DNA of 64,000 nt. It comes from Paracoccus rhizosphaerae. Its GTDB lineage: Bacteria; Pseudomonadota; Alphaproteobacteria; Rhodobacterales; Rhodobacteraceae. Below are positions 1-64,000 of this stretch, one piece after another (the first letter of the stretch is position 1; every line of letters starts with the position of its first letter). Made by a program: the position numbers and the translations under genes. The DNA lies in assembly GCF_026162645.1 (NCBI RefSeq), contig NZ_JAOTBE010000015.1, positions 1-64,000 on the forward strand, in the 5' to 3' direction. Under the pieces are notes generated by a model that saw only the letters and a program-made list of their open reading frames with translations, searched no databases and had not been told where the DNA came from.

Positions 1-182
1 ATCCTTGCCCATCTCAGAGCCTTTTTGTGTTTGCTGCTTTACCTGGTGCGCCGTCATCCCGCGAGGAAATCCCCGTCAGCACCTCCCATCCGCCGCCTGA
101 TAGAGGTGTTCAGGCGGGACTCCCTAGTCGGCTTTCACTGCCATGAGGATTGACCCTTACGCCCACACCGAACCGCCGGGAA
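1..182. other. Leading intergenic stretch
   Basis: No complete gene is visible. A minus-strand ATG at 12-10 is preceded at good distance by AAAAAGG, so a gene running off the left edge may start here, but only four codons are in the window. A perfect 8-bp stem (CCGCCTGA at 93-100, TCAGGCGG at 110-117) lies downstream of the osmC-like gene on its strand. It has no T-run, so it is at best a weak transcript end. Confidence 0.4.
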
Positions 183-605
183 TCATCCGACCTGCGCCTC
201 CATCGTGATCTCGGCGTTCAGCAGCTTGCTGATGGGGCAGCCAGCCTTGGCCTTCTCGGCGATCTCCTTCACCTTGGCCTCGTCGGCGTCTGCGGTGATC
301 TTCGTGACTAGGTGGGCCTTCTTGACCGCGAAACCCTCGCCTTCCTTGTCCATCGAGATTTCGGAGGTCGTCTGGATCGAGACGCCCGAAATCCCCTCTT
401 GTTCAAGCATCATGGCCAGCGCCATCGAGAAGCACGAGGCATGGGCGGCGCCGACCAGTTCTTCGGGGTTGGTGCCGGGCTTGTCTTCGAACCGGGTCTG
501 GAAGCCATAGGGCTGGTCGTCGAGGGCGCCCGACTTTGTCGAAACTTGGCCCTTGCCTTCCTTCAGGCCGCCGTCCCATTTCGCGGATCCGCTGCGGGTG
601 ATCAT
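183..605 (-). CDS. OsmC family peroxiredoxin
   Basis: 140-residue OsmC/Ohr-family thiol peroxidase that reduces organic or fatty-acid hydroperoxides in the cytoplasm. The two redox cysteines of the family are visible at about residues 58 (AAHASCFSMAL) and 123 (AGCPISKLLN), and the length is normal. A longer reading starting at 638 is possible, but the ATG at 605 has a good AAGGA-type ribosome site just upstream and gives the usual N-terminus MITRSGSAKW. It lies 56 bp downstream of dgt on the same strand. OsmC rather than Ohr is favoured by the sequence around the first cysteine; the exact substrate is not shown. Confidence 0.9.
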   Translation of the reverse strand: MITRSGSAKWDGGLKEGKGQVSTKSGALDDQPYGFQTRFEDKPGTNPEELVGAAHASCFSMALAMMLEQEGISGVSIQTTSEISMDKEGEGFAVKKAHLVTKITADADEAKVKEIAEKAKAGCPISKLLNAEITMEAQVG

Positions 606-661
606 GATGCCGTCCTTTCGTGTTTGCGTCGCCGCCACAACGCGGACGGGGCCGCATGGGT

Positions 662-1819
662 TCAGCCCGCTCCGATCAGCCTCTGATGTTCCGCAATGGC
701 GTAGCGGTCAGTCATTCCCGCAACATAGTCGAGGACCAGCCGAGCGCGCTCGGTCTGGCTAGGAAGCGCCAGCGCCGCCGCACGCCACTGGTCGGGAAGC
801 ATCGCAGGATCGTCCAGAAACAGCGGGAACAGGTCGTTCAGCATCTGCGTGACGCGGGTGCGTTCGACGACGACGGTCGGGGCGCGGTACATGCGCTGGA
901 ACAGAAAGGACTTGATGGCCTTGATGTTCTGGTAGAGCGGTTTCGAAAACCGGATGATCGGCCCGTCCATCATCCGGATGTCGTCGGCCGATTGCGGCTG
1001 CAGCCCCGCCAGCCGGTTCTGAGCGACGGCGATGACATCCTCGACCATGACGCCGAAGACGCGGCGCAGTGCCTCGTACCGGCGGCGGGTGGGGTCGAGG
1101 CCGGGGTAGAGGCGGTCCACCTCGGCGAAGGCGGGGCCGATCACCGGCAACTCGGACAGCTCGGCCTCGGTGAACAGGTCCGCCCGCAGGCCGTCATGCA
1201 GGTCGTGGTGGTTGTAGGCGACGTCGTCGGCCACGGCCGCGACCTGAGCCTCGGCGCTGGCGTTCGTGTGCAGTTCCAGGTCCCAAGCCGCGTTCACCTC
1301 GGCCAAGGCATAGGGCAGATCGCCTGTGATCGGACCGTTGTGCTTCGCGATCCCCTCAAGGCTTTCCCAAGTCAGGTTCAGCCCGTCGAAATCGGCATAG
1401 TGCCGTTCCAGCCGTGTCACGATGCGCAACGCCTGCGCGTTGTGATCGAACCCGCCATAGGGCGCCATCAGCGCAGCCAGGGCATCTTCGCCGGTATGGC
1501 CGAAGGGCGGGTGACCCAGGTCATGGGCCAGCGCCACGGTCTCGGCCAGGTCGGCGTTCAGGCCGAGCGCGCCGGCGATGGTGCGGGCGACCTGCGCAAC
1601 CTCGATCGTGTGGGTCAGGCGGGTGCGGAAATAGTCGCCGCGATAGGCGTCGCCGTCATGTTCGACGAAGACTTGCGTCTTGTGTTTCAGCCGCCGGAAA
1701 GCACTGGAATGGATGATCCGGTCGCGGTCGCGCTGCCACGGGGACCGGAAGGTCGAAAGGCTTTCATGGAACAGGCGCCCGCGGCTGTCTTGGGGCTGGC
1801 AGGCATAGATGGCGGTCAC
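662..1819 (-). CDS. dgt: Deoxyguanosinetriphosphate triphosphohydrolase-like protein
   Basis: 385-residue HD-domain dNTP triphosphohydrolase, which cleaves dNTPs to deoxynucleosides and tripolyphosphate and so limits the nucleotide pool. The metal-binding HD signature is clear: His70 in RLTHTIEVAQ and His99-Asp100 in AHDLGHPPFGHTGE. The length matches the type-2 dGTPase subfamily of alphaproteobacteria. The start is a GTG at 1819 with AAGGAAGG about 9 bases upstream. It is divergent from erpA; the 75 bp between them must hold both promoters. Preference for dGTP is assumed from the family, not shown by the sequence. Confidence 0.92.
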   Translation of the reverse strand: MTAIYACQPQDSRGRLFHESLSTFRSPWQRDRDRIIHSSAFRRLKHKTQVFVEHDGDAYRGDYFRTRLTHTIEVAQVARTIAGALGLNADLAETVALAHDLGHPPFGHTGEDALAALMAPYGGFDHNAQALRIVTRLERHYADFDGLNLTWESLEGIAKHNGPITGDLPYALAEVNAAWDLELHTNASAEAQVAAVADDVAYNHHDLHDGLRADLFTEAELSELPVIGPAFAEVDRLYPGLDPTRRRYEALRRVFGVMVEDVIAVAQNRLAGLQPQSADDIRMMDGPIIRFSKPLYQNIKAIKSFLFQRMYRAPTVVVERTRVTQMLNDLFPLFLDDPAMLPDQWRAAALALPSQTERARLVLDYVAGMTDRYAIAEHQRLIGAG

Positions 1820-1894
1820 GGGGCAGGGCCTTCCTTGCGGGACGTCGGGGCCGAGCCTATATTTGAAGCCTACGGACGAAAACAGGAACGCCCC

Positions 1895-2218
1895 ATGAAC
1901 CTGCCGCCGAAAGTCACTGAACGCGCATTCCAGCGCCTGGCTCAGATCAATGCCGGCAAAGAGCCGGTGCCCCTGCGCGTGGCAGTGGCGGGCGGCGGAT
2001 GTTCGGGGTTCCAGTACGACATCCGGCTGGACCGTCCCGAAGGCGACGACCTGGTGATCGAGGGCGAGGGGCAGGCCGTGGTCGTGGACCCCGTGTCGCT
2101 GCCCTACCTGGCGGGCGCGATCATTGACTTTACCGACGAATTGATCGGCGCACGCTTCGTGATCGAGAATCCGAACGCCACCAGCAGCTGCGGCTGCGGG
2201 ACGTCCTTCTCGATCTAA
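1895..2218 (+). CDS. erpA: Iron-sulfur cluster insertion protein ErpA (A-type carrier)
   Basis: 107-residue A-type carrier that passes Fe-S clusters to apo-enzymes. The three conserved cysteines are Cys36 (GGGCSGFQY) and Cys99/Cys101 (SSCGCGTSF), in the IscA/ErpA/HesB pattern. The reading frame is open far upstream, but similarity starts at the ATG at 1895, which gives the normal length. The stop codon overlaps the convergent stop of the following minus-strand gene by 4 bases. ErpA is preferred over IscA because no isc or suf genes adjoin it; the distinction is not certain. Confidence 0.9.
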   Translation: MNLPPKVTERAFQRLAQINAGKEPVPLRVAVAGGGCSGFQYDIRLDRPEGDDLVIEGEGQAVVVDPVSLPYLAGAIIDFTDELIGARFVIENPNATSSCGCGTSFSI

Positions 2219-2754
2219 TCGCAGGGGCGGCTGCGGGTTTCAAGCTGCGGGTCCAGCCAGCGCAGAACGGTGCCGCCCGGCGCGATCTGTACCCTCCGTT
2301 CGATGTCCCAATCGGCGATCTGGCAGATCGTCCGGTTCTGGTGGTCGGTGATGCTGAGGCTGCCGTCGCTGTATGTCAGGACAATCGAGTGGCCGATCCG
2401 ACGGTTCCCCTCGATCCGGAAGGTCAGTGGCATGTCCAGCGCGTGGGTGTCTTCTCCGAACAGGCGGTCGGTGCCCTGCCAGTCTTCGGGCTGGCCCGCG
2501 GCGACGACCAGCCTGTGGCGTCCGGGCGGCACAAGCAGGCGCAGCACCTCGCCGCCGCGAAGGTATCCGCTGATGACTGGCTGGCCGTCCTGATCCTGCA
2601 GGATGACGGCGTGGTCGCTGTCGCCAGGCGCGCGGACTTGCAACGGGATCCTCGCCGGCAGGTTGCTGCCCTTGGTCAGCAGGCCGGTCACTGGCCGCGG
2701 CGCGGCCATGGCCGAGATGGGCAGCAGCAGGACCAGGATCATGGCGCGCAACAT
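2215..2754 (-). CDS. Hypothetical exported protein
   Basis: 179-residue protein with a clear signal peptide (residues 1-18, cleavage likely after AMA), so periplasmic. The mature part is predicted beta-rich and carries two cysteines, one at the extreme C-terminus and one near the middle (RTICQIADW), which could form a disulfide. I recognise no domain. The start at 2754 has AAAGGG about 7 bases upstream. It is convergent with erpA and shares 4 bases with it; upstream lies xthA on the other strand. Function unknown. Confidence 0.75.
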   Translation of the reverse strand: MLRAMILVLLLPISAMAAPRPVTGLLTKGSNLPARIPLQVRAPGDSDHAVILQDQDGQPVISGYLRGGEVLRLLVPPGRHRLVVAAGQPEDWQGTDRLFGEDTHALDMPLTFRIEGNRRIGHSIVLTYSDGSLSITDHQNRTICQIADWDIERRVQIAPGGTVLRWLDPQLETRSRPCD

Positions 2755-2814
2755 AGTGGCCCTTTCTGAGGGTAGCGGTTGCCAAACGCATGACGTCGGC
2801 TAAAGATGCGCCGC

Positions 2815-3600
2815 ATGAAAATCGCAAGCTTCAATATCAATGGCGTCAAGGCCCGCATCCAGGCGCTGACTGACTGGCTGGCGGCGACCGACGCCGATCT
2901 GGTCGTCCTGCAGGAAATCAAGTCTGTGGACGAGGCGTTCCCGCGCGAACATTTCCAGGATCTGGGCTGGAGCGTCGAGACGCACGGCCAGAAGGGCTTC
3001 AATGGTGTCGCCATCCTGTCGAAGCTGCCGCTCGAGGACGTGACCCGCGGCCTGCCCGGCGACGAGGCGGATGAGCAGGCCCGATATATCGAGGCGACGG
3101 TCATCGGCGCCCAGGCCGTTCGCATCGCGGGACTGTACCTGCCGAACGGAAACCCGGCGCCGGGGCCGAAATACGACTACAAGTTGGCCTGGATGGAGCG
3201 TCTGCGCTGCCGTGCCGCCGAGTTGCTGGCGTCTGAGATGCCAGTGGTCATGCTGGGCGATTACAACATCATCCCAGAGCCGCGCGACGCGGCCCGTCCC
3301 GAGGCCTGGGTGGAGGATGCGCTGTTCCTGCCGCAAAGCCGGGCGGCGTTCCGTGCCATCGTCAACCAGGGCTGGACGGACGCCGTGCGCATTCGCGATC
3401 CCTGGGTTACGCGCGGACCGTTCACGTTCTGGGACTATCAGGCGAATTCCTGGCAGCGGGACAACGGCATCCGGATCGACCATCTGCTGCTGTCGCCTCA
3501 GGCGGCCGATATGATGCTCGAAACCGGCGTCGACCGCGATGCCCGCGCCGGGGAAAAGCCAAGCGACCATGTGCCCGTCTGGGTGCGACTGGCGGCCTAG
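2815..3600 (+). CDS. xthA: Exodeoxyribonuclease III
   Basis: 261-residue exonuclease III/AP endonuclease of base-excision repair. Visible active-site blocks are the N-terminal MKIASFNING, LQEIKS with the catalytic Glu34, MLGDYNIIPEPRD with the Asp/Asn pair, and the C-terminal SDHVPVWV with the catalytic Asp-His. A second ATG at 2806 would add three residues; 2815 gives the usual family start. Its TAG overlaps by 3 bases the convergent stop of the CDF transporter gene. Confidence 0.95.
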   Translation: MKIASFNINGVKARIQALTDWLAATDADLVVLQEIKSVDEAFPREHFQDLGWSVETHGQKGFNGVAILSKLPLEDVTRGLPGDEADEQARYIEATVIGAQAVRIAGLYLPNGNPAPGPKYDYKLAWMERLRCRAAELLASEMPVVMLGDYNIIPEPRDAARPEAWVEDALFLPQSRAAFRAIVNQGWTDAVRIRDPWVTRGPFTFWDYQANSWQRDNGIRIDHLLLSPQAADMMLETGVDRDARAGEKPSDHVPVWVRLAA

Positions 3601-4484
3601 ATCACCAGCACGCCCGAATGCTTGGCCTTGTGTTCGGGTTCGACATGAATGGTGATCTGCGCGTCCGGCAGGCGGGCTTTCAGACTGCTTTCGACCCGGT
3701 CGCAGATGTCATGGGCGTCGGCCACCGTCGTCTGCCCGTCCACCACTAGGTGAAAATCGATGAAGGTGACGGCGCCGGCGTGACGGGTCCGCAGGTCATG
3801 GGCCTCCAACGCGCCGCTGGCCTTGTCCGAGATGATGTCGCGGATGGCCGCCAGCGTCTTCTCGGGGACGGCTTCGTCCATCAGCCCGGACAGCGAGGTC
3901 GCCATGACCTTCCACCCTGACCAGAGGATGTTGACCCCGACCAGCATCGCCAGCAGCGGATCTAGAATGGTCCAGCCGGTGGCGACGGCCAGGCCCACGC
4001 CCAGAAGGACGCCCGCGGACGACACGACGTCGGACAGCAAGTGGCGCCCGTCGGCCGCCAGCGCGGGCGACCGCAGGCGCCGGCCCTGCCGCAGCAGCAC
4101 CCAGCACCAGGCGGCATTCAAAGCGCCGGCGCCCAGGTTGATCGCAATTCCGAGACCCACGTCGCCGATCACCCGCGGTGACTGGAAGGCGAACCAAGCC
4201 TCTCTCAGGATCAAAAGGGCGGCCGAGATGATCAGCACGCCCTCCAGCACGGCGCTGAAGAATTCGGCCTTGTGATGCCCGTAGGGGTGCCCTTGATCGG
4301 CAGGCCGCTGCGCCACCCTGATCGCCACCAGGGCCGCGATGGCGGTGGCCACGTTCACGATGCTTTCCAGCGCGTCAGACATCAGCGCGACCGAGCCGGT
4401 GACCTGCCACGCCAGCGTCTTCAGCGCCAGAACGGCAAGCCCCACAAGAATGCTGCCGATGGCAATCTTCAACGTGCTGGACAT
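3597..4484 (-). CDS. Cation diffusion facilitator family transporter
   Basis: 295-residue inner-membrane antiporter that exports divalent metal (Zn, Fe, Co, Mn or Cd) in exchange for protons. It has about six hydrophobic segments in the first 200 residues, metal-site motifs SDALESIVN in TM2 and GRHLLSDVVSS in TM5, and a cytoplasmic C-terminal domain (HDLRTRHAGAVTFIDFHLVVDG) typical of the family. An upstream ATG would extend it by 26 polar residues. The ATG at 4484, preceded by AAAAGGCGG, puts TM1 at the usual place. The metal cannot be deduced. Confidence 0.9.
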   Translation of the reverse strand: MSSTLKIAIGSILVGLAVLALKTLAWQVTGSVALMSDALESIVNVATAIAALVAIRVAQRPADQGHPYGHHKAEFFSAVLEGVLIISAALLILREAWFAFQSPRVIGDVGLGIAINLGAGALNAAWCWVLLRQGRRLRSPALAADGRHLLSDVVSSAGVLLGVGLAVATGWTILDPLLAMLVGVNILWSGWKVMATSLSGLMDEAVPEKTLAAIRDIISDKASGALEAHDLRTRHAGAVTFIDFHLVVDGQTTVADAHDICDRVESSLKARLPDAQITIHVEPEHKAKHSGVLVI

Positions 4485-4634
4485 CTTCGTCCGCCTTTTC
4501 GATCCGTTGCGGGTCAACTTGAAGGCGGTCATGTGACAGAAGCGGGCTGCGATCTCAACCATTGATGCGGCGGCGCCGCCCGGCGTCGAACGGTCGACCG
4601 AAGGCCGGGCGGTCAGGGTTCAAGGGCGCCGGGC

Positions 4635-4967
4635 TCAGTCGCCCGGTTCCTCGCGGTCATCGCCGAAGCTGGCGTCGTCGGTGTATTCGTCCTCGCCCTC
4701 GTTGACGAACTTGCCACTGAGCCGAAGCGAGTGGTCGTCATGCGTCGGGTCCATGACGACGTCCGACGGAATTTCTCCGATCAGCCATTCACGCAGCTCT
4801 TCGCGGATCTCCTCGGGTTCCTGCCCGGTCACCTCGACCAGATAGGCGACGAAGGCGCGCTGATCGCCGTCGATCTCGTCCAGATCCCCTTCATCCGCCT
4901 CTGGCCACTTGTCGATGATCGCCTCATAGAAGGCGGACCAGTTTTCCTGAACGTGGTGCCACTTCAT
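4635..4967 (-). CDS. CsbD family stress-response protein
   Basis: 110-residue, strongly acidic protein. Residues about 1-65 follow the CsbD pattern: MKWHHVQENWSAF, then a KWPEADEGDLDEIDG block and VTGQEPEEIREELREWL. The remaining 45 residues are an extra acidic tail. CsbD proteins are abundant stress-induced proteins of unknown biochemical role. The start overlaps the stop of the entericidin gene (TGATG), and its very strong AGGAGG site lies inside the last codons of that gene, which predicts translational coupling. The much longer open frame upstream of this ATG is the shadow of the entericidin gene. Confidence 0.8.
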   Translation of the reverse strand: MKWHHVQENWSAFYEAIIDKWPEADEGDLDEIDGDQRAFVAYLVEVTGQEPEEIREELREWLIGEIPSDVVMDPTHDDHSLRLSGKFVNEGEDEYTDDASFGDDREEPGD

Positions 4968-5098
4968 CAATAACCTCCTGCAGGGAGGGCGCCCTGGAAC
5001 CAGCGCGCCGTCCCCGTGATATCCTCGCCCACTCCGGCGACTGTGTTGCATCCGGCCAGTATCCCACAGGCCAGGAATGTAACCCAAAAGATCCGCAT
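4967..5098 (-). CDS. Entericidin A/B family lipoprotein
   Basis: 43-residue lipoprotein. It has a short hydrophobic leader, the lipobox LAGC with lipidated Cys17, then NTVAGVGEDITGTARW, the hallmark of the entericidin family. Entericidins are small membrane lipoproteins linked to stress-induced lysis or to envelope stress; most alphaproteobacterial members are uncharacterised. The ATG shares one base with the TGA of the upstream substrate-binding protein gene, and its own TGA shares one base with the csbD start, so the three genes form one coupled operon. Apart from the csbD-frame extension it has no competing reading. Confidence 0.85.
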   Translation of the reverse strand: MRIFWVTFLACGILAGCNTVAGVGEDITGTARWFQGALPAGGY

Positions 5099-6954
5099 CA
5101 GTTCGCCTCCTGCCACCAGACTTCGGGAAGAAAGCCCGGCCAGTCTCCGTAGATTGGTTGCCGGTCAGGATATTTCAGATCCGCGGCATGGGCCAGCCGC
5201 GATATTGGCGAGAAGCTGACGGGGATGACGTGCCGCCCGGCGGTCAGCACGCGGTCCAGCGCCTTGACGGCGGCGGTGAAATCCTCGGTTGTCTCGGCCG
5301 CGATCATGGCGTCGATCATCGCGTCGGCTGCGGGGCTGTTCATACCCATCCAGTTGCGGCTGCCGGGGGTGTCGACGCCGTCCGAACCCCAATAGAGCCG
5401 CTGCTCGGTTCCCGGCGACAGCGACAGACCGCGTTCGTACCAGGTCATGTCGAACTGATAGTTGTTCGTGCGTTCGACATACTGGGCGCTGTCCAAGGTG
5501 GTCACGCGGGGGGTGATGCCCAAGGGGCGCAGCGCCTCGACATAGATGTTCACAATCTGCTGGACCTCCGAGCCGCTGCGCATGGCGCTGCCGTTCTGGT
5601 TCAGAAGGATCTCGAACTCGAACGGTTGACCGGCCGCGTTCTTCAGGCGCCCGTCCTGCACCGTCCAGCCCGCCTCCTCCATCAGCGCAAGCGCGCGTCG
5701 GATGGCGGCGCGGTCCATCGCGCGCTCGCTCCCCTCGGGCAGGGAATAGCCTTCGATCGTGCCGGGGGGCAGGTCCTCGGCAAAGGGCGCCAGCAGCTCG
5801 GCCACCTTTCCGCTGGCCGGACCGTAGCCCATCCCCAGTACCGAGTTCGAGAAGTAGGACGTGATCCGCGGATCGGCCCCGCCGTTCAGGGTCTGGTTGA
5901 TGAATCGAAAATTGAACATCTCGATCAGGGCCTGCCGGACGCGCCAGTCGTCGAAGATTGGGTTTCGGCTGTTCATCACCAGGCCGACGATGCCAGAAGG
6001 GCGTTCGTTCGGGATCTCGGACTTGACGACGTCACCGCGCGCAGCCAGCGGAAAGCCGTATTCGGTCGCCCAACGCTGCGCAGACAGCTCGCGCCAGACA
6101 TTGACCTCTCCGGCCTTGAATGCTTCGAACATCGCGTTGGCATCGCCGAAATAGTCATAGCGGATCGTGTCGAAGTTGTTCACGCCCGCCATCAACGGCA
6201 GGTCCTTGCCCCAATAGTCCGGGTCGCGCCGGAACGAGATCGAGCGGCCGGGATCGACCTCGTCGATGACATAGGCGCCGCTGCCGATCGGCGGCTCGAG
6301 GCTGGAGGCGGAGAAATCCTGCCCCTCCCACTGGGCCTTTTTCAGGATCGGCCGCAGCCCCATCAGCAGCGGCAGCTCGCGGTCGGGCTCGGTGAAGGTA
6401 AATTGCACGCTGCGGGGGCCTGTCTGCTCCATCGACGCAACGCGGGACCAGGCGGACAGATACCGCGGATGCCCCTGCGTCCCAAGCGTCTCGTAGGACC
6501 ACATGACATCTTCGACCGTGACGGGGGTGCCGTCTGAAAAACGGGCCTCCGGGCGCAGGGTGAACTCGACCCAGCTGCGGTCGGGCGCGGTCTCGATCGA
6601 CTCGGCCAGAAGGCCATAGAGCGTGAACGGCTCGTCGATCGACCGCATCATCAGCGACTCGGTCACATGGACGCCGACGCCCCAAGCGGCGTTTCCCTTC
6701 AGGACCCAGGGTTTGAGCGAGTCGAACCCGCCGGGCTCTGCCAGCCGAATCGTTCCCCCTTGCGGCGCGTCGGGATTGGCATAGGGAAGATGGTCGAACC
6801 CCTGTGGCAGCGCAGGTTCTCCATAGATTGCAATGCCATGTGCCGGCGCTGCATGGGTTGCCAGAGGCATTGCTGCAACACCGCATGTGGCGACCACTAT
6901 TCCGGCAACCACCACACCTGCCGGAGATTTGTTAAGGTTTTTGAAGATTCGCAT
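5098..6954 (-). CDS. ABC transporter substrate-binding protein, family 5 (YejA-like)
   Basis: 618-residue periplasmic peptide-binding protein of solute-binding family 5, closest in style to YejA (microcin C/oligopeptide uptake). It has a signal peptide of about 36 residues ending in THAAP, then the start of the mature domain (HGIAIYGEPALPQGFDHLPYANP) and the family block RFSDGTPVTVEDVMWSYETL. The ATG at 6954 is preferred to a TTG at 6987. No permease or ATPase genes accompany it; instead it is translationally coupled to entericidin and csbD genes. It must use a transporter encoded elsewhere, or act without one. The ligand is unknown. Confidence 0.88.
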   Translation of the reverse strand: MRIFKNLNKSPAGVVVAGIVVATCGVAAMPLATHAAPAHGIAIYGEPALPQGFDHLPYANPDAPQGGTIRLAEPGGFDSLKPWVLKGNAAWGVGVHVTESLMMRSIDEPFTLYGLLAESIETAPDRSWVEFTLRPEARFSDGTPVTVEDVMWSYETLGTQGHPRYLSAWSRVASMEQTGPRSVQFTFTEPDRELPLLMGLRPILKKAQWEGQDFSASSLEPPIGSGAYVIDEVDPGRSISFRRDPDYWGKDLPLMAGVNNFDTIRYDYFGDANAMFEAFKAGEVNVWRELSAQRWATEYGFPLAARGDVVKSEIPNERPSGIVGLVMNSRNPIFDDWRVRQALIEMFNFRFINQTLNGGADPRITSYFSNSVLGMGYGPASGKVAELLAPFAEDLPPGTIEGYSLPEGSERAMDRAAIRRALALMEEAGWTVQDGRLKNAAGQPFEFEILLNQNGSAMRSGSEVQQIVNIYVEALRPLGITPRVTTLDSAQYVERTNNYQFDMTWYERGLSLSPGTEQRLYWGSDGVDTPGSRNWMGMNSPAADAMIDAMIAAETTEDFTAAVKALDRVLTAGRHVIPVSFSPISRLAHAADLKYPDRQPIYGDWPGFLPEVWWQEAN

Positions 6955-7038
6955 TGCCCGATGCCTGATCGTTTCTTGTTTGGCCAAGATATCAACAGGC
7001 TCGGCAAGGGTGCGTCAACCAAGCCCGGAAGATGGGTG

Positions 7039-7067
7039 TTGGACTCGGGCGATTAGTCGCGTATAAA
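7039..7067 (+). promoter_or_regulatory. Sigma-70-type promoter of the candidate small RNA
   Basis: TTGGAC at 7039-7044, exactly 17 bases, then TATAAA at 7062-7067 followed by TAA. This is a near-ideal housekeeping promoter, with transcription predicted to start near 7074. It drives either the small RNA candidate or, by readthrough, bdhA. Confidence 0.6.
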
Positions 7068-7073
7068 TAAATC

Positions 7074-7148
7074 ACTGCTCGATAGGTTTCTTGCCTGTAT
7101 GAAACCTGCCTCATGACTTGCGCCCGCCTTGTGCGGGCGTTTTTTTTT
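7074..7148 (+). ncRNA. Candidate trans-acting small RNA
   Basis: About 75 nt between the promoter at 7039-7067 and an intrinsic terminator. It holds no plausible ORF with a ribosome site. The predicted transcript folds into a perfect 7-bp hairpin (AGGTTTC 7084-7090, GAAACCT 7101-7107, loop TTGCCTGTAT), a short single-stranded linker, then the terminator. This is the architecture of Hfq-dependent small RNAs. I do not recognise it as a named family. The alternative is an attenuated leader of bdhA, whose start codon is 73 bases beyond the terminator. Confidence 0.5.
7121..7148 (+). terminator. Intrinsic terminator of the candidate small RNA
   Basis: Perfect 7-bp GC stem CGCCCGC (7121-7127) / GCGGGCG (7133-7139) with loop CTTGT, followed by nine T residues (7140-7148). 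It is the best intrinsic terminator in the window and has no protein-coding gene upstream on its strand. Confidence 0.85.
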
Positions 7149-7220
7149 GCCCATGCTGCAGCTGCATAACCGGCCTTGCGCGACCCGCGCCCCGGCCGCC
7201 GGCAACCGTAGGAGCAGCCG

Positions 7221-8003
7221 ATGTTCGAGAAATTCCTGAAGGGCAAGACCGCCATTGTCACCGGATCGAACTCCGGCATCGGGCTGGGCGTGGCCCACCG
7301 GCTGGCCCGCGCGGGGGCCGACATGGTGCTGAACAGCTTCACTGACAGCGATCAGGACCATCAACTGGCCCGTGACATGGCCGCCGAACACGGCGTCGCC
7401 GTTCGCTATGTCAAGGCCGATATGTCGAAGGGCGACGACTGCCGCGCGCTGGTCGAAGCCGCGGGGACCTGCGACATCCTGGTGAACAACGCGGGCATCC
7501 AGCACGTCGCCGCCATCCCCGACTTCCCCGTAGACAAGTGGAACGCAATCATCGCGATCAACCTGTCCTCGGCGTTCCACACCACGGCAGCGGCGCTGCC
7601 GATGATGCGGAAGGGGGGCTGGGGCAGGGTGATCAACATCGCCTCGGCCCACGGCCTGACGGCCAGCCCCTACAAGTCGGCCTATGTGGCGGCCAAGCAC
7701 GGAATCGTCGGGCTGACCAAGGTGACGGGGCTGGAAACCGCTAGGGAGCCGATCACCTGCAACGCGATCTGCCCCGGCTATGTCCTGACCCCCCTGGTCG
7801 AGGCGCAGATCCCCGACACGATGGAGAAATACGGCATGGGCCGGGAAGAGGTGATCGAGAAGGTGTTGCTGGAACGGCAGCCGTCGAAGGACTTCGCGAC
7901 GACCGAGCAGCTGGGCGACACGGTCGTCTTCCTGTGCAGCGATGCCGCGGCACAGATCACCGGAACGACGATCAGCGTGGACGGCGGCTGGACCGCCCTT
8001 TGA
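7221..8003 (+). CDS. bdhA: 3-hydroxybutyrate dehydrogenase
   Basis: 260-residue short-chain dehydrogenase that interconverts D-3-hydroxybutyrate and acetoacetate with NAD in polyhydroxybutyrate breakdown. The Rossmann motif TGSNSGIGLG lies near residue 14, NNAG near 88, and the catalytic Ser/Tyr/Lys are in the block around ASAHGL...SAYVAAKHG. The sequences near the C-terminus (LLERQPSKDF and the final VDGGWTAL) fit the hydroxybutyrate dehydrogenase subfamily. TAGGAG lies about 9 bases before the ATG. Phasin or polymer genes are not nearby. Confidence 0.93.
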   Translation: MFEKFLKGKTAIVTGSNSGIGLGVAHRLARAGADMVLNSFTDSDQDHQLARDMAAEHGVAVRYVKADMSKGDDCRALVEAAGTCDILVNNAGIQHVAAIPDFPVDKWNAIIAINLSSAFHTTAAALPMMRKGGWGRVINIASAHGLTASPYKSAYVAAKHGIVGLTKVTGLETAREPITCNAICPGYVLTPLVEAQIPDTMEKYGMGREEVIEKVLLERQPSKDFATTEQLGDTVVFLCSDAAAQITGTTISVDGGWTAL

Positions 8004-8017
8004 TCAGGAAGAACGGG

Positions 8018-8095
8018 ATGAGGGGCATCCTGCTGTGGTTCCTGGGCGTTCCCTCCGCAGTAATTGCGGTGCTGTTCGTCCTTAGCCTGTTCTAA
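8018..8095 (+). CDS. Small membrane protein (25 residues)
   Basis: ORF of 25 codons, MRGILLWFLGVPSAVIAVLF followed by VLSLF, preceded by AGGAAGAACGGG and lying 14 bases after bdhA. It is one hydrophobic segment with a single basic residue at the N-terminus, as in the short single-span membrane proteins often missed by gene callers. The inverted repeat right after its stop supports it as the end of the bdhA transcript. Function unknown. Confidence 0.5.
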   Translation: MRGILLWFLGVPSAVIAVLFVLSLF

Positions 8096-8121
8096 GTGCG
8101 GGCGCCGCAGGGCGCCCGCAC
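8096..8121. terminator. Bidirectional hairpin between convergent genes
   Basis: Perfect 11-bp inverted repeat GTGCGGGCGCC (8096-8106) / GGCGCCCGCAC (8111-8121) with a 4-base loop, in the 32 bp between two convergent genes. It lacks a T-run, so it may stop transcription poorly but should stabilise both 3' ends. Confidence 0.6.
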
Positions 8122-8127
8122 TGGAAA

Positions 8128-8514
8128 TCAGGTCAGGGCTTCCTGGATCGACGGGATGTCCGAATTGGTCATCGACTTGGCCAGCTCCTTGCGCAGGCGC
8201 AACTGCAGTTCCTTGTGGTAGTGCTTGCGCATCACGCCCAGGGTCGATGGGTCGGCGATGATGACCACGTCGTCCATCTTGTGCTTCAGGACCATCGCAT
8301 TCAGGTGGCGCGTCAGCCGGACGGCAAAACCCGCCTCTTCCTCGTCCCGCGAGGCCGAGACTTCGTCAAGCTGCGGGATGGTCGCGGGGTCCGACAGGCT
8401 TTCGGGGGTGACCGTTTCGGAGGCCGCAAGATCGATCCCGTGCCTGGCCTGATTGCGGAAGATGGTGGCGGCGTGGCCGTCCGCGACGACCACCACGGTG
8501 TTCTGTGGCAGCAT
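8128..8514 (-). CDS. Host attachment protein family (baeRF-type)
   Basis: 128-residue protein matching the family named for Agrobacterium attachment to plant cells, now grouped with eRF1-like domains. Recognisable parts are TVVVVADGHAATIFRN at the N-terminus, then FAVRLTRHLNAMV, DDVVIIADPSTLGVMRKHY and the end KSMTNSDIPSIQEAL. The ATG at 8514 with AGAAGGAC upstream is preferred over 8556. The family name is historical; the real function, possibly linked to ribosomes or RNA, is unknown. Confidence 0.8.
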   Translation of the reverse strand: MLPQNTVVVVADGHAATIFRNQARHGIDLAASETVTPESLSDPATIPQLDEVSASRDEEEAGFAVRLTRHLNAMVLKHKMDDVVIIADPSTLGVMRKHYHKELQLRLRKELAKSMTNSDIPSIQEALT

Positions 8515-8563
8515 GGGGATGTCCTTCTCTCTGCTCGTCATCCCCAACGCCGGCAATCGCCTG

Positions 8564-10179
<1,616 letters not shown>

Positions 10180-10187
<8 letters not shown>

Positions 10188-10488
10188 TACGATGGAGACA
10201 CTCGAAAACCGCCTGAAGCGGCTGCATATGCGAAGCTGGCGGCGCGGGATGAAGGAAATGGACCTGATATTGGGGCGGTTCGCCGACGATTGCCTCGGCG
10301 CCCTTAGCGGGTCCGAGCTGGACCTCTATGAGCGGATGCTGGGTGAGAACGACCAGGACCTGTACCTGTGGGTGACCGCGCGGATCGGGACGGGCACGCC
10401 CGTCGACCGTGGCGCGCCGACGCTGCTGGTGCCGATCCTTGATCGGGTGGCGCAGCATGCCGGGGGCCGCATGCTCTCGGATCGCTAA
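10180..10488 (+). CDS. sdhE: Succinate dehydrogenase assembly factor SdhE
   Basis: 102-residue SdhE/Sdh5-type flavinylation factor that helps attach FAD covalently to the succinate dehydrogenase flavoprotein. The diagnostic RGxxE motif is present as RGMKEMD at about residues 22-28, inside a helical bundle that includes DLYERMLGENDQDLYLWV. The ATG at 10180 is chosen over an in-frame TTG at 10174. The C-terminal extension after residue 80 is longer than in E. coli. It is translationally overlapped with the upstream regulator. Confidence 0.9.
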
Positions 10489-10533
10489 GATTTTCGCCAA
10501 GATTGGTTCAAAAGGCGGCGGCGATTAACCGAA

Positions 10534-10572
10534 GATTGTCTTTTGTCAATCATGTTCGCTTCATGACGAACA
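10534..10572 (+). promoter_or_regulatory. Two inverted repeats upstream of the MarR-like gene
   Basis: GATTG (10534-10538) / CAATC (10547-10551) and TGTTCG (10553-10558) / CGAACA (10567-10572) sit directly before the winged-helix regulator gene. The second, with an 8-base spacer, is a plausible autoregulatory operator for a dimeric MarR-type protein. Confidence 0.4.
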
Positions 10573-10592
10573 GGACAGGACATAGAAAAGCC

Positions 10593-11120
10593 ATGTTTGC
10601 CCCTGCACCACGCGAGACGCGTCCGATGTTGCAACCCCAGCCCGCCGACGCCACCATCGCGGACATGACCGAAGCTTATCTGGAATCGCTGCAGCTGCTG
10701 GAGCGGATGCACAGGCTGATGCTGGATTTGGTCAAGGACGAGTTCGAGCGGTTGAACCGGGGCGAGCTGACGCCGGTGCAGGCCATGATCCTCTATAATC
10801 TCGGCGAGGCAGAGGTTTCGGCTGGCGAACTGCGGTCGCGCGGCATGTATCAGGGGTCGAATGTCAGCTATAACCTGAAGAAGCTGGTCTCGATGGGTTA
10901 TGTGCATCACGAACGCTGCGACATGGACCGGCGCTCGGTCCGGGTGCGGCTGACGCCCGAGGGGCAGGCCGTCCGCGAAATGGTCCAGCGGCTGTTCATC
11001 CGCCACGCCGAGGGTCTGGCGATGTCCGGCGTGCTGGAGGATCCGCCGCTCGACCAGGTCAACCTGCAGAACCGCAGGATCGAAAGGTTCTGGAGCGAGC
11101 AGATCCGCTATATCTACTGA
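10593..11120 (+). CDS. MarR/LdtR-like winged-helix regulator
   Basis: About 175 residues. A helical dimerisation segment (YLESLQLLERMHRLMLDLVKDE) leads into a winged helix with ELTPVQAMILYNLGEAEVSA, the recognition helix in MYQGSNVSYNLKKLVSMGY, and a wing with RCDMDRRSVRVRLTPEG. This is the MarR-type layout, closest in my recollection to LdtR-like proteins that regulate cell-wall L,D-transpeptidases in alphaproteobacteria. Other ATGs in frame at 10563 and 10626 are possible starts. No transpeptidase gene is adjacent, so the target is inference. Confidence 0.8.
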   Translation: MFAPAPRETRPMLQPQPADATIADMTEAYLESLQLLERMHRLMLDLVKDEFERLNRGELTPVQAMILYNLGEAEVSAGELRSRGMYQGSNVSYNLKKLVSMGYVHHERCDMDRRSVRVRLTPEGQAVREMVQRLFIRHAEGLAMSGVLEDPPLDQVNLQNRRIERFWSEQIRYIY

Positions 11121-11122
11121 CG

Positions 11123-11151
11123 ACGGCGCGGGCCGCTGCGGCCCGCGCCGT
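11123..11151. terminator. Bidirectional hairpin between convergent genes
   Basis: 12-bp perfect stem ACGGCGCGGGCC (11123-11134) / GGCCCGCGCCGT (11140-11151), loop GCTGC, followed by TTT on the plus strand. It separates the MarR-like gene from gloA. Confidence 0.65.
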
Positions 11152-11156
11152 TTCGG

Positions 11157-11585
11157 CTACCAGTGGCCGGTGTTTTCCATGCTGGCCCAGGGCTCCTGCG
11201 GTGGCAGGGCGTCCCCTTCCTGCAGCAGCTCGATCGACACGTTGTCCGGGCTACGGACGAAGGCCATGTGGCCGTCGCGCGGCGGCCGGTTGATGGTCAC
11301 GCCTGCATCCTGCAGTTTCTGGCAGATCTCGTAGATGTTGCCGACGCGGTAGGCAAGGTGGCCGAAATGGCGGCTGTCGGACGGCAGCCCGTCATCGCCG
11401 TCCCAGTTCCAGGTCAACTCGACTGGGCATTCCGGCTGTCCCGGCGGCGCCATGAAGACCAGGCTGAAGCGGCCCTTGTCGTTGTCCATGCGGCGCGTCT
11501 CCTCCAGCCCCAGCAGGCGGAAAAATTCCATCGTCTTGTCCAGGTCCAGCACGCGGACCATCGTGTGCAGATAGCGGATGTTCAT
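11157..11585 (-). CDS. gloA: Lactoylglutathione lyase (glyoxalase I)
   Basis: 142-residue VOC-fold metalloenzyme that converts the methylglyoxal-glutathione hemithioacetal to S-lactoylglutathione. It matches glyoxalase I from the start (IRYLHTMVRVLDLDKTMEFF), through ELTWNW with a metal-ligand Glu and FGHLAYRV with the second His, to SPDNVSIELLQ with the last Glu. The ATG at 11585 is the family start; the open frame extends to 11699 through the Pho-box region. It shares its upstream region with pstS, but no evidence links it to phosphate control. Confidence 0.93.
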   Translation of the reverse strand: MNIRYLHTMVRVLDLDKTMEFFRLLGLEETRRMDNDKGRFSLVFMAPPGQPECPVELTWNWDGDDGLPSDSRHFGHLAYRVGNIYEICQKLQDAGVTINRPPRDGHMAFVRSPDNVSIELLQEGDALPPQEPWASMENTGHW

Positions 11586-11614
11586 CGTCGTCTCCGTTCG
11601 TGTCACCCGAGAAT

Positions 11615-11632
11615 CTGTCATGCGTCTGTCGG
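11615..11632 (+). promoter_or_regulatory. Distal Pho box
   Basis: CTGTCAT-GCGT-CTGTCGG is a good match to the PhoB consensus of two 7-base direct repeats spaced by 4 bases. It lies about 120 bases before pstS, between it and the divergent gloA. Confidence 0.6.
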
Positions 11633-11659
11633 TGACGCAAGCCACAGCCGCGCCATCGG

Positions 11660-11699
11660 CTGTCATGGAACCGTCACACGAATCATACATAGCCGTCAC
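11660..11699 (+). promoter_or_regulatory. Tandem Pho boxes of pstS
   Basis: CTGTCAT (11660-11666), GGAA, CCGTCAC (11671-11677) form an almost ideal PhoB site. A further CCGTCAC at 11693-11699 is exactly 22 bases from the previous repeat, that is two helical turns, so PhoB dimers could bind side by side. The pstS start is 57 bases downstream. PhoB is encoded at the end of the same cluster. Confidence 0.8.
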
Positions 11700-11755
11700 A
11701 TGACGCCATTAGGGGTGCCACCACCAACGTACGTCCATCCTTGACGGAGAACATC

Positions 11756-12781
11756 ATGAAGACCATCGGCCTCACCGCTACGGCTCTATCCGTGATCGCC
11801 CTTTCGGCCAGCGCCGCTGCCGCCCGCGATCAGGTTCAGATCGCCGGCTCGTCGACCGTCCTGCCCTACTCGACGATCGTCGCCGAGCTGTTCGGTGAGA
11901 ACACCGACTTCGCGACCCCGGTCGTCGAGTCGGGCGGTTCGTCCACCGGTCTGCGCCGCTTCTGCGAGGGCGTCGGCGAAAACACCATCGACATCGCGAA
12001 CGCCAGCCGCGCGATCCGCGACAGCGAGATCGAGGAATGCGCCGCCAACGGCGTGGAGGAAATCATCGAGGTCCGCATCGGCTATGACGGGATCGTCTTC
12101 GCGAACTTGGCCGACAGCAACTCGTTCGAATTCACGCCCTCGGACTGGTTCAACGCGCTGTCTGCCAAGGTCGTGCGTGACGGCGAGATCGTCGACAACA
12201 CCGCCGCCAACTGGAGCGAGGTGAACCCCGACCTGCCCGACCAGGAGATCCTGGCCTTCGTTCCCGGCACCCGCCACGGCACTCGTGAAGTTTTCGAGGA
12301 AAAGGTGATGCTGCAGGGCTGCGAAGACACCGGCGCGCTGGAAGTCTTCACCGCCCAGATGGGCGAGGACGAGGCCGAAGCCGCCTGCATGACGCTGCGC
12401 ACGGACGGCCGCTCGGTCGACATCGACGGCGACTATACCGAGACGCTGGCGCGCATCAACAGCTCGCCCAACGGCATCGGCGTCTTCGGCCTGTCCTTCT
12501 ATGAAAACAACACCGACACCCTGCAGGTCGCGTCGATGTCGGGCGTGACCCCCTCGACCGAGACGATCGCCTCGGGCGAATACCCGGTGTCGCGCCCGCT
12601 GTTCATGTACGTCAAGAAGGCGCATATCGGCGAGATTCCGGGCGTGAAGGAATTCGCTGAGTTCTTCGTGTCCGACCAGATCGCCGGCCCAGACGGTCCG
12701 CTGGCCGAATACGGCCTGGTCGCTGATCCCGAACTGGCTGCGACCCAGCAGATGGTCGCAAACGAAGAGACCATGCAATAA
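11756..12781 (+). CDS. pstS: Phosphate ABC transporter substrate-binding protein
   Basis: 341-residue periplasmic phosphate-binding protein. A signal peptide (residues 1-24, ending SAAAA) precedes the phosphate-binding signature GSSTVLPYSTIVAE. Later blocks ESGGSSTGLRRFCEG and VPGTRHGTREVFEEKV carry further phosphate ligands. The ATG at 11756 is chosen over an in-frame TTG at 11741. It heads the pst-pho cluster behind tandem Pho boxes and is followed by a stable hairpin before pstC, which should favour a higher level of this protein than of the permeases. Confidence 0.96.
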   Translation: MKTIGLTATALSVIALSASAAAARDQVQIAGSSTVLPYSTIVAELFGENTDFATPVVESGGSSTGLRRFCEGVGENTIDIANASRAIRDSEIEECAANGVEEIIEVRIGYDGIVFANLADSNSFEFTPSDWFNALSAKVVRDGEIVDNTAANWSEVNPDLPDQEILAFVPGTRHGTREVFEEKVMLQGCEDTGALEVFTAQMGEDEAEAACMTLRTDGRSVDIDGDYTETLARINSSPNGIGVFGLSFYENNTDTLQVASMSGVTPSTETIASGEYPVSRPLFMYVKKAHIGEIPGVKEFAEFFVSDQIAGPDGPLAEYGLVADPELAATQQMVANEETMQ

Positions 12782-12790
12782 CGTCCCCCT

Positions 12791-12821
12791 CGGGCGGCCG
12801 GCCTTTCGGTCTGGCCGCCCG
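12791..12821 (+). other. Intercistronic hairpin pstS-pstC
   Basis: CGGGCGGCC (12791-12799) pairs with GGCCGCCCG (12813-12821). There is no T-run. It probably protects the pstS 3' end or partly terminates, giving more PstS than PstCAB. Confidence 0.6.
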
Positions 12822-12850
12822 GTCCCATTCTCCCAGCAAGGACCTTCCGG

Positions 12851-14053
12851 ATGCCAATGTCCTGGGCTCTGCTCGTCACGCTGCTTCTGGCAGGCGCTGG
12901 CTATCTGGTCGGCCGCAGCCGCGCCTTTTCCTCGGCCGGCGCGGATATCAGGCTGATGCACAGCCGACCAACCTATCACGGCGCCAGCGTAGCGCTTCTG
13001 ACCGTCGCTCCGGCGCTTGTGGTCCTGCTGCTGGCGGCTGTCCTGCGCATGTCCGGCCTGCTTGCCGCGGATACGGCGGCGACGGGGATCGCCGTGTTGA
13101 TTGCCGCGGTCATCGGTCTGGGCTATGGCATCAGCCGGATCAACGCGGCATTCCAGGCACGCAACGCAGTCGAGCGGATGGTCCTGACCTTCCTGATCCT
13201 GTGTTCGATGATCGCCATCGCGACGACCGCCGGCATCGTCCTGTCCCTGATCTTCGAGACGGGCAGCTTCTTCCAGAAATACAGCTGGCACGAGTTCTTC
13301 TTCGGCACCGAATGGACGCCCCGCTTCGACGGCAACTCTCAGCTGGGTATGCTGCCGCTGCTGTGGGGCACGCTCTACATCTCGTTCATCGCGCTGCTGG
13401 TCGCGGTGCCGATCGGCCTGATGGCCGCGATTTACCTGTCCGAATATGCAAGCCCCCGCGTTCGCAGCATCGCCAAGCCTCTGGTCGAGCTGCTCGCCGG
13501 TATTCCAACCATTGTCTATGGCCTATTCGCGCTGATTACCGTCGGGCCGCTGCTGCGGGACGCGATCGCGCAGCCCCTGGGCCTGGGTAATTCCGCGTCT
13601 TCGGTGCTGACGGCGGGGCTGGTCATGGGGATCATGCTGATCCCGTTCGTCAGCTCACTGTCTGATGACATCATCAACGCCGTTCCGCAAAGCCTGCGCG
13701 ATGGCGCGCTGGGCCTCGGCTCGACCCCATCCGAGATCGTGCGGCAGGTTGTCATGCCGGCCGCATTGCCGGGCATCGTGGGGGCCGTCCTGCTGGCGGC
13801 CAGCCGCGCCATCGGCGAGACGATGATCGTCGTGCTGGGCGCGGGCGCCGCCGCCACCATGAGCCTCAATCCGCTCGAGGCGATGACCACGATCACCGTC
13901 AAGATCGTCAGCCAGCTGACCGGCGACAACGACTTTTCCTCGCCCGAGACGCTGGTGGCCTTCGCGCTTGGCCTGACGCTTTTCGTCATCACCCTGGGCC
14001 TGAACATCGTCGCACTGATCATCGTGCGCAAATACCGCGAGCAGTACGAATGA
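12851..14053 (+). CDS. pstC: Phosphate ABC transporter permease PstC
   Basis: 400-residue inner-membrane permease. The N-terminal 130 residues hold three extra hydrophobic segments, as usual for alphaproteobacterial PstC. From about residue 165 follows the binding-protein-dependent transport domain with six spans and the coupling loop LRDGALGLGSTPSEIVRQVVMP, which contacts PstB. It overlaps pstA by 4 bases (ATGA). It works with PstA, PstB and PstS in high-affinity phosphate uptake. Confidence 0.95.
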   Translation: MPMSWALLVTLLLAGAGYLVGRSRAFSSAGADIRLMHSRPTYHGASVALLTVAPALVVLLLAAVLRMSGLLAADTAATGIAVLIAAVIGLGYGISRINAAFQARNAVERMVLTFLILCSMIAIATTAGIVLSLIFETGSFFQKYSWHEFFFGTEWTPRFDGNSQLGMLPLLWGTLYISFIALLVAVPIGLMAAIYLSEYASPRVRSIAKPLVELLAGIPTIVYGLFALITVGPLLRDAIAQPLGLGNSASSVLTAGLVMGIMLIPFVSSLSDDIINAVPQSLRDGALGLGSTPSEIVRQVVMPAALPGIVGAVLLAASRAIGETMIVVLGAGAAATMSLNPLEAMTTITVKIVSQLTGDNDFSSPETLVAFALGLTLFVITLGLNIVALIIVRKYREQYE

Positions 14054-15408
14054 CCGACATGCCCATCCCCGGGACGGCCCGGCCGACTCCCGCCCGCAGG
14101 TCCTCGCTGATCGAGGTCGACCCGCGCACGCGCCGTCGCAATGCCGCCGAGAAACGTTTTCGCACCTATGGCGCGGTGGCCATCGGCATTGCCGTGGTCG
14201 CGCTTGCGGTCCTGCTGGCGACAATCATCCGCGATGGGTCGGGCGCCTTCCGCCAGACCTATCTCTCCATCCCGGTGACCTTAGACGCCGAGCGTCTGGA
14301 CCCGAAGGGCAACCGCGACGTGGCCGAAATGTCCAGTGTCCTGACGCTGGCCTATGGGCAGGTGCTGGACACCGCGCTGGACCAGGCCGTCAGCGGCATG
14401 GACCTGCAGATCCAGGGCCTGACCGAGGATGACATCGACGGCCTGATCTCTCGCGAGGCGTCGGCGCAGCTGCGCTCGCGGGTGCTGGACAACCCCGAAC
14501 TGATCGGACAGACGGTCGACGTGAACGTGCTGGTGAACGGTCGCATCGACGGCTACTTCAAGGGCCGGGTCACCATGGCCAGCGCCGAGCGTGACAGCAA
14601 CATCTCGCCCCAGCAGCTGATGCTGGCGGATGCGCTGGCCGAACGCGACCTGCTGGTGACCCGCTTCAACCGCGAGTTCATCACCAACCCCGATGCGTCA
14701 GACCAGCGACCCGAGGCCGCGGGCCTGGGCGTCGCGATTCTCGGCTCGCTCTACATGATGCTGGTGGTTTTGGTGCTGTCGGTGCCGATTGGCGTCGCGG
14801 CCAGCATCTATCTTGAGGAATTCGCCCCCAAGAACCGCCTGACCGACATCATCGAGGTGAACATCGCGAACCTGGCGGCCGTGCCGTCCATCGTCTTCGG
14901 CATCCTGGGCCTTGCCGTCTTCATCAACTTTGCGGGGCTGCCGCAATCGGCGCCCATCGTCGGTGGCCTTGTGCTGACGTTGATGACGCTGCCGACGATC
15001 ATCATTTCGACTCGTGCGGCGCTGAAGGCCGTGCCGCCGTCGATCCGCGATGCCGCTCTTGGGGTGGGTGCATCCAAGATGCAGTCGGTCTTCCACCACG
15101 TCCTGCCGCTGGCGATGCCGGGCATCCTGACCGGGACCATCATCGGCCTGGCCCAGGCCCTGGGCGAAACCGCGCCGCTGCTGCTGATCGGGATGGTGGC
15201 CTTCGTTCGCGAATTCCCCGCCGGTCCGCCCGAGGGGCTGTTCGATCCCGCATCCGCGCTGCCCGTGCAGATCTACAACTGGACCCAACGGTCCGACCCC
15301 GCCTTCGTCGAACGCGCCTCGGGCGCCATCATCATCCTGCTGATCTTCCTGCTGTGCATGAACCTGCTGGCCATCTACCTGCGCCGCAAGTTCGAGCGCC
15401 GTTGGTAA
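14050..15408 (+). CDS. pstA: Phosphate ABC transporter permease PstA
   Basis: 452-residue partner permease. After a basic N-terminus and TM1 (about residues 35-57) there is a periplasmic stretch of about 170 residues (for example TEDDIDGLISREASAQLRSR) that E. coli PstA does not have. The six-span transport core begins around residue 225 and holds the coupling loop IRDAALGVGASKMQSVFHHVLP. The large insert is common to alphaproteobacterial PstA in my experience. Translation is coupled to pstC. Confidence 0.94.
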   Translation: MTDMPIPGTARPTPARRSSLIEVDPRTRRRNAAEKRFRTYGAVAIGIAVVALAVLLATIIRDGSGAFRQTYLSIPVTLDAERLDPKGNRDVAEMSSVLTLAYGQVLDTALDQAVSGMDLQIQGLTEDDIDGLISREASAQLRSRVLDNPELIGQTVDVNVLVNGRIDGYFKGRVTMASAERDSNISPQQLMLADALAERDLLVTRFNREFITNPDASDQRPEAAGLGVAILGSLYMMLVVLVLSVPIGVAASIYLEEFAPKNRLTDIIEVNIANLAAVPSIVFGILGLAVFINFAGLPQSAPIVGGLVLTLMTLPTIIISTRAALKAVPPSIRDAALGVGASKMQSVFHHVLPLAMPGILTGTIIGLAQALGETAPLLLIGMVAFVREFPAGPPEGLFDPASALPVQIYNWTQRSDPAFVERASGAIIILLIFLLCMNLLAIYLRRKFERRW

Positions 15409-15431
15409 GTCAACCATAAGGTCCTATAACC

Positions 15432-16229
15432 ATGTACGACACGACCCGATCGGAGGCTGACGTGAGCCAGCAGGACATCAAGATCTCGGCCAGGAACGTG
15501 CAGGTCTATTACGGTGACAAGCACGCCATCAAGGACGTGAACGTCGAGATCCTGGACAAGACCGTAACGGCCTTTATCGGCCCGTCGGGCTGCGGCAAGT
15601 CCACCTTCCTGCGCTGCATCAACCGGATGAACGACACAATCGACATCGCCCGGATCGAGGGCGAGATCCGTCTCGACGGCGAGGATGTTTATGACCGCCG
15701 CGTTGACCCGGTGCAGTTGCGCGCCAAGGTCGGGATGGTGTTCCAGAAGCCGAACCCGTTCCCGAAGTCGATCTACGACAACGTGGCCTATGGCCCGCGC
15801 ATCCACGGCCTGGCGCGCAACAAGGCCGACCTGGACGGCATCGTCGAGAAGGCGCTCCGCGGTGCGGCCCTGTGGAACGAAGTCAAGGACCGCCTGCAGG
15901 AACCTGGCACCGGCCTTTCGGGCGGCCAGCAGCAGCGCTTGTGCATCGCCCGCGCCGTTGCAACCGCCCCCGAGGTGCTGCTGATGGACGAGCCGTGCAG
16001 CGCGCTGGACCCGATCGCCACCGGCCAGGTCGAGGAGCTGATCGACCAGTTGCGCGAGCAGTTTTCGGTCGTGATCGTCACGCACTCGATGCAGCAGGCC
16101 GCCCGCGTCAGCCAGAAGACCGCCTTCTTCCACCTGGGCAACCTGGTCGAATATGGCGATACGAACGACATCTTCACCAAACCCAGGGACAGCCGGACCG
16201 AGGCCTATATCTCGGGCCGGATCGGTTGA
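15432..16229 (+). CDS. pstB: Phosphate ABC transporter ATP-binding protein
   Basis: 265-residue ATPase of the phosphate transporter. Walker [10 protein letters not shown] near residue 50, the PstB-specific [11 protein letters not shown]-loop [17 protein letters not shown], signature [14 protein letters not shown] and Walker [13 protein letters not shown] are all intact. An in-frame GTG at 15462 is an alternative start that would remove the N-terminal ten residues. The gene lies 23 bases after pstA. Confidence 0.96.
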
Positions 16230-16248
16230 CGGATCGGAAGGACAGGAC

Positions 16249-16968
16249 ATGAACCGCGACAAGCACATCTCTTCGGCCTTCGACCGCGATCTGGAAACCA
16301 TCCAGGCGATGGTGGTCAAGATGGGCGGCATGGTCGAGGCCGCGATCACCGACGGCTCGACCGCGCTGGAAACCCGTGATGAGGATCTGGCCGACGAAGT
16401 CCGCCGCCGCGACGCCGCCATTGATGCGCTTGAGGCGCAGATCAACGAGGATGCTGCCCGACTGATCGCCCTGCGCGCGCCAACCGCGACCGATCTGCGG
16501 ATGGTGCTGGCGGTCATCAAGATCTCGGCCTCGCTGGAGCGTGTGGGCGATTACGCCAAGAACATGGCCAAACGGACCGAGGTGCTGTCGCAGATGCCGG
16601 TGATCGAGGGCGCCGGAATGGCGCTGCGCCGGATGAGCCAGGCCGTCAACAAGATGCTGCAGGATTCGCTGGACAGCTATATTCGCCGTGACGCCGACCT
16701 GGCACAGGACGTGCGGCAGCGCGACCTTGAGGTCGATCAGATGTACAACGCCCTTTTCCGCGAATTCCTGACCCACATGATGGAAGATCCGCGCAACATC
16801 ACCGCCTGCATGCACCTGCATTTCATCGCCAAGAACGTCGAGCGGATGGGCGACCACGCCACCTCGATCGCCGAGCAGGTGGTCTACCTGGTGACCGGCG
16901 AACTGCCAGACGAGGCGCGGCCGAAAAGCAACAGCGTCCCGATGATTTCATCGATGGGCGAGGTCTGA
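16249..16968 (+). CDS. phoU: Phosphate signalling protein PhoU
   Basis: 239-residue helical protein of two PhoU repeats. It signals between the Pst transporter and the PhoR kinase and keeps the regulon off when phosphate is plentiful. The repeats are seen as KMGGMVEAAITDGSTALETRD and later MLQDSLDSYIRRDADLAQDV, with metal-binding EVRRRDAAIDALE-type acidic motifs and the ending block NVERMGDHATSIAEQVVYL. The ATG at 16249 follows AAGGACAGG. It ends 3 bases before phoB. Confidence 0.95.
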   Translation: MNRDKHISSAFDRDLETIQAMVVKMGGMVEAAITDGSTALETRDEDLADEVRRRDAAIDALEAQINEDAARLIALRAPTATDLRMVLAVIKISASLERVGDYAKNMAKRTEVLSQMPVIEGAGMALRRMSQAVNKMLQDSLDSYIRRDADLAQDVRQRDLEVDQMYNALFREFLTHMMEDPRNITACMHLHFIAKNVERMGDHATSIAEQVVYLVTGELPDEARPKSNSVPMISSMGEV

Positions 16969-16971
16969 CCG

Positions 16972-17661
16972 ATGGCGCGGCAGTCCCCATGCGTCCTGGT
17001 CGTCGAGGATGAAGGCGCGCAGCGCGAAGTCCTGGGTTACAACCTCGAGGCCGAGGGCTTCGAGGTCGTCGTGGCCGACAACGGCGAGGATGCCCTTCTG
17101 CTGGTGCAGGAGGAACAGCCCGACCTGATCGTTCTGGACTGGATGCTGCCCAAGGTGTCGGGAATCGAGGTCTGCCGCCAGGTCAAGGCCGATCCCGCCA
17201 CCCGCAGCATCCCGATCATCATGCTGTCTGCCCGCAGCGAAGAGGTGGACCGCGTCCGCGGCCTTGAGACCGGGGCGGACGACTATGTGGTCAAGCCCTA
17301 TTCTGTTGTTGAACTGATGGCCCGCCTGCGCACGCAGCTGCGCCGCACTCGTCCCGCCACGATGGGTGAGCGTCTGAGCTTTGCCGACATCATCCTGGAT
17401 GCCGGCGAACACCGCGTCTTCCGCGCGGGGCAGGCGCTGCATCTGGGGCCAACGGAGTTCCGTCTGCTGTCGACGCTGATGGAAAAGCCTGGCCGGGTCT
17501 GGACGCGCGAACAGCTTCTGGACCGTGTTTGGGGCCGCGACATCTATGTCGACACGCGCACCATCGACGTCCATGTTGGACGGTTGCGCAAGGCGCTGAT
17601 GCAGAACGGCGGCGACAACCCCGTAAGGACGGTGCGCGGCACCGGTTATGCCCTGGGCTGA
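16972..17661 (+). CDS. phoB: Phosphate regulon response regulator PhoB
   Basis: 229-residue OmpR/PhoB-class activator. The receiver has acidic residues Glu12-Asp13, phospho-acceptor Asp56 (LIVLDWMLPK) and the Lys of VVKPYS. The C-terminal winged helix has TEFRLLSTLMEKPGRVWTRE with the recognition part DTRTIDVHVGRLRKAL. It binds the Pho boxes upstream of pstS. The sensor kinase gene phoR, often beside it, is absent from this cluster. Its last 16 bases overlap the convergent FAH-family gene. Confidence 0.96.
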   Translation: MARQSPCVLVVEDEGAQREVLGYNLEAEGFEVVVADNGEDALLLVQEEQPDLIVLDWMLPKVSGIEVCRQVKADPATRSIPIIMLSARSEEVDRVRGLETGADDYVVKPYSVVELMARLRTQLRRTRPATMGERLSFADIILDAGEHRVFRAGQALHLGPTEFRLLSTLMEKPGRVWTREQLLDRVWGRDIYVDTRTIDVHVGRLRKALMQNGGDNPVRTVRGTGYALG

Positions 17662-18362
17662 CGTCCCGTGGCATGTTGCGCAGGCAGGATCAGGGTCGAC
17701 ACTGGCGACAGCCCCTCGATGCTCACCGTGACCTTGTCGCCCGGCCGAAGCGGGCCGACGCCGGCCGGCGTACCCGTATAGATCAGGTCGCCCGGTTCCA
17801 GCCGCACCATCCGCGACAGATGAGAGATGACATCGGCCACAGGCCAGATCATCTGCGACAGGCAGGCTTGCTGCCGCACCTCGTCGTTGACGGTCACCTC
17901 CAGTCGGCCCGAGGCGATCGGCGCGGTCGCCGGGTGGATCGCCCCGCAGACGGCAGAGCCGTCGAACCCCTTGGCCATGTCCCACGGCCGACCCAGGCGC
18001 TTGGCCTCGGCCTGAAGGTCGCGGCGCGTCAGGTCGTTGCCCGCCGCATAGCCCCAGATCAGCGCGGTCGCGTCGCCGGGTGCCACGTCTGTTCCGCCTG
18101 CGCCAAGGGCCACGACAAGTTCGCCCTCGAAATGCAGATCCTGCGTCAGCGGCGGCCAGGGCAGGGGCTTATCACCGGTCAGCAAGGCGTCGGCGGGCTT
18201 GGTGAAGAAGAACGGCGGCTCCCGGTCGGGATCATGGCCCATCTCTCTGGCGTGGTCGGCATAGTTGCGGCCCACGCAGAAAATGCGGCGCACGGGAAAG
18301 CGGTTGGGGCTGCCATGCACCGGGACCGACGGTTGAACGGCTGGCGTGATGGCCCAGGTCAT
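17646..18362 (-). CDS. Fumarylacetoacetate hydrolase family protein
   Basis: 238-residue FAH-fold enzyme. FCVGRNYADHAREMG near residue 30, then a metal-binding block LHFEGELVVALG with the two acidic ligands, and the ending IYTGTPAGVGPLRPGD are typical. Family members hydrolyse or decarboxylate acyl-pyruvates, for example acylpyruvase and oxaloacetate tautomerase or decarboxylase. The size and N-terminus fit the acylpyruvase/oxaloacetate group better than true fumarylacetoacetase. It overlaps the upstream VOC gene by 4 bases (ATGA) and phoB by 16 bases on the opposite strand. Confidence 0.88.
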   Translation of the reverse strand: MTWAITPAVQPSVPVHGSPNRFPVRRIFCVGRNYADHAREMGHDPDREPPFFFTKPADALLTGDKPLPWPPLTQDLHFEGELVVALGAGGTDVAPGDATALIWGYAAGNDLTRRDLQAEAKRLGRPWDMAKGFDGSAVCGAIHPATAPIASGRLEVTVNDEVRQQACLSQMIWPVADVISHLSRMVRLEPGDLIYTGTPAGVGPLRPGDKVTVSIEGLSPVSTLILPAQHATGRQPRA

Positions 18363-18772
18363 GAGGCAAACAGCCCGTCGAAGTCGGCGAAGCCTTTAAT
18401 TTCGATGGGGTTGCCCGAGGGATCGAAGAAGAACATCGTCCGCTGCTCTCCCGGCTGGCCTTCGAAGCGCACCACTGGTGGAATGTCGAAGGCCACGCCC
18501 TTGGCGGCCAGCCGGTCGGCCAGCGCCATCCAGTCGTCCAGCCGCAGCACGGCGCCCATATGCGGCATCATCACCATGTGGTCGCCCACGCGTCCCGTGC
18601 GCGTCGTCGGAAACGGGGTGCCCAGGTGCAGCGAAAGCTGATGGCCGAAAAAGTCGAAGTCGACCCATGTGTCGGTCGAACGTCCCTCGGCACAGCCGAG
18701 GATGTCGCCATAAAAGCGTCGCGCGGCGTCGAGGTCGGTGACATGGATGGCAAGGTGGAACAGCGATTTCAT
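18359..18772 (-). CDS. VOC family (glyoxalase/dioxygenase-like) protein
   Basis: 137-residue vicinal-oxygen-chelate protein with two beta-alpha-beta-beta-beta modules. LFHLAIHVTDLDAARRFYGD carries the first metal His, HLGTPFP and HMVMMPHMGAVL lie in the middle, and FFFDPSGNPIEIKGF carries the final Glu. This metal set suggests an active enzyme. The ATG at 18772 matches the family start. It is coupled to the FAH-family gene, so the two may act in one catabolic route, perhaps of an aromatic or dicarbonyl compound (inference). Confidence 0.85.
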   Translation of the reverse strand: MKSLFHLAIHVTDLDAARRFYGDILGCAEGRSTDTWVDFDFFGHQLSLHLGTPFPTTRTGRVGDHMVMMPHMGAVLRLDDWMALADRLAAKGVAFDIPPVVRFEGQPGEQRTMFFFDPSGNPIEIKGFADFDGLFAS

Positions 18773-18844
18773 CGGCGTCTCCGGCAGGTGAACCCAGGCG
18801 CAGTGATGCACCCCATGCAGCCTCTGCGCAAGCCCGGCCGGCGG

Positions 18845-19912
18845 TTAGGGCATGGACGCGGGGTCCGAGGGCGGCAGCGCATCCAGCACCGCCATCGCCG
18901 TGGCTGCCGCATCGGCCCATCTCGGCAGCGCCGCACCGGCACGGGCCGCCGCCGCTGCACGGGCGGCCTGCTCCTGCGGTTCGGTCAGAAGGCGCCGAAG
19001 GGCCGCTGCCAGCGCCTCTGGGTCATCCACCGGCACCAGAAGGCCCGCATCTTCGGGAACGGTATCCACCACCGCCCCGGTCCGGGTGCTGACGATGGGC
19101 AGCCCATGCGACAGCGCCTCGTCGAAGACGATGCCATAACCCTCGTACCGAGTCGCCAGCGCGAAGATCGAGGCCTGCCGGTAAAGCTGCGACAGTCGCT
19201 CTGGCGTAACGCGGCCCGCCAGTTCCAGCCGCGCGCCGAGGCCGCTTTCCGCGACCTGCGCATGCAGCGCGGCCACATGTTGGTCGTCCCAAGGGTTGCC
19301 GGCGATGACCGCCTGCCAGGCCAAGTCCGCTAGCTGCGCCAGCGCCGCGATCAGGACGTCGTGGCCCTTGCGCGGATGCAGGATGCCAACTGACAGGATC
19401 AGCGGCGGATCGACCGGCGCCTGGGGCGCGGCGGGACGGTCGGTGCCTGGCCGCACGATGGTGATCTTCGCGGGCGAGACGTCATAGCGAGTGATCAGCA
19501 TGTCGCGGGTATGCGGGCTGGGAACCATGACGTGGCGGGCGAGCGCCAGGTTCGCACGTTCGGTCCGCCACAGGTGGTCCGCCAGGTCAGCCGGCAGCGC
19601 GCTTTCCTGCGCCAGCGGATGGTGGATCATCGCGACGATGGGCGCCCTGACCCGATGCAGACCTGCGGTCTCCAGCGCTCCGAAAGCCAGACCGTCAATG
19701 ATGACCGGGACATCTGCCGGCAGGGCGGCAAGCCGGTCCAGCGCCCTCCGCATGTCCGCCGCGTCAGGCGTGGGAAGGCTGGCAGGCAGAGAGATCACCT
19801 CGACCTTGCAGCCCAGATCGCGCAGGCCTTCGACCAGCCTGTGGTCATAGATGTAGCCGCCGGTCAGCGTCGCGATGTCACCCGGAAGGGCGAAGGCGGC
19901 GCGGGCCGTCAT
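18845..19912 (-). CDS. GT4-type glycosyltransferase
   Basis: 355-residue GT-B fold glycosyltransferase. A glycine-rich GDIATLTGGYIYDHRL sits at the N-terminus, KITIVRPGTD and LILSVGILHPRKGHDVLIAAL open the second domain, and ATRYEGYGIVFDEALSHGLP is the donor-binding EX7E-type motif of family 4. The donor would be a nucleotide sugar and the acceptor is unknown. It is the last gene of a four-gene unit in which each gene overlaps its neighbour by about 4 bases. Confidence 0.85.
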   Translation of the reverse strand: MTARAAFALPGDIATLTGGYIYDHRLVEGLRDLGCKVEVISLPASLPTPDAADMRRALDRLAALPADVPVIIDGLAFGALETAGLHRVRAPIVAMIHHPLAQESALPADLADHLWRTERANLALARHVMVPSPHTRDMLITRYDVSPAKITIVRPGTDRPAAPQAPVDPPLILSVGILHPRKGHDVLIAALAQLADLAWQAVIAGNPWDDQHVAALHAQVAESGLGARLELAGRVTPERLSQLYRQASIFALATRYEGYGIVFDEALSHGLPIVSTRTGAVVDTVPEDAGLLVPVDDPEALAAALRRLLTEPQEQAARAAAAARAGAALPRWADAAATAMAVLDALPPSDPASMP

Positions 19913-20841
19913 CCGTCAGTCCCCGCGGCGTCGCAGCAGTGCTGCCGCGACAGCAGCATCAGGATGCCGGGGGCGGTGCTGGCCAGGAAGACCAGCCCAA
20001 AGGCGACGCTGGCGGCCAGTCCCGCCGAAGCGCTGGCCCCGATGATCGGGAACAGGGCCGCCGCGGCGCCCTCTCTCAGGCCCCAGCCGCTGATGGTCAG
20101 GGGCAGGATCATTGTCAGCAGGATCAGGGGGACAAGCACGGCGACCTCGACAAGTGTCATGTAGGTTCCCGTCGCGCGCGCGCAGGCGGCGAATGCCAGC
20201 AGGTTCGCGACGGTGATGGCCAGGTTCAGCGCGGCCTGCCGGGGAAACGCCCGCCGCGTCAGAAGGGTCCGCGACAGCGCGCCGCGCAGGTCCGCCGCAA
20301 AACGCCCGGCGTGGCCCGGCAGGGCGCCCGCGAAGCGCAGGCCACATCCGGCGCCGAGGCAGACCAACAGCATGCCCGCCAAAAGGCCCAGAAGCGGTGC
20401 GGGGATGCTCAGCCCGCCGGGGGCTAGCGTGACCGAGAGGACACCGATGGTCAGGACCAGCATCAGCGACAGCTGGCCCGCCAACCGTTCGATCGCCACG
20501 GCGGCCCCGGCGCGCCTCAGTCCGCCGGCGTGGCGGGCCCTGACGGCACGTCCAGCGTCGCCCACCATCCCCCCCGGCAAAGACTGGTTCACCACCTGCG
20601 CCAGATAGTATTCGCCGATCGCCCGGCCCAAGGGGATGCGCTGTCCCAACTGGTCCGCCGTCAGTTGCCAGCGTATCGCCGACAGGACGGTCTGCATCGT
20701 CAGCGCCGCCAGAGCCGCAAACAGCCATCCGGGCTGCGACTGCGACAGCAGCCGGGCTGCCTGTGCGCCGTCCAGCCCCGTCCACAGCAAGGCTATCACC
20801 GCTACCGCGGCCAGAAGTTGCAGGCTGCGAACCCATGTCAT
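19909..20841 (-). CDS. Flippase-like membrane protein (LPG synthase TM domain/UPF0104)
   Basis: 310-residue integral membrane protein with about eight spans. The pattern fits the lysylphosphatidylglycerol-synthase transmembrane domain family (YbhN/AglD-like): YYLAQVVNQSLPGGMVGDAGRAV near residue 80 and ILPLTISGWGLREGAAAALF near residue 255. Members are thought to flip or transfer lipid-linked molecules. No aminoacyl-transferase domain is attached, so it is not an MprF. Overlaps at both ends link it to the glycosyltransferase and sulfatase-fold genes. Confidence 0.85.
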   Translation of the reverse strand: MTWVRSLQLLAAVAVIALLWTGLDGAQAARLLSQSQPGWLFAALAALTMQTVLSAIRWQLTADQLGQRIPLGRAIGEYYLAQVVNQSLPGGMVGDAGRAVRARHAGGLRRAGAAVAIERLAGQLSLMLVLTIGVLSVTLAPGGLSIPAPLLGLLAGMLLVCLGAGCGLRFAGALPGHAGRFAADLRGALSRTLLTRRAFPRQAALNLAITVANLLAFAACARATGTYMTLVEVAVLVPLILLTMILPLTISGWGLREGAAAALFPIIGASASAGLAASVAFGLVFLASTAPGILMLLSRQHCCDAAGTDG

Positions 20842-22430
20842 GCGGGGGGAACGTCAACGGTGCCCGAAAAGCTCCGCAGGAAGCGGTCGCGCAGACCCTC
20901 CATCGGCAGGGGGGCGCTGCCCGGAGGGGGGATCAGACCGGGGGTCAGCCCCCATTCGGCGGCGGCCTCAACCAGGTCCAGCGGGCCGATCAGGTGCAGC
21001 GGGACCTCTCGGCGGTCGTCGAGACCGATAGAGCTGGCAGCCTGGTGGTCGCCCAGCAGCAGGATCAGCGGCGGGTCCCCGGCATGGCGTTCGGCATACT
21101 CGGTCACCGTTCGCAGGACATAGGAGATGGTGTCGCGATAGTGCTCTCGGACCTGCTCGCGGTCCTTCCAGACAACGCTCGGCGGATCGCCCGCCTGCGC
21201 CATCGCGTCGAATTCGCGGCCATCATCGACAAGGTTCCAATCCAGAAGCCAGGGCACCGGCGTCCATGGCGCGTGGGACGAAATCAGCGCCACTTGGGCG
21301 AACAGCGGCCTAGAATCGTTCCCATCGCGAAGCTTCCGGTCCAGCGCGGTCAGCGTGAACTGGTCGGGCATCGTGACCCAGTTGAACGGCAGCCCCTGAT
21401 AGTCCAGATCGGCGGCCGTCAGGATGCGGTCAAAGCCCATCGTGTCAGCCTCGGGCCAGGGGCGGACGATGGCGGGCATGACCGTCGCGGTCCTGAAGCC
21501 GGCCTTGGCGGCATAATGAAACAGCGTGCGCCGCCCGCTGGCGACAGAGGCCTGGTGCCGCGTCTGGTCGTCGATCCGCAGGCCATTGGCGAAGGTCGCG
21601 TGGGCCAGCCAGCTCTGGCCGCCATGAGTGGGTGACGTGGCGAAGCCCGACCGCATCGCCAGGCCCAGATCCTCCAGCCGGACCTGCGCGTCGGCCAAGA
21701 TCGGCAGGTGGTCGGTGGCGTAGAACGGCGTGTCGAAGCTGGTTCGGCCATAGCTTTCCAGGAAGATCACCAGCACGTCGCGGTCGATCCGGGCCAACGG
21801 ATTGGGCAGGTCGGCCATCGGGTCCAGCCGCGCCTCGGACCGGAACTGCGCCAGCTCCTCGATCGTGCGGGCGGCGACGTCCAGGCGCGCCGCGCCATAG
21901 GCCGTGGTCTGCGGCACGAGGGCCGAGACGCCCGCCGGCTGCACAAGCACAAGCGCCGCCGTCAGCGCCGTCGCCAGAACGGCGCCGCCCCTGCGCAGCC
22001 GCGGCCGATGGGGGACCAGCCGCATCCAGACGCCGGTCGCCCACCAGAGACCCCAGACGATCGCCAGGAGCAGCAGGGCCGCGCCCGCAACCGCAGCCGC
22101 CGCCGCGAAGGGTCCGATGCTGCCCGAGATCAGCCGCACCGAGGCGTCGATCAGCGGCAGGTCGGCCACCGGGTTGAACCGGCGGCCGAGCGTCTCGAGC
22201 ATCGAGATGTCGGCCAGCCGCAGCACCGTCACCAGCGTCAGCGCCACAACCGCCAGCAGCCGCAGCGCCTGTCCGGCCAGCGACCTGCCAAGCGACATCA
22301 GCGCGATCAGCAGGATCGGGACTTCGGGTGACGGGCGCAGCCAGGCAGCCCAGGTCAGGCCCGTCGGCTCTGACGGCAGCGCCGTCAACAGGTGCAGCAC
22401 CACCACGGCGATCAGAGCGCGCAGGATCAA
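20838..22430 (-). CDS. Sulfatase-fold membrane enzyme (LTA synthase/phosphoglycerol transferase-like)
   Basis: About 530 residues. Four or five membrane spans in the first 190 residues precede an extracytoplasmic alkaline-phosphatase-superfamily domain. The domain opens with DVLVIFLESYGRTSFD and has a nucleophile region FATSPTHGGQSWLAH, ALISSHAPWTP and LLLGDHQAASSIG with the metal Asp-His. Relatives transfer phosphoglycerol or phosphoethanolamine, or hydrolyse such esters. The start is uncertain: TTG at 22430 has GGAG seven bases upstream and overlaps the upstream TGA, while GTG at 22442 is an alternative. The open frame further upstream is out of register with any gene. Confidence 0.8.
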   Translation of the reverse strand: MILRALIAVVVLHLLTALPSEPTGLTWAAWLRPSPEVPILLIALMSLGRSLAGQALRLLAVVALTLVTVLRLADISMLETLGRRFNPVADLPLIDASVRLISGSIGPFAAAAAVAGAALLLLAIVWGLWWATGVWMRLVPHRPRLRRGGAVLATALTAALVLVQPAGVSALVPQTTAYGAARLDVAARTIEELAQFRSEARLDPMADLPNPLARIDRDVLVIFLESYGRTSFDTPFYATDHLPILADAQVRLEDLGLAMRSGFATSPTHGGQSWLAHATFANGLRIDDQTRHQASVASGRRTLFHYAAKAGFRTATVMPAIVRPWPEADTMGFDRILTAADLDYQGLPFNWVTMPDQFTLTALDRKLRDGNDSRPLFAQVALISSHAPWTPVPWLLDWNLVDDGREFDAMAQAGDPPSVVWKDREQVREHYRDTISYVLRTVTEYAERHAGDPPLILLLGDHQAASSIGLDDRREVPLHLIGPLDLVEAAAEWGLTPGLIPPPGSAPLPMEGLRDRFLRSFSGTVDVPPA

Positions 22431-23170
22431 CGATGTCTCCACAGCCAGAGGACGTCGCTTGCGAATGACCAAGCCAGCGCAAGCGACGCGCCGCGCGCCA
22501 GCCAGATCGACAGATCGACGGGCACCTGCGGCACCTGCAGGGCGATCAGCGCGGCCAGCTGGATGACGCAGACGGTCTTGCGTCGCATGCTGACGGGCAG
22601 AGGGCGGCGCATCCAGCGCAGCGCCAGGGCACCGGCCACGAAGACATAGCGCATGATGCCGAGGACCAGGACCTCGAGCCCGACGGGGGTGCCGGCCAGC
22701 ACGTGCAGCGCCAGGATCAGGGCGAGGGCGGCGTCGACCTCCATGTCGAAGCGTGCTCCGAAGTCGGACACAAGCCCGCTGCGCCGCGCCAGAAAACCGT
22801 CGAGGCCGTCCATCGCCAGGGACAGCGTCGCGACCAGCGCGACCGCCCACCCGGCTGAAGTTCCGCCCACCAGCGGCGCCAGCAGTGCCGTGGTCAGCGC
22901 GGTCCGCATCAGGGTGACCGTGTTGCAGCTGCCGATCCGGTCATGGAGATAGTGCCGCTTCATCCCGATCACGACGATGGCGGCGGCGATCAGATAGCCG
23001 GCGCCTGCGACCAATGCGCCGGTGCCTTGTCCCGTCACCAGCACGCCGACGCCAAGATTCAGCGCCAGCCCGGCCGGGACCGCCAGCATCAAGCCGTCAG
23101 GCAGGCGCACCGGGACATGTCCCGTCACCCTGGCATCTGCTTTCATGGTGTCAGGGCGCGTGACCTGCAT
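22427..23170 (-). CDS. CDP-alcohol phosphatidyltransferase family enzyme
   Basis: About 247 residues with six or more spans. The family motif is intact: DGLDGFLARRSGLVSDFGAR followed by FDMEVD supplies the two DG/AR and D...D metal sites. It joins a CDP-linked alcohol to an acceptor alcohol, as in phosphatidylglycerol, phosphatidylcholine or inositol-phosphate synthesis; neither partner can be named. An ATG at 23194 would add eight residues, but it lies between the -35 and -10 of a good promoter, so 23170 or 23146 is more likely the start. It is the first gene of the four-gene envelope unit. Confidence 0.85.
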   Translation of the reverse strand: MQVTRPDTMKADARVTGHVPVRLPDGLMLAVPAGLALNLGVGVLVTGQGTGALVAGAGYLIAAAIVVIGMKRHYLHDRIGSCNTVTLMRTALTTALLAPLVGGTSAGWAVALVATLSLAMDGLDGFLARRSGLVSDFGARFDMEVDAALALILALHVLAGTPVGLEVLVLGIMRYVFVAGALALRWMRRPLPVSMRRKTVCVIQLAALIALQVPQVPVDLSIWLARGASLALAWSFASDVLWLWRHR

Positions 23171-23176
23171 CGGACG

Positions 23177-23204
23177 ACAATATGACAGCGGCATGTGCCG
23201 TCAA
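23177..23204 (-). promoter_or_regulatory. Promoter of the envelope cluster
   Basis: On the minus strand TTGACG (23204-23199), 16 bases, TATTGT (23182-23177). The spacer also contains CTGTCAT, a Pho half-site, though the second repeat is poor. Predicted transcription starts near 23171, which argues against translation from the ATG at 23194. Confidence 0.45.
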
Positions 23205-23272
23205 GCGGCGTTCCAGCCACTTGTCTGGAAGGTGAGGGTCGTTATCCTGTCACAAAGGGGGGGGATGCCCAG

Positions 23273-23830
23273 ATGGAACGCTTGCCCGAAGGTCACGGCA
23301 CCACGACGCGCGTCCTGCACTGGCTTGTGGCCGTGCTGATCCTGCTGATGATCCCCGCCGGCCTGATCATGGTGCAGGAGGGGCTGGAGCGCCACCTCCA
23401 GGATGCGCTGTTCATCTTTCACAAGAACGTGGGCAGCCTGCTGATCGTCATTGTTACGCTGCGGCTGGCCTGGCGTCTGACGCACCGGCCCCCGGATCTT
23501 CCGGTCAGCCTGCCGTCATGGCAGCGGCGGGCGGCGGCGGCGTCCCATGTGGCGCTCTACGTGCTGATGGTGGCGATGCCCCTCAGCGGCTATGTCAGGG
23601 TGCGCGCCGGCGGCTATCCGATCGAGGCGCTGGACGCGATGGGCGTTCCCGCGCTTGTCCCCCGGTCCGAGGCGCTGGCCGAGGCCGCCAGCAGCTTTCA
23701 TCAGGTTGCGGCCTTCGCGCTGATCGGCGTCATCGCGATCCACGTCGGGGCGGCGCTGCAACACGCGCTGATCCGCCGCGACGGGGTCTTTCAGCGGATG
23801 TGGCCGCCGGTGGCCCGCAAGCGGACCTGA
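23273..23830 (+). CDS. Cytochrome b561 family protein
   Basis: 185-residue diheme b-type cytochrome of the inner membrane with four spans. Heme-ligand histidines are visible in RVLHWLVAVL (span 1), FIFHKNVG (span 2), AASHVALYVL (span 3) and IAIHVGAALQH (span 4). The bacterial relatives (CybB type) oxidise ubiquinol, possibly protecting against superoxide. The ATG at 23273 follows a G-rich site. It is divergent from the envelope cluster. Confidence 0.88.
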   Translation: MERLPEGHGTTTRVLHWLVAVLILLMIPAGLIMVQEGLERHLQDALFIFHKNVGSLLIVIVTLRLAWRLTHRPPDLPVSLPSWQRRAAAASHVALYVLMVAMPLSGYVRVRAGGYPIEALDAMGVPALVPRSEALAEAASSFHQVAAFALIGVIAIHVGAALQHALIRRDGVFQRMWPPVARKRT

Positions 23831-23940
23831 CGTCGCGTCGCAAGCCACTCGACAGGCTCGACAGGCGCGGTTAGAAATCTTGGCCGGCCTGCGGATCTGC
23901 ACATGCTGCAGGGTGGCGCCTTGTTTTTTTCGCATCGCAT

Positions 23941-23965
23941 TGAACCAACGCGACCTTCGCGCGTT
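23941..23965 (+). promoter_or_regulatory. EcfG-like promoter motif (tentative)
   Basis: TGAAC (23941-23945), 16 bases, CGTT (23962-23965) resembles the GGAAC-N16-CGTT element of the alphaproteobacterial general stress sigma factor. It is 38 bases before the start of the hybrid kinase. One core base differs, and I cannot confirm that this organism has EcfG. Confidence 0.3.
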
Positions 23966-23982
23966 CGACGCGTGGCGTCGAA
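23964..23982 (+). repeat. Perfect inverted repeat before the hybrid kinase
   Basis: TTCGACGC-GTG-GCGTCGAA, 8-bp arms and a 3-base centre, directly ahead of the AGGAG site of the kinase gene. It may be an operator or a leader hairpin affecting translation. Confidence 0.55.
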
Positions 23983-24003
23983 AATGGCGCGACAGGAGCA
24001 TTT

Positions 24004-27000
24004 GTGACAAGAAACCTCGACCTGCCGATCATTGGCATCATCATCGCCGCGTTCGGCGGTATCTTCGCCCTCGACATGATGTTCCCATTGGGAACGGCAG
24101 TCTGGCTTCTGTATCTGCTGCCCCTGACGCTGGCATCGGCCACGCGGCTGCCGAGCGCACCCATCGTCGTGGCGCTGCTGGCCTGCGTCGCGATGGCGGC
24201 GGGCTTCATGCTCGACCGGTCGGGGATCGACCCGCAGGTCGCGGCCTTCAACCGCAGCATGGCGGGGCTGGTTTATGTCGCCTTGGGGGTCACCGGTCGC
24301 AGGCTGATCCTGAACCGGCTGCAGCTGACGCGCACCCAATGGGTCAACCAGGCGCAGATCGACGTCTCTCGCGGGATGCAGGGGGATCTCTCGCCCGAGC
24401 GGCTGGCCAAGCAGGTGTTGACGATCCTCGGCGACCGCCTGGGGGCGCGGGCGGCCGTGGTCTATGCCAGGAATGGCAGCGGTCACCGGCTGCTGTCCAG
24501 CTGGGGCGTCGACGACGCAGCATTGCCCGCACGCCTGCCCGAAGGGCAGGGCCACCTGGGGCGGTGCATTTCCGAGGGGCGGGCGCTGCAGTTGACGCTG
24601 TCACCTGACGAGGCGCTTGGCTGGACGTCGGGCCTCTCTCGCGGCAGGTCTGCGCATGCCGTGATCGTTCCGCTGCGCGACGGTCAACTGGTGAACGGTG
24701 CGGTGGAGCTGGGGCTGGACCATCCCGCACCGGGCCGTGTGATGGAACTGCTGGAGGGTGTCGGCGACCGGATGGGGGTCGCGCTTCGTTCCGCCCAGTA
24801 TCGCGAACAGCTGCAGGAGCTGCTGGAGGAGACCCGCCGTCAGGCCGAGGAACTGCGCGGCCACGGAGAGGAACTGGCCGCCTCGAACGAGGAGCTGGAG
24901 GAGCAGACCCGCCAGCTGCAGGACAGCCAGCGTCGTCTCGAGGCCCAGCAGGCCGAGCTGGAGACTCAGAATTCGCAGCTGGAGAGCCAGACGCAGGAAA
25001 TGGAGGAGCAGCGCGACGCGCTGGCCCGTTCGCGCCGAATGCTCGAGGATCAGGCCCAGGAACTGGCGCGCGAGAGCCGCTACAAGTCCGAATTCGTCGC
25101 CAACATGAGCCATGAGCTGCGCACGCCGCTGAACGCGCTGCTGATCATGGCCCGGCTTCTGTCCGAGAACCGCGGCCGCAACTTGACCGAGGAACAGGTC
25201 CGGTGGGCCGAGACGATCGAAAGTTCGGGGCAGGACCTGCTGGCGCTGATCAACGACATCCTCGACCTGTCGAAGATCGAATCCGGCAAGCTTGAGGTTT
25301 CGAACGACCTGATCGACCCGCAGGCGGTCGCCGAGAAGCTGGTCCGCGCCTTCGAGGTCCAGGCCCGCAGCAAGGGCCTGCAGCTGGTAGCCGAGGTCGC
25401 ACCAGGCCTCGGGCAGGTCGAAACCGACAGCCAGCGGCTGGAGCAGGTGCTGCGGAACTTCATCTCGAACGCGCTGAAATTTACTGAACGCGGCCGGGTG
25501 ACGCTGCGCATCGCGCCTGCGGCCCAAGGGGTCGCATTCTCGGTCGAGGATACTGGCATCGGCATCGATGCCGACCAGCAGGAGAACGTGTTCGAGGCGT
25601 TCCGGCAGGCGGACGGCACCATCTCCCGCCGCTTCGGCGGGACGGGGCTGGGTCTGTCCATCTCTCGTGAACTGGCGGACCTTCTGGGGGGGCGGATCAC
25701 GCTGACCAGCGAGAAGGGCCGCGGCAGCGTCTTCACGCTGATCCTTCCCGCCACGCCCGCCCGCCAGCGGCCTGCAGCGCAGCGCCAGCAGGTGGCCGCA
25801 CCGCTGCCTGAGGCCCAGGACGTCGACGTGGTGGTGCTGGACGCCCTGCCGGGGCTGGATGACGACCACGCGGACATCACCGCCGATGACCGGGTGATGC
25901 TGGTGGTCGAGGACGATGTGGAGTTCGCCCGGCTGCTCTATGACCTGGCGCACGAGCTGGGCTTCCGCTGCGTCTGCGTCGGCCGCGCCGACGATGCCGT
26001 GCGCGCGGCCCGGCATTTCCTGCCGCAGGCGATCGTCTTGGACATGGGGCTGCCCGACCATTCCGGCCTGTCGGCGCTGGACCGGCTGAAGCGCGACACG
26101 AGCACGCGGCATATCCCGGTCCATGTCGTGTCGGCCGAGGACTATACCAAGGAGGCGCTGGCCCAGGGGGCGATCAGCTATATGCTGAAGCCCGTGCAGC
26201 GGGATCATCTGGCGAACGCGATCCGCAAGCTGGAGACGCGGCTGGAACAGCGCCTGCGCCGCGTCCTGATCGTCGAGGACGATCCCGCGCAGATGGAGGG
26301 GCTAAAGGCCCTGTTGGCCAGCGACGAGGTCGTGACCGTCGGCGCCGGCACCGCCGCCCGCGCGCTGGAGATCTGCCGGACCGAGACCGTAGACTGCATC
26401 GTTCTCGACATGACGCTGCCCGACGCTTCGGGGTTCGAGCTGCTCGAGCAGCTGAGCGGCGACGGCACGGCGTCCTTTCCGCCGGTCATCGTCTATACCG
26501 CCCGCGCCCTGTCAGAGGCCGAGGAACAGCGCCTGCGCCGCTATTCCAAGTCCATCATCATCAAGGGCGCCAAATCGCCCGAGCGCCTGATCAACGAGGT
26601 CACGCTGTTCCTGCACCAGGTCGTCAGCGACCTGCCCGAGAAGCAGCGGGAAATGCTGGCCGCCTCGCTGAACCGCGACGGCCAGCTGGAGGGGCGCCGA
26701 ATCCTGGTGGTCGAGGACGACATCCGCAATGTCTATGCCCTGACCGGCGTCTTCGAGCCGCATGGCGCGACCGTGCAGATCGCCCGCAATGGCCGAGAGG
26801 CGCTGGAGGCCTTGGGCCGCGTAAACGATGGCGCGGCGCCCAAGATCGATCTGGTGCTGATGGACGTGATGATGCCAGAGATGGACGGTCTGACTGCCAC
26901 GCGTGAGATCCGCAAGCTGGACCGTTGGAAGACGCTGCCGATCATCATGCTGACCGCCAAGGCCATGGCCGAGGACCAGAACCAGTGCTTGGCCGCCGGG

Positions 27001-27075
27001 GCCAACGACTATCTGCCCAAGCCGCTCGATGTCGACAAGCTGCTGTCGCTGACCCGCGTGTGGATGCCGCGATGA
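24004..27075 (+). CDS. Hybrid sensor histidine kinase with three receiver domains
   Basis: 1023 residues. Three or four N-terminal spans (to about residue 100) are followed by a GAF-like domain (about 120-265), a long Glu/Gln-rich coiled coil (270-360), the HisKA dimer with phospho-His in FVANMSHELRTPLNALL, and an ATPase domain with N and G boxes (FISNALKFTERG, DTGIGI, FGGTGLGLSI). Three receivers each retain the acceptor Asp: VLDMGLPD, VLDMTLPD and LMDVMMPE. GTG start with AGGAG upstream. Its stop overlaps cheR (ATGA). The signal sensed is unknown; the GAF domain could sense a small ligand or redox state. Confidence 0.93.
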   Translation: MTRNLDLPIIGIIIAAFGGIFALDMMFPLGTAVWLLYLLPLTLASATRLPSAPIVVALLACVAMAAGFMLDRSGIDPQVAAFNRSMAGLVYVALGVTGRRLILNRLQLTRTQWVNQAQIDVSRGMQGDLSPERLAKQVLTILGDRLGARAAVVYARNGSGHRLLSSWGVDDAALPARLPEGQGHLGRCISEGRALQLTLSPDEALGWTSGLSRGRSAHAVIVPLRDGQLVNGAVELGLDHPAPGRVMELLEGVGDRMGVALRSAQYREQLQELLEETRRQAEELRGHGEELAASNEELEEQTRQLQDSQRRLEAQQAELETQNSQLESQTQEMEEQRDALARSRRMLEDQAQELARESRYKSEFVANMSHELRTPLNALLIMARLLSENRGRNLTEEQVRWAETIESSGQDLLALINDILDLSKIESGKLEVSNDLIDPQAVAEKLVRAFEVQARSKGLQLVAEVAPGLGQVETDSQRLEQVLRNFISNALKFTERGRVTLRIAPAAQGVAFSVEDTGIGIDADQQENVFEAFRQADGTISRRFGGTGLGLSISRELADLLGGRITLTSEKGRGSVFTLILPATPARQRPAAQRQQVAAPLPEAQDVDVVVLDALPGLDDDHADITADDRVMLVVEDDVEFARLLYDLAHELGFRCVCVGRADDAVRAARHFLPQAIVLDMGLPDHSGLSALDRLKRDTSTRHIPVHVVSAEDYTKEALAQGAISYMLKPVQRDHLANAIRKLETRLEQRLRRVLIVEDDPAQMEGLKALLASDEVVTVGAGTAARALEICRTETVDCIVLDMTLPDASGFELLEQLSGDGTASFPPVIVYTARALSEAEEQRLRRYSKSIIIKGAKSPERLINEVTLFLHQVVSDLPEKQREMLAASLNRDGQLEGRRILVVEDDIRNVYALTGVFEPHGATVQIARNGREALEALGRVNDGAAPKIDLVLMDVMMPEMDGLTATREIRKLDRWKTLPIIMLTAKAMAEDQNQCLAAGANDYLPKPLDVDKLLSLTRVWMPR

Positions 27076-27935
27076 CCGTCGACCCCGTTCCGGCACGGCC
27101 TGGCGACGACATCGAGCTGGACCTGTTCCTCGAGGCGCTGAACAGGCGCTATCACTATGACTTCAGGTCCTATTCTCGGGCGTCGCTGGTCCGGCGGGCG
27201 AACCTGGCCTGCGAGCGTCTGGGATGCGCCACACTGTCCGAGGTGCAGGGCCGGCTGCTGCACGACCCCGCAGTGCTGCCCGACATCATCGACGCGATGA
27301 CCGTGCAGGTCAGCGAACTGTTCCGCGACCCTGCGTATTACCTGGCGCTTCGGCGCGAGGTGCTGCCCCATCTGCGGACGTTCCCATCGCTCAAGGTCTG
27401 GGTGGCGGGTTGCGCCGACGGGGAAGAGCTTTATTCGCTCGCAATCCTTTTCCGCGAGGAAGGGCTGTTCGACCGGACGATGTTCTACGCCACCGAGATC
27501 AATCGCCGCGCGCTGCTGAAGGCCGAAGGCGGCGTCTATGCCATCGACCGTTTGCCGGTGTTTTCGCAGAACTATCAGCTGGCGGGTGGGCTGGGATCGC
27601 TGTCGGACTATTACACCGCCGCCTATGGCCGTGCCGCCTTCGACCGCAGCCTGCGGGCGCGCACCGTCTTTACCGAACACAACCTGGCGACCGACCAGGT
27701 GTTCTCCGAAGTCCATCTGATTTCCTGTCGCAACGTGTTGATCTATTTCGATCATGCGCTGCAGGACCGCACGCTCGGCCTCTTTGCCGAGGCTCTGACC
27801 CGTGGCGGCTTCCTTGCACTCGGCTCTCATGAGACGCTGCGCTTTTCCGCCCACGCCAGGGCCTTCGAGGCCTTCGACGAACCCGACCGGATCTGGCGCC
27901 GTACCGCCTGCCAGGAGATTGCCAATGCCCGATAG
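27072..27935 (+). CDS. CheR-type protein-glutamate methyltransferase
   Basis: 287-residue SAM-dependent methyltransferase of the CheR family. The N-terminal helical domain (LDLFLEALNRRYHYDFRSYS) recognises the substrate. The SAM site is VWVAGCADGEELYSLAILF, with Ala-Asp where most CheR proteins have Ser-Thr (CSTGEEPYS), then ATEINRRALLKAEGGVYAID and the catalytic-region HLISCRNVLIYF. No methyl-accepting receptor, CheA or CheB gene adjoins it. The genes on both sides are kinases, so it probably methylates a signalling partner rather than serving classic chemotaxis (inference). Confidence 0.88.
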   Translation: MTVDPVPARPGDDIELDLFLEALNRRYHYDFRSYSRASLVRRANLACERLGCATLSEVQGRLLHDPAVLPDIIDAMTVQVSELFRDPAYYLALRREVLPHLRTFPSLKVWVAGCADGEELYSLAILFREEGLFDRTMFYATEINRRALLKAEGGVYAIDRLPVFSQNYQLAGGLGSLSDYYTAAYGRAAFDRSLRARTVFTEHNLATDQVFSEVHLISCRNVLIYFDHALQDRTLGLFAEALTRGGFLALGSHETLRFSAHARAFEAFDEPDRIWRRTACQEIANAR

Positions 27936-29754
27936 ACCCATCAGGTTCCTGATCGTCGACGACATCGTCGAGAACATCGTCGCGCTCGAGGCGTTGCTGC
28001 GCCGAGAAGGGCTGGTCGTCGACTATGCCAGATCCGCCAGCGAGGCGCTGGAACTGATGCTGCTGCACGACTATGCGCTGGCCTTCCTGGACGTGCAGAT
28101 GCCCGGCACCGACGGCTATGAACTGGCAGAACTGATGCGATCGACCGAGCGCACGCGCGGCGTACCCATCATCTTCGTCACCGCCGCCGAAATGGACGAG
28201 GCGCGCCGCTTCCGCGGCTATGAGGCGGGGGCGGTCGATTACATCTTCAAGCCCATCGATCCGGTGATCCTGAAGTCAAAGGCAGAAGTCTTTTTCCGCA
28301 TCGGCCGCCAGGCCCGCGAACTGGAACGCCAGCGCGACGAGATGCAGGACATCGCCCGCCACCGCGACAACGTCATGGCGCAGCTTCGGGCACATGCCGA
28401 CAACTCTCCGCTGGCCTTCGTGACCCTGGACAGCGAACTGGACATCCGCAGCTGGTCCAAGGGGGCCGAGCGGATGTTCGGCCGCAGCGCCGGCGACCTT
28501 CTTGGCTTTTCGGCGACCGCATCTGGCTGGCTGGACCGGGATGGCGCGCAGGTGCTGCGCGGCTGGCTGGCCACCCCCGGCGATCATGCGCCGCGCTTTT
28601 CGGCCGAGATGGTCTTGGATCACGCGGGCGTCGGACCCATCAGCTGCGAGGTCTATGGCTCGGTCCTGACCGAAGGGCCTGGGCTGCAGACGCTGTCGCT
28701 GCAGATCCTGGACATCACCGACCGCAAGCAGGCCGAGGAGGTCCGGTCGCTTCTGATTGGAGAGTTGAACCACCGCATCAAGAACACCCTCGCCAACGTT
28801 CAGGCCATCGCTCGCCAGAGCCTGCGCCAGTCCCACGGCCTGGATGAGTTCGAGGCAAGCTTCGGCGGTCGGCTGCAGGCGCTGGCGCGGGCGCATTCGA
28901 TCCTCTCCGATGCGACATGGGCCAGCGCCCCGCTGGACCAGCTGATCGACGACCAGATCAGTTCGGGCACGCTGGACGGCGACCGGCTGCGGCGGAACGG
29001 CCCCCCGGTCGAGCTCTCGCCAGACACCATGCTGCGCCTGGCGCTGACGCTGCACGAACTGGGCACCAACGCGGCCAAATATGGCGCCCTGTCGGTCCCG
29101 CAGGGCCTGATCGAGTTGGACTGGCAGCTGACAAATCACCAGCTGACCCTGACCTGGAGGGAAACAGGCGGCCCGCCGGTCACGCCGCCGCAGGGCGGGG
29201 GGTTCGGCACGACGTTGATCAGCGCGGCCGGAGGCGGCGATTCGGGCGCGGTCACGGCCGACTGGCGGCCCGAGGGCGTCGTCTGGACCATCGTTCTGGC
29301 CGAGGGTGCGACGCCATTGCGCGGCACCCGGACCTCTGCCGACTCTATTCCCGCGCAGCCGCAGCGGCGGCCCGCGACGCTGGACGGCTGCCGCGTGCTG
29401 CTGGTCGAGGATGAGCCGCTGGTCGCGCTGGACCTGCGCCACGAACTGGAGGAGGCGGGCGCCACCGTCACCGACATCGTCCGCAGCGTCGAAGATGCGC
29501 TGGACGCCGCGCGGGGTGGGGGCATCGACCTAGCGCTCTTGGACGGCAACCTGCGCGGAGAGCCGGTTGACGACGTGGCGGCGCTGTTCGACCAGATGTC
29601 GGTGCCGTTCTGCTTCGTCTCTGGCTATGGCCGGGAACATTTGCCGCAAGGTTTCGACCACGCGCCCCTGATCGAAAAACCGTTCCGACCCGACACGTTG
29701 CGGATGACGCTGACCTCGCTTCTGTCGCGCGGCGTGGCACAGGCGGCGCAATAA
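27925..29754 (+). CDS. Receiver-PAS-HWE histidine kinase-receiver protein
   Basis: 609 residues. Receiver 1 (about 7-125) has acceptor Asp in LAFLDVQMPG. A coiled linker leads to a PAS domain (about 150-270) and an HWE/HisKA_2 kinase with phospho-His in IGELNHRIKNTLANVQAIAR and ATP-site LHELGTNAAKYGAL. A C-terminal receiver has Asp in LALLDGNL. There is no membrane span, so it is cytoplasmic and likely takes phosphate from, or passes it to, the upstream hybrid kinase. It overlaps cheR by 11 bases, with CAGGAG before its ATG. HWE kinases often feed the alphaproteobacterial general stress response. Confidence 0.92.
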   Translation: MPDRPIRFLIVDDIVENIVALEALLRREGLVVDYARSASEALELMLLHDYALAFLDVQMPGTDGYELAELMRSTERTRGVPIIFVTAAEMDEARRFRGYEAGAVDYIFKPIDPVILKSKAEVFFRIGRQARELERQRDEMQDIARHRDNVMAQLRAHADNSPLAFVTLDSELDIRSWSKGAERMFGRSAGDLLGFSATASGWLDRDGAQVLRGWLATPGDHAPRFSAEMVLDHAGVGPISCEVYGSVLTEGPGLQTLSLQILDITDRKQAEEVRSLLIGELNHRIKNTLANVQAIARQSLRQSHGLDEFEASFGGRLQALARAHSILSDATWASAPLDQLIDDQISSGTLDGDRLRRNGPPVELSPDTMLRLALTLHELGTNAAKYGALSVPQGLIELDWQLTNHQLTLTWRETGGPPVTPPQGGGFGTTLISAAGGGDSGAVTADWRPEGVVWTIVLAEGATPLRGTRTSADSIPAQPQRRPATLDGCRVLLVEDEPLVALDLRHELEEAGATVTDIVRSVEDALDAARGGGIDLALLDGNLRGEPVDDVAALFDQMSVPFCFVSGYGREHLPQGFDHAPLIEKPFRPDTLRMTLTSLLSRGVAQAAQ

Positions 29755-29953
29755 GGACAGCATTCGGCTGCGGCAGCGTCGGTCGCGGACGGTGTTCCTG
29801 CCAGGTGCCGCCGGATGTCCGGGCATTCCGCCGCGGGTGTTGGAACAGGGCCGGCATTTGCGGCCACGCGGAGTTGCGCGACAGGGCGATCTTGCGCTTG
29901 CCCGCCATTTCGGGCATGCCCTCGCCCTCACCTCTGTAAGCAGGCGGACACGC

Positions 29954-31012
29954 ATGACCGGTACGGATCAGGGCGCGGCGATGACCTTCGAAGGCGTCGG
30001 AAAGGCTTTTCCGAAGGCGGATGGCAGCCGCGTGACGGCGCTGGCCGATATCAACCTGTCGGTCCCGCAGGGCAGCGTCACCGGCATCATCGGCCGGTCC
30101 GGCGCCGGCAAGTCGACGCTGTTGCGGATGGTGAACGGGTTGGAGCGCCCGACCGAGGGCCGCGTTCTTGTCGGCGGCCGCGATGTTGGCGGCGCCAACG
30201 GTGCGGCGCTGCGGGCGATCCGCCGTGACGTCGGGATGATCTTCCAGCACTTCAACCTGCTGGCCTCTCGTACAGTCAGGGGCAACATTGCCCTGCCGCT
30301 GGAAATCGCGGGAACGCCCGCCCAGCAGATCCGCCCGCGCGTGGACCAGCTGATCGAGCAGGTGGGCCTGTCGGCGCTTGGCGACCGCTATCCGGCCGAG
30401 CTGTCAGGCGGACAGAAGCAGCGCGTGGGCATCGCAAGGGCGCTGGCGACGAACCCGAAGGTGCTGCTCTCGGACGAGGCGACCAGCGCGCTGGACCCGG
30501 AAACCACGCAGACGGTGCTGGAGCTTCTGGAGCGGATCAACCGCGACCTCGGCCTGACCATCCTGCTGATCACGCACGAGATGGCGGTCCTGCGCGACGT
30601 CGCCAGCCACATGGCGGTGATCGAGGGCGGCCGCATCGTCGAGGCGGGTCCGACCTATGACGTCTTCCGCAAACCTGCCCATCCGACGACCCGCAGCTTC
30701 CTGTCGGGCGTGACGGGCGCGACGCTGCCCGGCTTCATCGCGGGGCGGCTGCTGCCTGAACGCCCTGACGGCCCCAGCCAGGAAGTGATCCGCGTGACAT
30801 TCGCCGGGCAGCATGCCACCGACCCGATGCTGGCGCGGCTGGCGACGGATCTGGGGATCGCCGCGAACATCCTGTCCGGCAACATCGAAGAGGTCGGCCC
30901 GCACCCGTTCGGCAACCTGCTTCTTTCGCTGGACGCAGACCGGGGCGCGCAGGCGCGGGCCTATCTGGAACGCCACGGGCTGACGACAGAGGTGCTTGGG
31001 CATGTCCGCTAA
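29954..31012 (+). CDS. metN: Methionine ABC transporter ATP-binding protein
   Basis: 352-residue ATPase of the D/L-methionine importer. Walker A GRSGAGKST, Q-loop MIFQHFNLLASRTV, signature LSGGQKQRVGIARAL and Walker B VLLSDEATSALD are intact. The C-terminal 75 residues (from VIRVTFAGQ) form the NIL domain that binds methionine and feeds back on transport, which separates MetN from other ATPases. The start ATG at 29954 may be replaced by one at 29981. It overlaps metI. The 199-bp leader shows no riboswitch I can recognise. Confidence 0.95.
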   Translation: MTGTDQGAAMTFEGVGKAFPKADGSRVTALADINLSVPQGSVTGIIGRSGAGKSTLLRMVNGLERPTEGRVLVGGRDVGGANGAALRAIRRDVGMIFQHFNLLASRTVRGNIALPLEIAGTPAQQIRPRVDQLIEQVGLSALGDRYPAELSGGQKQRVGIARALATNPKVLLSDEATSALDPETTQTVLELLERINRDLGLTILLITHEMAVLRDVASHMAVIEGGRIVEAGPTYDVFRKPAHPTTRSFLSGVTGATLPGFIAGRLLPERPDGPSQEVIRVTFAGQHATDPMLARLATDLGIAANILSGNIEEVGPHPFGNLLLSLDADRGAQARAYLERHGLTTEVLGHVR

Positions 31013-31676
31013 CCTGATCCCGATCCTCTGGGACGCGACGCTGCAGACGCTCTACATGGTGGCGGTGTCAACGATCCTCGGCACGATTGGAGGCCTGCCC
31101 CTGGGCGTCTTCCTGGCGACGTCGCAGCGGGGCGAACTGCTGAGCGCGCCCTGGGTCAACAAGGTACTGGGCCTTGTGGTGAACGCCACGCGGTCGGTGC
31201 CCTTCATCATCCTGGTCGTGGCGATCATCCCCTTCACGCGGGCGCTGGTCGGCACATCGATCGGCACGAATGCCGCCATCGTGCCGCTGACGCTGGCCGC
31301 CATCCCCTTCATCGCCCGCCTGGTCGAAAACGCCATCCGCGAGGTCGACGGCGGGCTCATCGAGGCCGCGCGTGCCATGGGTGCGACGCCCCTGCAGATC
31401 ATCCGCAAGGTGCTGATCCCCGAGGCCATGCCCGCCATCGCGCTTGGGCTGACACTGGCCGTGGTCAGCCTTATCGGCTATTCCGCCATGGTCGGCGCCG
31501 TCGGCGGCGAGGGTCTGGGCGATCTGGGCATCCGCTATGGCTATCAGCGCTTCATGCCCGAGGTGATGCTGGCCGTCGTCGTCATCCTGATCGTTCTGGT
31601 GCAGCTGGTGCAGTCCCTTGGCGAATGGTTCGCCGCCCGCGTCGACCGCCGCGCACCTCGCAACCGCGGCCACTGA
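31002..31676 (+). CDS. metI: Methionine ABC transporter permease
   Basis: 224-residue permease with about five spans. It fits MetI through LWDATLQTLYMVAVSTILGT at the N-terminus, NATRSVPFIILVVAIIPFTR, and the coupling segment IEAARAMGATPLQIIRKVLIPEAMP. The ATG at 31002 is preferred to the TTG six bases earlier. It overlaps metN by 11 bases. Confidence 0.95.
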   Translation: MSANLIPILWDATLQTLYMVAVSTILGTIGGLPLGVFLATSQRGELLSAPWVNKVLGLVVNATRSVPFIILVVAIIPFTRALVGTSIGTNAAIVPLTLAAIPFIARLVENAIREVDGGLIEAARAMGATPLQIIRKVLIPEAMPAIALGLTLAVVSLIGYSAMVGAVGGEGLGDLGIRYGYQRFMPEVMLAVVVILIVLVQLVQSLGEWFAARVDRRAPRNRGH

Positions 31677-31703
31677 ATTTCCCGCAGAAGAAAGGAGCTT
31701 TCC

Positions 31704-32477
31704 ATGCTGCGACTGACGACGTTCGTTTCCGCCCTGGCCCTCGGCACCGCCGCCATGGCCGAAGACATCACCGTCGGCGTCTCGCCCGGCGAGCACGGCG
31801 AGATCATGGAGGAGGTGGCGAAGGTCGCCGAACCCATGGGCCTGAACATCGAGATCGTCGAGTTCTCGGACTATGTCGTTCCGAACCAAGCGCTGGCCGA
31901 CGGCGACCTGGATGCCAACAGCTTCCAGCACCGCCCCTATTTGGAAAACCAGATGAAGGACCGCGGGTTCGATCTGGTCGAGGTGGGCACCACCATCACC
32001 ACGCCGATGGGGATCTATTCCGACAAGATCGAGGACATGGCCAACCTGCCCGAAGGTGCGCAGGTCGCAATCCCGAACGATCCGACCAATGGCGGCCGCG
32101 CGCTGTTGCTGCTGCAGGACCTGGGCCTGATCACCCTGGCCGACGGCACGGGCCTTGTCCCCAGCCCGCTGGACATCAGCGACAACCCCAAGGACCTGCG
32201 CTTCATCGAGCTTGACGCGGCGCAGCTGCCTCGCGCGCTGGCCGATGCCGACATCGCGATCATCAACACGAACTATGCCCTAGCCTCCGGCCTGTCGCCC
32301 AAGGAAGATTCCATTGCGATGGAAAAGGCCGACAGCCCCTACGTCAACATCCTCGTCGTGCAGCAGGGCCGCCAGGACGAGCCCTGGGTCGAGACCCTGG
32401 TCGAGGCCTATCACAGCCCCGAGGTGAAGACCTTCATTGAGGACAAGTACGACGGCGCCGTCCTGACGTCGTGGTAA
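31704..32477 (+). CDS. metQ: Methionine-binding protein
   Basis: 257-residue periplasmic binding protein of the NlpA/MetQ family. It has a signal peptide of about 19 residues ending AMA and no lipobox cysteine, so it is soluble rather than lipid-anchored. The mature part has ITVGVSPGEHGEIMEEV, FSDYVVPNQALADGDLDANS and NTNYALASGLSPKEDSI, all typical. AAAGGAG lies before the ATG. It closes the metNIQ operon and is followed by a strong hairpin. Confidence 0.94.
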   Translation: MLRLTTFVSALALGTAAMAEDITVGVSPGEHGEIMEEVAKVAEPMGLNIEIVEFSDYVVPNQALADGDLDANSFQHRPYLENQMKDRGFDLVEVGTTITTPMGIYSDKIEDMANLPEGAQVAIPNDPTNGGRALLLLQDLGLITLADGTGLVPSPLDISDNPKDLRFIELDAAQLPRALADADIAIINTNYALASGLSPKEDSIAMEKADSPYVNILVVQQGRQDEPWVETLVEAYHSPEVKTFIEDKYDGAVLTSW

Positions 32478-32484
32478 CATTTGG

Positions 32485-32506
32485 GGGCCGCCCTCAGGGG
32501 CGGCCC
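32485..32506. terminator. Bidirectional hairpin metQ/thiX
   Basis: GGGCCGCCC (32485-32493) pairs with GGGCGGCCC (32498-32506), loop TCAG, followed by TT on the plus strand. It lies where metQ and the thiamine operon converge and overlaps the last codons of the permease gene. Confidence 0.6.
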
Positions 32507-33354
32507 TTCTCCATCCGGCGCTGCAGCAGGTCCGCCAGCGCAAACAGCGTCCCGCCCATTCCAGCCAGCAGAGCAAGCGCCGCGAACATCAGGTCGGTCT
32601 GGCCGCGCCCGTTCGCCATCAGCATCACATGCCCCAGCCCCCTGCTGGACCCGACCCATTCGCCGACGATCACCGCGAAAGGGGCATGCACCGCCGCCAG
32701 CCGCAGCCCCGATCCGAGCGCCGGCAGCGCATGCGGCAGCCGCACCAGCAGCAGCGCCCGCATCGGCTTGGCGCGCAGGCTGTGGATCAGATCCTCCAGC
32801 GGTTGCGGCAGGCGCATCAGCGCATCGAAAAGAACGGACGCCACCGGAAAGTGCACGACCAGCACGACCATGACGATCTTCGACGCAGCGCCATAGCCCA
32901 GCCACAGCGTGACGATCGGGGCCAGCGCAAAGACCGGGACGGCCTGCGCCGCGACCAGCATGGGCCGCATCAGGCCGCGCGCCAGCGGCGAGGCCGCAAG
33001 GTTCAAGGCCGTTATCGCCCCCAGGGCGATGCCGGCCATCAGACCTGTCAGCAGGTTGGTGGCGGTGAAGCGGGCGTTCTCGGCCAGCATCGGCGCGTGG
33101 TCCGCCAGCGCCTGCGCCACCCGCGCCGGTCCCGGCAGGATGAAAGGCGGCAGTCCCGTCATCCAGACCAGCGCCTGCCCCAGAAGAAGCGTCGTGATGG
33201 CGGTGGCGGTAAAGCGCAAAACCGGCACGATGACCTTCCGCCTGCGATGCCGGTCAGGCGGCGGTGCCCCGATACTGCGTTGCCGGACATCGGAACCGGG
33301 CTCGGTGCGCCCGGCGACTGCACGCGGGCGCGGTGCCGAGACATGGCCGGTCAT
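32494..33354 (-). CDS. thiX: Thiamine-precursor ABC transporter permease (ThiX-like)
   Basis: About 286 residues with five or six spans after an N-terminal basic stretch of 40 residues that may not be translated. A GTG at about residue 41 is another possible start. The core carries NLLTGLMAGIALGAITALNL and the ATPase-coupling loop LIHSLRAKPMRALLLVRLPHALP. It is of the nitrate/taurine/thiamine-precursor permease type. Position at the end of a TPP-controlled operon beside thiY and thiZ assigns it to import of a pyrimidine precursor such as formylaminopyrimidine. Confidence 0.85.
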   Translation of the reverse strand: MTGHVSAPRPRAVAGRTEPGSDVRQRSIGAPPPDRHRRRKVIVPVLRFTATAITTLLLGQALVWMTGLPPFILPGPARVAQALADHAPMLAENARFTATNLLTGLMAGIALGAITALNLAASPLARGLMRPMLVAAQAVPVFALAPIVTLWLGYGAASKIVMVVLVVHFPVASVLFDALMRLPQPLEDLIHSLRAKPMRALLLVRLPHALPALGSGLRLAAVHAPFAVIVGEWVGSSRGLGHVMLMANGRGQTDLMFAALALLAGMGGTLFALADLLQRRMEKGRP

Positions 33355-34064
33355 GCCGCGCATCTCTGCGACAACGCGTCAAAGATAGCGGCCTGTGCCG
33401 CTGTCACGGCGAGGTCGCTGACATCGCGGGGCGTCGGCCCTTCGGGAAGATTGACCGGGCGGCTGCCCTGCGCCGTCATCAGGAAGGCGGCATGTCCCAG
33501 CCGCGCGGCTTCCAGCGGGTCATGGGTGATCAGAAGCACAGTCTGCCCCGCCAGCAATCGCGCCGCAAGGTCCTGCATCGCCATCCGCGTGCCTGCGTCG
33601 AGGGCAGAGAACGGCTCGTCCAGAACGACCACCGGGCTATCCTCGATCATCGTGCGGGCTAAAGCCACGCGCTGGCGCTGTCCGCCCGAGAGGGTCGCAG
33701 GGCGACGGTGGTGCAGCCCGGCCAGCCCCACCCGGTCCAGCAGGTCCCGCGCCCGCCGGTGGTCCGCGGGCGCGCCCCTCAGCCTTGCGCCCAGGGTCAC
33801 GTTCTGCAGCGCGGACGCCCATGGCAGCAACTGATCCTGCTGGGCCAGCATCGCAACCCGACCACGGACAGCGGTTGCGTCGCCGTCCAGCCGTGCGCGT
33901 CCCGGCAGGCCGGCCACCAGGCGCCCCAACGTCGACTTGCCGACGCCAGAGGGACCCAGCAGGCAGGTCCAACGCCCGGCGGGCGCGGTGATCTTCAGGT
34001 CCCGCGCCAGACGGTTGTCACCGATCCAGAGGTCGCCTTGCAGGCGCAGGGCCGGCGCGCTCAT
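33351..34064 (-). CDS. thiZ: Thiamine-precursor ABC transporter ATP-binding protein (ThiZ-like)
   Basis: 237-residue ATPase. Walker A GPSGVGKST near residue 37, Q-loop AMLAQQDQLLPW, signature LSGGQRQRVALARTM and Walker B VVVLDEPFSALD are complete. It overlaps tenA and the permease gene by about 4 bases each, so it is made with them. Sequence alone would allow nitrate or taurine transport; the thi operon decides the assignment. Confidence 0.87.
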   Translation of the reverse strand: MSAPALRLQGDLWIGDNRLARDLKITAPAGRWTCLLGPSGVGKSTLGRLVAGLPGRARLDGDATAVRGRVAMLAQQDQLLPWASALQNVTLGARLRGAPADHRRARDLLDRVGLAGLHHRRPATLSGGQRQRVALARTMIEDSPVVVLDEPFSALDAGTRMAMQDLAARLLAGQTVLLITHDPLEAARLGHAAFLMTAQGSRPVNLPEGPTPRDVSDLAVTAAQAAIFDALSQRCAA

Positions 34065-34732
34065 GTCCGGTCAAGGCCCATCTGCCAGAAGGCCACTTCC
34101 AGTTGCGTGGCCTGCGCAAACTGCTGCGCCAGCGACGACGCGCGGGGCAGGGACGGCCAGTCGGGTCCCAGCCGCGCCTCCAGCGCCGCATCGATCAGTT
34201 GCCCGACTTCCTGGCAAAGCCTCTGATAGTCCTCGCCGCCATACGTCGCGGTCCATTTGGCATAGGGGCCGCCGCTGCCGGCATGGCGCCGACCGATCTC
34301 GCCATAGCCCAGAACGCAGGGCGCAAGCGCAGCCAGAAGGTCCAGAACGTCGCCGGACTGGCCGGTGGCCAGGACATAGCGGGTATACGCCATGTTTGCG
34401 GGCGATTCGGGCGTCTGCGCCAGCATGTCCGAGGTAATCCCCTCACGCGCGCAGATGCCGACATGCAGCGGCATCTCTTCCTCCAGCAGCGCCTGCGCGA
34501 TGCCTGCGGCCGCGCGCATCTCGGGCAGGCGGTTGGACTTGGCCATCACCAGTGCCCAGGCCCGCGCGAAATGCAGCAGGAAGACATAGTCCTGTCGCAG
34601 ATAGTACAGGAAGCTGTCTCGGGGCAGGGTTCCTGCCGCCAGCTGCCGGACGAAGTCATGCCCGACATAGCGGTCCCAGTCCGCCCCCGCCGCCTGCCGC
34701 CACAGCGCGAAAGCGCGCCCATAGTCGGCCAT
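34061..34732 (-). CDS. tenA: Aminopyrimidine aminohydrolase TenA (thiaminase II family)
   Basis: 223-residue all-helical TenA protein, which turns aminomethyl- or formylamino-pyrimidine breakdown products of thiamine into hydroxymethylpyrimidine. It shows DFLYYL-type RDSFLYYLRQDYVFLLHFAR, the active-site Cys in LAPCVLGYGEIG, a Tyr/Trp block YAKWTATYGGEDYQRL, and the C-terminal FWQMGL with Glu before it (LEVAFWQ). ATG at 34732. Placed between thiY and thiZ, it would process what the transporter brings in. Confidence 0.9.
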   Translation of the reverse strand: MADYGRAFALWRQAAGADWDRYVGHDFVRQLAAGTLPRDSFLYYLRQDYVFLLHFARAWALVMAKSNRLPEMRAAAGIAQALLEEEMPLHVGICAREGITSDMLAQTPESPANMAYTRYVLATGQSGDVLDLLAALAPCVLGYGEIGRRHAGSGGPYAKWTATYGGEDYQRLCQEVGQLIDAALEARLGPDWPSLPRASSLAQQFAQATQLEVAFWQMGLDRT

Positions 34733-35673
34733 CACGGCGCCACCGGCGCGTTGACGTCCACCGCCAGGTCCGACAGCGGCAAACCGCCGGGCGTGGCGCC
34801 CCGATCGGCCAGAAACGCCTCGAATCGCTGATAACGGCCTGCGTCCAGTGCGGCGGGTCGGCCGGCGAAGCGCGGCCAGGTGTCTGCCCAAGCCGCCTCG
34901 TTGAGGGGCGTCTGCAGTTCGGACGCGGTGGCAGAGAAGATACGCCATGCCTCGTCGGGGTCGTTCTTGATGAAGGCTGTGGCACGCTCGGTCGCGTTTA
35001 GGAACGCCGCCACGGATTCACGGTCCATGCGGGACGGGTCGGCCAGATAGACCAGTTCGTCATAGGCGGGGATGCCGTGCGCCTCTGGGAACAGGCAGCG
35101 GCCCTCGAACCCCTCCATCCGCAGCTGGTTCAGCTCGAAGTTGCGGAAGGCGCCGATCACCCCATCCACCTGCCCGGACATGAGCGCGGGGGCGATGGAC
35201 CAGCCGATATTGATCTGCTCGACGTCCGACGGCTGCAGGTCGCTGTCGGCCAGCATGGCGTTCAGCATGACCTCCTGTACGCCAGCGACGGCGAAGCCGA
35301 CCTTGCGGCCCTTGAGGTCGGCTGGCGTGGTGATCCCGCTGTCGGCCAGGACGACAAGGCATGTCAGGGGCGTCTCGACCAGCGTCCCGACCCGCGTGAC
35401 CGGCAGACCCTGGTGGCGCGACAGGTGCAACTGCGGCTGATAGCTGACGGCCAGGTCCGCGCGCCCCGCCGCCACCATGCGCGGCGGATCATTCGGGTCG
35501 GCAGGCGAAACCAGCTCGACCTCCAGCCCGGCATCGTCGTAATAGCCCAGCTCTTCGGCCAGAACGATGGGGGCGTGGTCCGGGTTCACGAACCAGTCCA
35601 GCATGACCGTCAGGTCGGTTCCGGCATGGGCGGGCGCGGCCAGCACGGCCAGCGACAGGGCAAGGGTCTTCAC
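34732..35673 (-). CDS. thiY: Thiamine-precursor ABC transporter substrate-binding protein (ThiY-like)
   Basis: 313-residue periplasmic protein of the NMT1/THI5-like family. A GTG start at 35673 with AAAGGAAC upstream gives a signal peptide (KTLALSLAVLAAPAHA). The mature start DLTVMLDWFVNPDHAPIVLA and EELGYYDDAGLEVELV are typical of proteins that bind formylaminopyrimidine. The open frame extends upstream inside thiF in a different register. It is coupled to thiF and tenA by short overlaps. Confidence 0.9.
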   Translation of the reverse strand: MKTLALSLAVLAAPAHAGTDLTVMLDWFVNPDHAPIVLAEELGYYDDAGLEVELVSPADPNDPPRMVAAGRADLAVSYQPQLHLSRHQGLPVTRVGTLVETPLTCLVVLADSGITTPADLKGRKVGFAVAGVQEVMLNAMLADSDLQPSDVEQINIGWSIAPALMSGQVDGVIGAFRNFELNQLRMEGFEGRCLFPEAHGIPAYDELVYLADPSRMDRESVAAFLNATERATAFIKNDPDEAWRIFSATASELQTPLNEAAWADTWPRFAGRPAALDAGRYQRFEAFLADRGATPGGLPLSDLAVDVNAPVAP

Positions 35674-36641
35674 GATGTTCCTTTCAGATCGGGATCGGTC
35701 AGGGCCAAAAGCGCGATGCGCCCCGGCCAGTGGCGTTGCAAAACTTGGCCCGCGTTGTGGGCCCGGAGCCCGGTGCGGCATGCCAGCACGACGCGGGCCG
35801 CGTCGCCGGGGATCAACTCGTTGATCCGGTCGGGCGGAAGGTGGCGCGCGCCGGGAACGGCCGCAGCCTCGGTCCGCAGGTCGACCAGCAGGTCGTCGGG
35901 TGCGACCTGGCTGGCGGCGATGAAGGGCAGGGGCGCCGCAGGCTCCGGGGCGGCGTCGAAGCGAAAGCCACCCATGCGCCAGCTTGCCGCGTCGAAGCTG
36001 ACCAGCCGGCCCAGAGGTGATGGGTCAAGCCCCAGAAGGACAGCCAGCGCCATCTGCGCCTGCACCGCGCCGATCATGCCGACGACCGGCCCCAGCACCC
36101 CGGCGGTGGCGCAGGACGCGCCCTGCGCCGGCAGGTCCGGAAAGACCGCCCGCAGGCTGGGCGCGCCGCCGCAGCAGCCAAGTGCATAGCCCGACAGCGC
36201 CAGCGCCGACCCCGAGATCAGCGGCCGCCCGGCCTCGATGCAGGCGTCCGACAGCGTCAGGCTGACGGCGAAGCTGTCGGCGCAGTCCAGCACCACATCG
36301 GCATCCAAGACCAGACCGGGGGCGTTGGCCGGCGTCAGCCATTCGACCCGCGCCGCGACCTGCACATCCGCGTCCAGCGCGGCCATGGCTTCGGCTGCGG
36401 CCAAGGATTTGGGCCGGCCCAGCTGGTCCATGCGATAGATCGGCTGCCGGTGCAGGTTCGTCTTCTCGACCCGGTCGGGATCGACCAGCGTGATGCGTCC
36501 GACGCCGGCACCAACCAAGTATTGCAGCGCGGGGCAGCCCAGTCCACCCGCGCCCACGATCAGTACACGCCCCGCCGCCAGCCGTCGCTGGCCTTGCGGG
36601 CCGACCTGGGCCAGGACGTTCTGGCGGGCGTGGCGGCTCAT
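35670..36641 (-). CDS. thiF: ThiF adenylyltransferase fused to a rhodanese-like domain
   Basis: 323 residues. The N-terminal 230 form a ThiF/MoeB/HesA E1-like domain with GAGGLGCPALQYLVGAGVG, LVDPDRVEKTNLHRQ and the Cys of ASCATAGVLG; it adenylates the C-terminal Gly-Gly of ThiS. The last 85 are a rhodanese domain with active-site Cys in LACRTGLRAHNAG that could supply persulfide sulfur. The first CxxC of the usual zinc site is replaced (GCCGGAPSLRA), so zinc binding is probably lost. The ATG at 36641 gives the usual start. Confidence 0.9.
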   Translation of the reverse strand: MSRHARQNVLAQVGPQGQRRLAAGRVLIVGAGGLGCPALQYLVGAGVGRITLVDPDRVEKTNLHRQPIYRMDQLGRPKSLAAAEAMAALDADVQVAARVEWLTPANAPGLVLDADVVLDCADSFAVSLTLSDACIEAGRPLISGSALALSGYALGCCGGAPSLRAVFPDLPAQGASCATAGVLGPVVGMIGAVQAQMALAVLLGLDPSPLGRLVSFDAASWRMGGFRFDAAPEPAAPLPFIAASQVAPDDLLVDLRTEAAAVPGARHLPPDRINELIPGDAARVVLACRTGLRAHNAGQVLQRHWPGRIALLALTDPDLKGTS

Positions 36642-37240
36642 GCGGTCACCTGCAGCCATTCGCGCATCCGTGCATCGGGGTTCGGGTTCAGCGTGATGTC
36701 CGTGACGGCCGAGACAATGTCGGCGCCGGCCCGGAACGCTCCGGTCGCGCGCTCCACGCTCATGCCGCCGATGGCGACCAGCGGGGTCGGGCCGACCAGC
36801 CGCTTCCATTCCGTCACCCGGTCCAGCCCCTGCTGATGCCAGCGCATCTTCTTGAGGATTGTCGGATAGACCGGCCCAAGCGCGACATAGTCCGGCTGCA
36901 GCGCCAATGCCCGGTCCAGCTCCGCATGGTCGTGCGTCGAGATCCCCAGCCGCAGCCCGGCACGCCGGATCGCCGGCAGGTCTGCCTGATCCAGATCCTC
37001 CTGCCCCAGGTGCAGCCACTCGGCGCCTTCGTCGATGGCGATCTGCCAGTGGTCGTTCACCACAAGCGCCGCCCCGTGCCGCCGGGCCAGTGTCAGGCCC
37101 CGGCGGATCCGGTCCCGCAGCGTCTCAGGGGGCAGGTCCTTCAGCCGCAGCTGGACAAGCCGGACGCCCAGCGGCAGGGCGCGTTCCAGCCAGGGCAGGT
37201 CGTCGAAGATCGGATAGAAACGCGGCAGCATCAGAGCCAT
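36638..37240 (-). CDS. thiE: Thiamine phosphate synthase
   Basis: 200-residue TIM-barrel enzyme that couples HMP-pyrophosphate with thiazole phosphate. Recognisable parts are [13 protein letters not shown] near residue 28, [51 protein letters not shown] and PLVAIGGM. It overlaps thiG and thiF. GPVYPT matches the usual GP(I/V)FPT phosphate-binding block with small changes, as in the short alphaproteobacterial ThiE form. Confidence 0.9.
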
Positions 37241-37992
37241 GCCTTTCCCAGAAGCGGCGTCGAGGGGACGGCCATGTCCCGCACCCCCATCGGGTCGGCG
37301 TCGCGCGCAAGTTCGCCCGCCTGCACCGCCAGCGCGAAGGCGCGGGCCATGGCGGCGGGGTCGCCCGCCTGCGACACAGCGCTGTTCAAAAGGACGGCGT
37401 CAAAGCCCATTTCCATCGCGTCGGCCGCGTGGCTGGGCAGGCCAAGGCCCGCGTCGATGACCATGGGAACGTCCGGGGAGGCCGCGCGCAGCATCCGCAA
37501 GCCTTGGCGATTCATCAGCCCCATCCCCGACCCGATGGGCGCCCCCCAAGGCATCAGCACCCGGCATCCGGCCTCGATCAGCCGCTGGGCAAGGACCTGG
37601 TCCTCGGTCGTATAGGGGAACACCTCGAAGCCGTCGGCGGCCAGGGTCTCGGCCGCCTGAAGCAGGCCGAAGGGGTCGGGCTGCAGGGTGTCGGCGTGGC
37701 CAATCACCTCCAGCTTGATCCAGTTCGTCTCGAACAGGTCGCGGGCCATGCGGGCAGTCGTCACGGCCTCATGGGCGCTGTGGCACCCGGCGGTGTTGGG
37801 CAGGATGCGCACACCAAGCGACCGGATGATCGACCAGAAGCCTTGGCCCTCACCAGCTTCGCGGCGCAACGAGACCGTGGCCACCGCCGCGCCGCTGCCG
37901 CGGAAGGCGGCCTCCATGACCGCGGGCGAGGGGTATCCCGCCGTGCCCAGCATCATCGCGTTCGACAGAGTGACGCCATAGAAATCGCGCAA
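37231..37992 (-). CDS. thiG: Thiazole synthase
   Basis: 253-residue (beta/alpha)8 enzyme that builds thiazole phosphate from 1-deoxyxylulose 5-phosphate, dehydroglycine and ThiS thiocarboxylate. It carries [20 protein letters not shown] at the N-terminus, [34 protein letters not shown] with the imine-forming Lys, and [15 protein letters not shown] with [19 protein letters not shown]. It starts 3 bases after thiS and overlaps thiE by 10. Confidence 0.95.
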
Positions 37993-37995
37993 CGC

Positions 37996-38193
37996 TCAGC
38001 CCCCCTGCATCGGGGCCAGCACCTCAAGGCGATCGCCATCCCGCAGGGGCTGCGTGGCGCGGGCCGTCGAGGGCAGGAATTCGCCGTTTAGGGCGGTGGC
38101 GACGCGGGCCTCGGCCCAGCCCAGCTCGGCCAGCGCGTCCTGGACCGTGTCGGCGGCGATGTCTCGCGCGGTTCCGTTGACTTCAACCCTCAT
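37996..38193 (-). CDS. thiS: Sulfur carrier protein ThiS
   Basis: 65-residue ubiquitin-like sulfur carrier ending in the essential Gly-Gly (LAPMQGG), which ThiF adenylates and converts to a thiocarboxylate. The beta-grasp pattern starts MRVEVNGTARDI and includes VATALNGEFLP. The ATG at 38193 overlaps the end of thiO by 11 bases. Confidence 0.93.
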   Translation of the reverse strand: MRVEVNGTARDIAADTVQDALAELGWAEARVATALNGEFLPSTARATQPLRDGDRLEVLAPMQGG

Positions 38194-39142
38194 GGACAAG
38201 CTCTCCCTTCGTTCCGCTAAGAAGATAATCGCCGGCCTGCCGGGCCAGCGCCGGGGCCATCAGATAGCCGTGCCGAAAAAGGCCGTTCAGCTGCAGGACC
38301 CGGCCCTGCACGATCACGCGTGGCACGTTGTCGGCGAAGGCCGGGCGCAGGTCGGCGCCAAGTTCGAACACGCTTGCCTCGGCGAAGCGCGGGTCGAGCG
38401 CATAGGCCGCCGACAGCAGCTCCAGCGCCGACCTTGCGCTGACCGGCGCCCGAGAGGCGCTTTCCAGCTGCGTGGCGCCCAGCATGAAGAGCCCGTCCCG
38501 CCGCGGCACAAGATAGATCGGATGCCGGGGATGCAGCAGGCGCACTGGGCGTGACAGCCGGATGTCCGGTGCATGCAGGACGACCATCTCGCCCCGCACC
38601 CCGCGGAGGCCAGGAAGACCGGCGGCAAGGCCCCGGGCGTCGATCACGGTGCCGGGGACGTCCTCGGGTGTGGCCGCGGCGGTTTCGATCTGGACGCCCT
38701 GCGCGGCAAGCTTGGCTTGCAGATCCGCCAGGGCGCGACGGGGGTCCAAGTGCGCCTCGTCGGGGAAAATGAGGCCCTGCCTGCGGGGCAGGTCAGGCTC
38801 TGCCTCGGCGGTATCGCAGGACTGGTGGCCGGTGGCGCGGCGGGCAAAGCGCGACAGCTCGGCCCGGTCGCGGTCCAGCGCCACCACGAGCGTGCCGTTG
38901 TGTGTGACCGGTGTGATCTCGGCCCAGGCCGACGCGGCCCCTGCGCCCAAACGGGCGACGACGGGTTCGGCGGTCACCCCCTCGCACCAGGGCGCCAGCA
39001 TCCCGCCTGCCCACCAGGAGCAGCCATGCGGTCCCGGCGGGCCGTTCCGGTCCAGGATGCGGGGGTGGACCCCCCGCCGCAGCAGCTCGTGCGCGGCAAA
39101 GAGGCCAGCGACACCGGCCCCGATGATCGTGACGTCAGTCAT
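38183..39142 (-). CDS. thiO: Glycine oxidase ThiO (FAD-dependent)
   Basis: 319-residue flavoprotein that oxidises glycine to the dehydroglycine used by ThiG. The dinucleotide fold IIGAGVAGLFAAHELLRRG lies at residues 5-23, HGCSWWAGGMLAPWCEG is the ThiO-type substrate-side block, and LFRHGYLMAPALA near the C-terminus is the second FAD motif. The ATG at 39142 gives the normal start. It overlaps thiD by 8 bases. Presence of ThiO rather than ThiH indicates the aerobic route to dehydroglycine. Confidence 0.92.
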   Translation of the reverse strand: MTDVTIIGAGVAGLFAAHELLRRGVHPRILDRNGPPGPHGCSWWAGGMLAPWCEGVTAEPVVARLGAGAASAWAEITPVTHNGTLVVALDRDRAELSRFARRATGHQSCDTAEAEPDLPRRQGLIFPDEAHLDPRRALADLQAKLAAQGVQIETAAATPEDVPGTVIDARGLAAGLPGLRGVRGEMVVLHAPDIRLSRPVRLLHPRHPIYLVPRRDGLFMLGATQLESASRAPVSARSALELLSAAYALDPRFAEASVFELGADLRPAFADNVPRVIVQGRVLQLNGLFRHGYLMAPALARQAGDYLLSGTKGELVHEG

Positions 39143-39941
39143 GGGCCCAGACCGCGTGGAAGTGGTGGACAGGCCCGTGCCCGCGGCCCACCTGCAGGGC
39201 GTCGGCGGCGGCGATGGCCCGCTGCAGATAGTCATGCGCCCGGTGCACTGCGTCGGACAGCGGCAGGCCCTGCGCCAGCCCCGCCGCGACCGCCGCCGAC
39301 AGGGTGCAGCCGGTGCCGTGGGTGTTCTTCGTCAGCTGCCGCGGAGCCGACAGCCGCATCACGGCATCGTGCGTCACCAGCAGGTCGATGCAGTCCGGCC
39401 CCTCGGCATGGCCGCCCTTCATCAGCACCGCTTTTGGGCCAAGGTCCAGAAGCGCCCTGGCTTGGGTCAAGACTTCCACCTCGGTCGTGGCGACGGCTGT
39501 GTCCAGCAGGCGCGCAGCCTCTGGCAGGTTCGGTGTCAGCAGGTCGGCCAGCGGCAGGATACGGTCGCGCAGCGTGGCGATGGCATCGGCGGGCAGCAGC
39601 GTGTCGCCTGACTTGGCCACCATGACCGGGTCCAGCACCACAGGGACGCCCCTGTCCCGCAGGCCGCAGGCCACGGCTTCAATCGCGTCGCTCCCTCCCA
39701 GCATCCCCAGCTTGACCGCCCGGATGTCCAGGTCGTCGAAGACCGCCTCGATCTGGGCCGAGATCATGGCAGGGCTTGCGGCCTCGACCCGCGTCACGGC
39801 GCGCGTGTTCTGAGCGGTCAGCGCCGTGACGACGCTTGCTCCATAGCAGCCAAGCGCCGAGAATGTCTTCAGATCCGCCTGAATGCCTGCGCCTCCGCCG
39901 GAATCAGATCCGGCGATGGTCAGTGCGATGGATGTGGTCAC
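39135..39941 (-). CDS. thiD: Hydroxymethylpyrimidine/phosphomethylpyrimidine kinase
   Basis: 268-residue ribokinase-fold enzyme that phosphorylates HMP twice. It starts with IALTIAGSDSGGGAGIQADL, followed by GCYGASVVTALTAQNT, VLDPVMVAKSGD, LLTPNLPEAARLL and the anion hole NTHGTGCTLSAAVAA. It is the first gene of the thiamine operon; the TPP riboswitch lies 80 bases before the ATG. Confidence 0.95.
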   Translation of the reverse strand: MTTSIALTIAGSDSGGGAGIQADLKTFSALGCYGASVVTALTAQNTRAVTRVEAASPAMISAQIEAVFDDLDIRAVKLGMLGGSDAIEAVACGLRDRGVPVVLDPVMVAKSGDTLLPADAIATLRDRILPLADLLTPNLPEAARLLDTAVATTEVEVLTQARALLDLGPKAVLMKGGHAEGPDCIDLLVTHDAVMRLSAPRQLTKNTHGTGCTLSAAVAAGLAQGLPLSDAVHRAHDYLQRAIAAADALQVGRGHGPVHHFHAVWAHD

Positions 39942-40020
39942 GTCGTCCCCCTTCGGCGTCTTGCGGGACGTGACCGGGCGAAGGGGGACAAAGGGCGGCC
40001 GCGGGCCGCGATCATCTGCA

Positions 40021-40104
<84 letters not shown>

Positions 40105-40116
40105 TTTGCAGACGCC

Positions 40117-40145
40117 AGACTAGCGATCCGCGCGGCCCGGTTCAA
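40117..40145 (-). promoter_or_regulatory. Promoter of the thiamine operon
   Basis: Minus strand TTGAAC (40145-40140), 17 bases, TAGTCT (40122-40117), with the riboswitch beginning about 13 bases further on. Moderate consensus match. Confidence 0.45.
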
Positions 40146-40155
40146 GGGGGGCTTT

Positions 40156-41439
40156 TCAGGTCATGCCGGACAGGTGCAGCGCCATTCCGGCCAGGCCGGA
40201 CCCGGCCAGCAACGGTGCCATGCCCACCCGCAGACGCAGCGCCGCCACAAGCGCCACCGCCGACAAGGCTGCCGCGGCCAAGTCGACCGAGCCCATGATC
40301 GGCAGCTCGATCCTCAGCGGACCTGCAGCAAGAAGCGTGGTCCGGGTCCAGATCAGGTGCACCGCGAACCACAGCGCCAGGTTCAGGATGACGCCCACCA
40401 CGGCGGCCGTCACGGCACGCAGGGCGGCGGCCAGCGGCCGGTTCTGACTCAGACGCTCCATGAACGGGGCGCCGAGGAAGATCCACGCGAAGCAGGGCGC
40501 GAAGGTCACCCAGGTTGCCAGCAGCCCACCCGCGGTGGCGGCCAGCAGCCCGCCGCCCTCGCGCAGCGCCGCCATGAAGCCGACGAACTGCAGCACCATG
40601 ATCAGCGGCCCCGGCGTCGTCTCGGCCATGCCGAGGCCGTCCAGCATCTCTCCGGGCTGCAGCCAGCCAAGGGGACCTGCCGCCTCTTGCGCAACCCACG
40701 CCAGGACGGCATAGGCGCCGCCGAAGGTCAGGACGGCAAGCTTGGAAAAGAAGACCGCGATGTCGGCAAAGACGCTGCCCGGCGCCAGAAGCGCCAGCAG
40801 GCCCACCGGGGCCAGCCACAGCGCCAGCGCCCAGACCGCCGCCCGCCGGGCCGCGCCGGCGTCTGGCGGCGCCAGCGCAGCCGCCGTGGGGGCTAGGGGT
40901 GCCGCCGGCATCAAGGCGCCGATCAGCGCGGCACCGGCGATGACCAGCGGAAACGGCGCGTCGAACGCGAAAAGCGCGACGAAGGCCACCAGCGCCAGCG
41001 CCCGCAGCGGAGGGGTGGGCAGGGCCTTTCCGGCCAGTCTGACGACGGCCTGCACGACGATGGCCAGCACTGCCGCCTTTAGGCCGAAGAACAGCCCCTC
41101 GACCACCGCCACGTCGCCCAGGAGGACATAGATCCAGCTGAGCGTCATGATCGCGACCACACCCGGCAGGATGAACAGCACGCCCGCGATCAGCGCGCCG
41201 CGCACGCCGCCGGTCAGCCAGCCGATATAGGTCGCCAGTTGCTGCGCCTCGGGGCCCGGCAGAAGCATGCAGAAGTTCAGGGCATGAAGAAAGCGCGCCT
41301 CGTCGATCCACCGCCGCTCCTCGACCAGGATGCGGTGCATGACCGCGATCTGCCCCGCCGGCCCCCCAAAGCTGAGCGCCGCGACCCGTGCCCAGACCCT
41401 GAATGCCGTGCCGACGTCGGGTTGCGCGTTCGGATGCAT
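40156..41439 (-). CDS. chrA: Chromate transporter ChrA
   Basis: 427-residue CHR-family inner-membrane protein with two homologous halves of about 190 residues and around ten spans. The family motif is seen in the first half (LSFGGPAGQIAVMHRILVEE, LPGPEAQQLATYIGW) and is partly repeated in the second (LTFGGAYAVLAWVAQEA, TTPGPLIMVLQFVGFMAA). Relatives export chromate by proton exchange. A second frame over the whole gene is a shadow. It is preceded by an independent leader and follows the thiamine promoter on the same strand. Confidence 0.92.
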   Translation of the reverse strand: MHPNAQPDVGTAFRVWARVAALSFGGPAGQIAVMHRILVEERRWIDEARFLHALNFCMLLPGPEAQQLATYIGWLTGGVRGALIAGVLFILPGVVAIMTLSWIYVLLGDVAVVEGLFFGLKAAVLAIVVQAVVRLAGKALPTPPLRALALVAFVALFAFDAPFPLVIAGAALIGALMPAAPLAPTAAALAPPDAGAARRAAVWALALWLAPVGLLALLAPGSVFADIAVFFSKLAVLTFGGAYAVLAWVAQEAAGPLGWLQPGEMLDGLGMAETTPGPLIMVLQFVGFMAALREGGGLLAATAGGLLATWVTFAPCFAWIFLGAPFMERLSQNRPLAAALRAVTAAVVGVILNLALWFAVHLIWTRTTLLAAGPLRIELPIMGSVDLAAAALSAVALVAALRLRVGMAPLLAGSGLAGMALHLSGMT

Positions 41440-41641
41440 GGCGTCTCCTTTCCCGGTTGGTGCCTCGCGGGGGGTATTCCGTCAAGCGCCGCGGCGGTCA
41501 CTGTCACACGGCGGTCATGGTCCGGCCGAAAGGTCATGGACTTTCGCGGGCTGCTCGCGTATGGGACCGCTCTTGGCCCTGCAGTTTCGGGGCGGCGGGT
41601 GCAGGGTGGGCCGGTCGCAGCGACGATGGGGTCCGCTCACC

Positions 41642-41663
41642 GGATGCCTTGCGAACGGCATCC
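41642..41663 (+). repeat. Hairpin in the leader of the DEAD-box helicase gene
   Basis: GGATGCC (41642-41648) / GGCATCC (41657-41663), 8-base loop, 19 bases before the ATG. It may serve temperature- or autoregulation of the helicase mRNA (inference). Confidence 0.45.
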
Positions 41664-41681
41664 CCGCATTTGGCGAATAGA

Positions 41682-43577
41682 ATGACCGAACAGAATTTTC
41701 CCGCACCGCTTCAGGCGGCGCTGGCCGAGAAGGGCTATGACAGCCTGACATCCGTGCAAACCGCCGTCCTGACGGCCGAGGCGCAGGGCCGTGACGTCCT
41801 GGTGTCGGCGCAAACCGGGTCCGGCAAGACCGTGGCCTTCGGCTTGGCGATGGGCGCCGACCTGCTGGAGGGAGACCGCCTGCCCGAGGGCGATCTGCCG
41901 CTGGCGCTGGCCATCGCGCCCACGCGCGAACTGGCGCTGCAGGTGGCCCGAGAACTGGAGTGGCTTTATGCCGGGACGGGGGCGCAGATCGCGACCTGCG
42001 TCGGCGGCATGGATTACCGCAACGAGCGCCGGGCTCTGGCCCGTGGGGCGCAGATCGTCGTCGGCACGCCGGGCCGCCTGCGCGACCACATCGACCGGGG
42101 CAGCCTGGACCTGTCGGCCCTGCGCGCGGCCGTCCTCGATGAGGCCGATGAGATGCTGGACCTGGGCTTCCGCGAGGACTTGGAGTTCATCCTGAGCGCC
42201 GCCCCCGAGGATCGGCGCACGCTGATGTTTTCGGCCACGGTGCCGCCCGCGATCGAGAAGCTGGCCCGCGATTTCCAACGTGACGCCCTGCGCATCAGCG
42301 CCCAGGGCGAAGCGCGTCAGCACGGCGATATCGCCTATCGCGCCTATTCCGTGACCGCCCGCGACCGCGAGCCCGCGATCTTCAACCTGCTGCGCATCCA
42401 CGAGGCGCAGACCGCCATCGTCTTCTGCAAGACGCGGGCCAACGTGAACCACCTGCTGGCGCGCATGTCGAACCGCGGCTTCAAGGTCGTGGCGCTGTCT
42501 GGCGAGCTGTCGCAGCAGGAGCGGACGCATGCGCTGCAGGCGCTGCGTGACGGGCGCGCGCGGGTCTGCATCGCGACCGACGTCGCCGCACGCGGCATCG
42601 ACCTTCCGGGGCTGGAGCTGGTGATCCACGCCGATCTGCCCACCAATCCAGAAACGCTGCTGCACCGGTCCGGCCGGACCGGACGGGCCGGGTCGAAGGG
42701 CGTGTCGGCGCTGATCGTGCCGTCGTCCGACTACAAGCGCGCGCAGCGGCTGCTGCAGAACGCCAAGGTGGTCGCGGAATGGGTCAAGGCGCCCTCGGCC
42801 GACGACGTGCGGTCGCGCGATGACGAACGGATGCTGGACCATCCCGGCCTGACCGAGGAGGTGGGCGAGGATGCCCCGCTGGCGGCGCAGCTGCTGGAGC
42901 GTTTCGGTGCGGAACAGGTCGCATCGGCCTTCCTGAAGCTGTGGCGCGAAGGCCGCCCCGCTGCCGAGGAGTTGATGGAGACGCAGGCCCCGCCCGCGCC
43001 CATGGCGCCGCGTCAGCCGCGCGAGTTCGGGCCGTCGGTCTGGTTCACGCTGTCGGTCGGCCATTCCGGCCGGGCCGAGGCACGCTGGCTGCTGCCCAAG
43101 ATCTGCGATGCTGGCGGGATCACCCGCGACGGGATCGGCGCGATCCGGGTGAAGCAGGACCTGTCCTACGTGCAGATCGCCGCAGACCAGGCCGACCGCT
43201 TTGGCGACTTCATCGAGATTAGCCCCGAGGTGACGATGCGTCGGATGCAGGGCGAACCCGATCTGGACAGCGCACCGCGGCCTCGGTTCGATCGCGACGA
43301 CAAGCCCGCGCGCAAGCCTGCGCCGCGCAGCAAGCCCGCCGACGACCAAGGGCACAAGGCCCGCGTCAAGGCGGCTCGCGGCGGCTGGGTTCCTGACGAC
43401 GCACCGCTGGCCGATCCGCGCACGGACGGCCCGCGCCCGCCGCTGAAGGCGTGGAAGAAGAAGTCCTCGACCACCGAGGGCGGCGGCAAGCCCGCATGGG
43501 CGGCCAAGGGCAAGCCGCGCGCCGATCGTCCGGGCGGGCCGAAGCCGCACCGCAAGGGGCCGAAGCGGCCGGGCTGA
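41682..43577 (+). CDS. DEAD/DEAH-box RNA helicase with DbpA-type RNA-binding domain
   Basis: 631 residues. The helicase core has all motifs: Q motif, AQTGSGKT, PTRELALQ, DEADEMLDLG, SATVPP, and HRSGRTGRAG in domain 2. Residues about 445-530 form a DbpA/CsdA-type RNA-binding domain (FTLSVGHSGRAEARWLLPKI), and the last 90 are a basic, Lys/Pro/Gly-rich tail. This architecture fits DeaD/CsdA-like ribosome-assembly or cold-adaptation helicases. The ATG at 41682 was chosen because similarity begins there; the upstream open frame has no relation to it. Confidence 0.92.
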   Translation: MTEQNFPAPLQAALAEKGYDSLTSVQTAVLTAEAQGRDVLVSAQTGSGKTVAFGLAMGADLLEGDRLPEGDLPLALAIAPTRELALQVARELEWLYAGTGAQIATCVGGMDYRNERRALARGAQIVVGTPGRLRDHIDRGSLDLSALRAAVLDEADEMLDLGFREDLEFILSAAPEDRRTLMFSATVPPAIEKLARDFQRDALRISAQGEARQHGDIAYRAYSVTARDREPAIFNLLRIHEAQTAIVFCKTRANVNHLLARMSNRGFKVVALSGELSQQERTHALQALRDGRARVCIATDVAARGIDLPGLELVIHADLPTNPETLLHRSGRTGRAGSKGVSALIVPSSDYKRAQRLLQNAKVVAEWVKAPSADDVRSRDDERMLDHPGLTEEVGEDAPLAAQLLERFGAEQVASAFLKLWREGRPAAEELMETQAPPAPMAPRQPREFGPSVWFTLSVGHSGRAEARWLLPKICDAGGITRDGIGAIRVKQDLSYVQIAADQADRFGDFIEISPEVTMRRMQGEPDLDSAPRPRFDRDDKPARKPAPRSKPADDQGHKARVKAARGGWVPDDAPLADPRTDGPRPPLKAWKKKSSTTEGGGKPAWAAKGKPRADRPGGPKPHRKGPKRPG

Positions 43578-43650
43578 CGTTTAAAGCCCACGACCGCGCA
43601 TGCTGCCTGCGACACAGGCAGGGCATCATCGGGTTTTTGCAGCATCTGAA

Positions 43651-43679
43651 AAGCGCCGGGCAGGTTCTGTCCGGCGCTT
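43651..43679 (+). terminator. Terminator of the DEAD-box helicase gene
   Basis: AAGCGCCGG (43651-43659) pairs with CCGGCGCTT (43671-43679), followed by CTTCTTC, a weak T-rich tail. A smaller hairpin TGCCTG/CAGGCA at 43604-43620 precedes it. The remaining part of the 218-bp gap to the transporter operon shows no gene. Confidence 0.55.
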
Positions 43680-43795
43680 CTTCGTCATGCCGGGAACGGC
43701 ACATGAAATGTCGCAATTGGTCTTGCCAGCTGACCGACGGGCCGCATAACCTCCGCCTTGCGCTGAACAACAAACCACAACAGGGAGAGCGCCTT

Positions 43796-44899
43796 TTGCT
43801 GGACAACCGCCGCGGCGACACGTTCGTCGCCTTCGAGAATGTGCAAAAAAGCTATGATGGACAAACCCTTGTCGTCAAAGACTTGAACCTTTCGATAGGC
43901 AAGGGAGAGTTTCTGACCATGCTGGGGCCGTCCGGTTCCGGCAAGACGACCTGCCTGATGATGTTGGCCGGTTTCGAGACCGCCACTCATGGTGAGATCC
44001 GGCTGGACGGACGCCCGATCAACCAGGTTCCGCCGCATAAGCGCGGCATCGGGATGGTGTTCCAGAACTATGCGCTGTTTCCGCACATGACCGTGGGCGA
44101 GAACCTGTCGTTCCCGCTCGAAGTGCGCGGCATGGGCAAGCCCGAACGAGAGACCCGCGTCAAGCGAGCGTTGGACATGGTCCAGATGGGCAAGTTCATC
44201 AATCGCCGTCCGGCGCAGCTGTCCGGTGGACAGCAGCAGCGGATCGCCTTGGCGCGTGCGCTGGTCTTTGACCCCGAACTGGTGCTGATGGACGAACCTC
44301 TGGGTGCGCTGGACAAGCAGCTGCGCGAGCATATGCAGTTCGAAATCAAGCACCTGCACGAAGAACTTGGGATCACCGTGGTCTATGTGACGCATGACCA
44401 GGGCGAGGCGCTGACCATGTCCGACCGCATCGCGGTCTTCAACGACGGGCGCATTCAGCAGCTGGCCCCGCCCGCCGCGCTTTATGAAACGCCGGAGAAC
44501 AGCTTCGTCGCTAACTTCATCGGCGAAAACAACGCCCTGCCAGGCACGATCGAGCAGCTTCAGGGCGACAAGGCTCTGGTTCGCCTGGATGACGGCGGCG
44601 TGATCGACGCGACCGCGGTCAACATTCGTGATGTCGGCCAGCGGACCACCGTCTCGATCCGCCCGGAACGGGTCGAGTTCAAGCCCGAGATGATGCCCCA
44701 GGGCGCCCATACCATCGAGGCCCGCGTGGTCGACGTGGTATATATGGGGGACATCCTGCGCGCCCGTCTGGCGGTCGCCGGCAGCGACAATTTCGTCATG
44801 AAGATGCGCAACACCATCGGCCAGACCCGGCTGCAGCCGGGGCAGCAGATCCGCATCGGATGGCACCCGCAGGACGCCCGCGCACTCGACCCGACCTGA
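43796..44899 (+). CDS. potA: Polyamine-type ABC transporter ATP-binding protein (PotA-like)
   Basis: 367-residue ATPase with Walker A GPSGSGKTT near residue 43, Q-loop GMVFQNYALFPHMTV, signature [15 protein letters not shown], Walker B VLMDEPLGALDKQLRE and a C-terminal TOBE domain (from about residue 285). These features match the spermidine/putrescine and iron importer ATPases. No ATG fits; the TTG at 43796, with GGGAGAG upstream, is the best start, and the longer frame covers an intergenic region. It heads a five-gene transporter operon; polyamine specificity is inferred from the partners. Confidence 0.88.
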   Translation: MLDNRRGDTFVAFENVQKSYDGQTLVVKDLNLSIGKGEFLTMLGPSGSGKTTCLMMLAGFETATHGEIRLDGRPINQVPPHKRGIGMVFQNYALFPHMTVGENLSFPLEVRGMGKPERETRVKRALDMVQMGKFINRRPAQLSGGQQQRIALARALVFDPELVLMDEPLGALDKQLREHMQFEIKHLHEELGITVVYVTHDQGEALTMSDRIAVFNDGRIQQLAPPAALYETPENSFVANFIGENNALPGTIEQLQGDKALVRLDDGGVIDATAVNIRDVGQRTTVSIRPERVEFKPEMMPQGAHTIEARVVDVVYMGDILRARLAVAGSDNFVMKMRNTIGQTRLQPGQQIRIGWHPQDARALDPT

Positions 44900-44958
44900 C
44901 CGGCCCGCAGCCCAAAGTGACGGCCAGAAGGCCACGTTAGTTCCAACTGGAGACCCTG

Positions 44959-46029
44959 ATGAAACGAGTTCTTTTTCTTGGCACAGCAATCGGCTTGGTG
45001 GCCGGACCCGCGCTGGCCGACGTGAACCTGCTGTCCTGGGGCGGCGCCTATGGCAACAGCCACTTGGAGGCCTATGCCAAGCCCTTCACCGAGGAAACCG
45101 GCATCGCCGTCAACATGTCGGATGCCGACAACCCCGCCACGCCGATCAAGGCGCAGGTCGAGGCCGGCAACGTCTCGATCGACGTGGCCTCGGTCGAATA
45201 TGCGGATGCGGTGCGCCTGTGCGACGAAGGCGCGCTTGAGGTGATCGACCCGGCGATCCTGGTCCCGGCCGAGGACGGCACCGCCGCCGAAGAGGATTTC
45301 ATCGACGGCGCGATCACCGAGTGCTTTGTCGGCACTGACGTCTATTCGATGGTGCTGGCCTACAATGCCGACAAGTACGCCGATGCGCAGCCCTCGTCTC
45401 CGGCCGATTTCTTCGACCTGGAAGCCTTCCCTGGGAAGCGCACCATGCGCAAGGGCGCCAAGTTCAACCTCGAATTGGCGCTGATGGCCGACGGCGTCCC
45501 GGCCGACGAGGTCTATGACGTTCTCTCTACCCCCGAGGGCGTGGACCGCGCCTTCGCCAAGCTGGACACCATCAAGGACGAGGTGATCTGGTGGGAGGCC
45601 GGCGCACAGCCGCCGCAGCTGCTGGCCGATGGAGAGGTCAACATGGCCTACGCCTTCAACGGCCGCATCTTCAACGCCGCGCAGCAGGACGGTCAACCCT
45701 TCGAGATCATCTGGGACGGCCAGATCTACGAGATGGAGGGCTGGGTCGTGCCGAAGGGCGCGCCGAACCTGGACCAGGCGATGGAGTTCGTGTCCTGGAC
45801 CACGGCGCCTGCGCCCCAGGCCCGTGCGGCCGAGTTCATCAGCTATGGCCCTCCACGCCGGTCGGCCGCGTCGATGGTCGGCAACATCGAGGGCACGGAC
45901 CAGCCGATGGGCCCGCACCTGCCCACGACCGACGCGAACATGCAGAACGCCCTCGGCTCCGACCTCGACTTCTGGGTCGACCACGATGCCGAGCTGAACG
46001 AACGCTTCAACAGCTGGCTGGCCAGCTGA
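44959..46029 (+). CDS. Polyamine-type ABC transporter substrate-binding protein 1 (PotD-like)
   Basis: 356-residue periplasmic protein with a 20-residue signal peptide (ending PALA). It has the PotD-like pattern VNLLSWGGAYGNSHLEAYAK, a hinge block, and DTIKDEVIWWEAGAQPPQLL. The next gene encodes a close paralogue, with many identical blocks such as SWGGAY, KPFTEETGI, GVDRAFAKLDTIKD and WWEAGAQP, so the pair arose by tandem duplication. The ligand may be putrescine, spermidine or another cation or dicarboxylate; it is not decided by sequence. Confidence 0.88.
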   Translation: MKRVLFLGTAIGLVAGPALADVNLLSWGGAYGNSHLEAYAKPFTEETGIAVNMSDADNPATPIKAQVEAGNVSIDVASVEYADAVRLCDEGALEVIDPAILVPAEDGTAAEEDFIDGAITECFVGTDVYSMVLAYNADKYADAQPSSPADFFDLEAFPGKRTMRKGAKFNLELALMADGVPADEVYDVLSTPEGVDRAFAKLDTIKDEVIWWEAGAQPPQLLADGEVNMAYAFNGRIFNAAQQDGQPFEIIWDGQIYEMEGWVVPKGAPNLDQAMEFVSWTTAPAPQARAAEFISYGPPRRSAASMVGNIEGTDQPMGPHLPTTDANMQNALGSDLDFWVDHDAELNERFNSWLAS

Positions 46030-46035
46030 GCAGCC

Positions 46036-46060
46036 GGCCGGGCCGCACCATGGCCCGGCC
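46036..46060 (+). other. Intercistronic hairpin between the two binding-protein genes
   Basis: GGCCGGGCC (46036-46044) / GGCCCGGCC (46052-46060), 7-base loop, no T-run. It probably stabilises the 3' end of the upstream gene's message. Confidence 0.55.
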
Positions 46061-46107
46061 ACAGCCACATAAGGCCGCAAAAGGCCAATCTCGCAGGGAG
46101 AAAATAC

Positions 46108-47184
46108 GTGAAAACCACACTGATCCTGGGTACCGCGCTGACCAGCCTGGCCTTCGCGGCGACCGCGCAAGAGGTCAACGTCGTGTCCTGGGGCGGCGCC
46201 TATGAGCGCAGCCAAGTCGAGGCCTATAACAAGCCTTTCACCGAAGAGACCGGCATCAAGGTCAACATGATCGCCGCCGACGACCCGGCGACGCCGCTGA
46301 CAGCGCAGGTCGAGGCCGGGAACGTCACCGGCGACGTCTTCGACATCGAGGTGTCGAGCGCGATCCGCCTGTGCGACGAGGGCGCGCTGGTCGAGATCGA
46401 CCCCGCGACCCTGCCGCCGGCCCCCGATGGCACGCCCGCCGTCGACGATTTCGTCGAAGGTGCGCTGCAGGACTGCGCCGTCGCCAACATTGTCTGGGGA
46501 ACGGTGATCGCCTACAACACCGAGAAGTTCGAGGGCGAGGCCCCGACCACTGCCGCCGACTTCTTCGACACCGAGACCTATCCTGGCAAGCGCGGCCTGC
46601 CGAAGAACCCCAAGCGCACGCTGTATCTGGCGCTAATCGCAGACGGCGTCCCGGCCGATGAGATCTATGACGTGCTGTCGACGGACGAGGGCGTTGACCG
46701 CGCCTTCGCCAAGCTGGACACGATCAAGGACGACGTCGTCTGGTGGGAGGCTGGCGCCCAGCCCGTGCAGCTTCTGGCCGACGGAGAGGTCAGCATGACC
46801 ACCGTCTATAACGGCCGCGTCTTCGATGCGATGGTGGCCGAGGATCAGCCCTTCGAGGTGATCTGGGACGGGCAGTACATGGACATGGACATGTTCGTGA
46901 TCCCGAAGGACGCGCCGAACCCCGAAGCCGCGATGGAGTACCTGAAGTTCGCTACCGACACGCAGCGGCTGGCTGATCAGGCGAAATACATTGCCTATGG
47001 CCCGTCGCGCAAATCCTCGGCCGCGATGGTCGGCATGTACGAGGACGGCAAGACCGAGATGGCGCCCCACATGCCCACGGCCGAAGCGAACATGCAGAAC
47101 GCCGTTCTGGACGACCCCGAGTTCTGGGCCGACCATGATGCCGAGCTGACCGAGCGCTTCAACAGCTGGCTGGCTTCCTCCTGA
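46108..47184 (+). CDS. Polyamine-type ABC transporter substrate-binding protein 2 (PotD-like)
   Basis: 358 residues, GTG start with AGGGAG upstream and a signal peptide ending ATAQ. It follows its paralogue co-linearly without gaps of note but differs at many positions within the ligand cleft region, for example ALQDCAVANIVWGTVIAYN against AITECFVGTDVYSMVLAYN. The two proteins probably bind different ligands and share one permease pair. The C-terminus FNSWLAS is shared by both. Confidence 0.88.
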   Translation: MKTTLILGTALTSLAFAATAQEVNVVSWGGAYERSQVEAYNKPFTEETGIKVNMIAADDPATPLTAQVEAGNVTGDVFDIEVSSAIRLCDEGALVEIDPATLPPAPDGTPAVDDFVEGALQDCAVANIVWGTVIAYNTEKFEGEAPTTAADFFDTETYPGKRGLPKNPKRTLYLALIADGVPADEIYDVLSTDEGVDRAFAKLDTIKDDVVWWEAGAQPVQLLADGEVSMTTVYNGRVFDAMVAEDQPFEVIWDGQYMDMDMFVIPKDAPNPEAAMEYLKFATDTQRLADQAKYIAYGPSRKSSAAMVGMYEDGKTEMAPHMPTAEANMQNAVLDDPEFWADHDAELTERFNSWLASS

Positions 47185-47191
47185 TCCGAAC

Positions 47192-47219
47192 GCCGCCGCG
47201 CCTGACGATGCGCGGCGGC
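47192..47219 (+). other. Intercistronic hairpin before the permease genes
   Basis: GCCGCCGCGC (47192-47201) / GCGCGGCGGC (47210-47219), 8-base loop, no T-run. It is in the same position as the hairpin after pstS. Confidence 0.55.
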
Positions 47220-47237
47220 CCCAATGCCGGGAACGAC

Positions 47238-48539
47238 ATGGCCGACGCCGCACTTGATCCACATGCCGCCATCGCGACCACCGCATCAGGGGTCGCGACC
47301 GAGCGGCTGACCACCGCCGACGGAAAGCCGCTGTCCCGCGCCCTGGCGCGCAGCCAGCGCCGGGCGCGGCGCCGGGCCTTCCTTCTGGTGCTGCCGCTTC
47401 TGGCATTCATCGTCGTCACCTTCGTGGTGCCGATCGGGCAGATGCTGCAGCGGTCCTTCTATAACGACGGCTTCTCGGTCAACATGCCGCAGGTGTCCGC
47501 CTGGTTCGCGCAGACCGAACGCGGCACGCCCCCTGACGAGGCTGCCTGGAACGCGCTTGCGGCCGACCTGACCGCCAGCGCCGAGGCGCGCACGATTGGC
47601 GTCGTCGGCACGCGCATCAACTATGACCTGCCCGGCACCCGGTCGCTCTTCACCTCGACGGGCCGCCAGGTCCGCCGGGGGATCGAGCCGCCCTATGACC
47701 AGGCGTTGCTGGAGATCGACGAGGACTGGGGTGACCCGCAGCTGTGGTCCACGATGCGAGAGGCCGCGACCCCGCTGACCGCGAACTTCTACCTGGCGGC
47801 CGTGGACCGCACCCGCGATGCCCAGGGTCAGATCCAGCAGGTCGAGGAGCGCCAGCAGGTCTATGTGATGCTGTTCTGGCGCACCTTCTGGCTGTCCGGC
47901 GTGATCACGGCGCTGACCTTCATCCTGGGCTTTCCGATCGCGCATCTGCTGGCAACCCTGCCTATGCGCAAATCGAACCTGCTGATGATCCTTGTGCTGC
48001 TGCCCTTCTGGACCTCGCTTCTGGTGCGCACAACCAGCTGGATGGTGCTGCTGCAGCAGCAGGGCGTCGTGAACGACATCCTGGTCTGGCTGGGGGTGAT
48101 CGGCGGCGGGCAGCGGCTGCAGATGATCTATAACCAGACCGGCACGATCATCGCGATGACGCATATCCTGCTGCCGTTCATGATCCTGCCGCTCTATTCC
48201 GTGATGCGGACGATCAATCCGTCCTATGTCCGGGCGGCGCGCAGCCTCGGGGCGACCAGCTGGACGGCCTTCCGCCGCATCTATTTCCCGCAGACGCTGC
48301 CCGGGCTGGGGGCGGGGGCCATGCTGGTCTTCATTCTGGCGGTCGGCTACTACATCACGCCTGCGCTGGTTGGCGGATCGTCGGGGCAGCTGATCTCGAA
48401 CATGATCGCGATGCACATGACCGACACGCTGAACTGGTCGATGGCGGCAGCGCTGGCGGCGATCCTGCTGGCGGCGGTGCTGGTCCTCTATTGGCTCTAT
48501 GACCGCCTCGTGGGCGTCGACAACCTGAAACTGGGGTGA
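47238..48539 (+). CDS. Polyamine-type ABC transporter permease (PotB-like)
   Basis: 433-residue permease, longer than E. coli PotB. It has a polar N-terminus of about 50 residues, TM1 (LLVLPLLAFIVVTFVVPIG), then a periplasmic insert of about 140 residues, and the six-span core from about residue 205 with LPFWTSLLVRTTSWMVLLQQ and coupling loop YVRAARSLGATSWTAFRRIYFP. The ATG at 47238 is preferred over 47208. It lies 3 bases before the second permease. Confidence 0.9.
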   Translation: MADAALDPHAAIATTASGVATERLTTADGKPLSRALARSQRRARRRAFLLVLPLLAFIVVTFVVPIGQMLQRSFYNDGFSVNMPQVSAWFAQTERGTPPDEAAWNALAADLTASAEARTIGVVGTRINYDLPGTRSLFTSTGRQVRRGIEPPYDQALLEIDEDWGDPQLWSTMREAATPLTANFYLAAVDRTRDAQGQIQQVEERQQVYVMLFWRTFWLSGVITALTFILGFPIAHLLATLPMRKSNLLMILVLLPFWTSLLVRTTSWMVLLQQQGVVNDILVWLGVIGGGQRLQMIYNQTGTIIAMTHILLPFMILPLYSVMRTINPSYVRAARSLGATSWTAFRRIYFPQTLPGLGAGAMLVFILAVGYYITPALVGGSSGQLISNMIAMHMTDTLNWSMAAALAAILLAAVLVLYWLYDRLVGVDNLKLG

Positions 48540-48542
48540 CCC

Positions 48543-49493
48543 ATGGCCGTTCCGACCTATGCAAGCCCGCTGGAGCGTGTCTGGCACTATACCTATCTGG
48601 CAATCTGCGCGGCGATCTTCTTCTTCCTGATCGCGCCGATCATCGTCATCATCCCGCTGTCCTTCAACGTCGAGCCCTATTTCACCTTCACGGACAAGAT
48701 GCTGTCGCTGGACCCCGAGGGGTACAGCCTGCGCTGGTATCGCAGCCTGCTGACCTTCGGGATGCAGAACCCCGACAGCGCGGGCTGGGCCTTCTGGTCG
48801 GATGCCTGGGCGAACGCGAAATGGGTTCAGGCTGCCAAGAACTCGATCATCATCGGGGTGTTCTCGACACTGGTGGCGACGGTGCTGGGAACGCTGGCGG
48901 CGCTTGGCCTGTCGCGGCCCGAGATGCCGTTCCGGCGCGCGATCATGGCGATCCTGATCTCGCCCATGATCGTGCCGCTGATCATCACGGCGACGGGAAT
49001 GTTCTTCTTCTATTCGAACCCTTGCGAGCTGCTGACCTTCTTCGGCCTCTCGCCATCCTGCGGCCGACTGGCCGGCACCTATCTGGGGGTGATCCTGGCC
49101 CATGCGACGCTTGGCATCCCCTTCGTGATCATCACCGTGACGGCGACGCTGGTTGGCTTTGACCAATCGTTGAACCGTGCGGCGGCCAGCCTCGGGGCGA
49201 ACCCGCGGACGACGTTCTTCCGGGTAACGATGCCGCTGATCCTGCCGGGCGTCATCTCTGGCGGCCTCTTCGCCTTCGTGACCTCGTTCGACGAGGTTGT
49301 AGCCGTCCTGTTCATCGCAGGCCCCGAGCAGCAGACCATTCCCCGGCAGATGTGGAACGGCATCCGCGAGCAGATCAGCCCGGCAATCCTTGCAGTGGCG
49401 ACGCTGCTGGTGATCTTCTCGATCCTGCTGCTGACCACGGTGGAGTTGTTGCGCCGGCGCTCGGAACGCATCCGCGGTGTCACGCCCCGATGA
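48543..49493 (+). CDS. Polyamine-type ABC transporter permease (PotC-like)
   Basis: 316-residue permease with six spans. YFTFTDKMLSLDPEGYSLRW near the first external loop and the coupling loop LNRAAASLGANPRTTFFRVTMP are as in PotC. The two cysteines in the external loop (NPCELLTFFGLSPSCGRLAG) could form a disulfide. Its stop overlaps the start of the hemerythrin-like gene. Confidence 0.92.
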   Translation: MAVPTYASPLERVWHYTYLAICAAIFFFLIAPIIVIIPLSFNVEPYFTFTDKMLSLDPEGYSLRWYRSLLTFGMQNPDSAGWAFWSDAWANAKWVQAAKNSIIIGVFSTLVATVLGTLAALGLSRPEMPFRRAIMAILISPMIVPLIITATGMFFFYSNPCELLTFFGLSPSCGRLAGTYLGVILAHATLGIPFVIITVTATLVGFDQSLNRAAASLGANPRTTFFRVTMPLILPGVISGGLFAFVTSFDEVVAVLFIAGPEQQTIPRQMWNGIREQISPAILAVATLLVIFSILLLTTVELLRRRSERIRGVTPR

Positions 49494-50050
49494 CCCCGGA
49501 GGAGCTTGAGGACGAGGCCGCACGGCCTCGTCCCGGTCCGTGGCCGGGTGCGGGACGTGCGGAACGGGCCCATGGCCGGCGGCTGGCGGCGATCCACGGC
49601 ATGTACCGGGCCGAACTGGCCGCCGTGGCGCGGCTGATGCAGGCCATCCGGCAGGGGGACTCAGCCCCCGACGCCTTGGCGCCTGCCGTCGCGGGAACGC
49701 AGATCGCCCGCAACTTTCGGCAGTTCGGCACCGCCTGCGGGCGCGACTGCGCCCTGCTGATGAATCACCACGACATAGAGGAGGCGTGGATGTTCCCGCC
49801 GCTGGAGGAGCGGGGCGGGGACCTTCTGGCGCCGGTCATGGCGCGACTCCGTGCCGAGCATCGTGTCATCCACGACCTGATCGAGGATCTGCACAAAGCT
49901 GCCGAGGAACTGGTTGCCGATCCGGGCGGCACGACCTTCGACGCCTGCGCGACCCGCTTCGCAGCCTTGGACCGGGCAGCCCGGTCCCATTTTGGATACG
50001 AGGAGACGGTTCTGGAGGAGCCATTGGGCGCGCTGCGCATACCGATCTGA
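49490..50050 (+). CDS. Hemerythrin-like HHE domain protein
   Basis: 186 residues. A four-helix HHE domain is suggested by spaced metal-ligand motifs: AIHGMYRAELAAV, MNHHDIEEAWMFPPLEE, AEHRVIHDLIEDLHK and HFGYEETVLEE. Such proteins bind a di-iron centre and sense or carry O2 or NO, or aid iron repair. It is coupled to the permease gene by an ATGA overlap, an unusual partner for a polyamine-type transporter. An open frame upstream within the permease gene is a shadow. Confidence 0.82.
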   Translation: MTPEELEDEAARPRPGPWPGAGRAERAHGRRLAAIHGMYRAELAAVARLMQAIRQGDSAPDALAPAVAGTQIARNFRQFGTACGRDCALLMNHHDIEEAWMFPPLEERGGDLLAPVMARLRAEHRVIHDLIEDLHKAAEELVADPGGTTFDACATRFAALDRAARSHFGYEETVLEEPLGALRIPI

Positions 50051-50052
50051 CC

Positions 50053-50997
50053 TCAGGGCAGCACGGACAGCCACATCCAGACTGTCAGCGTGGACAACCC
50101 CGTCGCCAGCAGGACGCTGGACGCCGCAACCCGCCGTGCTGCGCCATAGATGTTGGCGAACAGATAGGCGTTGACCCCCGGCGCCATCGCCGCGGTCAGG
50201 ACCGCCGATCGCATTCCCGCGACATCAAGACCAAGCGCCGCCGCCATGCCGAAGGTGATCGCGGGGTGCAGGATCAGGCTGACGGCGCAGCACATCGCGA
50301 TGGTCGCCATGTCGCCCTCGGGGCGATAGCGATGCAGGATGCCGCCCAGGCCGAACAGCGCGGCAGGCAGGGCGGCGCGCGCGACCATGTCAACCGCGTC
50401 CCAGAAACCCTGCGGCATGACCAAACCTGCCTGCATCAGCAGGTTCATCGTCAGCCCTGCCAGGATGCCGATCACAAGTGACGTCCGCAGCACGCCCGAC
50501 AGCGCCCGCAGCGCCACGCGGCCTGCCGACAGGCCCGTGCCCCGGGCGCGCGTGAACTCCATCACCGTAATCCCGAAGGTGTAGAGCATCGGCGAATGCA
50601 GCGCGATAATCGCCCAGTTGCCCGTCAGCGCGTCAGAACCGTAGGCCCGTTCCGTGATCGGCACACCCAGCAGCAGACTGTTCGAGAACAGGCAGACGAA
50701 ACCGATGGCGACGCTTTCCACGCCCGACCGGCGAAATATGAACCGCGCGCCGGCCCATCCGGCGGCAAAGCCGCCGAAGGCCCCGGCATAGAAGGGCACC
50801 AGCAATTGCGCCCTGAATTCTGACCCCAGGTCCAGCCGCGCCATCGACGCGAAAAGCAGGGTCGGAACGGCGAAACTCTGGGCGAAGTTCATCAGCCCGT
50901 CGACGGCGCCCGGTTTGAACCAGCCGCGCCAGGCTACCAGGTAACCGAAGCCCACCACCAGGAAGACCGGCAGGATGATCGTGAAAAGCGCGCTCAT
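50053..50997 (-). CDS. AEC family transporter (auxin efflux carrier-like)
   Basis: 314-residue membrane protein with about ten spans in two inverted halves: LVVGFGYLVAWRGWFKPG and the mid-protein FSNSLLLGVPITERAYG in half one, MNLLMQAGLVMPQGFW and GMAAALGLDVAGMRSAVL in half two. Bacterial relatives move organic acids such as malonate or malate. It overlaps the upstream metallo-hydrolase gene by 4 bases and ends two bases from the convergent hemerythrin-like gene. Confidence 0.88.
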   Translation of the reverse strand: MSALFTIILPVFLVVGFGYLVAWRGWFKPGAVDGLMNFAQSFAVPTLLFASMARLDLGSEFRAQLLVPFYAGAFGGFAAGWAGARFIFRRSGVESVAIGFVCLFSNSLLLGVPITERAYGSDALTGNWAIIALHSPMLYTFGITVMEFTRARGTGLSAGRVALRALSGVLRTSLVIGILAGLTMNLLMQAGLVMPQGFWDAVDMVARAALPAALFGLGGILHRYRPEGDMATIAMCCAVSLILHPAITFGMAAALGLDVAGMRSAVLTAAMAPGVNAYLFANIYGAARRVAASSVLLATGLSTLTVWMWLSVLP

Positions 50998-51812
50998 AGA
51001 GCGGCGGGCAGTTCAGGCGTCTGGGCCTCTGTCTCGATCCGGAGGCCGTCGTTGGCGGGAATGACATGGTCTGGCGTATTGGCCGCGACGGTCGCATAAT
51101 CCATGTCGATATGCATGTTTGTCAGCACCGCGCGGGGGCTGCCGGCGCGGGCGATCCAGTCCAGCGCCAGCGCCAGATGGGCGTGGCTGGGATGCGGTTG
51201 CGGGCGCAGGGCGTCGCAGATGAAGACCGGCGCGTCCTGGATCAGCGGCCAAGCGGCCTCGGGGATGGCCGAGACGTCGGGCAGATAGACCAGGCCGCCG
51301 ATACGAAAGCCAAGCGCCGTGATCTCTCCGTGCTGGACGCGGAAGGGGATCAGCGAGATCCGCCCGCCCGGCCCGTCGATGTCAATACGGCCCTCGATCG
51401 GGTTCAGCGCGCAGATGGGCGAATAGAAGCTTCCCTCGGGGGTCTGGAAGACATAGCCGAAGCGCGCCGTCAAAGCCTCGGCCGTCGGCGCATCGGCCCA
51501 GAGCGGCAGGATCTGGCGCGAGTTGAAGACCAGCTGCCGAAGGTCGTCGATTCCGTGGACATGGTCTGCATGCGCATGCGTATAGACCACCGCATCCAAC
51601 GTAGCGATGCCGGCGTCCAGAAGCTGCGGGACAAGGTCAGGGCCGGTGTCGATCAGCACCTGCGTCGTGCCGCCTGCGCCCTCGCGCTCGACCAGAAGCG
51701 AACAGCGGCGGCGGCGGTTCTTCGGCTCATCAGGGTCGCAGGCGCCCCAGCGGTCGCCAAGGCGCGGCACGCCGCCCGACGATCCGCATCCAAGGATGGT
51801 TGCGCGGATCAT
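50994..51812 (-). CDS. MBL-fold metallo-hydrolase (PhnP-like)
   Basis: 272-residue beta-lactamase-fold hydrolase. LGCGSSGGVPRLG at the N-terminus is the PhnP-type start, VYTHAHADHVHGIDDLR is the HxHxDH zinc motif, and HGEITALGFRIGGLVYLPDV and NMHIDMDY give later ligands. Relatives cleave cyclic phosphodiesters. It is overlapped by tatD and follows it, an arrangement common in alphaproteobacteria. The substrate is unknown. Confidence 0.9.
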   Translation of the reverse strand: MIRATILGCGSSGGVPRLGDRWGACDPDEPKNRRRRCSLLVEREGAGGTTQVLIDTGPDLVPQLLDAGIATLDAVVYTHAHADHVHGIDDLRQLVFNSRQILPLWADAPTAEALTARFGYVFQTPEGSFYSPICALNPIEGRIDIDGPGGRISLIPFRVQHGEITALGFRIGGLVYLPDVSAIPEAAWPLIQDAPVFICDALRPQPHPSHAHLALALDWIARAGSPRAVLTNMHIDMDYATVAANTPDHVIPANDGLRIETEAQTPELPAAL

Positions 51813-52606
51813 GCCGCGGCCTTCCAGAACAGCCGATCGAAGTTCCGCGACGTCGCTTTTGCGAATTCAGCCAGCGACAGGCCGAAGATCTCTGCGCCCT
51901 TCGCTGCCGTGTGGGCGACATATGCAGGCTCGTTCCGACGCCCACGATGGGGCGGCGGGGCAAGATAGGGGCTGTCAGTCTCGACCAGGATGCGGTCCAG
52001 GGGTGCGGCGGCGAAGATGTCGCGCAACTCGGCCGAGCGGGGGAAGGCCGCGATGCCTGACATGGACAGGTAGAACCCCAGGTCCAGTGTCGTGCGCGCC
52101 AGCGCCATGCCCGAACTGAAGCAGTGCATGACGCAGTTGAAGGCGCCAGCGCGGTGCTCGTCGGTCAGGATGCGTGCCATGTCATCGTCGGCGTCACGGG
52201 CGTGGATGATCAGGGGCAGGCGGGTGCGGCGGGCGGCCTCGATATGGATGCGCAGGCTTTCCTGCTGCTGCGCCGCACTGTCGGCGGTGTAGTGATAATC
52301 GAGGCCGGTTTCGCCAATGCCCACGAACTTCGGGTGATCGGCCAGCGCCACAAGCTGCTCGACGGTGGCCATGGGTTCGTCGGCCACGCTCATCGGATGG
52401 GTGCCGGCGGCGTAGAAGACGCCGTCATGGGCCTCGGCCAAGGCGCGGACGGACGGTTCCTGGCGCAGGCGGGTGCAGATCGTGACCATCCGAGCGACAC
52501 CTGCGGCACGGGCGCGGTCGATCAGCGCATCATGTTCGCCGTCGAAGTCCGGGAAGTCCAGATGGCAATGGCTGTCTACCAGCGACAAGGGGGTCGCGTC
52601 CTGCAT
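51809..52606 (-). CDS. tatD: TatD family metal-dependent deoxyribonuclease
   Basis: 265-residue amidohydrolase-fold nuclease. DSHCHLDFPDF provides the first metal pair, GETGLDYHY the bridging Glu, LIIHARDADDD and FNCVMHCFSSG the next His ligands, and LVETDSPYLAPPPHRGRRNE the last Asp. TatD proteins degrade DNA 3' ends and may act in quality control. It follows holB by 3 bases. Confidence 0.94.
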   Translation of the reverse strand: MQDATPLSLVDSHCHLDFPDFDGEHDALIDRARAAGVARMVTICTRLRQEPSVRALAEAHDGVFYAAGTHPMSVADEPMATVEQLVALADHPKFVGIGETGLDYHYTADSAAQQQESLRIHIEAARRTRLPLIIHARDADDDMARILTDEHRAGAFNCVMHCFSSGMALARTTLDLGFYLSMSGIAAFPRSAELRDIFAAAPLDRILVETDSPYLAPPPHRGRRNEPAYVAHTAAKGAEIFGLSLAEFAKATSRNFDRLFWKAAA

Positions 52607-52609
52607 CGT

Positions 52610-53722
52610 TCAACCTCGGCTTGGTGGGGCAGACGCGGCGGGCGGCAGCTGCGCCAGTTCCAGCACCATATCCATCACCAGCGCCGCAGGGTCAAGGTTG
52701 ACCGCCCGCCCGGTCCGGGCGCGGGCCGAGAGCCGCGCCTGCGCCTCGGCCCAGATACGCGCCGCGTGGTCGTCGGGCGACAGCCGCGCCATCAGCGCGC
52801 CTTCGCCACGCGCAGCCTGCGGCAGTGGGGCGCCCATCAGACCCGCGCGCGCCATGCGGGTCAGAAAGCGGTCGAGGATGGTGATCGTCAGATCGAACGG
52901 GTCGCCATCCGCCCCTGCGCGGCCTGTGGCGCCCTCGGCGAATTTTGCAGCCGCCAGCCGGTCCAAACGCGGCAGGCCAGCGAACAGGTCGACAAGGTCC
53001 TGATAGCGGTCCAGCCCGCCCTGACCGGCCAGCCGCAGCGCCTCTCCGACAGAACCGTCGGACAGGGCGGCCAGCGCCTCGGCGTCTTCGTCGATGCCCA
53101 TGCCCGAGAGGATGCCCGCCATCTGCTGCGGTTTCAGCGGCGACAGCCGCAGCGTGCGGCAGCGCGACCGGATCGTCGGCAGCAGGCGCGCAGGCTGGTG
53201 CGCGATCATCAGGATCAGCGCGTCGGCGGGCGGTTCCTCCAGCACCTTCAACAGGGCATTGGCGGCAGCGACATTCATGTCGTCGGCCGCATCGATGATG
53301 GCGACGCGGCGACCACCCTCGGCCGAAGACAGGTGAAAGAAGGACAAGAGGCGCCGGATCTCGTCCACGGTGATCTCGGCGCGCAGGCGGCCGGTCTTGT
53401 CGTCCCACGGGCGGCGGATCAGCTGCAGGCGCGGCTCGGACATGGCGGTGACGCGTCGGGCCTCGGGCGCGTCGGGGTCGACCGACAGGTTCGCGCTTTC
53501 GGCGCCCGACAGCAGCCACCGTGCGATGGACCAAGCCAGCGTCGCCTTGCCGACGCCGCGTGGCCCAGTCAGCAGCCAGGCGTGATGCAGGCGACCGCCG
53601 CGCGCGGCATCGGCAAAGGCGGCGATGGCGTCGTCCTGCCCGATCACGCGCCGGGTGTGGCGCGGATGGGGCGCGCCCGGAACACGGTCGGGTTCGGGAA
53701 TGTCCTCGACGGCCGTCTTCAC
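52610..53722 (-). CDS. holB: DNA polymerase III subunit delta'
   Basis: 370-residue clamp-loader subunit. The AAA+ domain starts VIGQDDAIAAFADAARGGRL with a degenerate P-loop GPRGVGKAT. The segment with INAADDMN-type VAIIDAADDMNVAAANALLK and LEEPPADALILMIAHQP is diagnostic, and RSRCRTLRLSPL holds the SRC motif. The zinc-binding cysteine cluster of E. coli HolB is missing, as in other alphaproteobacteria. It overlaps tmk by 4 bases. Confidence 0.93.
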   Translation of the reverse strand: MKTAVEDIPEPDRVPGAPHPRHTRRVIGQDDAIAAFADAARGGRLHHAWLLTGPRGVGKATLAWSIARWLLSGAESANLSVDPDAPEARRVTAMSEPRLQLIRRPWDDKTGRLRAEITVDEIRRLLSFFHLSSAEGGRRVAIIDAADDMNVAAANALLKVLEEPPADALILMIAHQPARLLPTIRSRCRTLRLSPLKPQQMAGILSGMGIDEDAEALAALSDGSVGEALRLAGQGGLDRYQDLVDLFAGLPRLDRLAAAKFAEGATGRAGADGDPFDLTITILDRFLTRMARAGLMGAPLPQAARGEGALMARLSPDDHAARIWAEAQARLSARARTGRAVNLDPAALVMDMVLELAQLPPAASAPPSRG

Positions 53723-54315
53723 AAGGCGGCCCTGACGCGGCTGGCAACCTCATTGGCGGTCCCGCTGCCGTCAATCAGCGCAACGCGGCCTGGGCATTCG
53801 GCGGCCAGCGCGCGAAAGCCAAGGGCGAGGCGTTCCTGGAACTGCAGCCCCAGGCTTTCAAATCGGTCCTCGGACCCGCCGCGGGCGTTGCCGCGGGACA
53901 GCCCGGTGGCGGGATTGATGTCGATCACGAAGGTCCGGTCGGGTTCGATGCCGATCATCAACGCGTGCAGGCTGTCGACGATCTGCCGCAGATCGCCGCG
54001 CGCGGCCCCCTGATAGACGCGGGTGCTATCCGCAAAGCGGTCGGTGATGACCACGCGGCCCTGCGCGAGGGCGGGGCGAATGCTGCGCTCCAGATGGTCA
54101 CGGCGGGCGGCCGTAAACAGCAGGCACTCGGTCTCGGGGGACCAGCGTTCGCCGGCACCTTCGACCAGAAGCCGGCGGATTTCCTCGGCGCCGGGGCTGC
54201 CGCCGGGTTCGCGGGTCAGCAGGACGTCGCGGCCCTCGGCGCGCAGAGCCTCGGCCAGAAGGCGGGCTTGCGTGGTCTTGCCGCTGCCGTCGATCCCCTC
54301 GAAGCTGATCAGCAT
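53719..54315 (-). CDS. tmk: Thymidylate kinase
   Basis: 198-residue P-loop kinase that converts dTMP to dTDP. FEGIDGSGKTTQARLLA is the P-loop, LTREPGGSPGAEEIRRLL the DR(Y/H)-preceding block, DRFADSTRVYQGAARG the catalytic DR motif, and RVALIDGSGTANEVASRV the C-terminal adenine contact. Its ATG is one base inside the stop of dacC. Confidence 0.95.
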   Translation of the reverse strand: MLISFEGIDGSGKTTQARLLAEALRAEGRDVLLTREPGGSPGAEEIRRLLVEGAGERWSPETECLLFTAARRDHLERSIRPALAQGRVVITDRFADSTRVYQGAARGDLRQIVDSLHALMIGIEPDRTFVIDINPATGLSRGNARGGSEDRFESLGLQFQERLALGFRALAAECPGRVALIDGSGTANEVASRVRAAL

Positions 54316-55469
54316 TAGCTGCCGGCGGCGTTGATCGCGCGCTGTCCCAGATGCATCACGGCACCCTTCATCCGGCCAAGGAAGCCGGCCTCGGGGATGT
54401 CGGCGGTCGCGATCAGGGGCGTGACCGTGTCCGGAGTTCCGGGGATGGTGACCACCAGCTGCCCAAGCGTTTCGCCCTGACGGATCGGTGCAGGTATGGG
54501 CGATTCATAGACGACCTCGACCCGGACCTGGTCCTGCGCGCCGGCGGGCACCAGGACGTTCACGCCGCTTTCGGTGGTCAGGCCCACACGGCCCGCAGTG
54601 CCCAGCCAGACCGGCGCCTCAACCACATTCTCGCCCGCCGGAACCAGCGTGCTCATGGTGAATTCGCGAAATGCCCAGTTCACCAGCCGCTCAGATTCCT
54701 CGGCCCTTGCGCGGTCCGACGGCAGGCCCGAGATCACGAAGATCACCCGCCGCCCGTCCTGGACCGCCGAGCCGACAAGGCCATAGCCTGCCTCTTCGGT
54801 GTGTCCGGTTTTGAGGCCGTCGGCCGTCCATTCTCCGTTGCCCAGATGCAGCAGGGGATTGCGATTGTTGGCGTTGGCGGGAACACGGTTTTTGTAAGTG
54901 AACTCGGTCATCGCGAAGTATTTGTAGAGTTCCGGAAACTCTCGGATGATGTGCGCGGCCAAAACGCCCAGGTCATGGGTCGACATGCGATGTTCGGGGT
55001 GCGGCCAGCCCGAGGCGTTGGCCAGATGCGTCTGCGTCAGCCCGATCTCCTTGGCACGTTCGTTCATGCGGCGCGCGAAGGCTTCTTCTGTGCCGGCCAG
55101 GCCTTCGGCGACCACCACGCAGGCGTCGTTGCCCGAGTTGATGACGATTCCCTTGATCAGCTGCTCGACCGTGGGGCGGTCGGCAGGTTCGACGAACATC
55201 TTGGACCCGCCCATCTTCCACGCCTTCACCGAGACGGGAAACTCGGTCTCCATCGTCACGCGGCCTTCGTGCAGCGCCTCGAACAGCATGTAGAGCGTCA
55301 TCAGCTTCGACATCGACGCGGGCGGGATCGGCGTGTCCGAGTTCTTCTCCATCAGGACGCTGCCCGACTGGACGTCATAGACCCATGCCGACGTCGCGTT
55401 GGTATCGAAGGCCCGCGCGGGGGCCGCAACGGCCAGCACGGCCGCGATCCAGATCAGAAAGACGCGCAT
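54315..55469 (-). CDS. dacC: D-alanyl-D-alanine carboxypeptidase (penicillin-binding protein 5/6 type)
   Basis: 384-residue S11-family peptidase that trims the terminal D-Ala from peptidoglycan pentapeptides. It has a signal peptide to about residue 20 (APARA), active-site SMSK at Ser52-Lys55, SGND in INSGNDACVVVAEGL, KTG in DGLKTGHTEEAGYG, and a C-terminal beta-domain ending in an amphipathic anchor. It leads the minus-strand run dacC-tmk-holB-tatD-hydrolase-AEC transporter. Confidence 0.94.
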   Translation of the reverse strand: MRVFLIWIAAVLAVAAPARAFDTNATSAWVYDVQSGSVLMEKNSDTPIPPASMSKLMTLYMLFEALHEGRVTMETEFPVSVKAWKMGGSKMFVEPADRPTVEQLIKGIVINSGNDACVVVAEGLAGTEEAFARRMNERAKEIGLTQTHLANASGWPHPEHRMSTHDLGVLAAHIIREFPELYKYFAMTEFTYKNRVPANANNRNPLLHLGNGEWTADGLKTGHTEEAGYGLVGSAVQDGRRVIFVISGLPSDRARAEESERLVNWAFREFTMSTLVPAGENVVEAPVWLGTAGRVGLTTESGVNVLVPAGAQDQVRVEVVYESPIPAPIRQGETLGQLVVTIPGTPDTVTPLIATADIPEAGFLGRMKGAVMHLGQRAINAAGS

Positions 55470-55556
55470 CTCAAGTCCCTTTGCCCCTTTGCGCAGATGG
55501 TTACATCAAGCCGGAATGTCCCGCAACGCGAGAGGGGGCGTTCGCGCAAAAGTTGA

Positions 55557-56129
55557 TCAGCCATCTACCGCCTCGCGCCAGTGCCGGCGGCAGAGAGAGA
55601 CGTAGGTCTCGTTCCCGCCGACCTGCACCTGCGCCCCTTCGGTGATCGCGCGGCCGTCGCTGTCGCGGCGGATGACCATGGTGGCCTTGCGGCCGCAATG
55701 GCAGATGGTGCGGACCTCTCTCAGGTCGTCGGCCAGAGCCAGAAGCGCGGCGGAACCGGGGAACAGCTCACCCCGGAAGTCGACGCGCAGGCCATAGCAC
55801 ATGACGGGGATGCCCAGATCGTCGGCCACCCGTGCCAGTTGCCAGACCTGATGGTGGGTCAGAAACTGCGCCTCGTCCACGAAGACACAGGAGGGTCGCG
55901 GGTCGGTCTTCGCGATCAGTGCGCCCAAGTCCGTCGAGGCATCGAAGGTCTGCGCGACATCGGCGATGCCGATGCGGCTGGCGATCCGGCCCGGACCCGC
56001 GCGGCTGTCCAGCGCCGCCGTCAGCAGCAGCGTATCCATCCCGCGTTCGCGGTAATTGTAGGACGCCTGCAGCAGCAATGTGCTCTTGCCGGCATTCATC
56101 GTCGAGTAGTTGAAATAGAGTTTGGCCAT
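55557..56129 (-). CDS. tdk: Thymidine kinase
   Basis: 190-residue type-II thymidine kinase of nucleoside salvage. The P-loop is NYSTMNAGKSTLLLQASY, VFVDEAQFLTHHQ holds the catalytic Glu, and the zinc site is formed by ICHCGRKATM with CRRHW near the C-terminus. The start is at 56129, downstream of the rhlE terminator, so it has its own promoter. Confidence 0.94.
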   Translation of the reverse strand: MAKLYFNYSTMNAGKSTLLLQASYNYRERGMDTLLLTAALDSRAGPGRIASRIGIADVAQTFDASTDLGALIAKTDPRPSCVFVDEAQFLTHHQVWQLARVADDLGIPVMCYGLRVDFRGELFPGSAALLALADDLREVRTICHCGRKATMVIRRDSDGRAITEGAQVQVGGNETYVSLCRRHWREAVDG

Positions 56130-56171
56130 GTTGGCCGCCGCTTACCGGCAGCGCGGCCGCTGGACAAGCAA

Positions 56172-56197
56172 AAGCCGCGGGAGGGACCCCGCGGCTT
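56172..56197 (-). terminator. Terminator of rhlE
   Basis: 10-bp perfect stem AAGCCGCGGG (56172-56181) / CCCGCGGCTT (56188-56197), loop of 6, followed on the minus strand by TTTTGCTT. It separates rhlE from tdk. Confidence 0.7.
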
Positions 56198-56215
56198 CGT
56201 CGTTTTGTCCGCCGG

Positions 56216-57577
56216 TCAAGCCTGGCGGCTTTTCGGCTGGCGCGAGGGGCGCCGTGCGGGGCGCTTGTTGCCGCCGTCCATCGGCTTGCCGCGTCCGCGC
56301 TGCGGTCCCGGCGCCACGGCTGCGCCGCCTGCATGGGGTGCGCCACCGATGACAGGGATCGGGGCCTTCATGGCCTTCTCGATCGCGCGCAGCTCGCCCA
56401 TCTCGGCAGGGGAGCAGAAGGCCACGGCGCGTCCGTCGCGACCGGCCCGCGCGGTGCGGCCGATGCGGTGGACATAGTTCTCGGGGACGTTCGGCAGATC
56501 ATAGTTGTAGACATGCGCGACCTCGGGGATGTCCAAGCCACGCGCGGCGACGTCCGTGGCGACCAGCACCTTGGTCTGGCCCTGGCGGAAGGCTTCCAGC
56601 GCGCGCTCGCGCTGGCCCTGCGATTTGTTGCCGTGGATCGCGGCGACGGCGAAGCCCCACTTCTCCAGCAGCTTGGCCAGCTTTTCGCATCCGTGCTTGG
56701 TGCGGCCGAAAACCATCGCAAGCTCGTCCGTATGCTTGGACATGTATTCCGCCAGCAGCGTCGCCTTGTCGCCCTGAGTGGTGAAGTGCACGCCCTGTTC
56801 GATCTTCTTCGCCGCCTGGCCCGGAGGGTTCACCGCGACCTTGACCGGATCGGTCAGGTAGGTGTCCGACAGCTCCTGCATCAGCTTGGGCATGGTGGCC
56901 GAGAACATCAGCGTCTGACGCTCGCGGGGCAGCATCCGCGCGATCTTGCGCAGGGTGTGGATGAAGCCGATGTCCAGCATCTGGTCGGCCTCGTCCAGCA
57001 CTAGGTAGGTGGTGGCCTCGAGGCTGATGGCGCGACGCTCGATCAGGTCCATCAGACGGCCGGGCGTGGCAATCAGCACGTCGACGCCGCGCGACAGACG
57101 CTCGGTCTGGACGTTGATCGAGGCGCCGCCGACCACGCGGAACGACCGGATCGGCGTGCCTTCGGCATAGGCGTCGATATTGGCGGCGATCTGGGTGGCC
57201 AGTTCACGCGTCGGCGCCAGGATCAGCGCACGGCAGGTGCGCGGGTCGGGCTTCTTGCCATAGTTGATCAGCCGCGTCAGCATCGGCAGGCCGAAAGCAG
57301 CCGTCTTGCCGGTACCGGTCTGCGCCAGGCCCAGCACGTCGCGGCCCTGGACCACCGCGGGTATACCCTGTTCCTGGATCGGCGTCGGCTTGGTCAGGCC
57401 CATGGCCGTGATGTTGGCGTTAATGCGGTGGTCGATGCCCATGTCGGCAAAGGGGCCGGTCGGCAGCGGGTCGCGGGCCGCGGCGCGGCGTCCTTCGTTG
57501 GCGGCCAGCGGCGCGGCGTTGCGGGGCGCGGATTTGCCGCCGCGGTTCGGACGGCGGCGGGTGTTGTTCTGTTCCAT
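56216..57577 (-). CDS. rhlE: ATP-dependent RNA helicase RhlE
   Basis: 453-residue DEAD-box helicase. The motifs LAQTGTGKTAAF, APTRELATQIA, DEADQMLDIGF, FSATMP and HRIGRTARAG are complete, followed by a short basic tail rich in Gly, Arg and Lys without an extra domain. The helicase core begins near residue 40. The 222-bp leader up to dtd has no gene and may hold cold-shock-type control, as for other members (inference). Confidence 0.93.
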   Translation of the reverse strand: MEQNNTRRRPNRGGKSAPRNAAPLAANEGRRAAARDPLPTGPFADMGIDHRINANITAMGLTKPTPIQEQGIPAVVQGRDVLGLAQTGTGKTAAFGLPMLTRLINYGKKPDPRTCRALILAPTRELATQIAANIDAYAEGTPIRSFRVVGGASINVQTERLSRGVDVLIATPGRLMDLIERRAISLEATTYLVLDEADQMLDIGFIHTLRKIARMLPRERQTLMFSATMPKLMQELSDTYLTDPVKVAVNPPGQAAKKIEQGVHFTTQGDKATLLAEYMSKHTDELAMVFGRTKHGCEKLAKLLEKWGFAVAAIHGNKSQGQRERALEAFRQGQTKVLVATDVAARGLDIPEVAHVYNYDLPNVPENYVHRIGRTARAGRDGRAVAFCSPAEMGELRAIEKAMKAPIPVIGGAPHAGGAAVAPGPQRGRGKPMDGGNKRPARRPSRQPKSRQA

Positions 57578-57799
57578 GACATCTTTCGGCCCGGCATCCC
57601 CCGTATCGGACGCAAGAGCAGGGGCCGTGCGGTCGCACAGCCAATTGCAGGGGTGCAGGCGCGATACGAGGATGCCTGCTGCCTCCCCGCGTGAATGGGA
57701 AACCGGATGGGGTATCGGCGTCGGACGGGCATGGCCCAGTGGCTGCTCACGCGGCAGCGGACGGCGATGGGATGCAAATAGGCCATGGCGGCCCGAAAG

Positions 57800-58249
57800 T
57801 CAAGTGCGGTCGGCGCTGTCCAGCCAGATCGTCACCGGGCCGTCGTTGACCAGGGACACCGCCATGTCGGCGCCGAAGCTGCCGGTTTCGACATGGACAC
57901 CAAGGTCGCGCAGGCTTTCGGCGAAGCGTTCGTAAAGGCGACGACCATCCTCCGGCGCGGCGGCCGACGAGAAGCCGGGGCGGTTTCCGGTGCGCGTGTC
58001 CGCCGCCAGGGTGAACTGGCTGACGACCAGCGCGCTGCCGCCCGTGTCTAAAAGCGACCGATTCATGCGGCCTTCGTCGTCGCGGAAGATCCGCAGCTTG
58101 GCCACGCGGGCCGCCAGCTTGTCGGCGGCGGCGTCCTGATCGCCCTGCATGGCGCAGACCAGGATCATCAGGCCGGGACCGGTGCGCCCGATCACGTCAC
58201 CATCGACGGTGACCGAGGCCTCGGTCACCCGCTGGACCAGCGCTCTCAT
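57800..58249 (-). CDS. dtd: D-aminoacyl-tRNA deacylase
   Basis: 149-residue enzyme that removes D-amino acids (and glycine) mischarged on t[20 protein letters not shown] at the N-terminus, the SQFTLAADT motif, and [13 protein letters not shown] with the cross-subunit Gly-cis-Pro are present. The ATG at 58249 overlaps the stop of the small membrane protein by 4 bases; the longer frame upstream is a shadow of that gene. Confidence 0.94.
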
Positions 58250-58473
58250 GATGCCAGGATGATGGCGATGACCACCATCATCAGCCCGATGGCGGATGCC
58301 GCCAGGGCCGCCATGTTGACCGCCAGTACCCCACGCATGTGGGCGCGCAGCGCGGCGTCGTCCAAGCCTCGCCTGCGCGCGCGGGCGACGGTGAAGATGC
58401 ACCAGACCAGCGCCACAAGGCCCGCCAGCGTCAGCGCCGCACCCGCCCAGATGATCCAGTCGTAAAGGCCCAT
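58246..58473 (-). CDS. Small membrane protein of unknown function
   Basis: 75 residues with two membrane spans (about 7-29 and 50-73) joined by a basic, Arg-rich loop ([19 protein letters not shown]). Lengths and position directly before dtd are seen in related bacteria as I recall, but no function is known. It overlaps dtd by 4 bases and so is co-translated with it. Confidence 0.8.
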
Positions 58474-58572
58474 GCCCGCTCCTGCCGTTGGGGTCGGGCC
58501 GTCCTAGCGACGATTGCGCCTTGCGGCAAGACCGCCTAACACCACGCGAAAACCAGACGAAGGACGAATCCG

Positions 58573-58824
58573 ATGCCCGACGATCAAGCCTATGGGGTCG
58601 CAGCCGACGAGCTGCGCCAGTTCATCGAACAGTTCGAGCAGCTGGAGGCCGAGAAGAAGGACGTCGCCGAGCGCCAGAAGGAGATCATGTCCGAGGCCAA
58701 GGCCCGCGGATATGACACAAAGGTCATGAAGAAGATCATCGCCCTGCGCAAGCGCGACCGTGACGACATCGCCGAGGAGGAAGCCATCCTCGACATGTAC
58801 AAGGCCGCGTTGGGAATGGAGTGA
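58573..58824 (+). CDS. gapR: Nucleoid-associated protein GapR (DUF2312)
   Basis: 83-residue helical protein. The DUF2312 pattern is clear: [40 protein letters not shown] and [18 protein letters not shown]. GapR dimers or tetramers clamp overtwisted AT-rich DNA ahead of the replication fork in Caulobacter. It ends 4 bases from the convergent hypothetical gene. Confidence 0.95.
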
Positions 58825-58828
58825 CCTT

Positions 58829-59704
58829 CTAGGGCAGGATGAACTCGACCCCCGGCAGGACCGCAATCTCGGCCACGTCGGCGCGATAGGCCGCGGTCAC
58901 CTGATCGACCAGATCCTGGTCCCAGCCCGGCAGGTCGATCACCTGGTCCAGCGCGTCCGGAAGGGCATGCGTCGCCAGAACCTCTCCGTAAAGCTGGCGG
59001 CGCTGCGGCACGGACATCTGGTCGCGGCCCGCCATCGCGTCGCGCAGACGGGCGATGCCCAGATCGCCCAGAAGGTCGTGCAGATAGAGCAGCCCGCCAG
59101 TCAACGGAACCTCGGGCGGCAGGGCGCCGACCAGGCGGACGACCTCGGGCCAGATCAGCGGCACGTCCTCGTGGCACCAGAGCACGATCCGCCGGCCCTG
59201 TGCCGCGCGGACAAGGCCCTGGATCGTCGTCCGCCAGCGCAGCTGCAGCGGATGGCAACCCTGCATCAGGTCGTCATAGCCGCTGCCGCTGAACTGCGGC
59301 AGCACCTCTGACAAAAGCGTCGCGGGATTGCGCAGGGCCACGAAGTACTCGGTCTTGGCCGAGGGAAACAGCCGCCCCAATGCGGCCGCGCGCATTCCCA
59401 TCTGGGGATATAGCCCCTCGTGCCCGACGGCGCGACCTGGCGCGCCCATGAAGGTGGGCGTCGACATCACCACGCGCTTCGGGTCATCGGAATGGAGCAT
59501 CGCGTCCAGCATGATCTGCTCCATTTCGGGGGTGGCGGTTCCGCCGTTCAACGACTTCACCGCCTCTTCGAAAAGGCCGCGATGGCGGTTCGGCGTGACC
59601 ACCTCGGTCCCCGCCTGGCGAAGGGCCGCGCGGTTGTTCAGCAGGGTCTTGAGCAGCCGGTCGCCGTCGGTGCCGTGCACCCCCATGTGAAAAGCCACCT
59701 GCAT
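58829..59704 (-). CDS. Conserved hypothetical protein (possibly sulfotransferase-like)
   Basis: 291-residue cytoplasmic protein. HMGVHGTDGDRLLKTLLNNR near residue 6 resembles the PAPS-binding start of sulfotransferase-fold proteins, and FVALRNPATLLSEVLPQF in the middle resembles the following RxP-type block. The match is loose and I know no characterised member. The remaining part has predicted helices and no cysteine clusters. It is convergent with gapR and divergent from the FbpB-like permease. Treat the fold suggestion as tentative. Confidence 0.7.
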   Translation of the reverse strand: MQVAFHMGVHGTDGDRLLKTLLNNRAALRQAGTEVVTPNRHRGLFEEAVKSLNGGTATPEMEQIMLDAMLHSDDPKRVVMSTPTFMGAPGRAVGHEGLYPQMGMRAAALGRLFPSAKTEYFVALRNPATLLSEVLPQFSGSGYDDLMQGCHPLQLRWRTTIQGLVRAAQGRRIVLWCHEDVPLIWPEVVRLVGALPPEVPLTGGLLYLHDLLGDLGIARLRDAMAGRDQMSVPQRRQLYGEVLATHALPDALDQVIDLPGWDQDLVDQVTAAYRADVAEIAVLPGVEFILP

Positions 59705-59795
59705 CGTCGTGTCCCGCCGCCCCGCTCGCTGTCTTGCGGCGCAATCTAGCCGTCTGGCGTGGACAGTCAAATCGCTTTGCCTTAACGCCATCTGC

Positions 59796-61520
59796 ATGAC
59801 CCGAACGACCGCCAGACGTCGCCACGACCACGCCCTGCGCCAGGCAGGCGGTCGCGGATGGTCGCTGGCCGCGATCGCCGTGGCGGGACTGGTCCTGATG
59901 CCGGTCCTGGCGGTCGCCTGGATCGCGGCGAACCCCACCGACAACATCTGGCCGCACCTTTTGTCCACGGTCATGCCGCGCTATTTCGGCAACACGGTGG
60001 TGCTGGCGGCAGGAACGGGCCTTCTGGCGGCGGCGATGGGGGCGGGGGCAGCCTGGCTGATCAGCATGTACGACTTTCCGGGCCGGGGCGCGCTGCAATG
60101 GCTGCTTTTGCTGCCGCTGGCGGTTCCGGCCTATATCGGTGCGTACGCGCTGGCCGATTTCCTGGACTATTCCGGTCCGGTGCAGATTGCGCTGCGTGGT
60201 TGGTTCGGCTGGGAAAGCGCGCGCGACTATTGGTTTCCGCGCATCCGCTCGATCGAGGCGGCGATCGTAGTGCTGGCCTCGGCGCTTTATCCCTATGTCT
60301 ACCTGCTGACCCGCGCCGCGCTGATCGAGCAGTCCGGCAGCGCCTACGAGGTCGCGCGTGCCCTCGGTACCGGGCCTTGGTCGCTGTTCCGGCGCGTCGG
60401 CCTGCCGCTTGCGCGCCCGGCCATCGTCGCGGGGGCGGCCATCGCCATGATGGAGGCCGTGGCCGACTATGGCGTCGTCAGCTATTTCGGGGTGCAGACC
60501 CTGAACACCGGGATCTTCACGACTTGGCTGGAGCGCCGCAATGCCGGCGGCGCGGCGCAGATCGCCTGCGTCATCCTGCTGATCGTCGTTGCCCTGGCGC
60601 TGTGGGAACGCTTCGCCCGTCGCAACGCCCGCTATCACCAGAGCGCGCGCCAGCCCCGCCCCATCCAGCGCCAGCGGCTGCGCCCGTTGGTCGGCCTGAT
60701 GGCGATGGCGGCCTGCGTGCTGCCTTTCGCGCTTGGCTTCCTGCTGCCCGTGGGGGTGATCCTGCGCTATGCGCTGGCCTATCCGCAGGGCTGGGTGACG
60801 CCGGGCCTGCTGCGTGCGGCATGGCACACCATCATGCTGGGGGGGATGGCGTCTTTGCTGACGGTGGGGATGGCACTTGTCATGGTCTATGGCACGCGGC
60901 TGTCGGGACGCGCGCTGCCCCGCCTTCTGTTACCCGTGACGACCGTGGGCTATGCCGCGCCGGGAGCGGTTCTGGCCGTGGGGATCCTGATCCCGCTGGC
61001 GGCCCTGGACCACCGGGTCGCCGATGGCTGGCTGGCCGTGACCGGCAGCGATCCGGGGCTGATCCTGACCGGCAGCGGCGCGGCCATCGTGCTTGCCTAT
61101 GTCGTGCGCTTCTTCGCCATCGGGCAGGGCGCCATCGACGGCGCCTTCACCCGGGTACCGCCATCGCTGCCCATGGCGGCGCGGTCGCTTGGCCGTGACA
61201 GCGCCGGCGTCCTGCGCGACGTCTTCCTGCCGCTGATGCGCGGTTCCGTCGGAGCGGCGCTGCTTCTGGTGTTCGTCGATTGCGTCAAGGAGCTTCCGGC
61301 GACGCTGCTGCTGCGCCCCTTCAACTACGAGACCCTGGCCACCCGCACGCATGAACGCGCCAGCCTCGAGGATCTGGGGAATGCCGCTCCGGCCGCGCTG
61401 CTGGTCATGGCGGTGGGACTTCTGGCGGTCGCCCTTCTGGCACGCACCAACCTGGGCGCCGCCACGCGCGACTTGCGGAATTCTGCGGGGCAGGGTAACG
61501 GATCGGAAACGCCGGCTTAG
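59796..61520 (+). CDS. Iron(III)-type ABC transporter permease (FbpB-like)
   Basis: 574-residue permease with two fused transport domains of about six spans each. Coupling loops are YEVARALGTGPWSLFRRVGLP in the first half and MAARSLGRDSAGVLRDVFLP in the second, the layout of FbpB/SfuB ferric iron permeases. No binding protein or ATPase gene is adjacent, and the window passes directly into the island. Its TAG stop at 61518-61520 lies inside the 5' end of the tRNA-Thr remnant, so the last three codons are tRNA sequence. The natural end may have been altered. Confidence 0.88.
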   Translation: MTRTTARRRHDHALRQAGGRGWSLAAIAVAGLVLMPVLAVAWIAANPTDNIWPHLLSTVMPRYFGNTVVLAAGTGLLAAAMGAGAAWLISMYDFPGRGALQWLLLLPLAVPAYIGAYALADFLDYSGPVQIALRGWFGWESARDYWFPRIRSIEAAIVVLASALYPYVYLLTRAALIEQSGSAYEVARALGTGPWSLFRRVGLPLARPAIVAGAAIAMMEAVADYGVVSYFGVQTLNTGIFTTWLERRNAGGAAQIACVILLIVVALALWERFARRNARYHQSARQPRPIQRQRLRPLVGLMAMAACVLPFALGFLLPVGVILRYALAYPQGWVTPGLLRAAWHTIMLGGMASLLTVGMALVMVYGTRLSGRALPRLLLPVTTVGYAAPGAVLAVGILIPLAALDHRVADGWLAVTGSDPGLILTGSGAAIVLAYVVRFFAIGQGAIDGAFTRVPPSLPMAARSLGRDSAGVLRDVFLPLMRGSVGAALLLVFVDCVKELPATLLLRPFNYETLATRTHERASLEDLGNAAPAALLVMAVGLLAVALLARTNLGAATRDLRNSAGQGNGSETPA

Positions 61521-61565
61521 CTCAGTGGTAGAGCGTCTGATTTGTAATCAGGGGGTCGGGGGTTC
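61511..61565 (+). pseudogene. Truncated tRNA-Thr(UGU)
   Basis: GCCGGCT acceptor strand, D-arm GCTC...GAGC, anticodon stem-loop TCTGA-TTTGTAA-TCAGG with anticodon TGT, variable loop and GGGGGTTC of the T-arm are all in place (61511-61565). After TTC the sequence becomes TTATCTTACCC, so the T-stem cannot close and the 3' acceptor half (AGCCGGC plus discriminator) is missing. The gene cannot make a tRNA. The break is inside the T-loop, a classic integrase attachment position. Confidence 0.85.
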
Positions 61566-61578
61566 TTATCTTACCCGC

Positions 61579-61591
61579 GCTGTAGTACAGC
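61579..61591. repeat. Perfect palindrome next to the tRNA break
   Basis: GCTGTA-G-TACAGC, 13 bases after the end of the tRNA remnant. It could be a recombinase core or terminal-repeat remnant; no second copy was seen within the window. Confidence 0.4.
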
Positions 61592-61984
61592 TTAACTGTC
61601 CGGTGTACCTCTCGGAAGTGCCTCAGAATGCTCTACTTCTCGTACTCGTTCAGGCAACTCTATGCGTACACATTAACAGGGATAGTTATGCCCATCGCTC
61701 CTGCTTAGTTTTTTCTGCGGAGTTCACTTCATGAGCGGCACAAACAATACGCCGTGGAGCACCGATGATCCGTCTGCGGCGTCGACGAGGGCGATATGGC
61801 AGCTGTCGAGCCGCCAAACAGCGCACGGGCATTCATCTGAAGCTCAGCACTCGGCGCGGTGTTTGCCGTGCTCCTGCGAACTATCATCAAGATTGAACAA
61901 GCCAGATATCTGCGGGCGACTGGCCGTATAAGCTGTTTTCGCATAGCGCCTACAATTCGAAGATGTCGGTCATGCGGTGGCAGA

Positions 61985-62037
61985 GCATGATCCGGGCGGG
62001 CGGAGACATCCGCCATCGCAGCCCGGCCGGATCATGC
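61985..62037. repeat. Long imperfect inverted repeat in the island
   Basis: Left arm GCATGATCCGGGCGGGC (61985-62001) and right arm GCCCGGCCGGATCATGC (62021-62037) differ from perfect pairing at one position in 17. The 19-base spacer overlaps an inner GGCGGA/TCCGCC hairpin. It follows directly the stop of the broken minus-strand frame, so it may be that gene's transcript end; an insertion-element end is the alternative. Confidence 0.6.
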
Positions 62038-62487
62038 GTTTAGAGGGAAGGTGATCTCGTGAAGTTCTAATAAAAATAGTCTTGTCCGTTCGTCGGCGAC
62101 GCGCAACAGGGAGTAGATCCCGCGGGAAAGCCGGCGCTCTCTCCGATCTGTTGAGCTTCGGCGCGAGAAGCGGCGCGCGCGTCCTCAGTCTCATGAGCAC
62201 CAACATGATTTTAACCATGACCGCAGGTGCAACTTTGGTGATATATGGAGCTGGAGGTGCGGCTGGTAGATCTTCGCTCAGAAGAAATCTTACCAGCTGC
62301 TCAGCCGCATGGGCGAATGGAGGTGCAGCGGTAGGAGCCGGCACAGCGCGGCTGCGGGGGCTCCTTATGCTCGGCTTCTCGAAGCGGCCGCTCAACCGAG
62401 GCACAGCAAAGTCGACAACGCAGCCTGAAGCGATTTCTGAGTGCCGTGCTAATCTGCATAGCGCTGGGTCAGGCGTCCCCACGCAAT

Positions 62488-62516
62488 TTGCAGTGCGGCG
62501 CCCGCCCTGTTACACA
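62488..62516 (+). promoter_or_regulatory. Promoter candidate for the dnd-like operon
   Basis: TTGCAG (62488-62493), 17 bases, TACACA (62511-62516), 56 bases before the dndC start codon. Moderate match to the housekeeping consensus. Confidence 0.4.
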
Positions 62517-62571
62517 ATATGCAGCAGCCAGAGCGATGGAATCGCGCAGGTAACGAGGGGGAATACAGCCC

Positions 62572-63738
62572 ATGAGCGTCGCTGAAGCATTGGTAGTCGA
62601 AGATGAGGGCGCAGCGCTCTTCAGGGCTATTCGGGCTGAACTTCTGGACGAATATCGTCAAGATCACGATTGGCCGTGGATCATAGGATACTCTGGAGGC
62701 AAGGACAGCACACTGGTGACGCACCTCGTCATCGAAATGCTGCTCTCTATCCCTCCATCACAACGCTCCCGTCCTGTGCATATCGTCGCCAATGATACAC
62801 TGGTGGAAAGCCCACTTGTCGTACAGCATATCGTCGAAAGCATGGAAGAGATCGGGAACGCAGCTAATGCGTTTGGTCTTCCCATAGTTACGAAGATCAC
62901 GCGTCCATCGCCTGATCAATCTTTCTGGGTAAACCTCATCGGCCGCGGCTATCCCTCTCCCAACAGGTCGTTTCGTTGGTGCACGGACCGTATGAAAATC
63001 CTCCCCACCAGTCGCTACATCAAGAGCCAGGCCGATGAGGCCGGGCAGGTTGTGCTGCTGCTTGGTGTGCGCCGATCTGAGAGTGCGACTCGCGCCGCAT
63101 CCGTCGGCCGTTATGACAACGGGGAGCGGCTCAACAAGCACAATGATCTGGTGGGATGCATGGTCTTTCGCCCGATCGTCGAGCTGCATACAGATGACGT
63201 CTGGGAGTTCCTGGCGCTCAACGAACCGCCGTGGGGCGGGTCGCACTTGAAGCTAATAGGTCTTTATCGCAGCGCCAGTGGTGGAGAGTGCCCTGTAGTC
63301 ACGTCTAAGGATGACGCTCCCTCTTGCGGAACAACGTCGTCCCGCTTCGGGTGCTGGACCTGCACGGTTGTTGAAAAAGACCGGAGCCTCGAAGGCTTCG
63401 TTGAATCCGGCTATTCTGAGTTTACCCCGCTGTTGGATTTCCGCGACTGGCTTGTGTCAATCCGCAACGAGAAGGAACGGCGTCAGGCGCGCCGCCGGGA
63501 TGGTCGTATCACGATCACGAATGGCGGCACGTTCGTTCCAGGACCGTTCACGCTCCAGACGCGCGCAGAAATACTTGAAAAGCTTAGACGACTGGAGCAT
63601 GCAACCGGGCAGAGCTTGATTACAGAAGAAGAAATTGATCTTATTCACCAGATTTGGTCAGGAGAGATTGCCGACCATGGTAAGGCCAAGACGTTCAGTG
63701 TTCGTGAGATTGTGAAGGACAGAAAGCATGCCACGTAA
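62572..63738 (+). CDS. dndC: DndC-like DNA phosphorothioation sulfurtransferase
   Basis: 388-residue PAPS-reductase/ATP-pyrophosphatase-type protein. The PP-loop GYSGGKDSTLVTHLVIEML is near residue 40. The DndC-like blocks VANDTLVESPLVV, NRSFRWCTDRMKI, GVRRSESATRAAS, and the cysteine set ECPVVTSKDDAPSCGTTSSR with GCWTCTVVEKDRSL (Fe-S ligands) follow. DndC activates DNA and inserts sulfur into the backbone with IscS/DndA as donor. The C-terminus is shorter than in the roughly 500-residue DndC proteins I recall. AGGGGG precedes the ATG. No dndB precedes it. GC is lower than in the host genes. Confidence 0.88.
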   Translation: MSVAEALVVEDEGAALFRAIRAELLDEYRQDHDWPWIIGYSGGKDSTLVTHLVIEMLLSIPPSQRSRPVHIVANDTLVESPLVVQHIVESMEEIGNAANAFGLPIVTKITRPSPDQSFWVNLIGRGYPSPNRSFRWCTDRMKILPTSRYIKSQADEAGQVVLLLGVRRSESATRAASVGRYDNGERLNKHNDLVGCMVFRPIVELHTDDVWEFLALNEPPWGGSHLKLIGLYRSASGGECPVVTSKDDAPSCGTTSSRFGCWTCTVVEKDRSLEGFVESGYSEFTPLLDFRDWLVSIRNEKERRQARRRDGRITITNGGTFVPGPFTLQTRAEILEKLRRLEHATGQSLITEEEIDLIHQIWSGEIADHGKAKTFSVREIVKDRKHAT

Positions 63739-63931
63739 TGTTGTTGTACTTCTCGATAATCCCGACGGCCGAACGATGATCAAGGAGGCATGTAAGTCGA
63801 ACGGCATGCTGTTTGCGGAATTTGAGGAACTGGTCCAGGTCGAAGTCGAGCAGACCGGCAAGCAACGTCGCGCCGGTCTGTGGGATTCCTTCGATGACAT
63901 TTTGGACCGCATCCAGATGGACGAACATTAA
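63728..63931 (+). CDS. Small protein associated with DNA modification systems
   Basis: 67-residue acidic protein starting MPRNVVVLLDNPDGRTMIKE, with a helical C-terminal half rich in Glu, Asp and Gln (WDSFDDILDRIQMDE). It overlaps the dndC-like gene by 11 bases and precedes the next gene by 3 bases, so it is part of one operon. Similar small proteins are listed with DndC-type operons as I recall, but none has a known activity. It may be an assembly partner or a substrate adaptor (inference). Confidence 0.75.
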   Translation: MPRNVVVLLDNPDGRTMIKEACKSNGMLFAEFEELVQVEVEQTGKQRRAGLWDSFDDILDRIQMDEH

Positions 63932-63934
63932 CAA

Positions 63935-64000
63935 ATGCATATTTCACAGATTACGTTGCGTGACTGGAAAGCATACACATCGGCGAACTTCGAATTTCCA
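63935..64000 (+). CDS. DndD-like (SMC/RecF-type) ATPase, 5' part only
   Basis: First 22 codons of an open frame running off the window: MHISQITLRDWKAYTSANFE then FP. The pattern of a short beta-strand, LRDWKAY and an aromatic-rich FEFP is typical of the beginning of RecF/SMC-like ATPases, which in this context suggests DndD, the ATPase/nicking partner of DndC. The P-loop lies beyond the edge, so the family call rests on position and 22 residues. Four bases separate it from the stop of the small protein. Confidence 0.55.
   Translation, partial: MHISQITLRDWKAYTSANFEFP

Follow-up and report, generated by a model that had tools for sequence, protein, structure and literature searches.

A DndE-HerA-type DNA phosphorothioation operon in Paracoccus rhizosphaerae with a probable DndC-DndD docking clamp encoded as a separate gene

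INTRODUCTION

In a comparative genomics study, Rakesh et al. 2024 (PMC10853773) described DNA phosphorothioation operons that place a DndE carrying HerA/FtsK domains next to an ATPase related to DndD. These DndE-HerA systems, whose translocases belong to clade 3 of the HerA/FtsK proteins, have the same architecture as the locus reported here, except that DndD is interrupted in the present copy. The variant is already catalogued together with its small protein, for which Pfam holds the family Sp-DndD (PF20306, "DNA modification system-associated small protein" in RefSeq). The available sections and passages of Rakesh et al. (PMC10853773) do not state that the small protein corresponds to the tail of DndC, nor is the docking function considered below stated in the titles and abstract openings of the literature searched.

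Canonical DndBCDE operons (Escherichia coli, Streptomyces, Ruegeria) have the catalytic part of DndC, DndD, and DndE in common with this locus. The upstream dndB, single-chain DndC, and stand-alone DndE of those operons are not found here: the end of DndC is encoded by its own gene, a translocase is joined to DndE, no dndB lies in front, and no cysteine desulfurase occurs later on the contig. The DndFGH restriction complex is represented only by a HerA part resembling the C-terminal domain of DndH, with DndF, DndG, and the rest of DndH absent from the contig that follows. For E. coli B7A, the part of DndC that binds the DndD head is predicted to be residues 433 to 482, and the substitutions L458D/E462A/R471A in E. 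coli DndC broke the DndC-DndD interaction in a pull-down (Fu et al. 2025, PMC12193691). DndC and DndD have been suggested to be insoluble apart and mutually stabilized through a hydrophobic interface (PMC4611135).

The window analyzed here comprises the first 64,000 bases of a 67,847-base contig in a 4.06-Mb draft genome of 191 contigs. At its end lies an operon that we consider probably to be a DndE-HerA-type DNA phosphorothioation system in which a 67-amino-acid (aa) protein would act in trans as the DndC-DndD docking clamp.

RESULTS

An operon on foreign DNA

A sequence-only reading of the window had proposed a phosphorothioation-type operon, a variant of dnd carried as island cargo, with open reading frames (ORFs) for a DndC-like protein, a 67-residue protein, and the start of an ATPase. 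All three ORFs are present where they had been placed, and both the variant and its foreign origin are borne out by the gene content and by a drop in G+C content at a tRNA-Thr remnant. The contig extends 3.8 kb past the window, up to position 67847, and includes the remainder of the operon; contig positions equal 60000 plus the position in L002, the window's own locus.

61511..61565, plus strand: truncated tRNA-Thr(TGT) gene, 5' part only; left boundary of the foreign segment
61566..62571, no strand given: about 1 kb ahead of the operon with no recognized gene; G+C content of 0.571, versus 0.670 before it
62572..63738, plus strand: dndC, catalytic part, 388 aa; TIGR03183 at 363.7 bits, above the cut-off
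63728..63931, plus strand: 67-aa small protein, detached DndC C-terminal segment; TIGR03183 positions 397-445, E 8e-4
63935..64000, plus strand: start of a dndD-type ABC ATPase; PADLOC PDLC02736
63935-65509 (contig), plus strand: dndD piece 1, 524 aa; PADLOC PDLC02736, E 9e-220
65515-66018 (contig), plus strand: dndD piece 2, 167 aa; PADLOC PDLC02736, E 7e-81
66015-67544 (contig), plus strand: dndE-herA, 509 aa; DndE domain and HerA-type ATPase
About 67727 to the contig end: multicopy element found at 11 places in the genome, own copy included

By their ORF coordinates, dndC and the gene for the 67-aa protein overlap by 11 nucleotides (nt), and the ORFs of the window agree with the earlier statement that no dndB precedes dndC. 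The start of the multicopy element resembles what we take to be an IS3-type transposase, and from its copy number and its start the element is read as an insertion sequence.

The G+C content falls from 0.670 (window positions 1-61510) to 0.554 (61566-64000) at the tRNA-Thr(TGT) remnant. The segment at 61566..62571 occurs as a single copy in the genome and has no blastn match in the other loci compared. At the matching place, tRNA-Thr(tgt) is intact in the four sister-genome loci scanned (L102, L103, L104, and L106), and ARAGORN found no tRNA in the window. Searches of the assembly at up to one mismatch returned neither a second copy of the tRNA-Thr 5' end nor the missing half, the four hits for the latter being tRNA-Val, -Pro, -Met, and -Leu. 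The sole tRNA-Thr(TGT) 5' end found in the assembly ends at the start of the island, representing either a broken tRNA or a mis-join.

Comparisons were based on 81 loci, consisting of the window and the best 80 of 588 relatives from a scan of GTDB genomes. The recurrent order is a DndC of about 380 aa, a small protein of 65 to 75 aa, a DndD of about 690 aa, and a DndE-ATPase of about 510 aa. The position of the small gene between dndC and the ATPase gene, pointed out in the earlier reading, recurs in dozens of loci and therefore did not arise by chance.

DndD is interrupted in this copy

The dndD gene lies in two frames, whose products match a single PADLOC model, labeled PbeC, at positions 1-512 and 529-683; both pieces also match the DndD profile TIGR03185. 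A CxC-type ATPase of the PbeABCD/CxC systems can be ruled out, since neither CxC nor CxxC occurs within residues 151-520 of the DndD ORF in any of the 80 loci with such an ORF, including the first piece in the window, and the PbeC label is not decisive.

From start to end, dndD spans 2,084 bases, one fewer than the 2,085 of the intact relative L003, to which its nucleotide identity by quarter is 0.75, 0.78, 0.74, and 0.78. Because identity is about equal before and after the break, the interruption points to a recent loss or an assembly error, with the copy either having lost its function recently or containing a single mis-assembled place. With DndD interrupted, the activity of this copy is doubtful. 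It is nearly an even bet that the copy is a decayed remnant that arrived on an island and was later inactivated when dndD, next to a mobile element, changed frame. This possibility concerns only the present copy and is compatible with the docking-clamp interpretation, which concerns the system. Besides the two dndD ORFs with their one-base deficit, decay is favored by the multicopy element directly after the operon and by the lack of a match in the genome to PF14072 (DndB) or to the DGQHR protein of L003, the latter search lacking a positive control. Decay is opposed by the even identity across the break, by the open frames of DndC, the small protein, and DndE-HerA, and by the draft state of a genome in 191 contigs.

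Four of the 81 loci (window plus the best 80 of 588) have dndD in two ORFs (L002, L015, L063, and L066), and in all four the next gene stays open, as would occur through either selective loss or assembly errors. The nearest relatives (L003-L008, L032, and L063) have a DGQHR/DndB-like gene after the operon. This gene is present in 23 of these 81 loci and in 18 of the 53 whose downstream sequence exceeds 7.5 kb; none of the four neighbor genes searched occurs in 31 of those 53. Within the same set, 14 of 81 loci encode a protein of about 180 aa (L003 15008-15553 and homologues) that has no family match over cut-off and mostly adjoins the DGQHR/DndB-like gene, and 8 of 81, as detected by profile, have a SAM-dependent methyltransferase gene near the operon on the opposite strand (e.g., L006 9969-11033, L005 16906-17970, L063 8140-9219, and L091 13196-14215).

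DndE is fused to a DndH-like translocase

Located directly after dndD is a gene whose 509-aa product begins with a DndE domain. The Pfam score of this domain is 24.3 bits, just below the cut-off of 25, and its assignment to DndE follows from a profile of six stand-alone DndE proteins of relatives, which matches residues 2-134 at E 9.9e-31, and from the canonical DndE profile, which matches residues 28-117 at E 8e-4. The structural model (pLDDT 87.1, pTM 0.70) is of low confidence at residues 138-150, between the two parts. Among solved folds (Foldseek), the HerA part best matches the C-terminal domain of DndH (7es4; E 6.5e-17, TM score of 0.78 on the target), with the second match at E 3.7e-9 and generic HerA, VirB4, and TrwB proteins lower among the 50 listed; the best solved match by sequence profile is also 7es4 (E 5.2e-16). 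With DndE fused to a HerA/FtsK-type ATPase and adjoining a DndD-related ATPase, the locus is a DndE-HerA Dnd system, putatively of clade 3.

Other effectors had been considered possible downstream: the gene found there is the DndE-HerA fusion, and neither dndFGH nor another effector lies on the remaining contig. The iscS gene that the earlier reading had named as one to look for in the following DNA is likewise absent, and no dndB, dndFGH, or iscS was found downstream on the contig, up to 67847.

The fusion could instead be a restriction effector acting on unmodified invader DNA and not a helper of modification, an alternative that we regard as unlikely. Both the similarity of the HerA part to the DndH translocase and the lack of dndFGH on the contig speak for such an effector. 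It is opposed by the lack of a nuclease domain in DndE-HerA among Pfam matches at E 0.01 or better and by the status of DndE as a subunit of the modification complex (Fu et al. 2025, PMC12193691).

DndE resides on a protein of more than 350 aa in 58 of the 81 loci (window plus the best 80 of 588) and on a short ORF in 9 (that of L040 being cut by the contig end), and is unmatched in 14, some of which end early. Within the taxonomic family, DndE-HerA at E 1e-60 is confined to seven genera and 7 of the 295 genomes, the present one included. An alignment (A1) contained 30 DndE-HerA proteins. In L047 (13424-14965), the partner of DndE in the fusion is not HerA but an ATPase of the FtsK/SpoIIIE type, with SspH as its closest relation, so that a second kind of translocase is joined to DndE.

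The 388-aa protein is the catalytic chain of DndC

Against TIGR03183, the 388-aa protein scores 363.7 bits (curated cut-off, 290.4), with a match that covers only positions 9-364 of 447. The comparison of DndC and SspD profiles proposed in the earlier reading yielded 395 bits (E 1.2e-118) for the PADLOC model of DndC and 36 bits (E 1.4e-9) for that of SspD. Because the DndC scores far exceed the SspD scores, the protein is DndC, and SspD is ruled out; what the locus shares with SspABCD is a PP-loop sulfurtransferase for DNA. The DndC of the window is 89% identical to that of L003, for which a sequence search found no match among solved structures.

The PP-loop motif is SGGKDS, and cysteines 137, 240, 252, 261, and 264 correspond by motif to E. 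coli residues 146, 262, 273, 280, and 283. The motif and the cysteine pattern occur in 81 of 81 loci (window plus the best 80 of 588). The specificity loop, GYPSPNRSFRWC, contains the triplet N-R-S, which is present in 22 of the 44 DndC rows of the window's branch, the window included. The published triplet T-R-S goes with GAAC/GTTC, and N-R-S is absent from the published triplets (Fu et al. 2025, PMC12193691). Since N-R-S is one change from T-R-S, the modification site is perhaps GAAC/GTTC-like, which is a weak inference. In a second branch, 33 of 37 DndC proteins did not fit the pattern of the loop, so no triplet was read for them.

The 67-aa protein is homologous to the DndC tail

The sequence-only reading had described a short DndC of about 388 residues with an extra protein beside the shorter enzyme. 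Its length is as described, but the 67-aa protein is not an addition: DndC appears short because its C-terminal segment is encoded separately. The 67-aa protein matches only the end of TIGR03183, aligning with about the last 49 positions (397-445 of 447) at E 8e-4, and in profile-profile comparison its family matches DndC with a probability of 96.1% (E 3.4e-9) onto E. coli DndC residues 430-485, versus 0.6% with an unrelated control.

Seventy-one free small proteins, taken from the 81 loci after passing a motif filter and with trimmed N termini, yielded a full profile. It matched 9 of 10 named canonical DndC proteins (E 8e-8 to 0.6) and 118 of 120 top-ranked DndC proteins, 116 of them at E<0.01 and all 118 within the last 110 residues, whereas only 1 of 312 reversed or shuffled controls matched, at E 9. 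The Hymenobacter DndC was unmatched, the Streptomyces DndC (L093) gave E 0.6, and the E. coli DndC alone gave E 0.04. The 120 DndC proteins were the most similar to a single Ruegeria DndC in the ranking used and are therefore not independent. A profile of the 39 small proteins of the window's branch matched 116 of the 120 at E<10, only 2 of them at E<0.01, with 0 of 312 controls and with named canonical DndC proteins at E 0.002 to 5. The profile of the second branch matched 118 of the 120, 111 of them at E<0.01, and 3 of 312 controls (best E 3.3). Because the profile of the window's branch is much weaker, the link to the tail leans on the second branch and on the profile-profile comparison.

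The matched region contains the published interface. The E. coli DndC proteins of L099 and L100 have Cys 146, 262, 273, 280, and 283 and L458, E462, and R471 as published, although they are 544 aa long, as opposed to 540 in Fu et al. 2025 (PMC12193691). An alignment of 17 canonical DndC proteins (A3; 11 loci and 6 of the 120 retrieved) has R471 throughout, with L458 and E462 each conserved in at least 90%. All three interface residues (L, E, and R) are kept in the 67-aa protein of the window. The equivalents in the small proteins of its branch are L in 39/39, E in 29/39, and R or K in 39/39, and those in the second branch are L in 32/32, E in 5/32, and R or K in 5/32.

Database families agree with this relationship. 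Three second-branch relatives score 45 to 56 bits against PF20306, above the cut-off of 27.2, and a canonical DndC (P0008) scores 27.1 bits at residues 408-454. Precomputed Pfam assignments place PF20306 on many of the 120 top-ranked canonical DndC proteins, so the relationship of the small protein to the DndC tail is visible in the database. No Pfam family matches the 67-aa protein of the window at E 0.01, and PF20306 does not match its L003 homologue (90% identical) at E 0.1; the small protein of the window belongs to a divergent branch that alignment ties to the Sp-DndD family. The match to the end of the DndC profile (E 8e-4) and the profile-profile result for the family (96%) place it with Sp-DndD and the DndC tail. 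TusA was rejected as its identity (E 0.059 for the L003 homologue; no CPxP motif). Regarding a link to the small proteins of CxC systems, one Halorubrum protein was unmatched by the small-protein profiles.

The split is conserved

Directly after DndC, a match to the small-protein profile occurs in 75 of the 81 loci (window plus the best 80 of 588): in 74 it lies on its own ORF between dndC and dndD, a count made without the motif filter in a set spanning several phyla, and in one (L050) it lies on the DndD ORF. Five further loci (L037, L038, L039, L042, and L045) have an N-terminal extension of DndD that aligns with that of L050 and is individually unmatched at 1e-3, L050 alone being below that value and the L045 extension having no small-protein profile match at all. 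As a group, the extensions give profile-profile probabilities of 93.9% with the small protein and 21.8% with canonical DndC, and these six relatives seem to carry a piece related to the small protein on the DndD N terminus. L081 has neither the small-protein module nor a DndD match.

The DndC tree has 98 rows (81 loci, L084, 11 named canonical DndC proteins, and 5 of the 120 retrieved) and contains a branch with 100/99 support that parts 16 canonical from the split forms, among which L081 is labeled split, though no small protein was seen there. Its root is arbitrary, and a very long branch (L094) joins the two sides. The six loci with a DndD extension form one clade, also with 100/99 support. 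The window's branch comprises L002-L044 and L063 (39 small proteins and 44 DndC rows, some with a separate DndE), and the second branch comprises L045-L082 without L063, with L047 being the sole member scanned for ATPase type (FtsK-type). RefSeq annotates DndC and the small protein as two separate genes on three plasmids, and all four genes are open in Methylorubrum extorquens AM1 (L084).

Five loci (L037, L038, L039, L045, and L050; annotated in L098) are tandem systems with the DndD extension and a separate DndE. In these systems, a further member of the small-protein family (profile-profile probability of 90.5%) precedes a second ABC ATPase with no adjoining DndC.

The 67-aa protein is probably a detached DndC-DndD docking clamp and not a regulator, given its homology to the DndD-binding stretch, its kept L, E, and R residues, and the conserved split. 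Rakesh et al. 2024 (PMC10853773) described the small protein found in CxC-ATPase systems as mostly disordered and proposed that it may be a negative regulator. Here, it is rather improbable that the small protein is a fast-evolving, mostly disordered negative regulator or phage-trigger sensor that resembles the DndC tail by descent only. Sequence varies within the family, an alignment of 40 members (A2) having 2 invariant columns, the model of the isolated protein reaches only moderate confidence (pLDDT 72), and the copies before a second ABC ATPase lie apart from DndC, all of which would suit a regulator. That same model has three helices, however, and the homology to the DndD-binding stretch of canonical DndC, the related extension fused to DndD, and the free form between dndC and dndD in 74 loci all favor docking.

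A sequencing error or local frameshift in a canonical dnd operon would fit the sum of 388 and 67 aa, which is close to the DndC profile length, but is refuted by the conservation of the split across several phyla, in 74 of 81 loci (window plus the best 80 of 588), and by the annotation of two genes on three plasmids.

TusA genes in related operons

In five operons, a TusA-family gene with a CP.P motif has a 4-nt overlap with the end of the DndE-ATPase gene (L054 14935-15180, L059 14923-15159, L075 14941-15180, L076 14886-15116, and L085 12923-13159). In L016 and L017, TusA adjoins the operon on the other strand. This arrangement suggests that in-operon TusA may be a sulfur carrier for DNA phosphorothioation in some relatives. 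Counting against this lead, loss of tusA in E. coli did not abolish the Dnd phenotype of a canonical system (PMC3519819). In the passages available, none of three papers dealing with TusA, that one included, locates it within a dnd operon, and its occurrence there is not stated in the titles and abstract openings of the literature searched.

DISCUSSION

In the system proposed, a housekeeping cysteine desulfurase would supply sulfur to DndC, a PP-loop, Fe-S sulfurtransferase. We infer a housekeeping source, as none follows on the contig; the broad aminotransferase family of the cysteine desulfurase has 11 matches in the genome, 9 of them above the cut-off. By its homology to the published interface, the 67-aa protein would bind the DndD head and hold DndC to the DndD/DndE DNA-scanning machine. 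With DndE fused to a DndH-type HerA translocase, DNA binding and pumping would be combined in one chain, which, judging from its domains, may both bind and move DNA. The assembled complex would mark DNA with phosphorothioates. A defense role may be supposed from the family and its patchy distribution only.

The same clamp may, more tentatively, be portable. It would reside within DndC in canonical systems, on a separate gene throughout the DndE-HerA/FtsK branch, and at the N terminus of DndD in one clade, with a further copy next to a second ABC ATPase lacking its own DndC; its separation would be one change on the DndC tree. Should this possibility hold, one sulfurtransferase could serve two DNA-scanning ATPases via two clamps, with in-operon TusA bringing sulfur in some relatives.

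For the annotated small-protein family PF20306, the docking clamp provides a candidate function at the level of individual residues, and it sets a testable alternative beside the published suggestion of a disordered regulator (PMC10853773). It would also explain the short DndC across a whole branch of systems. Because the coupling piece is a separate gene, it could be removed with the enzyme left untouched, and Methylorubrum extorquens AM1, with its open copy of all four genes, offers a tractable strain.
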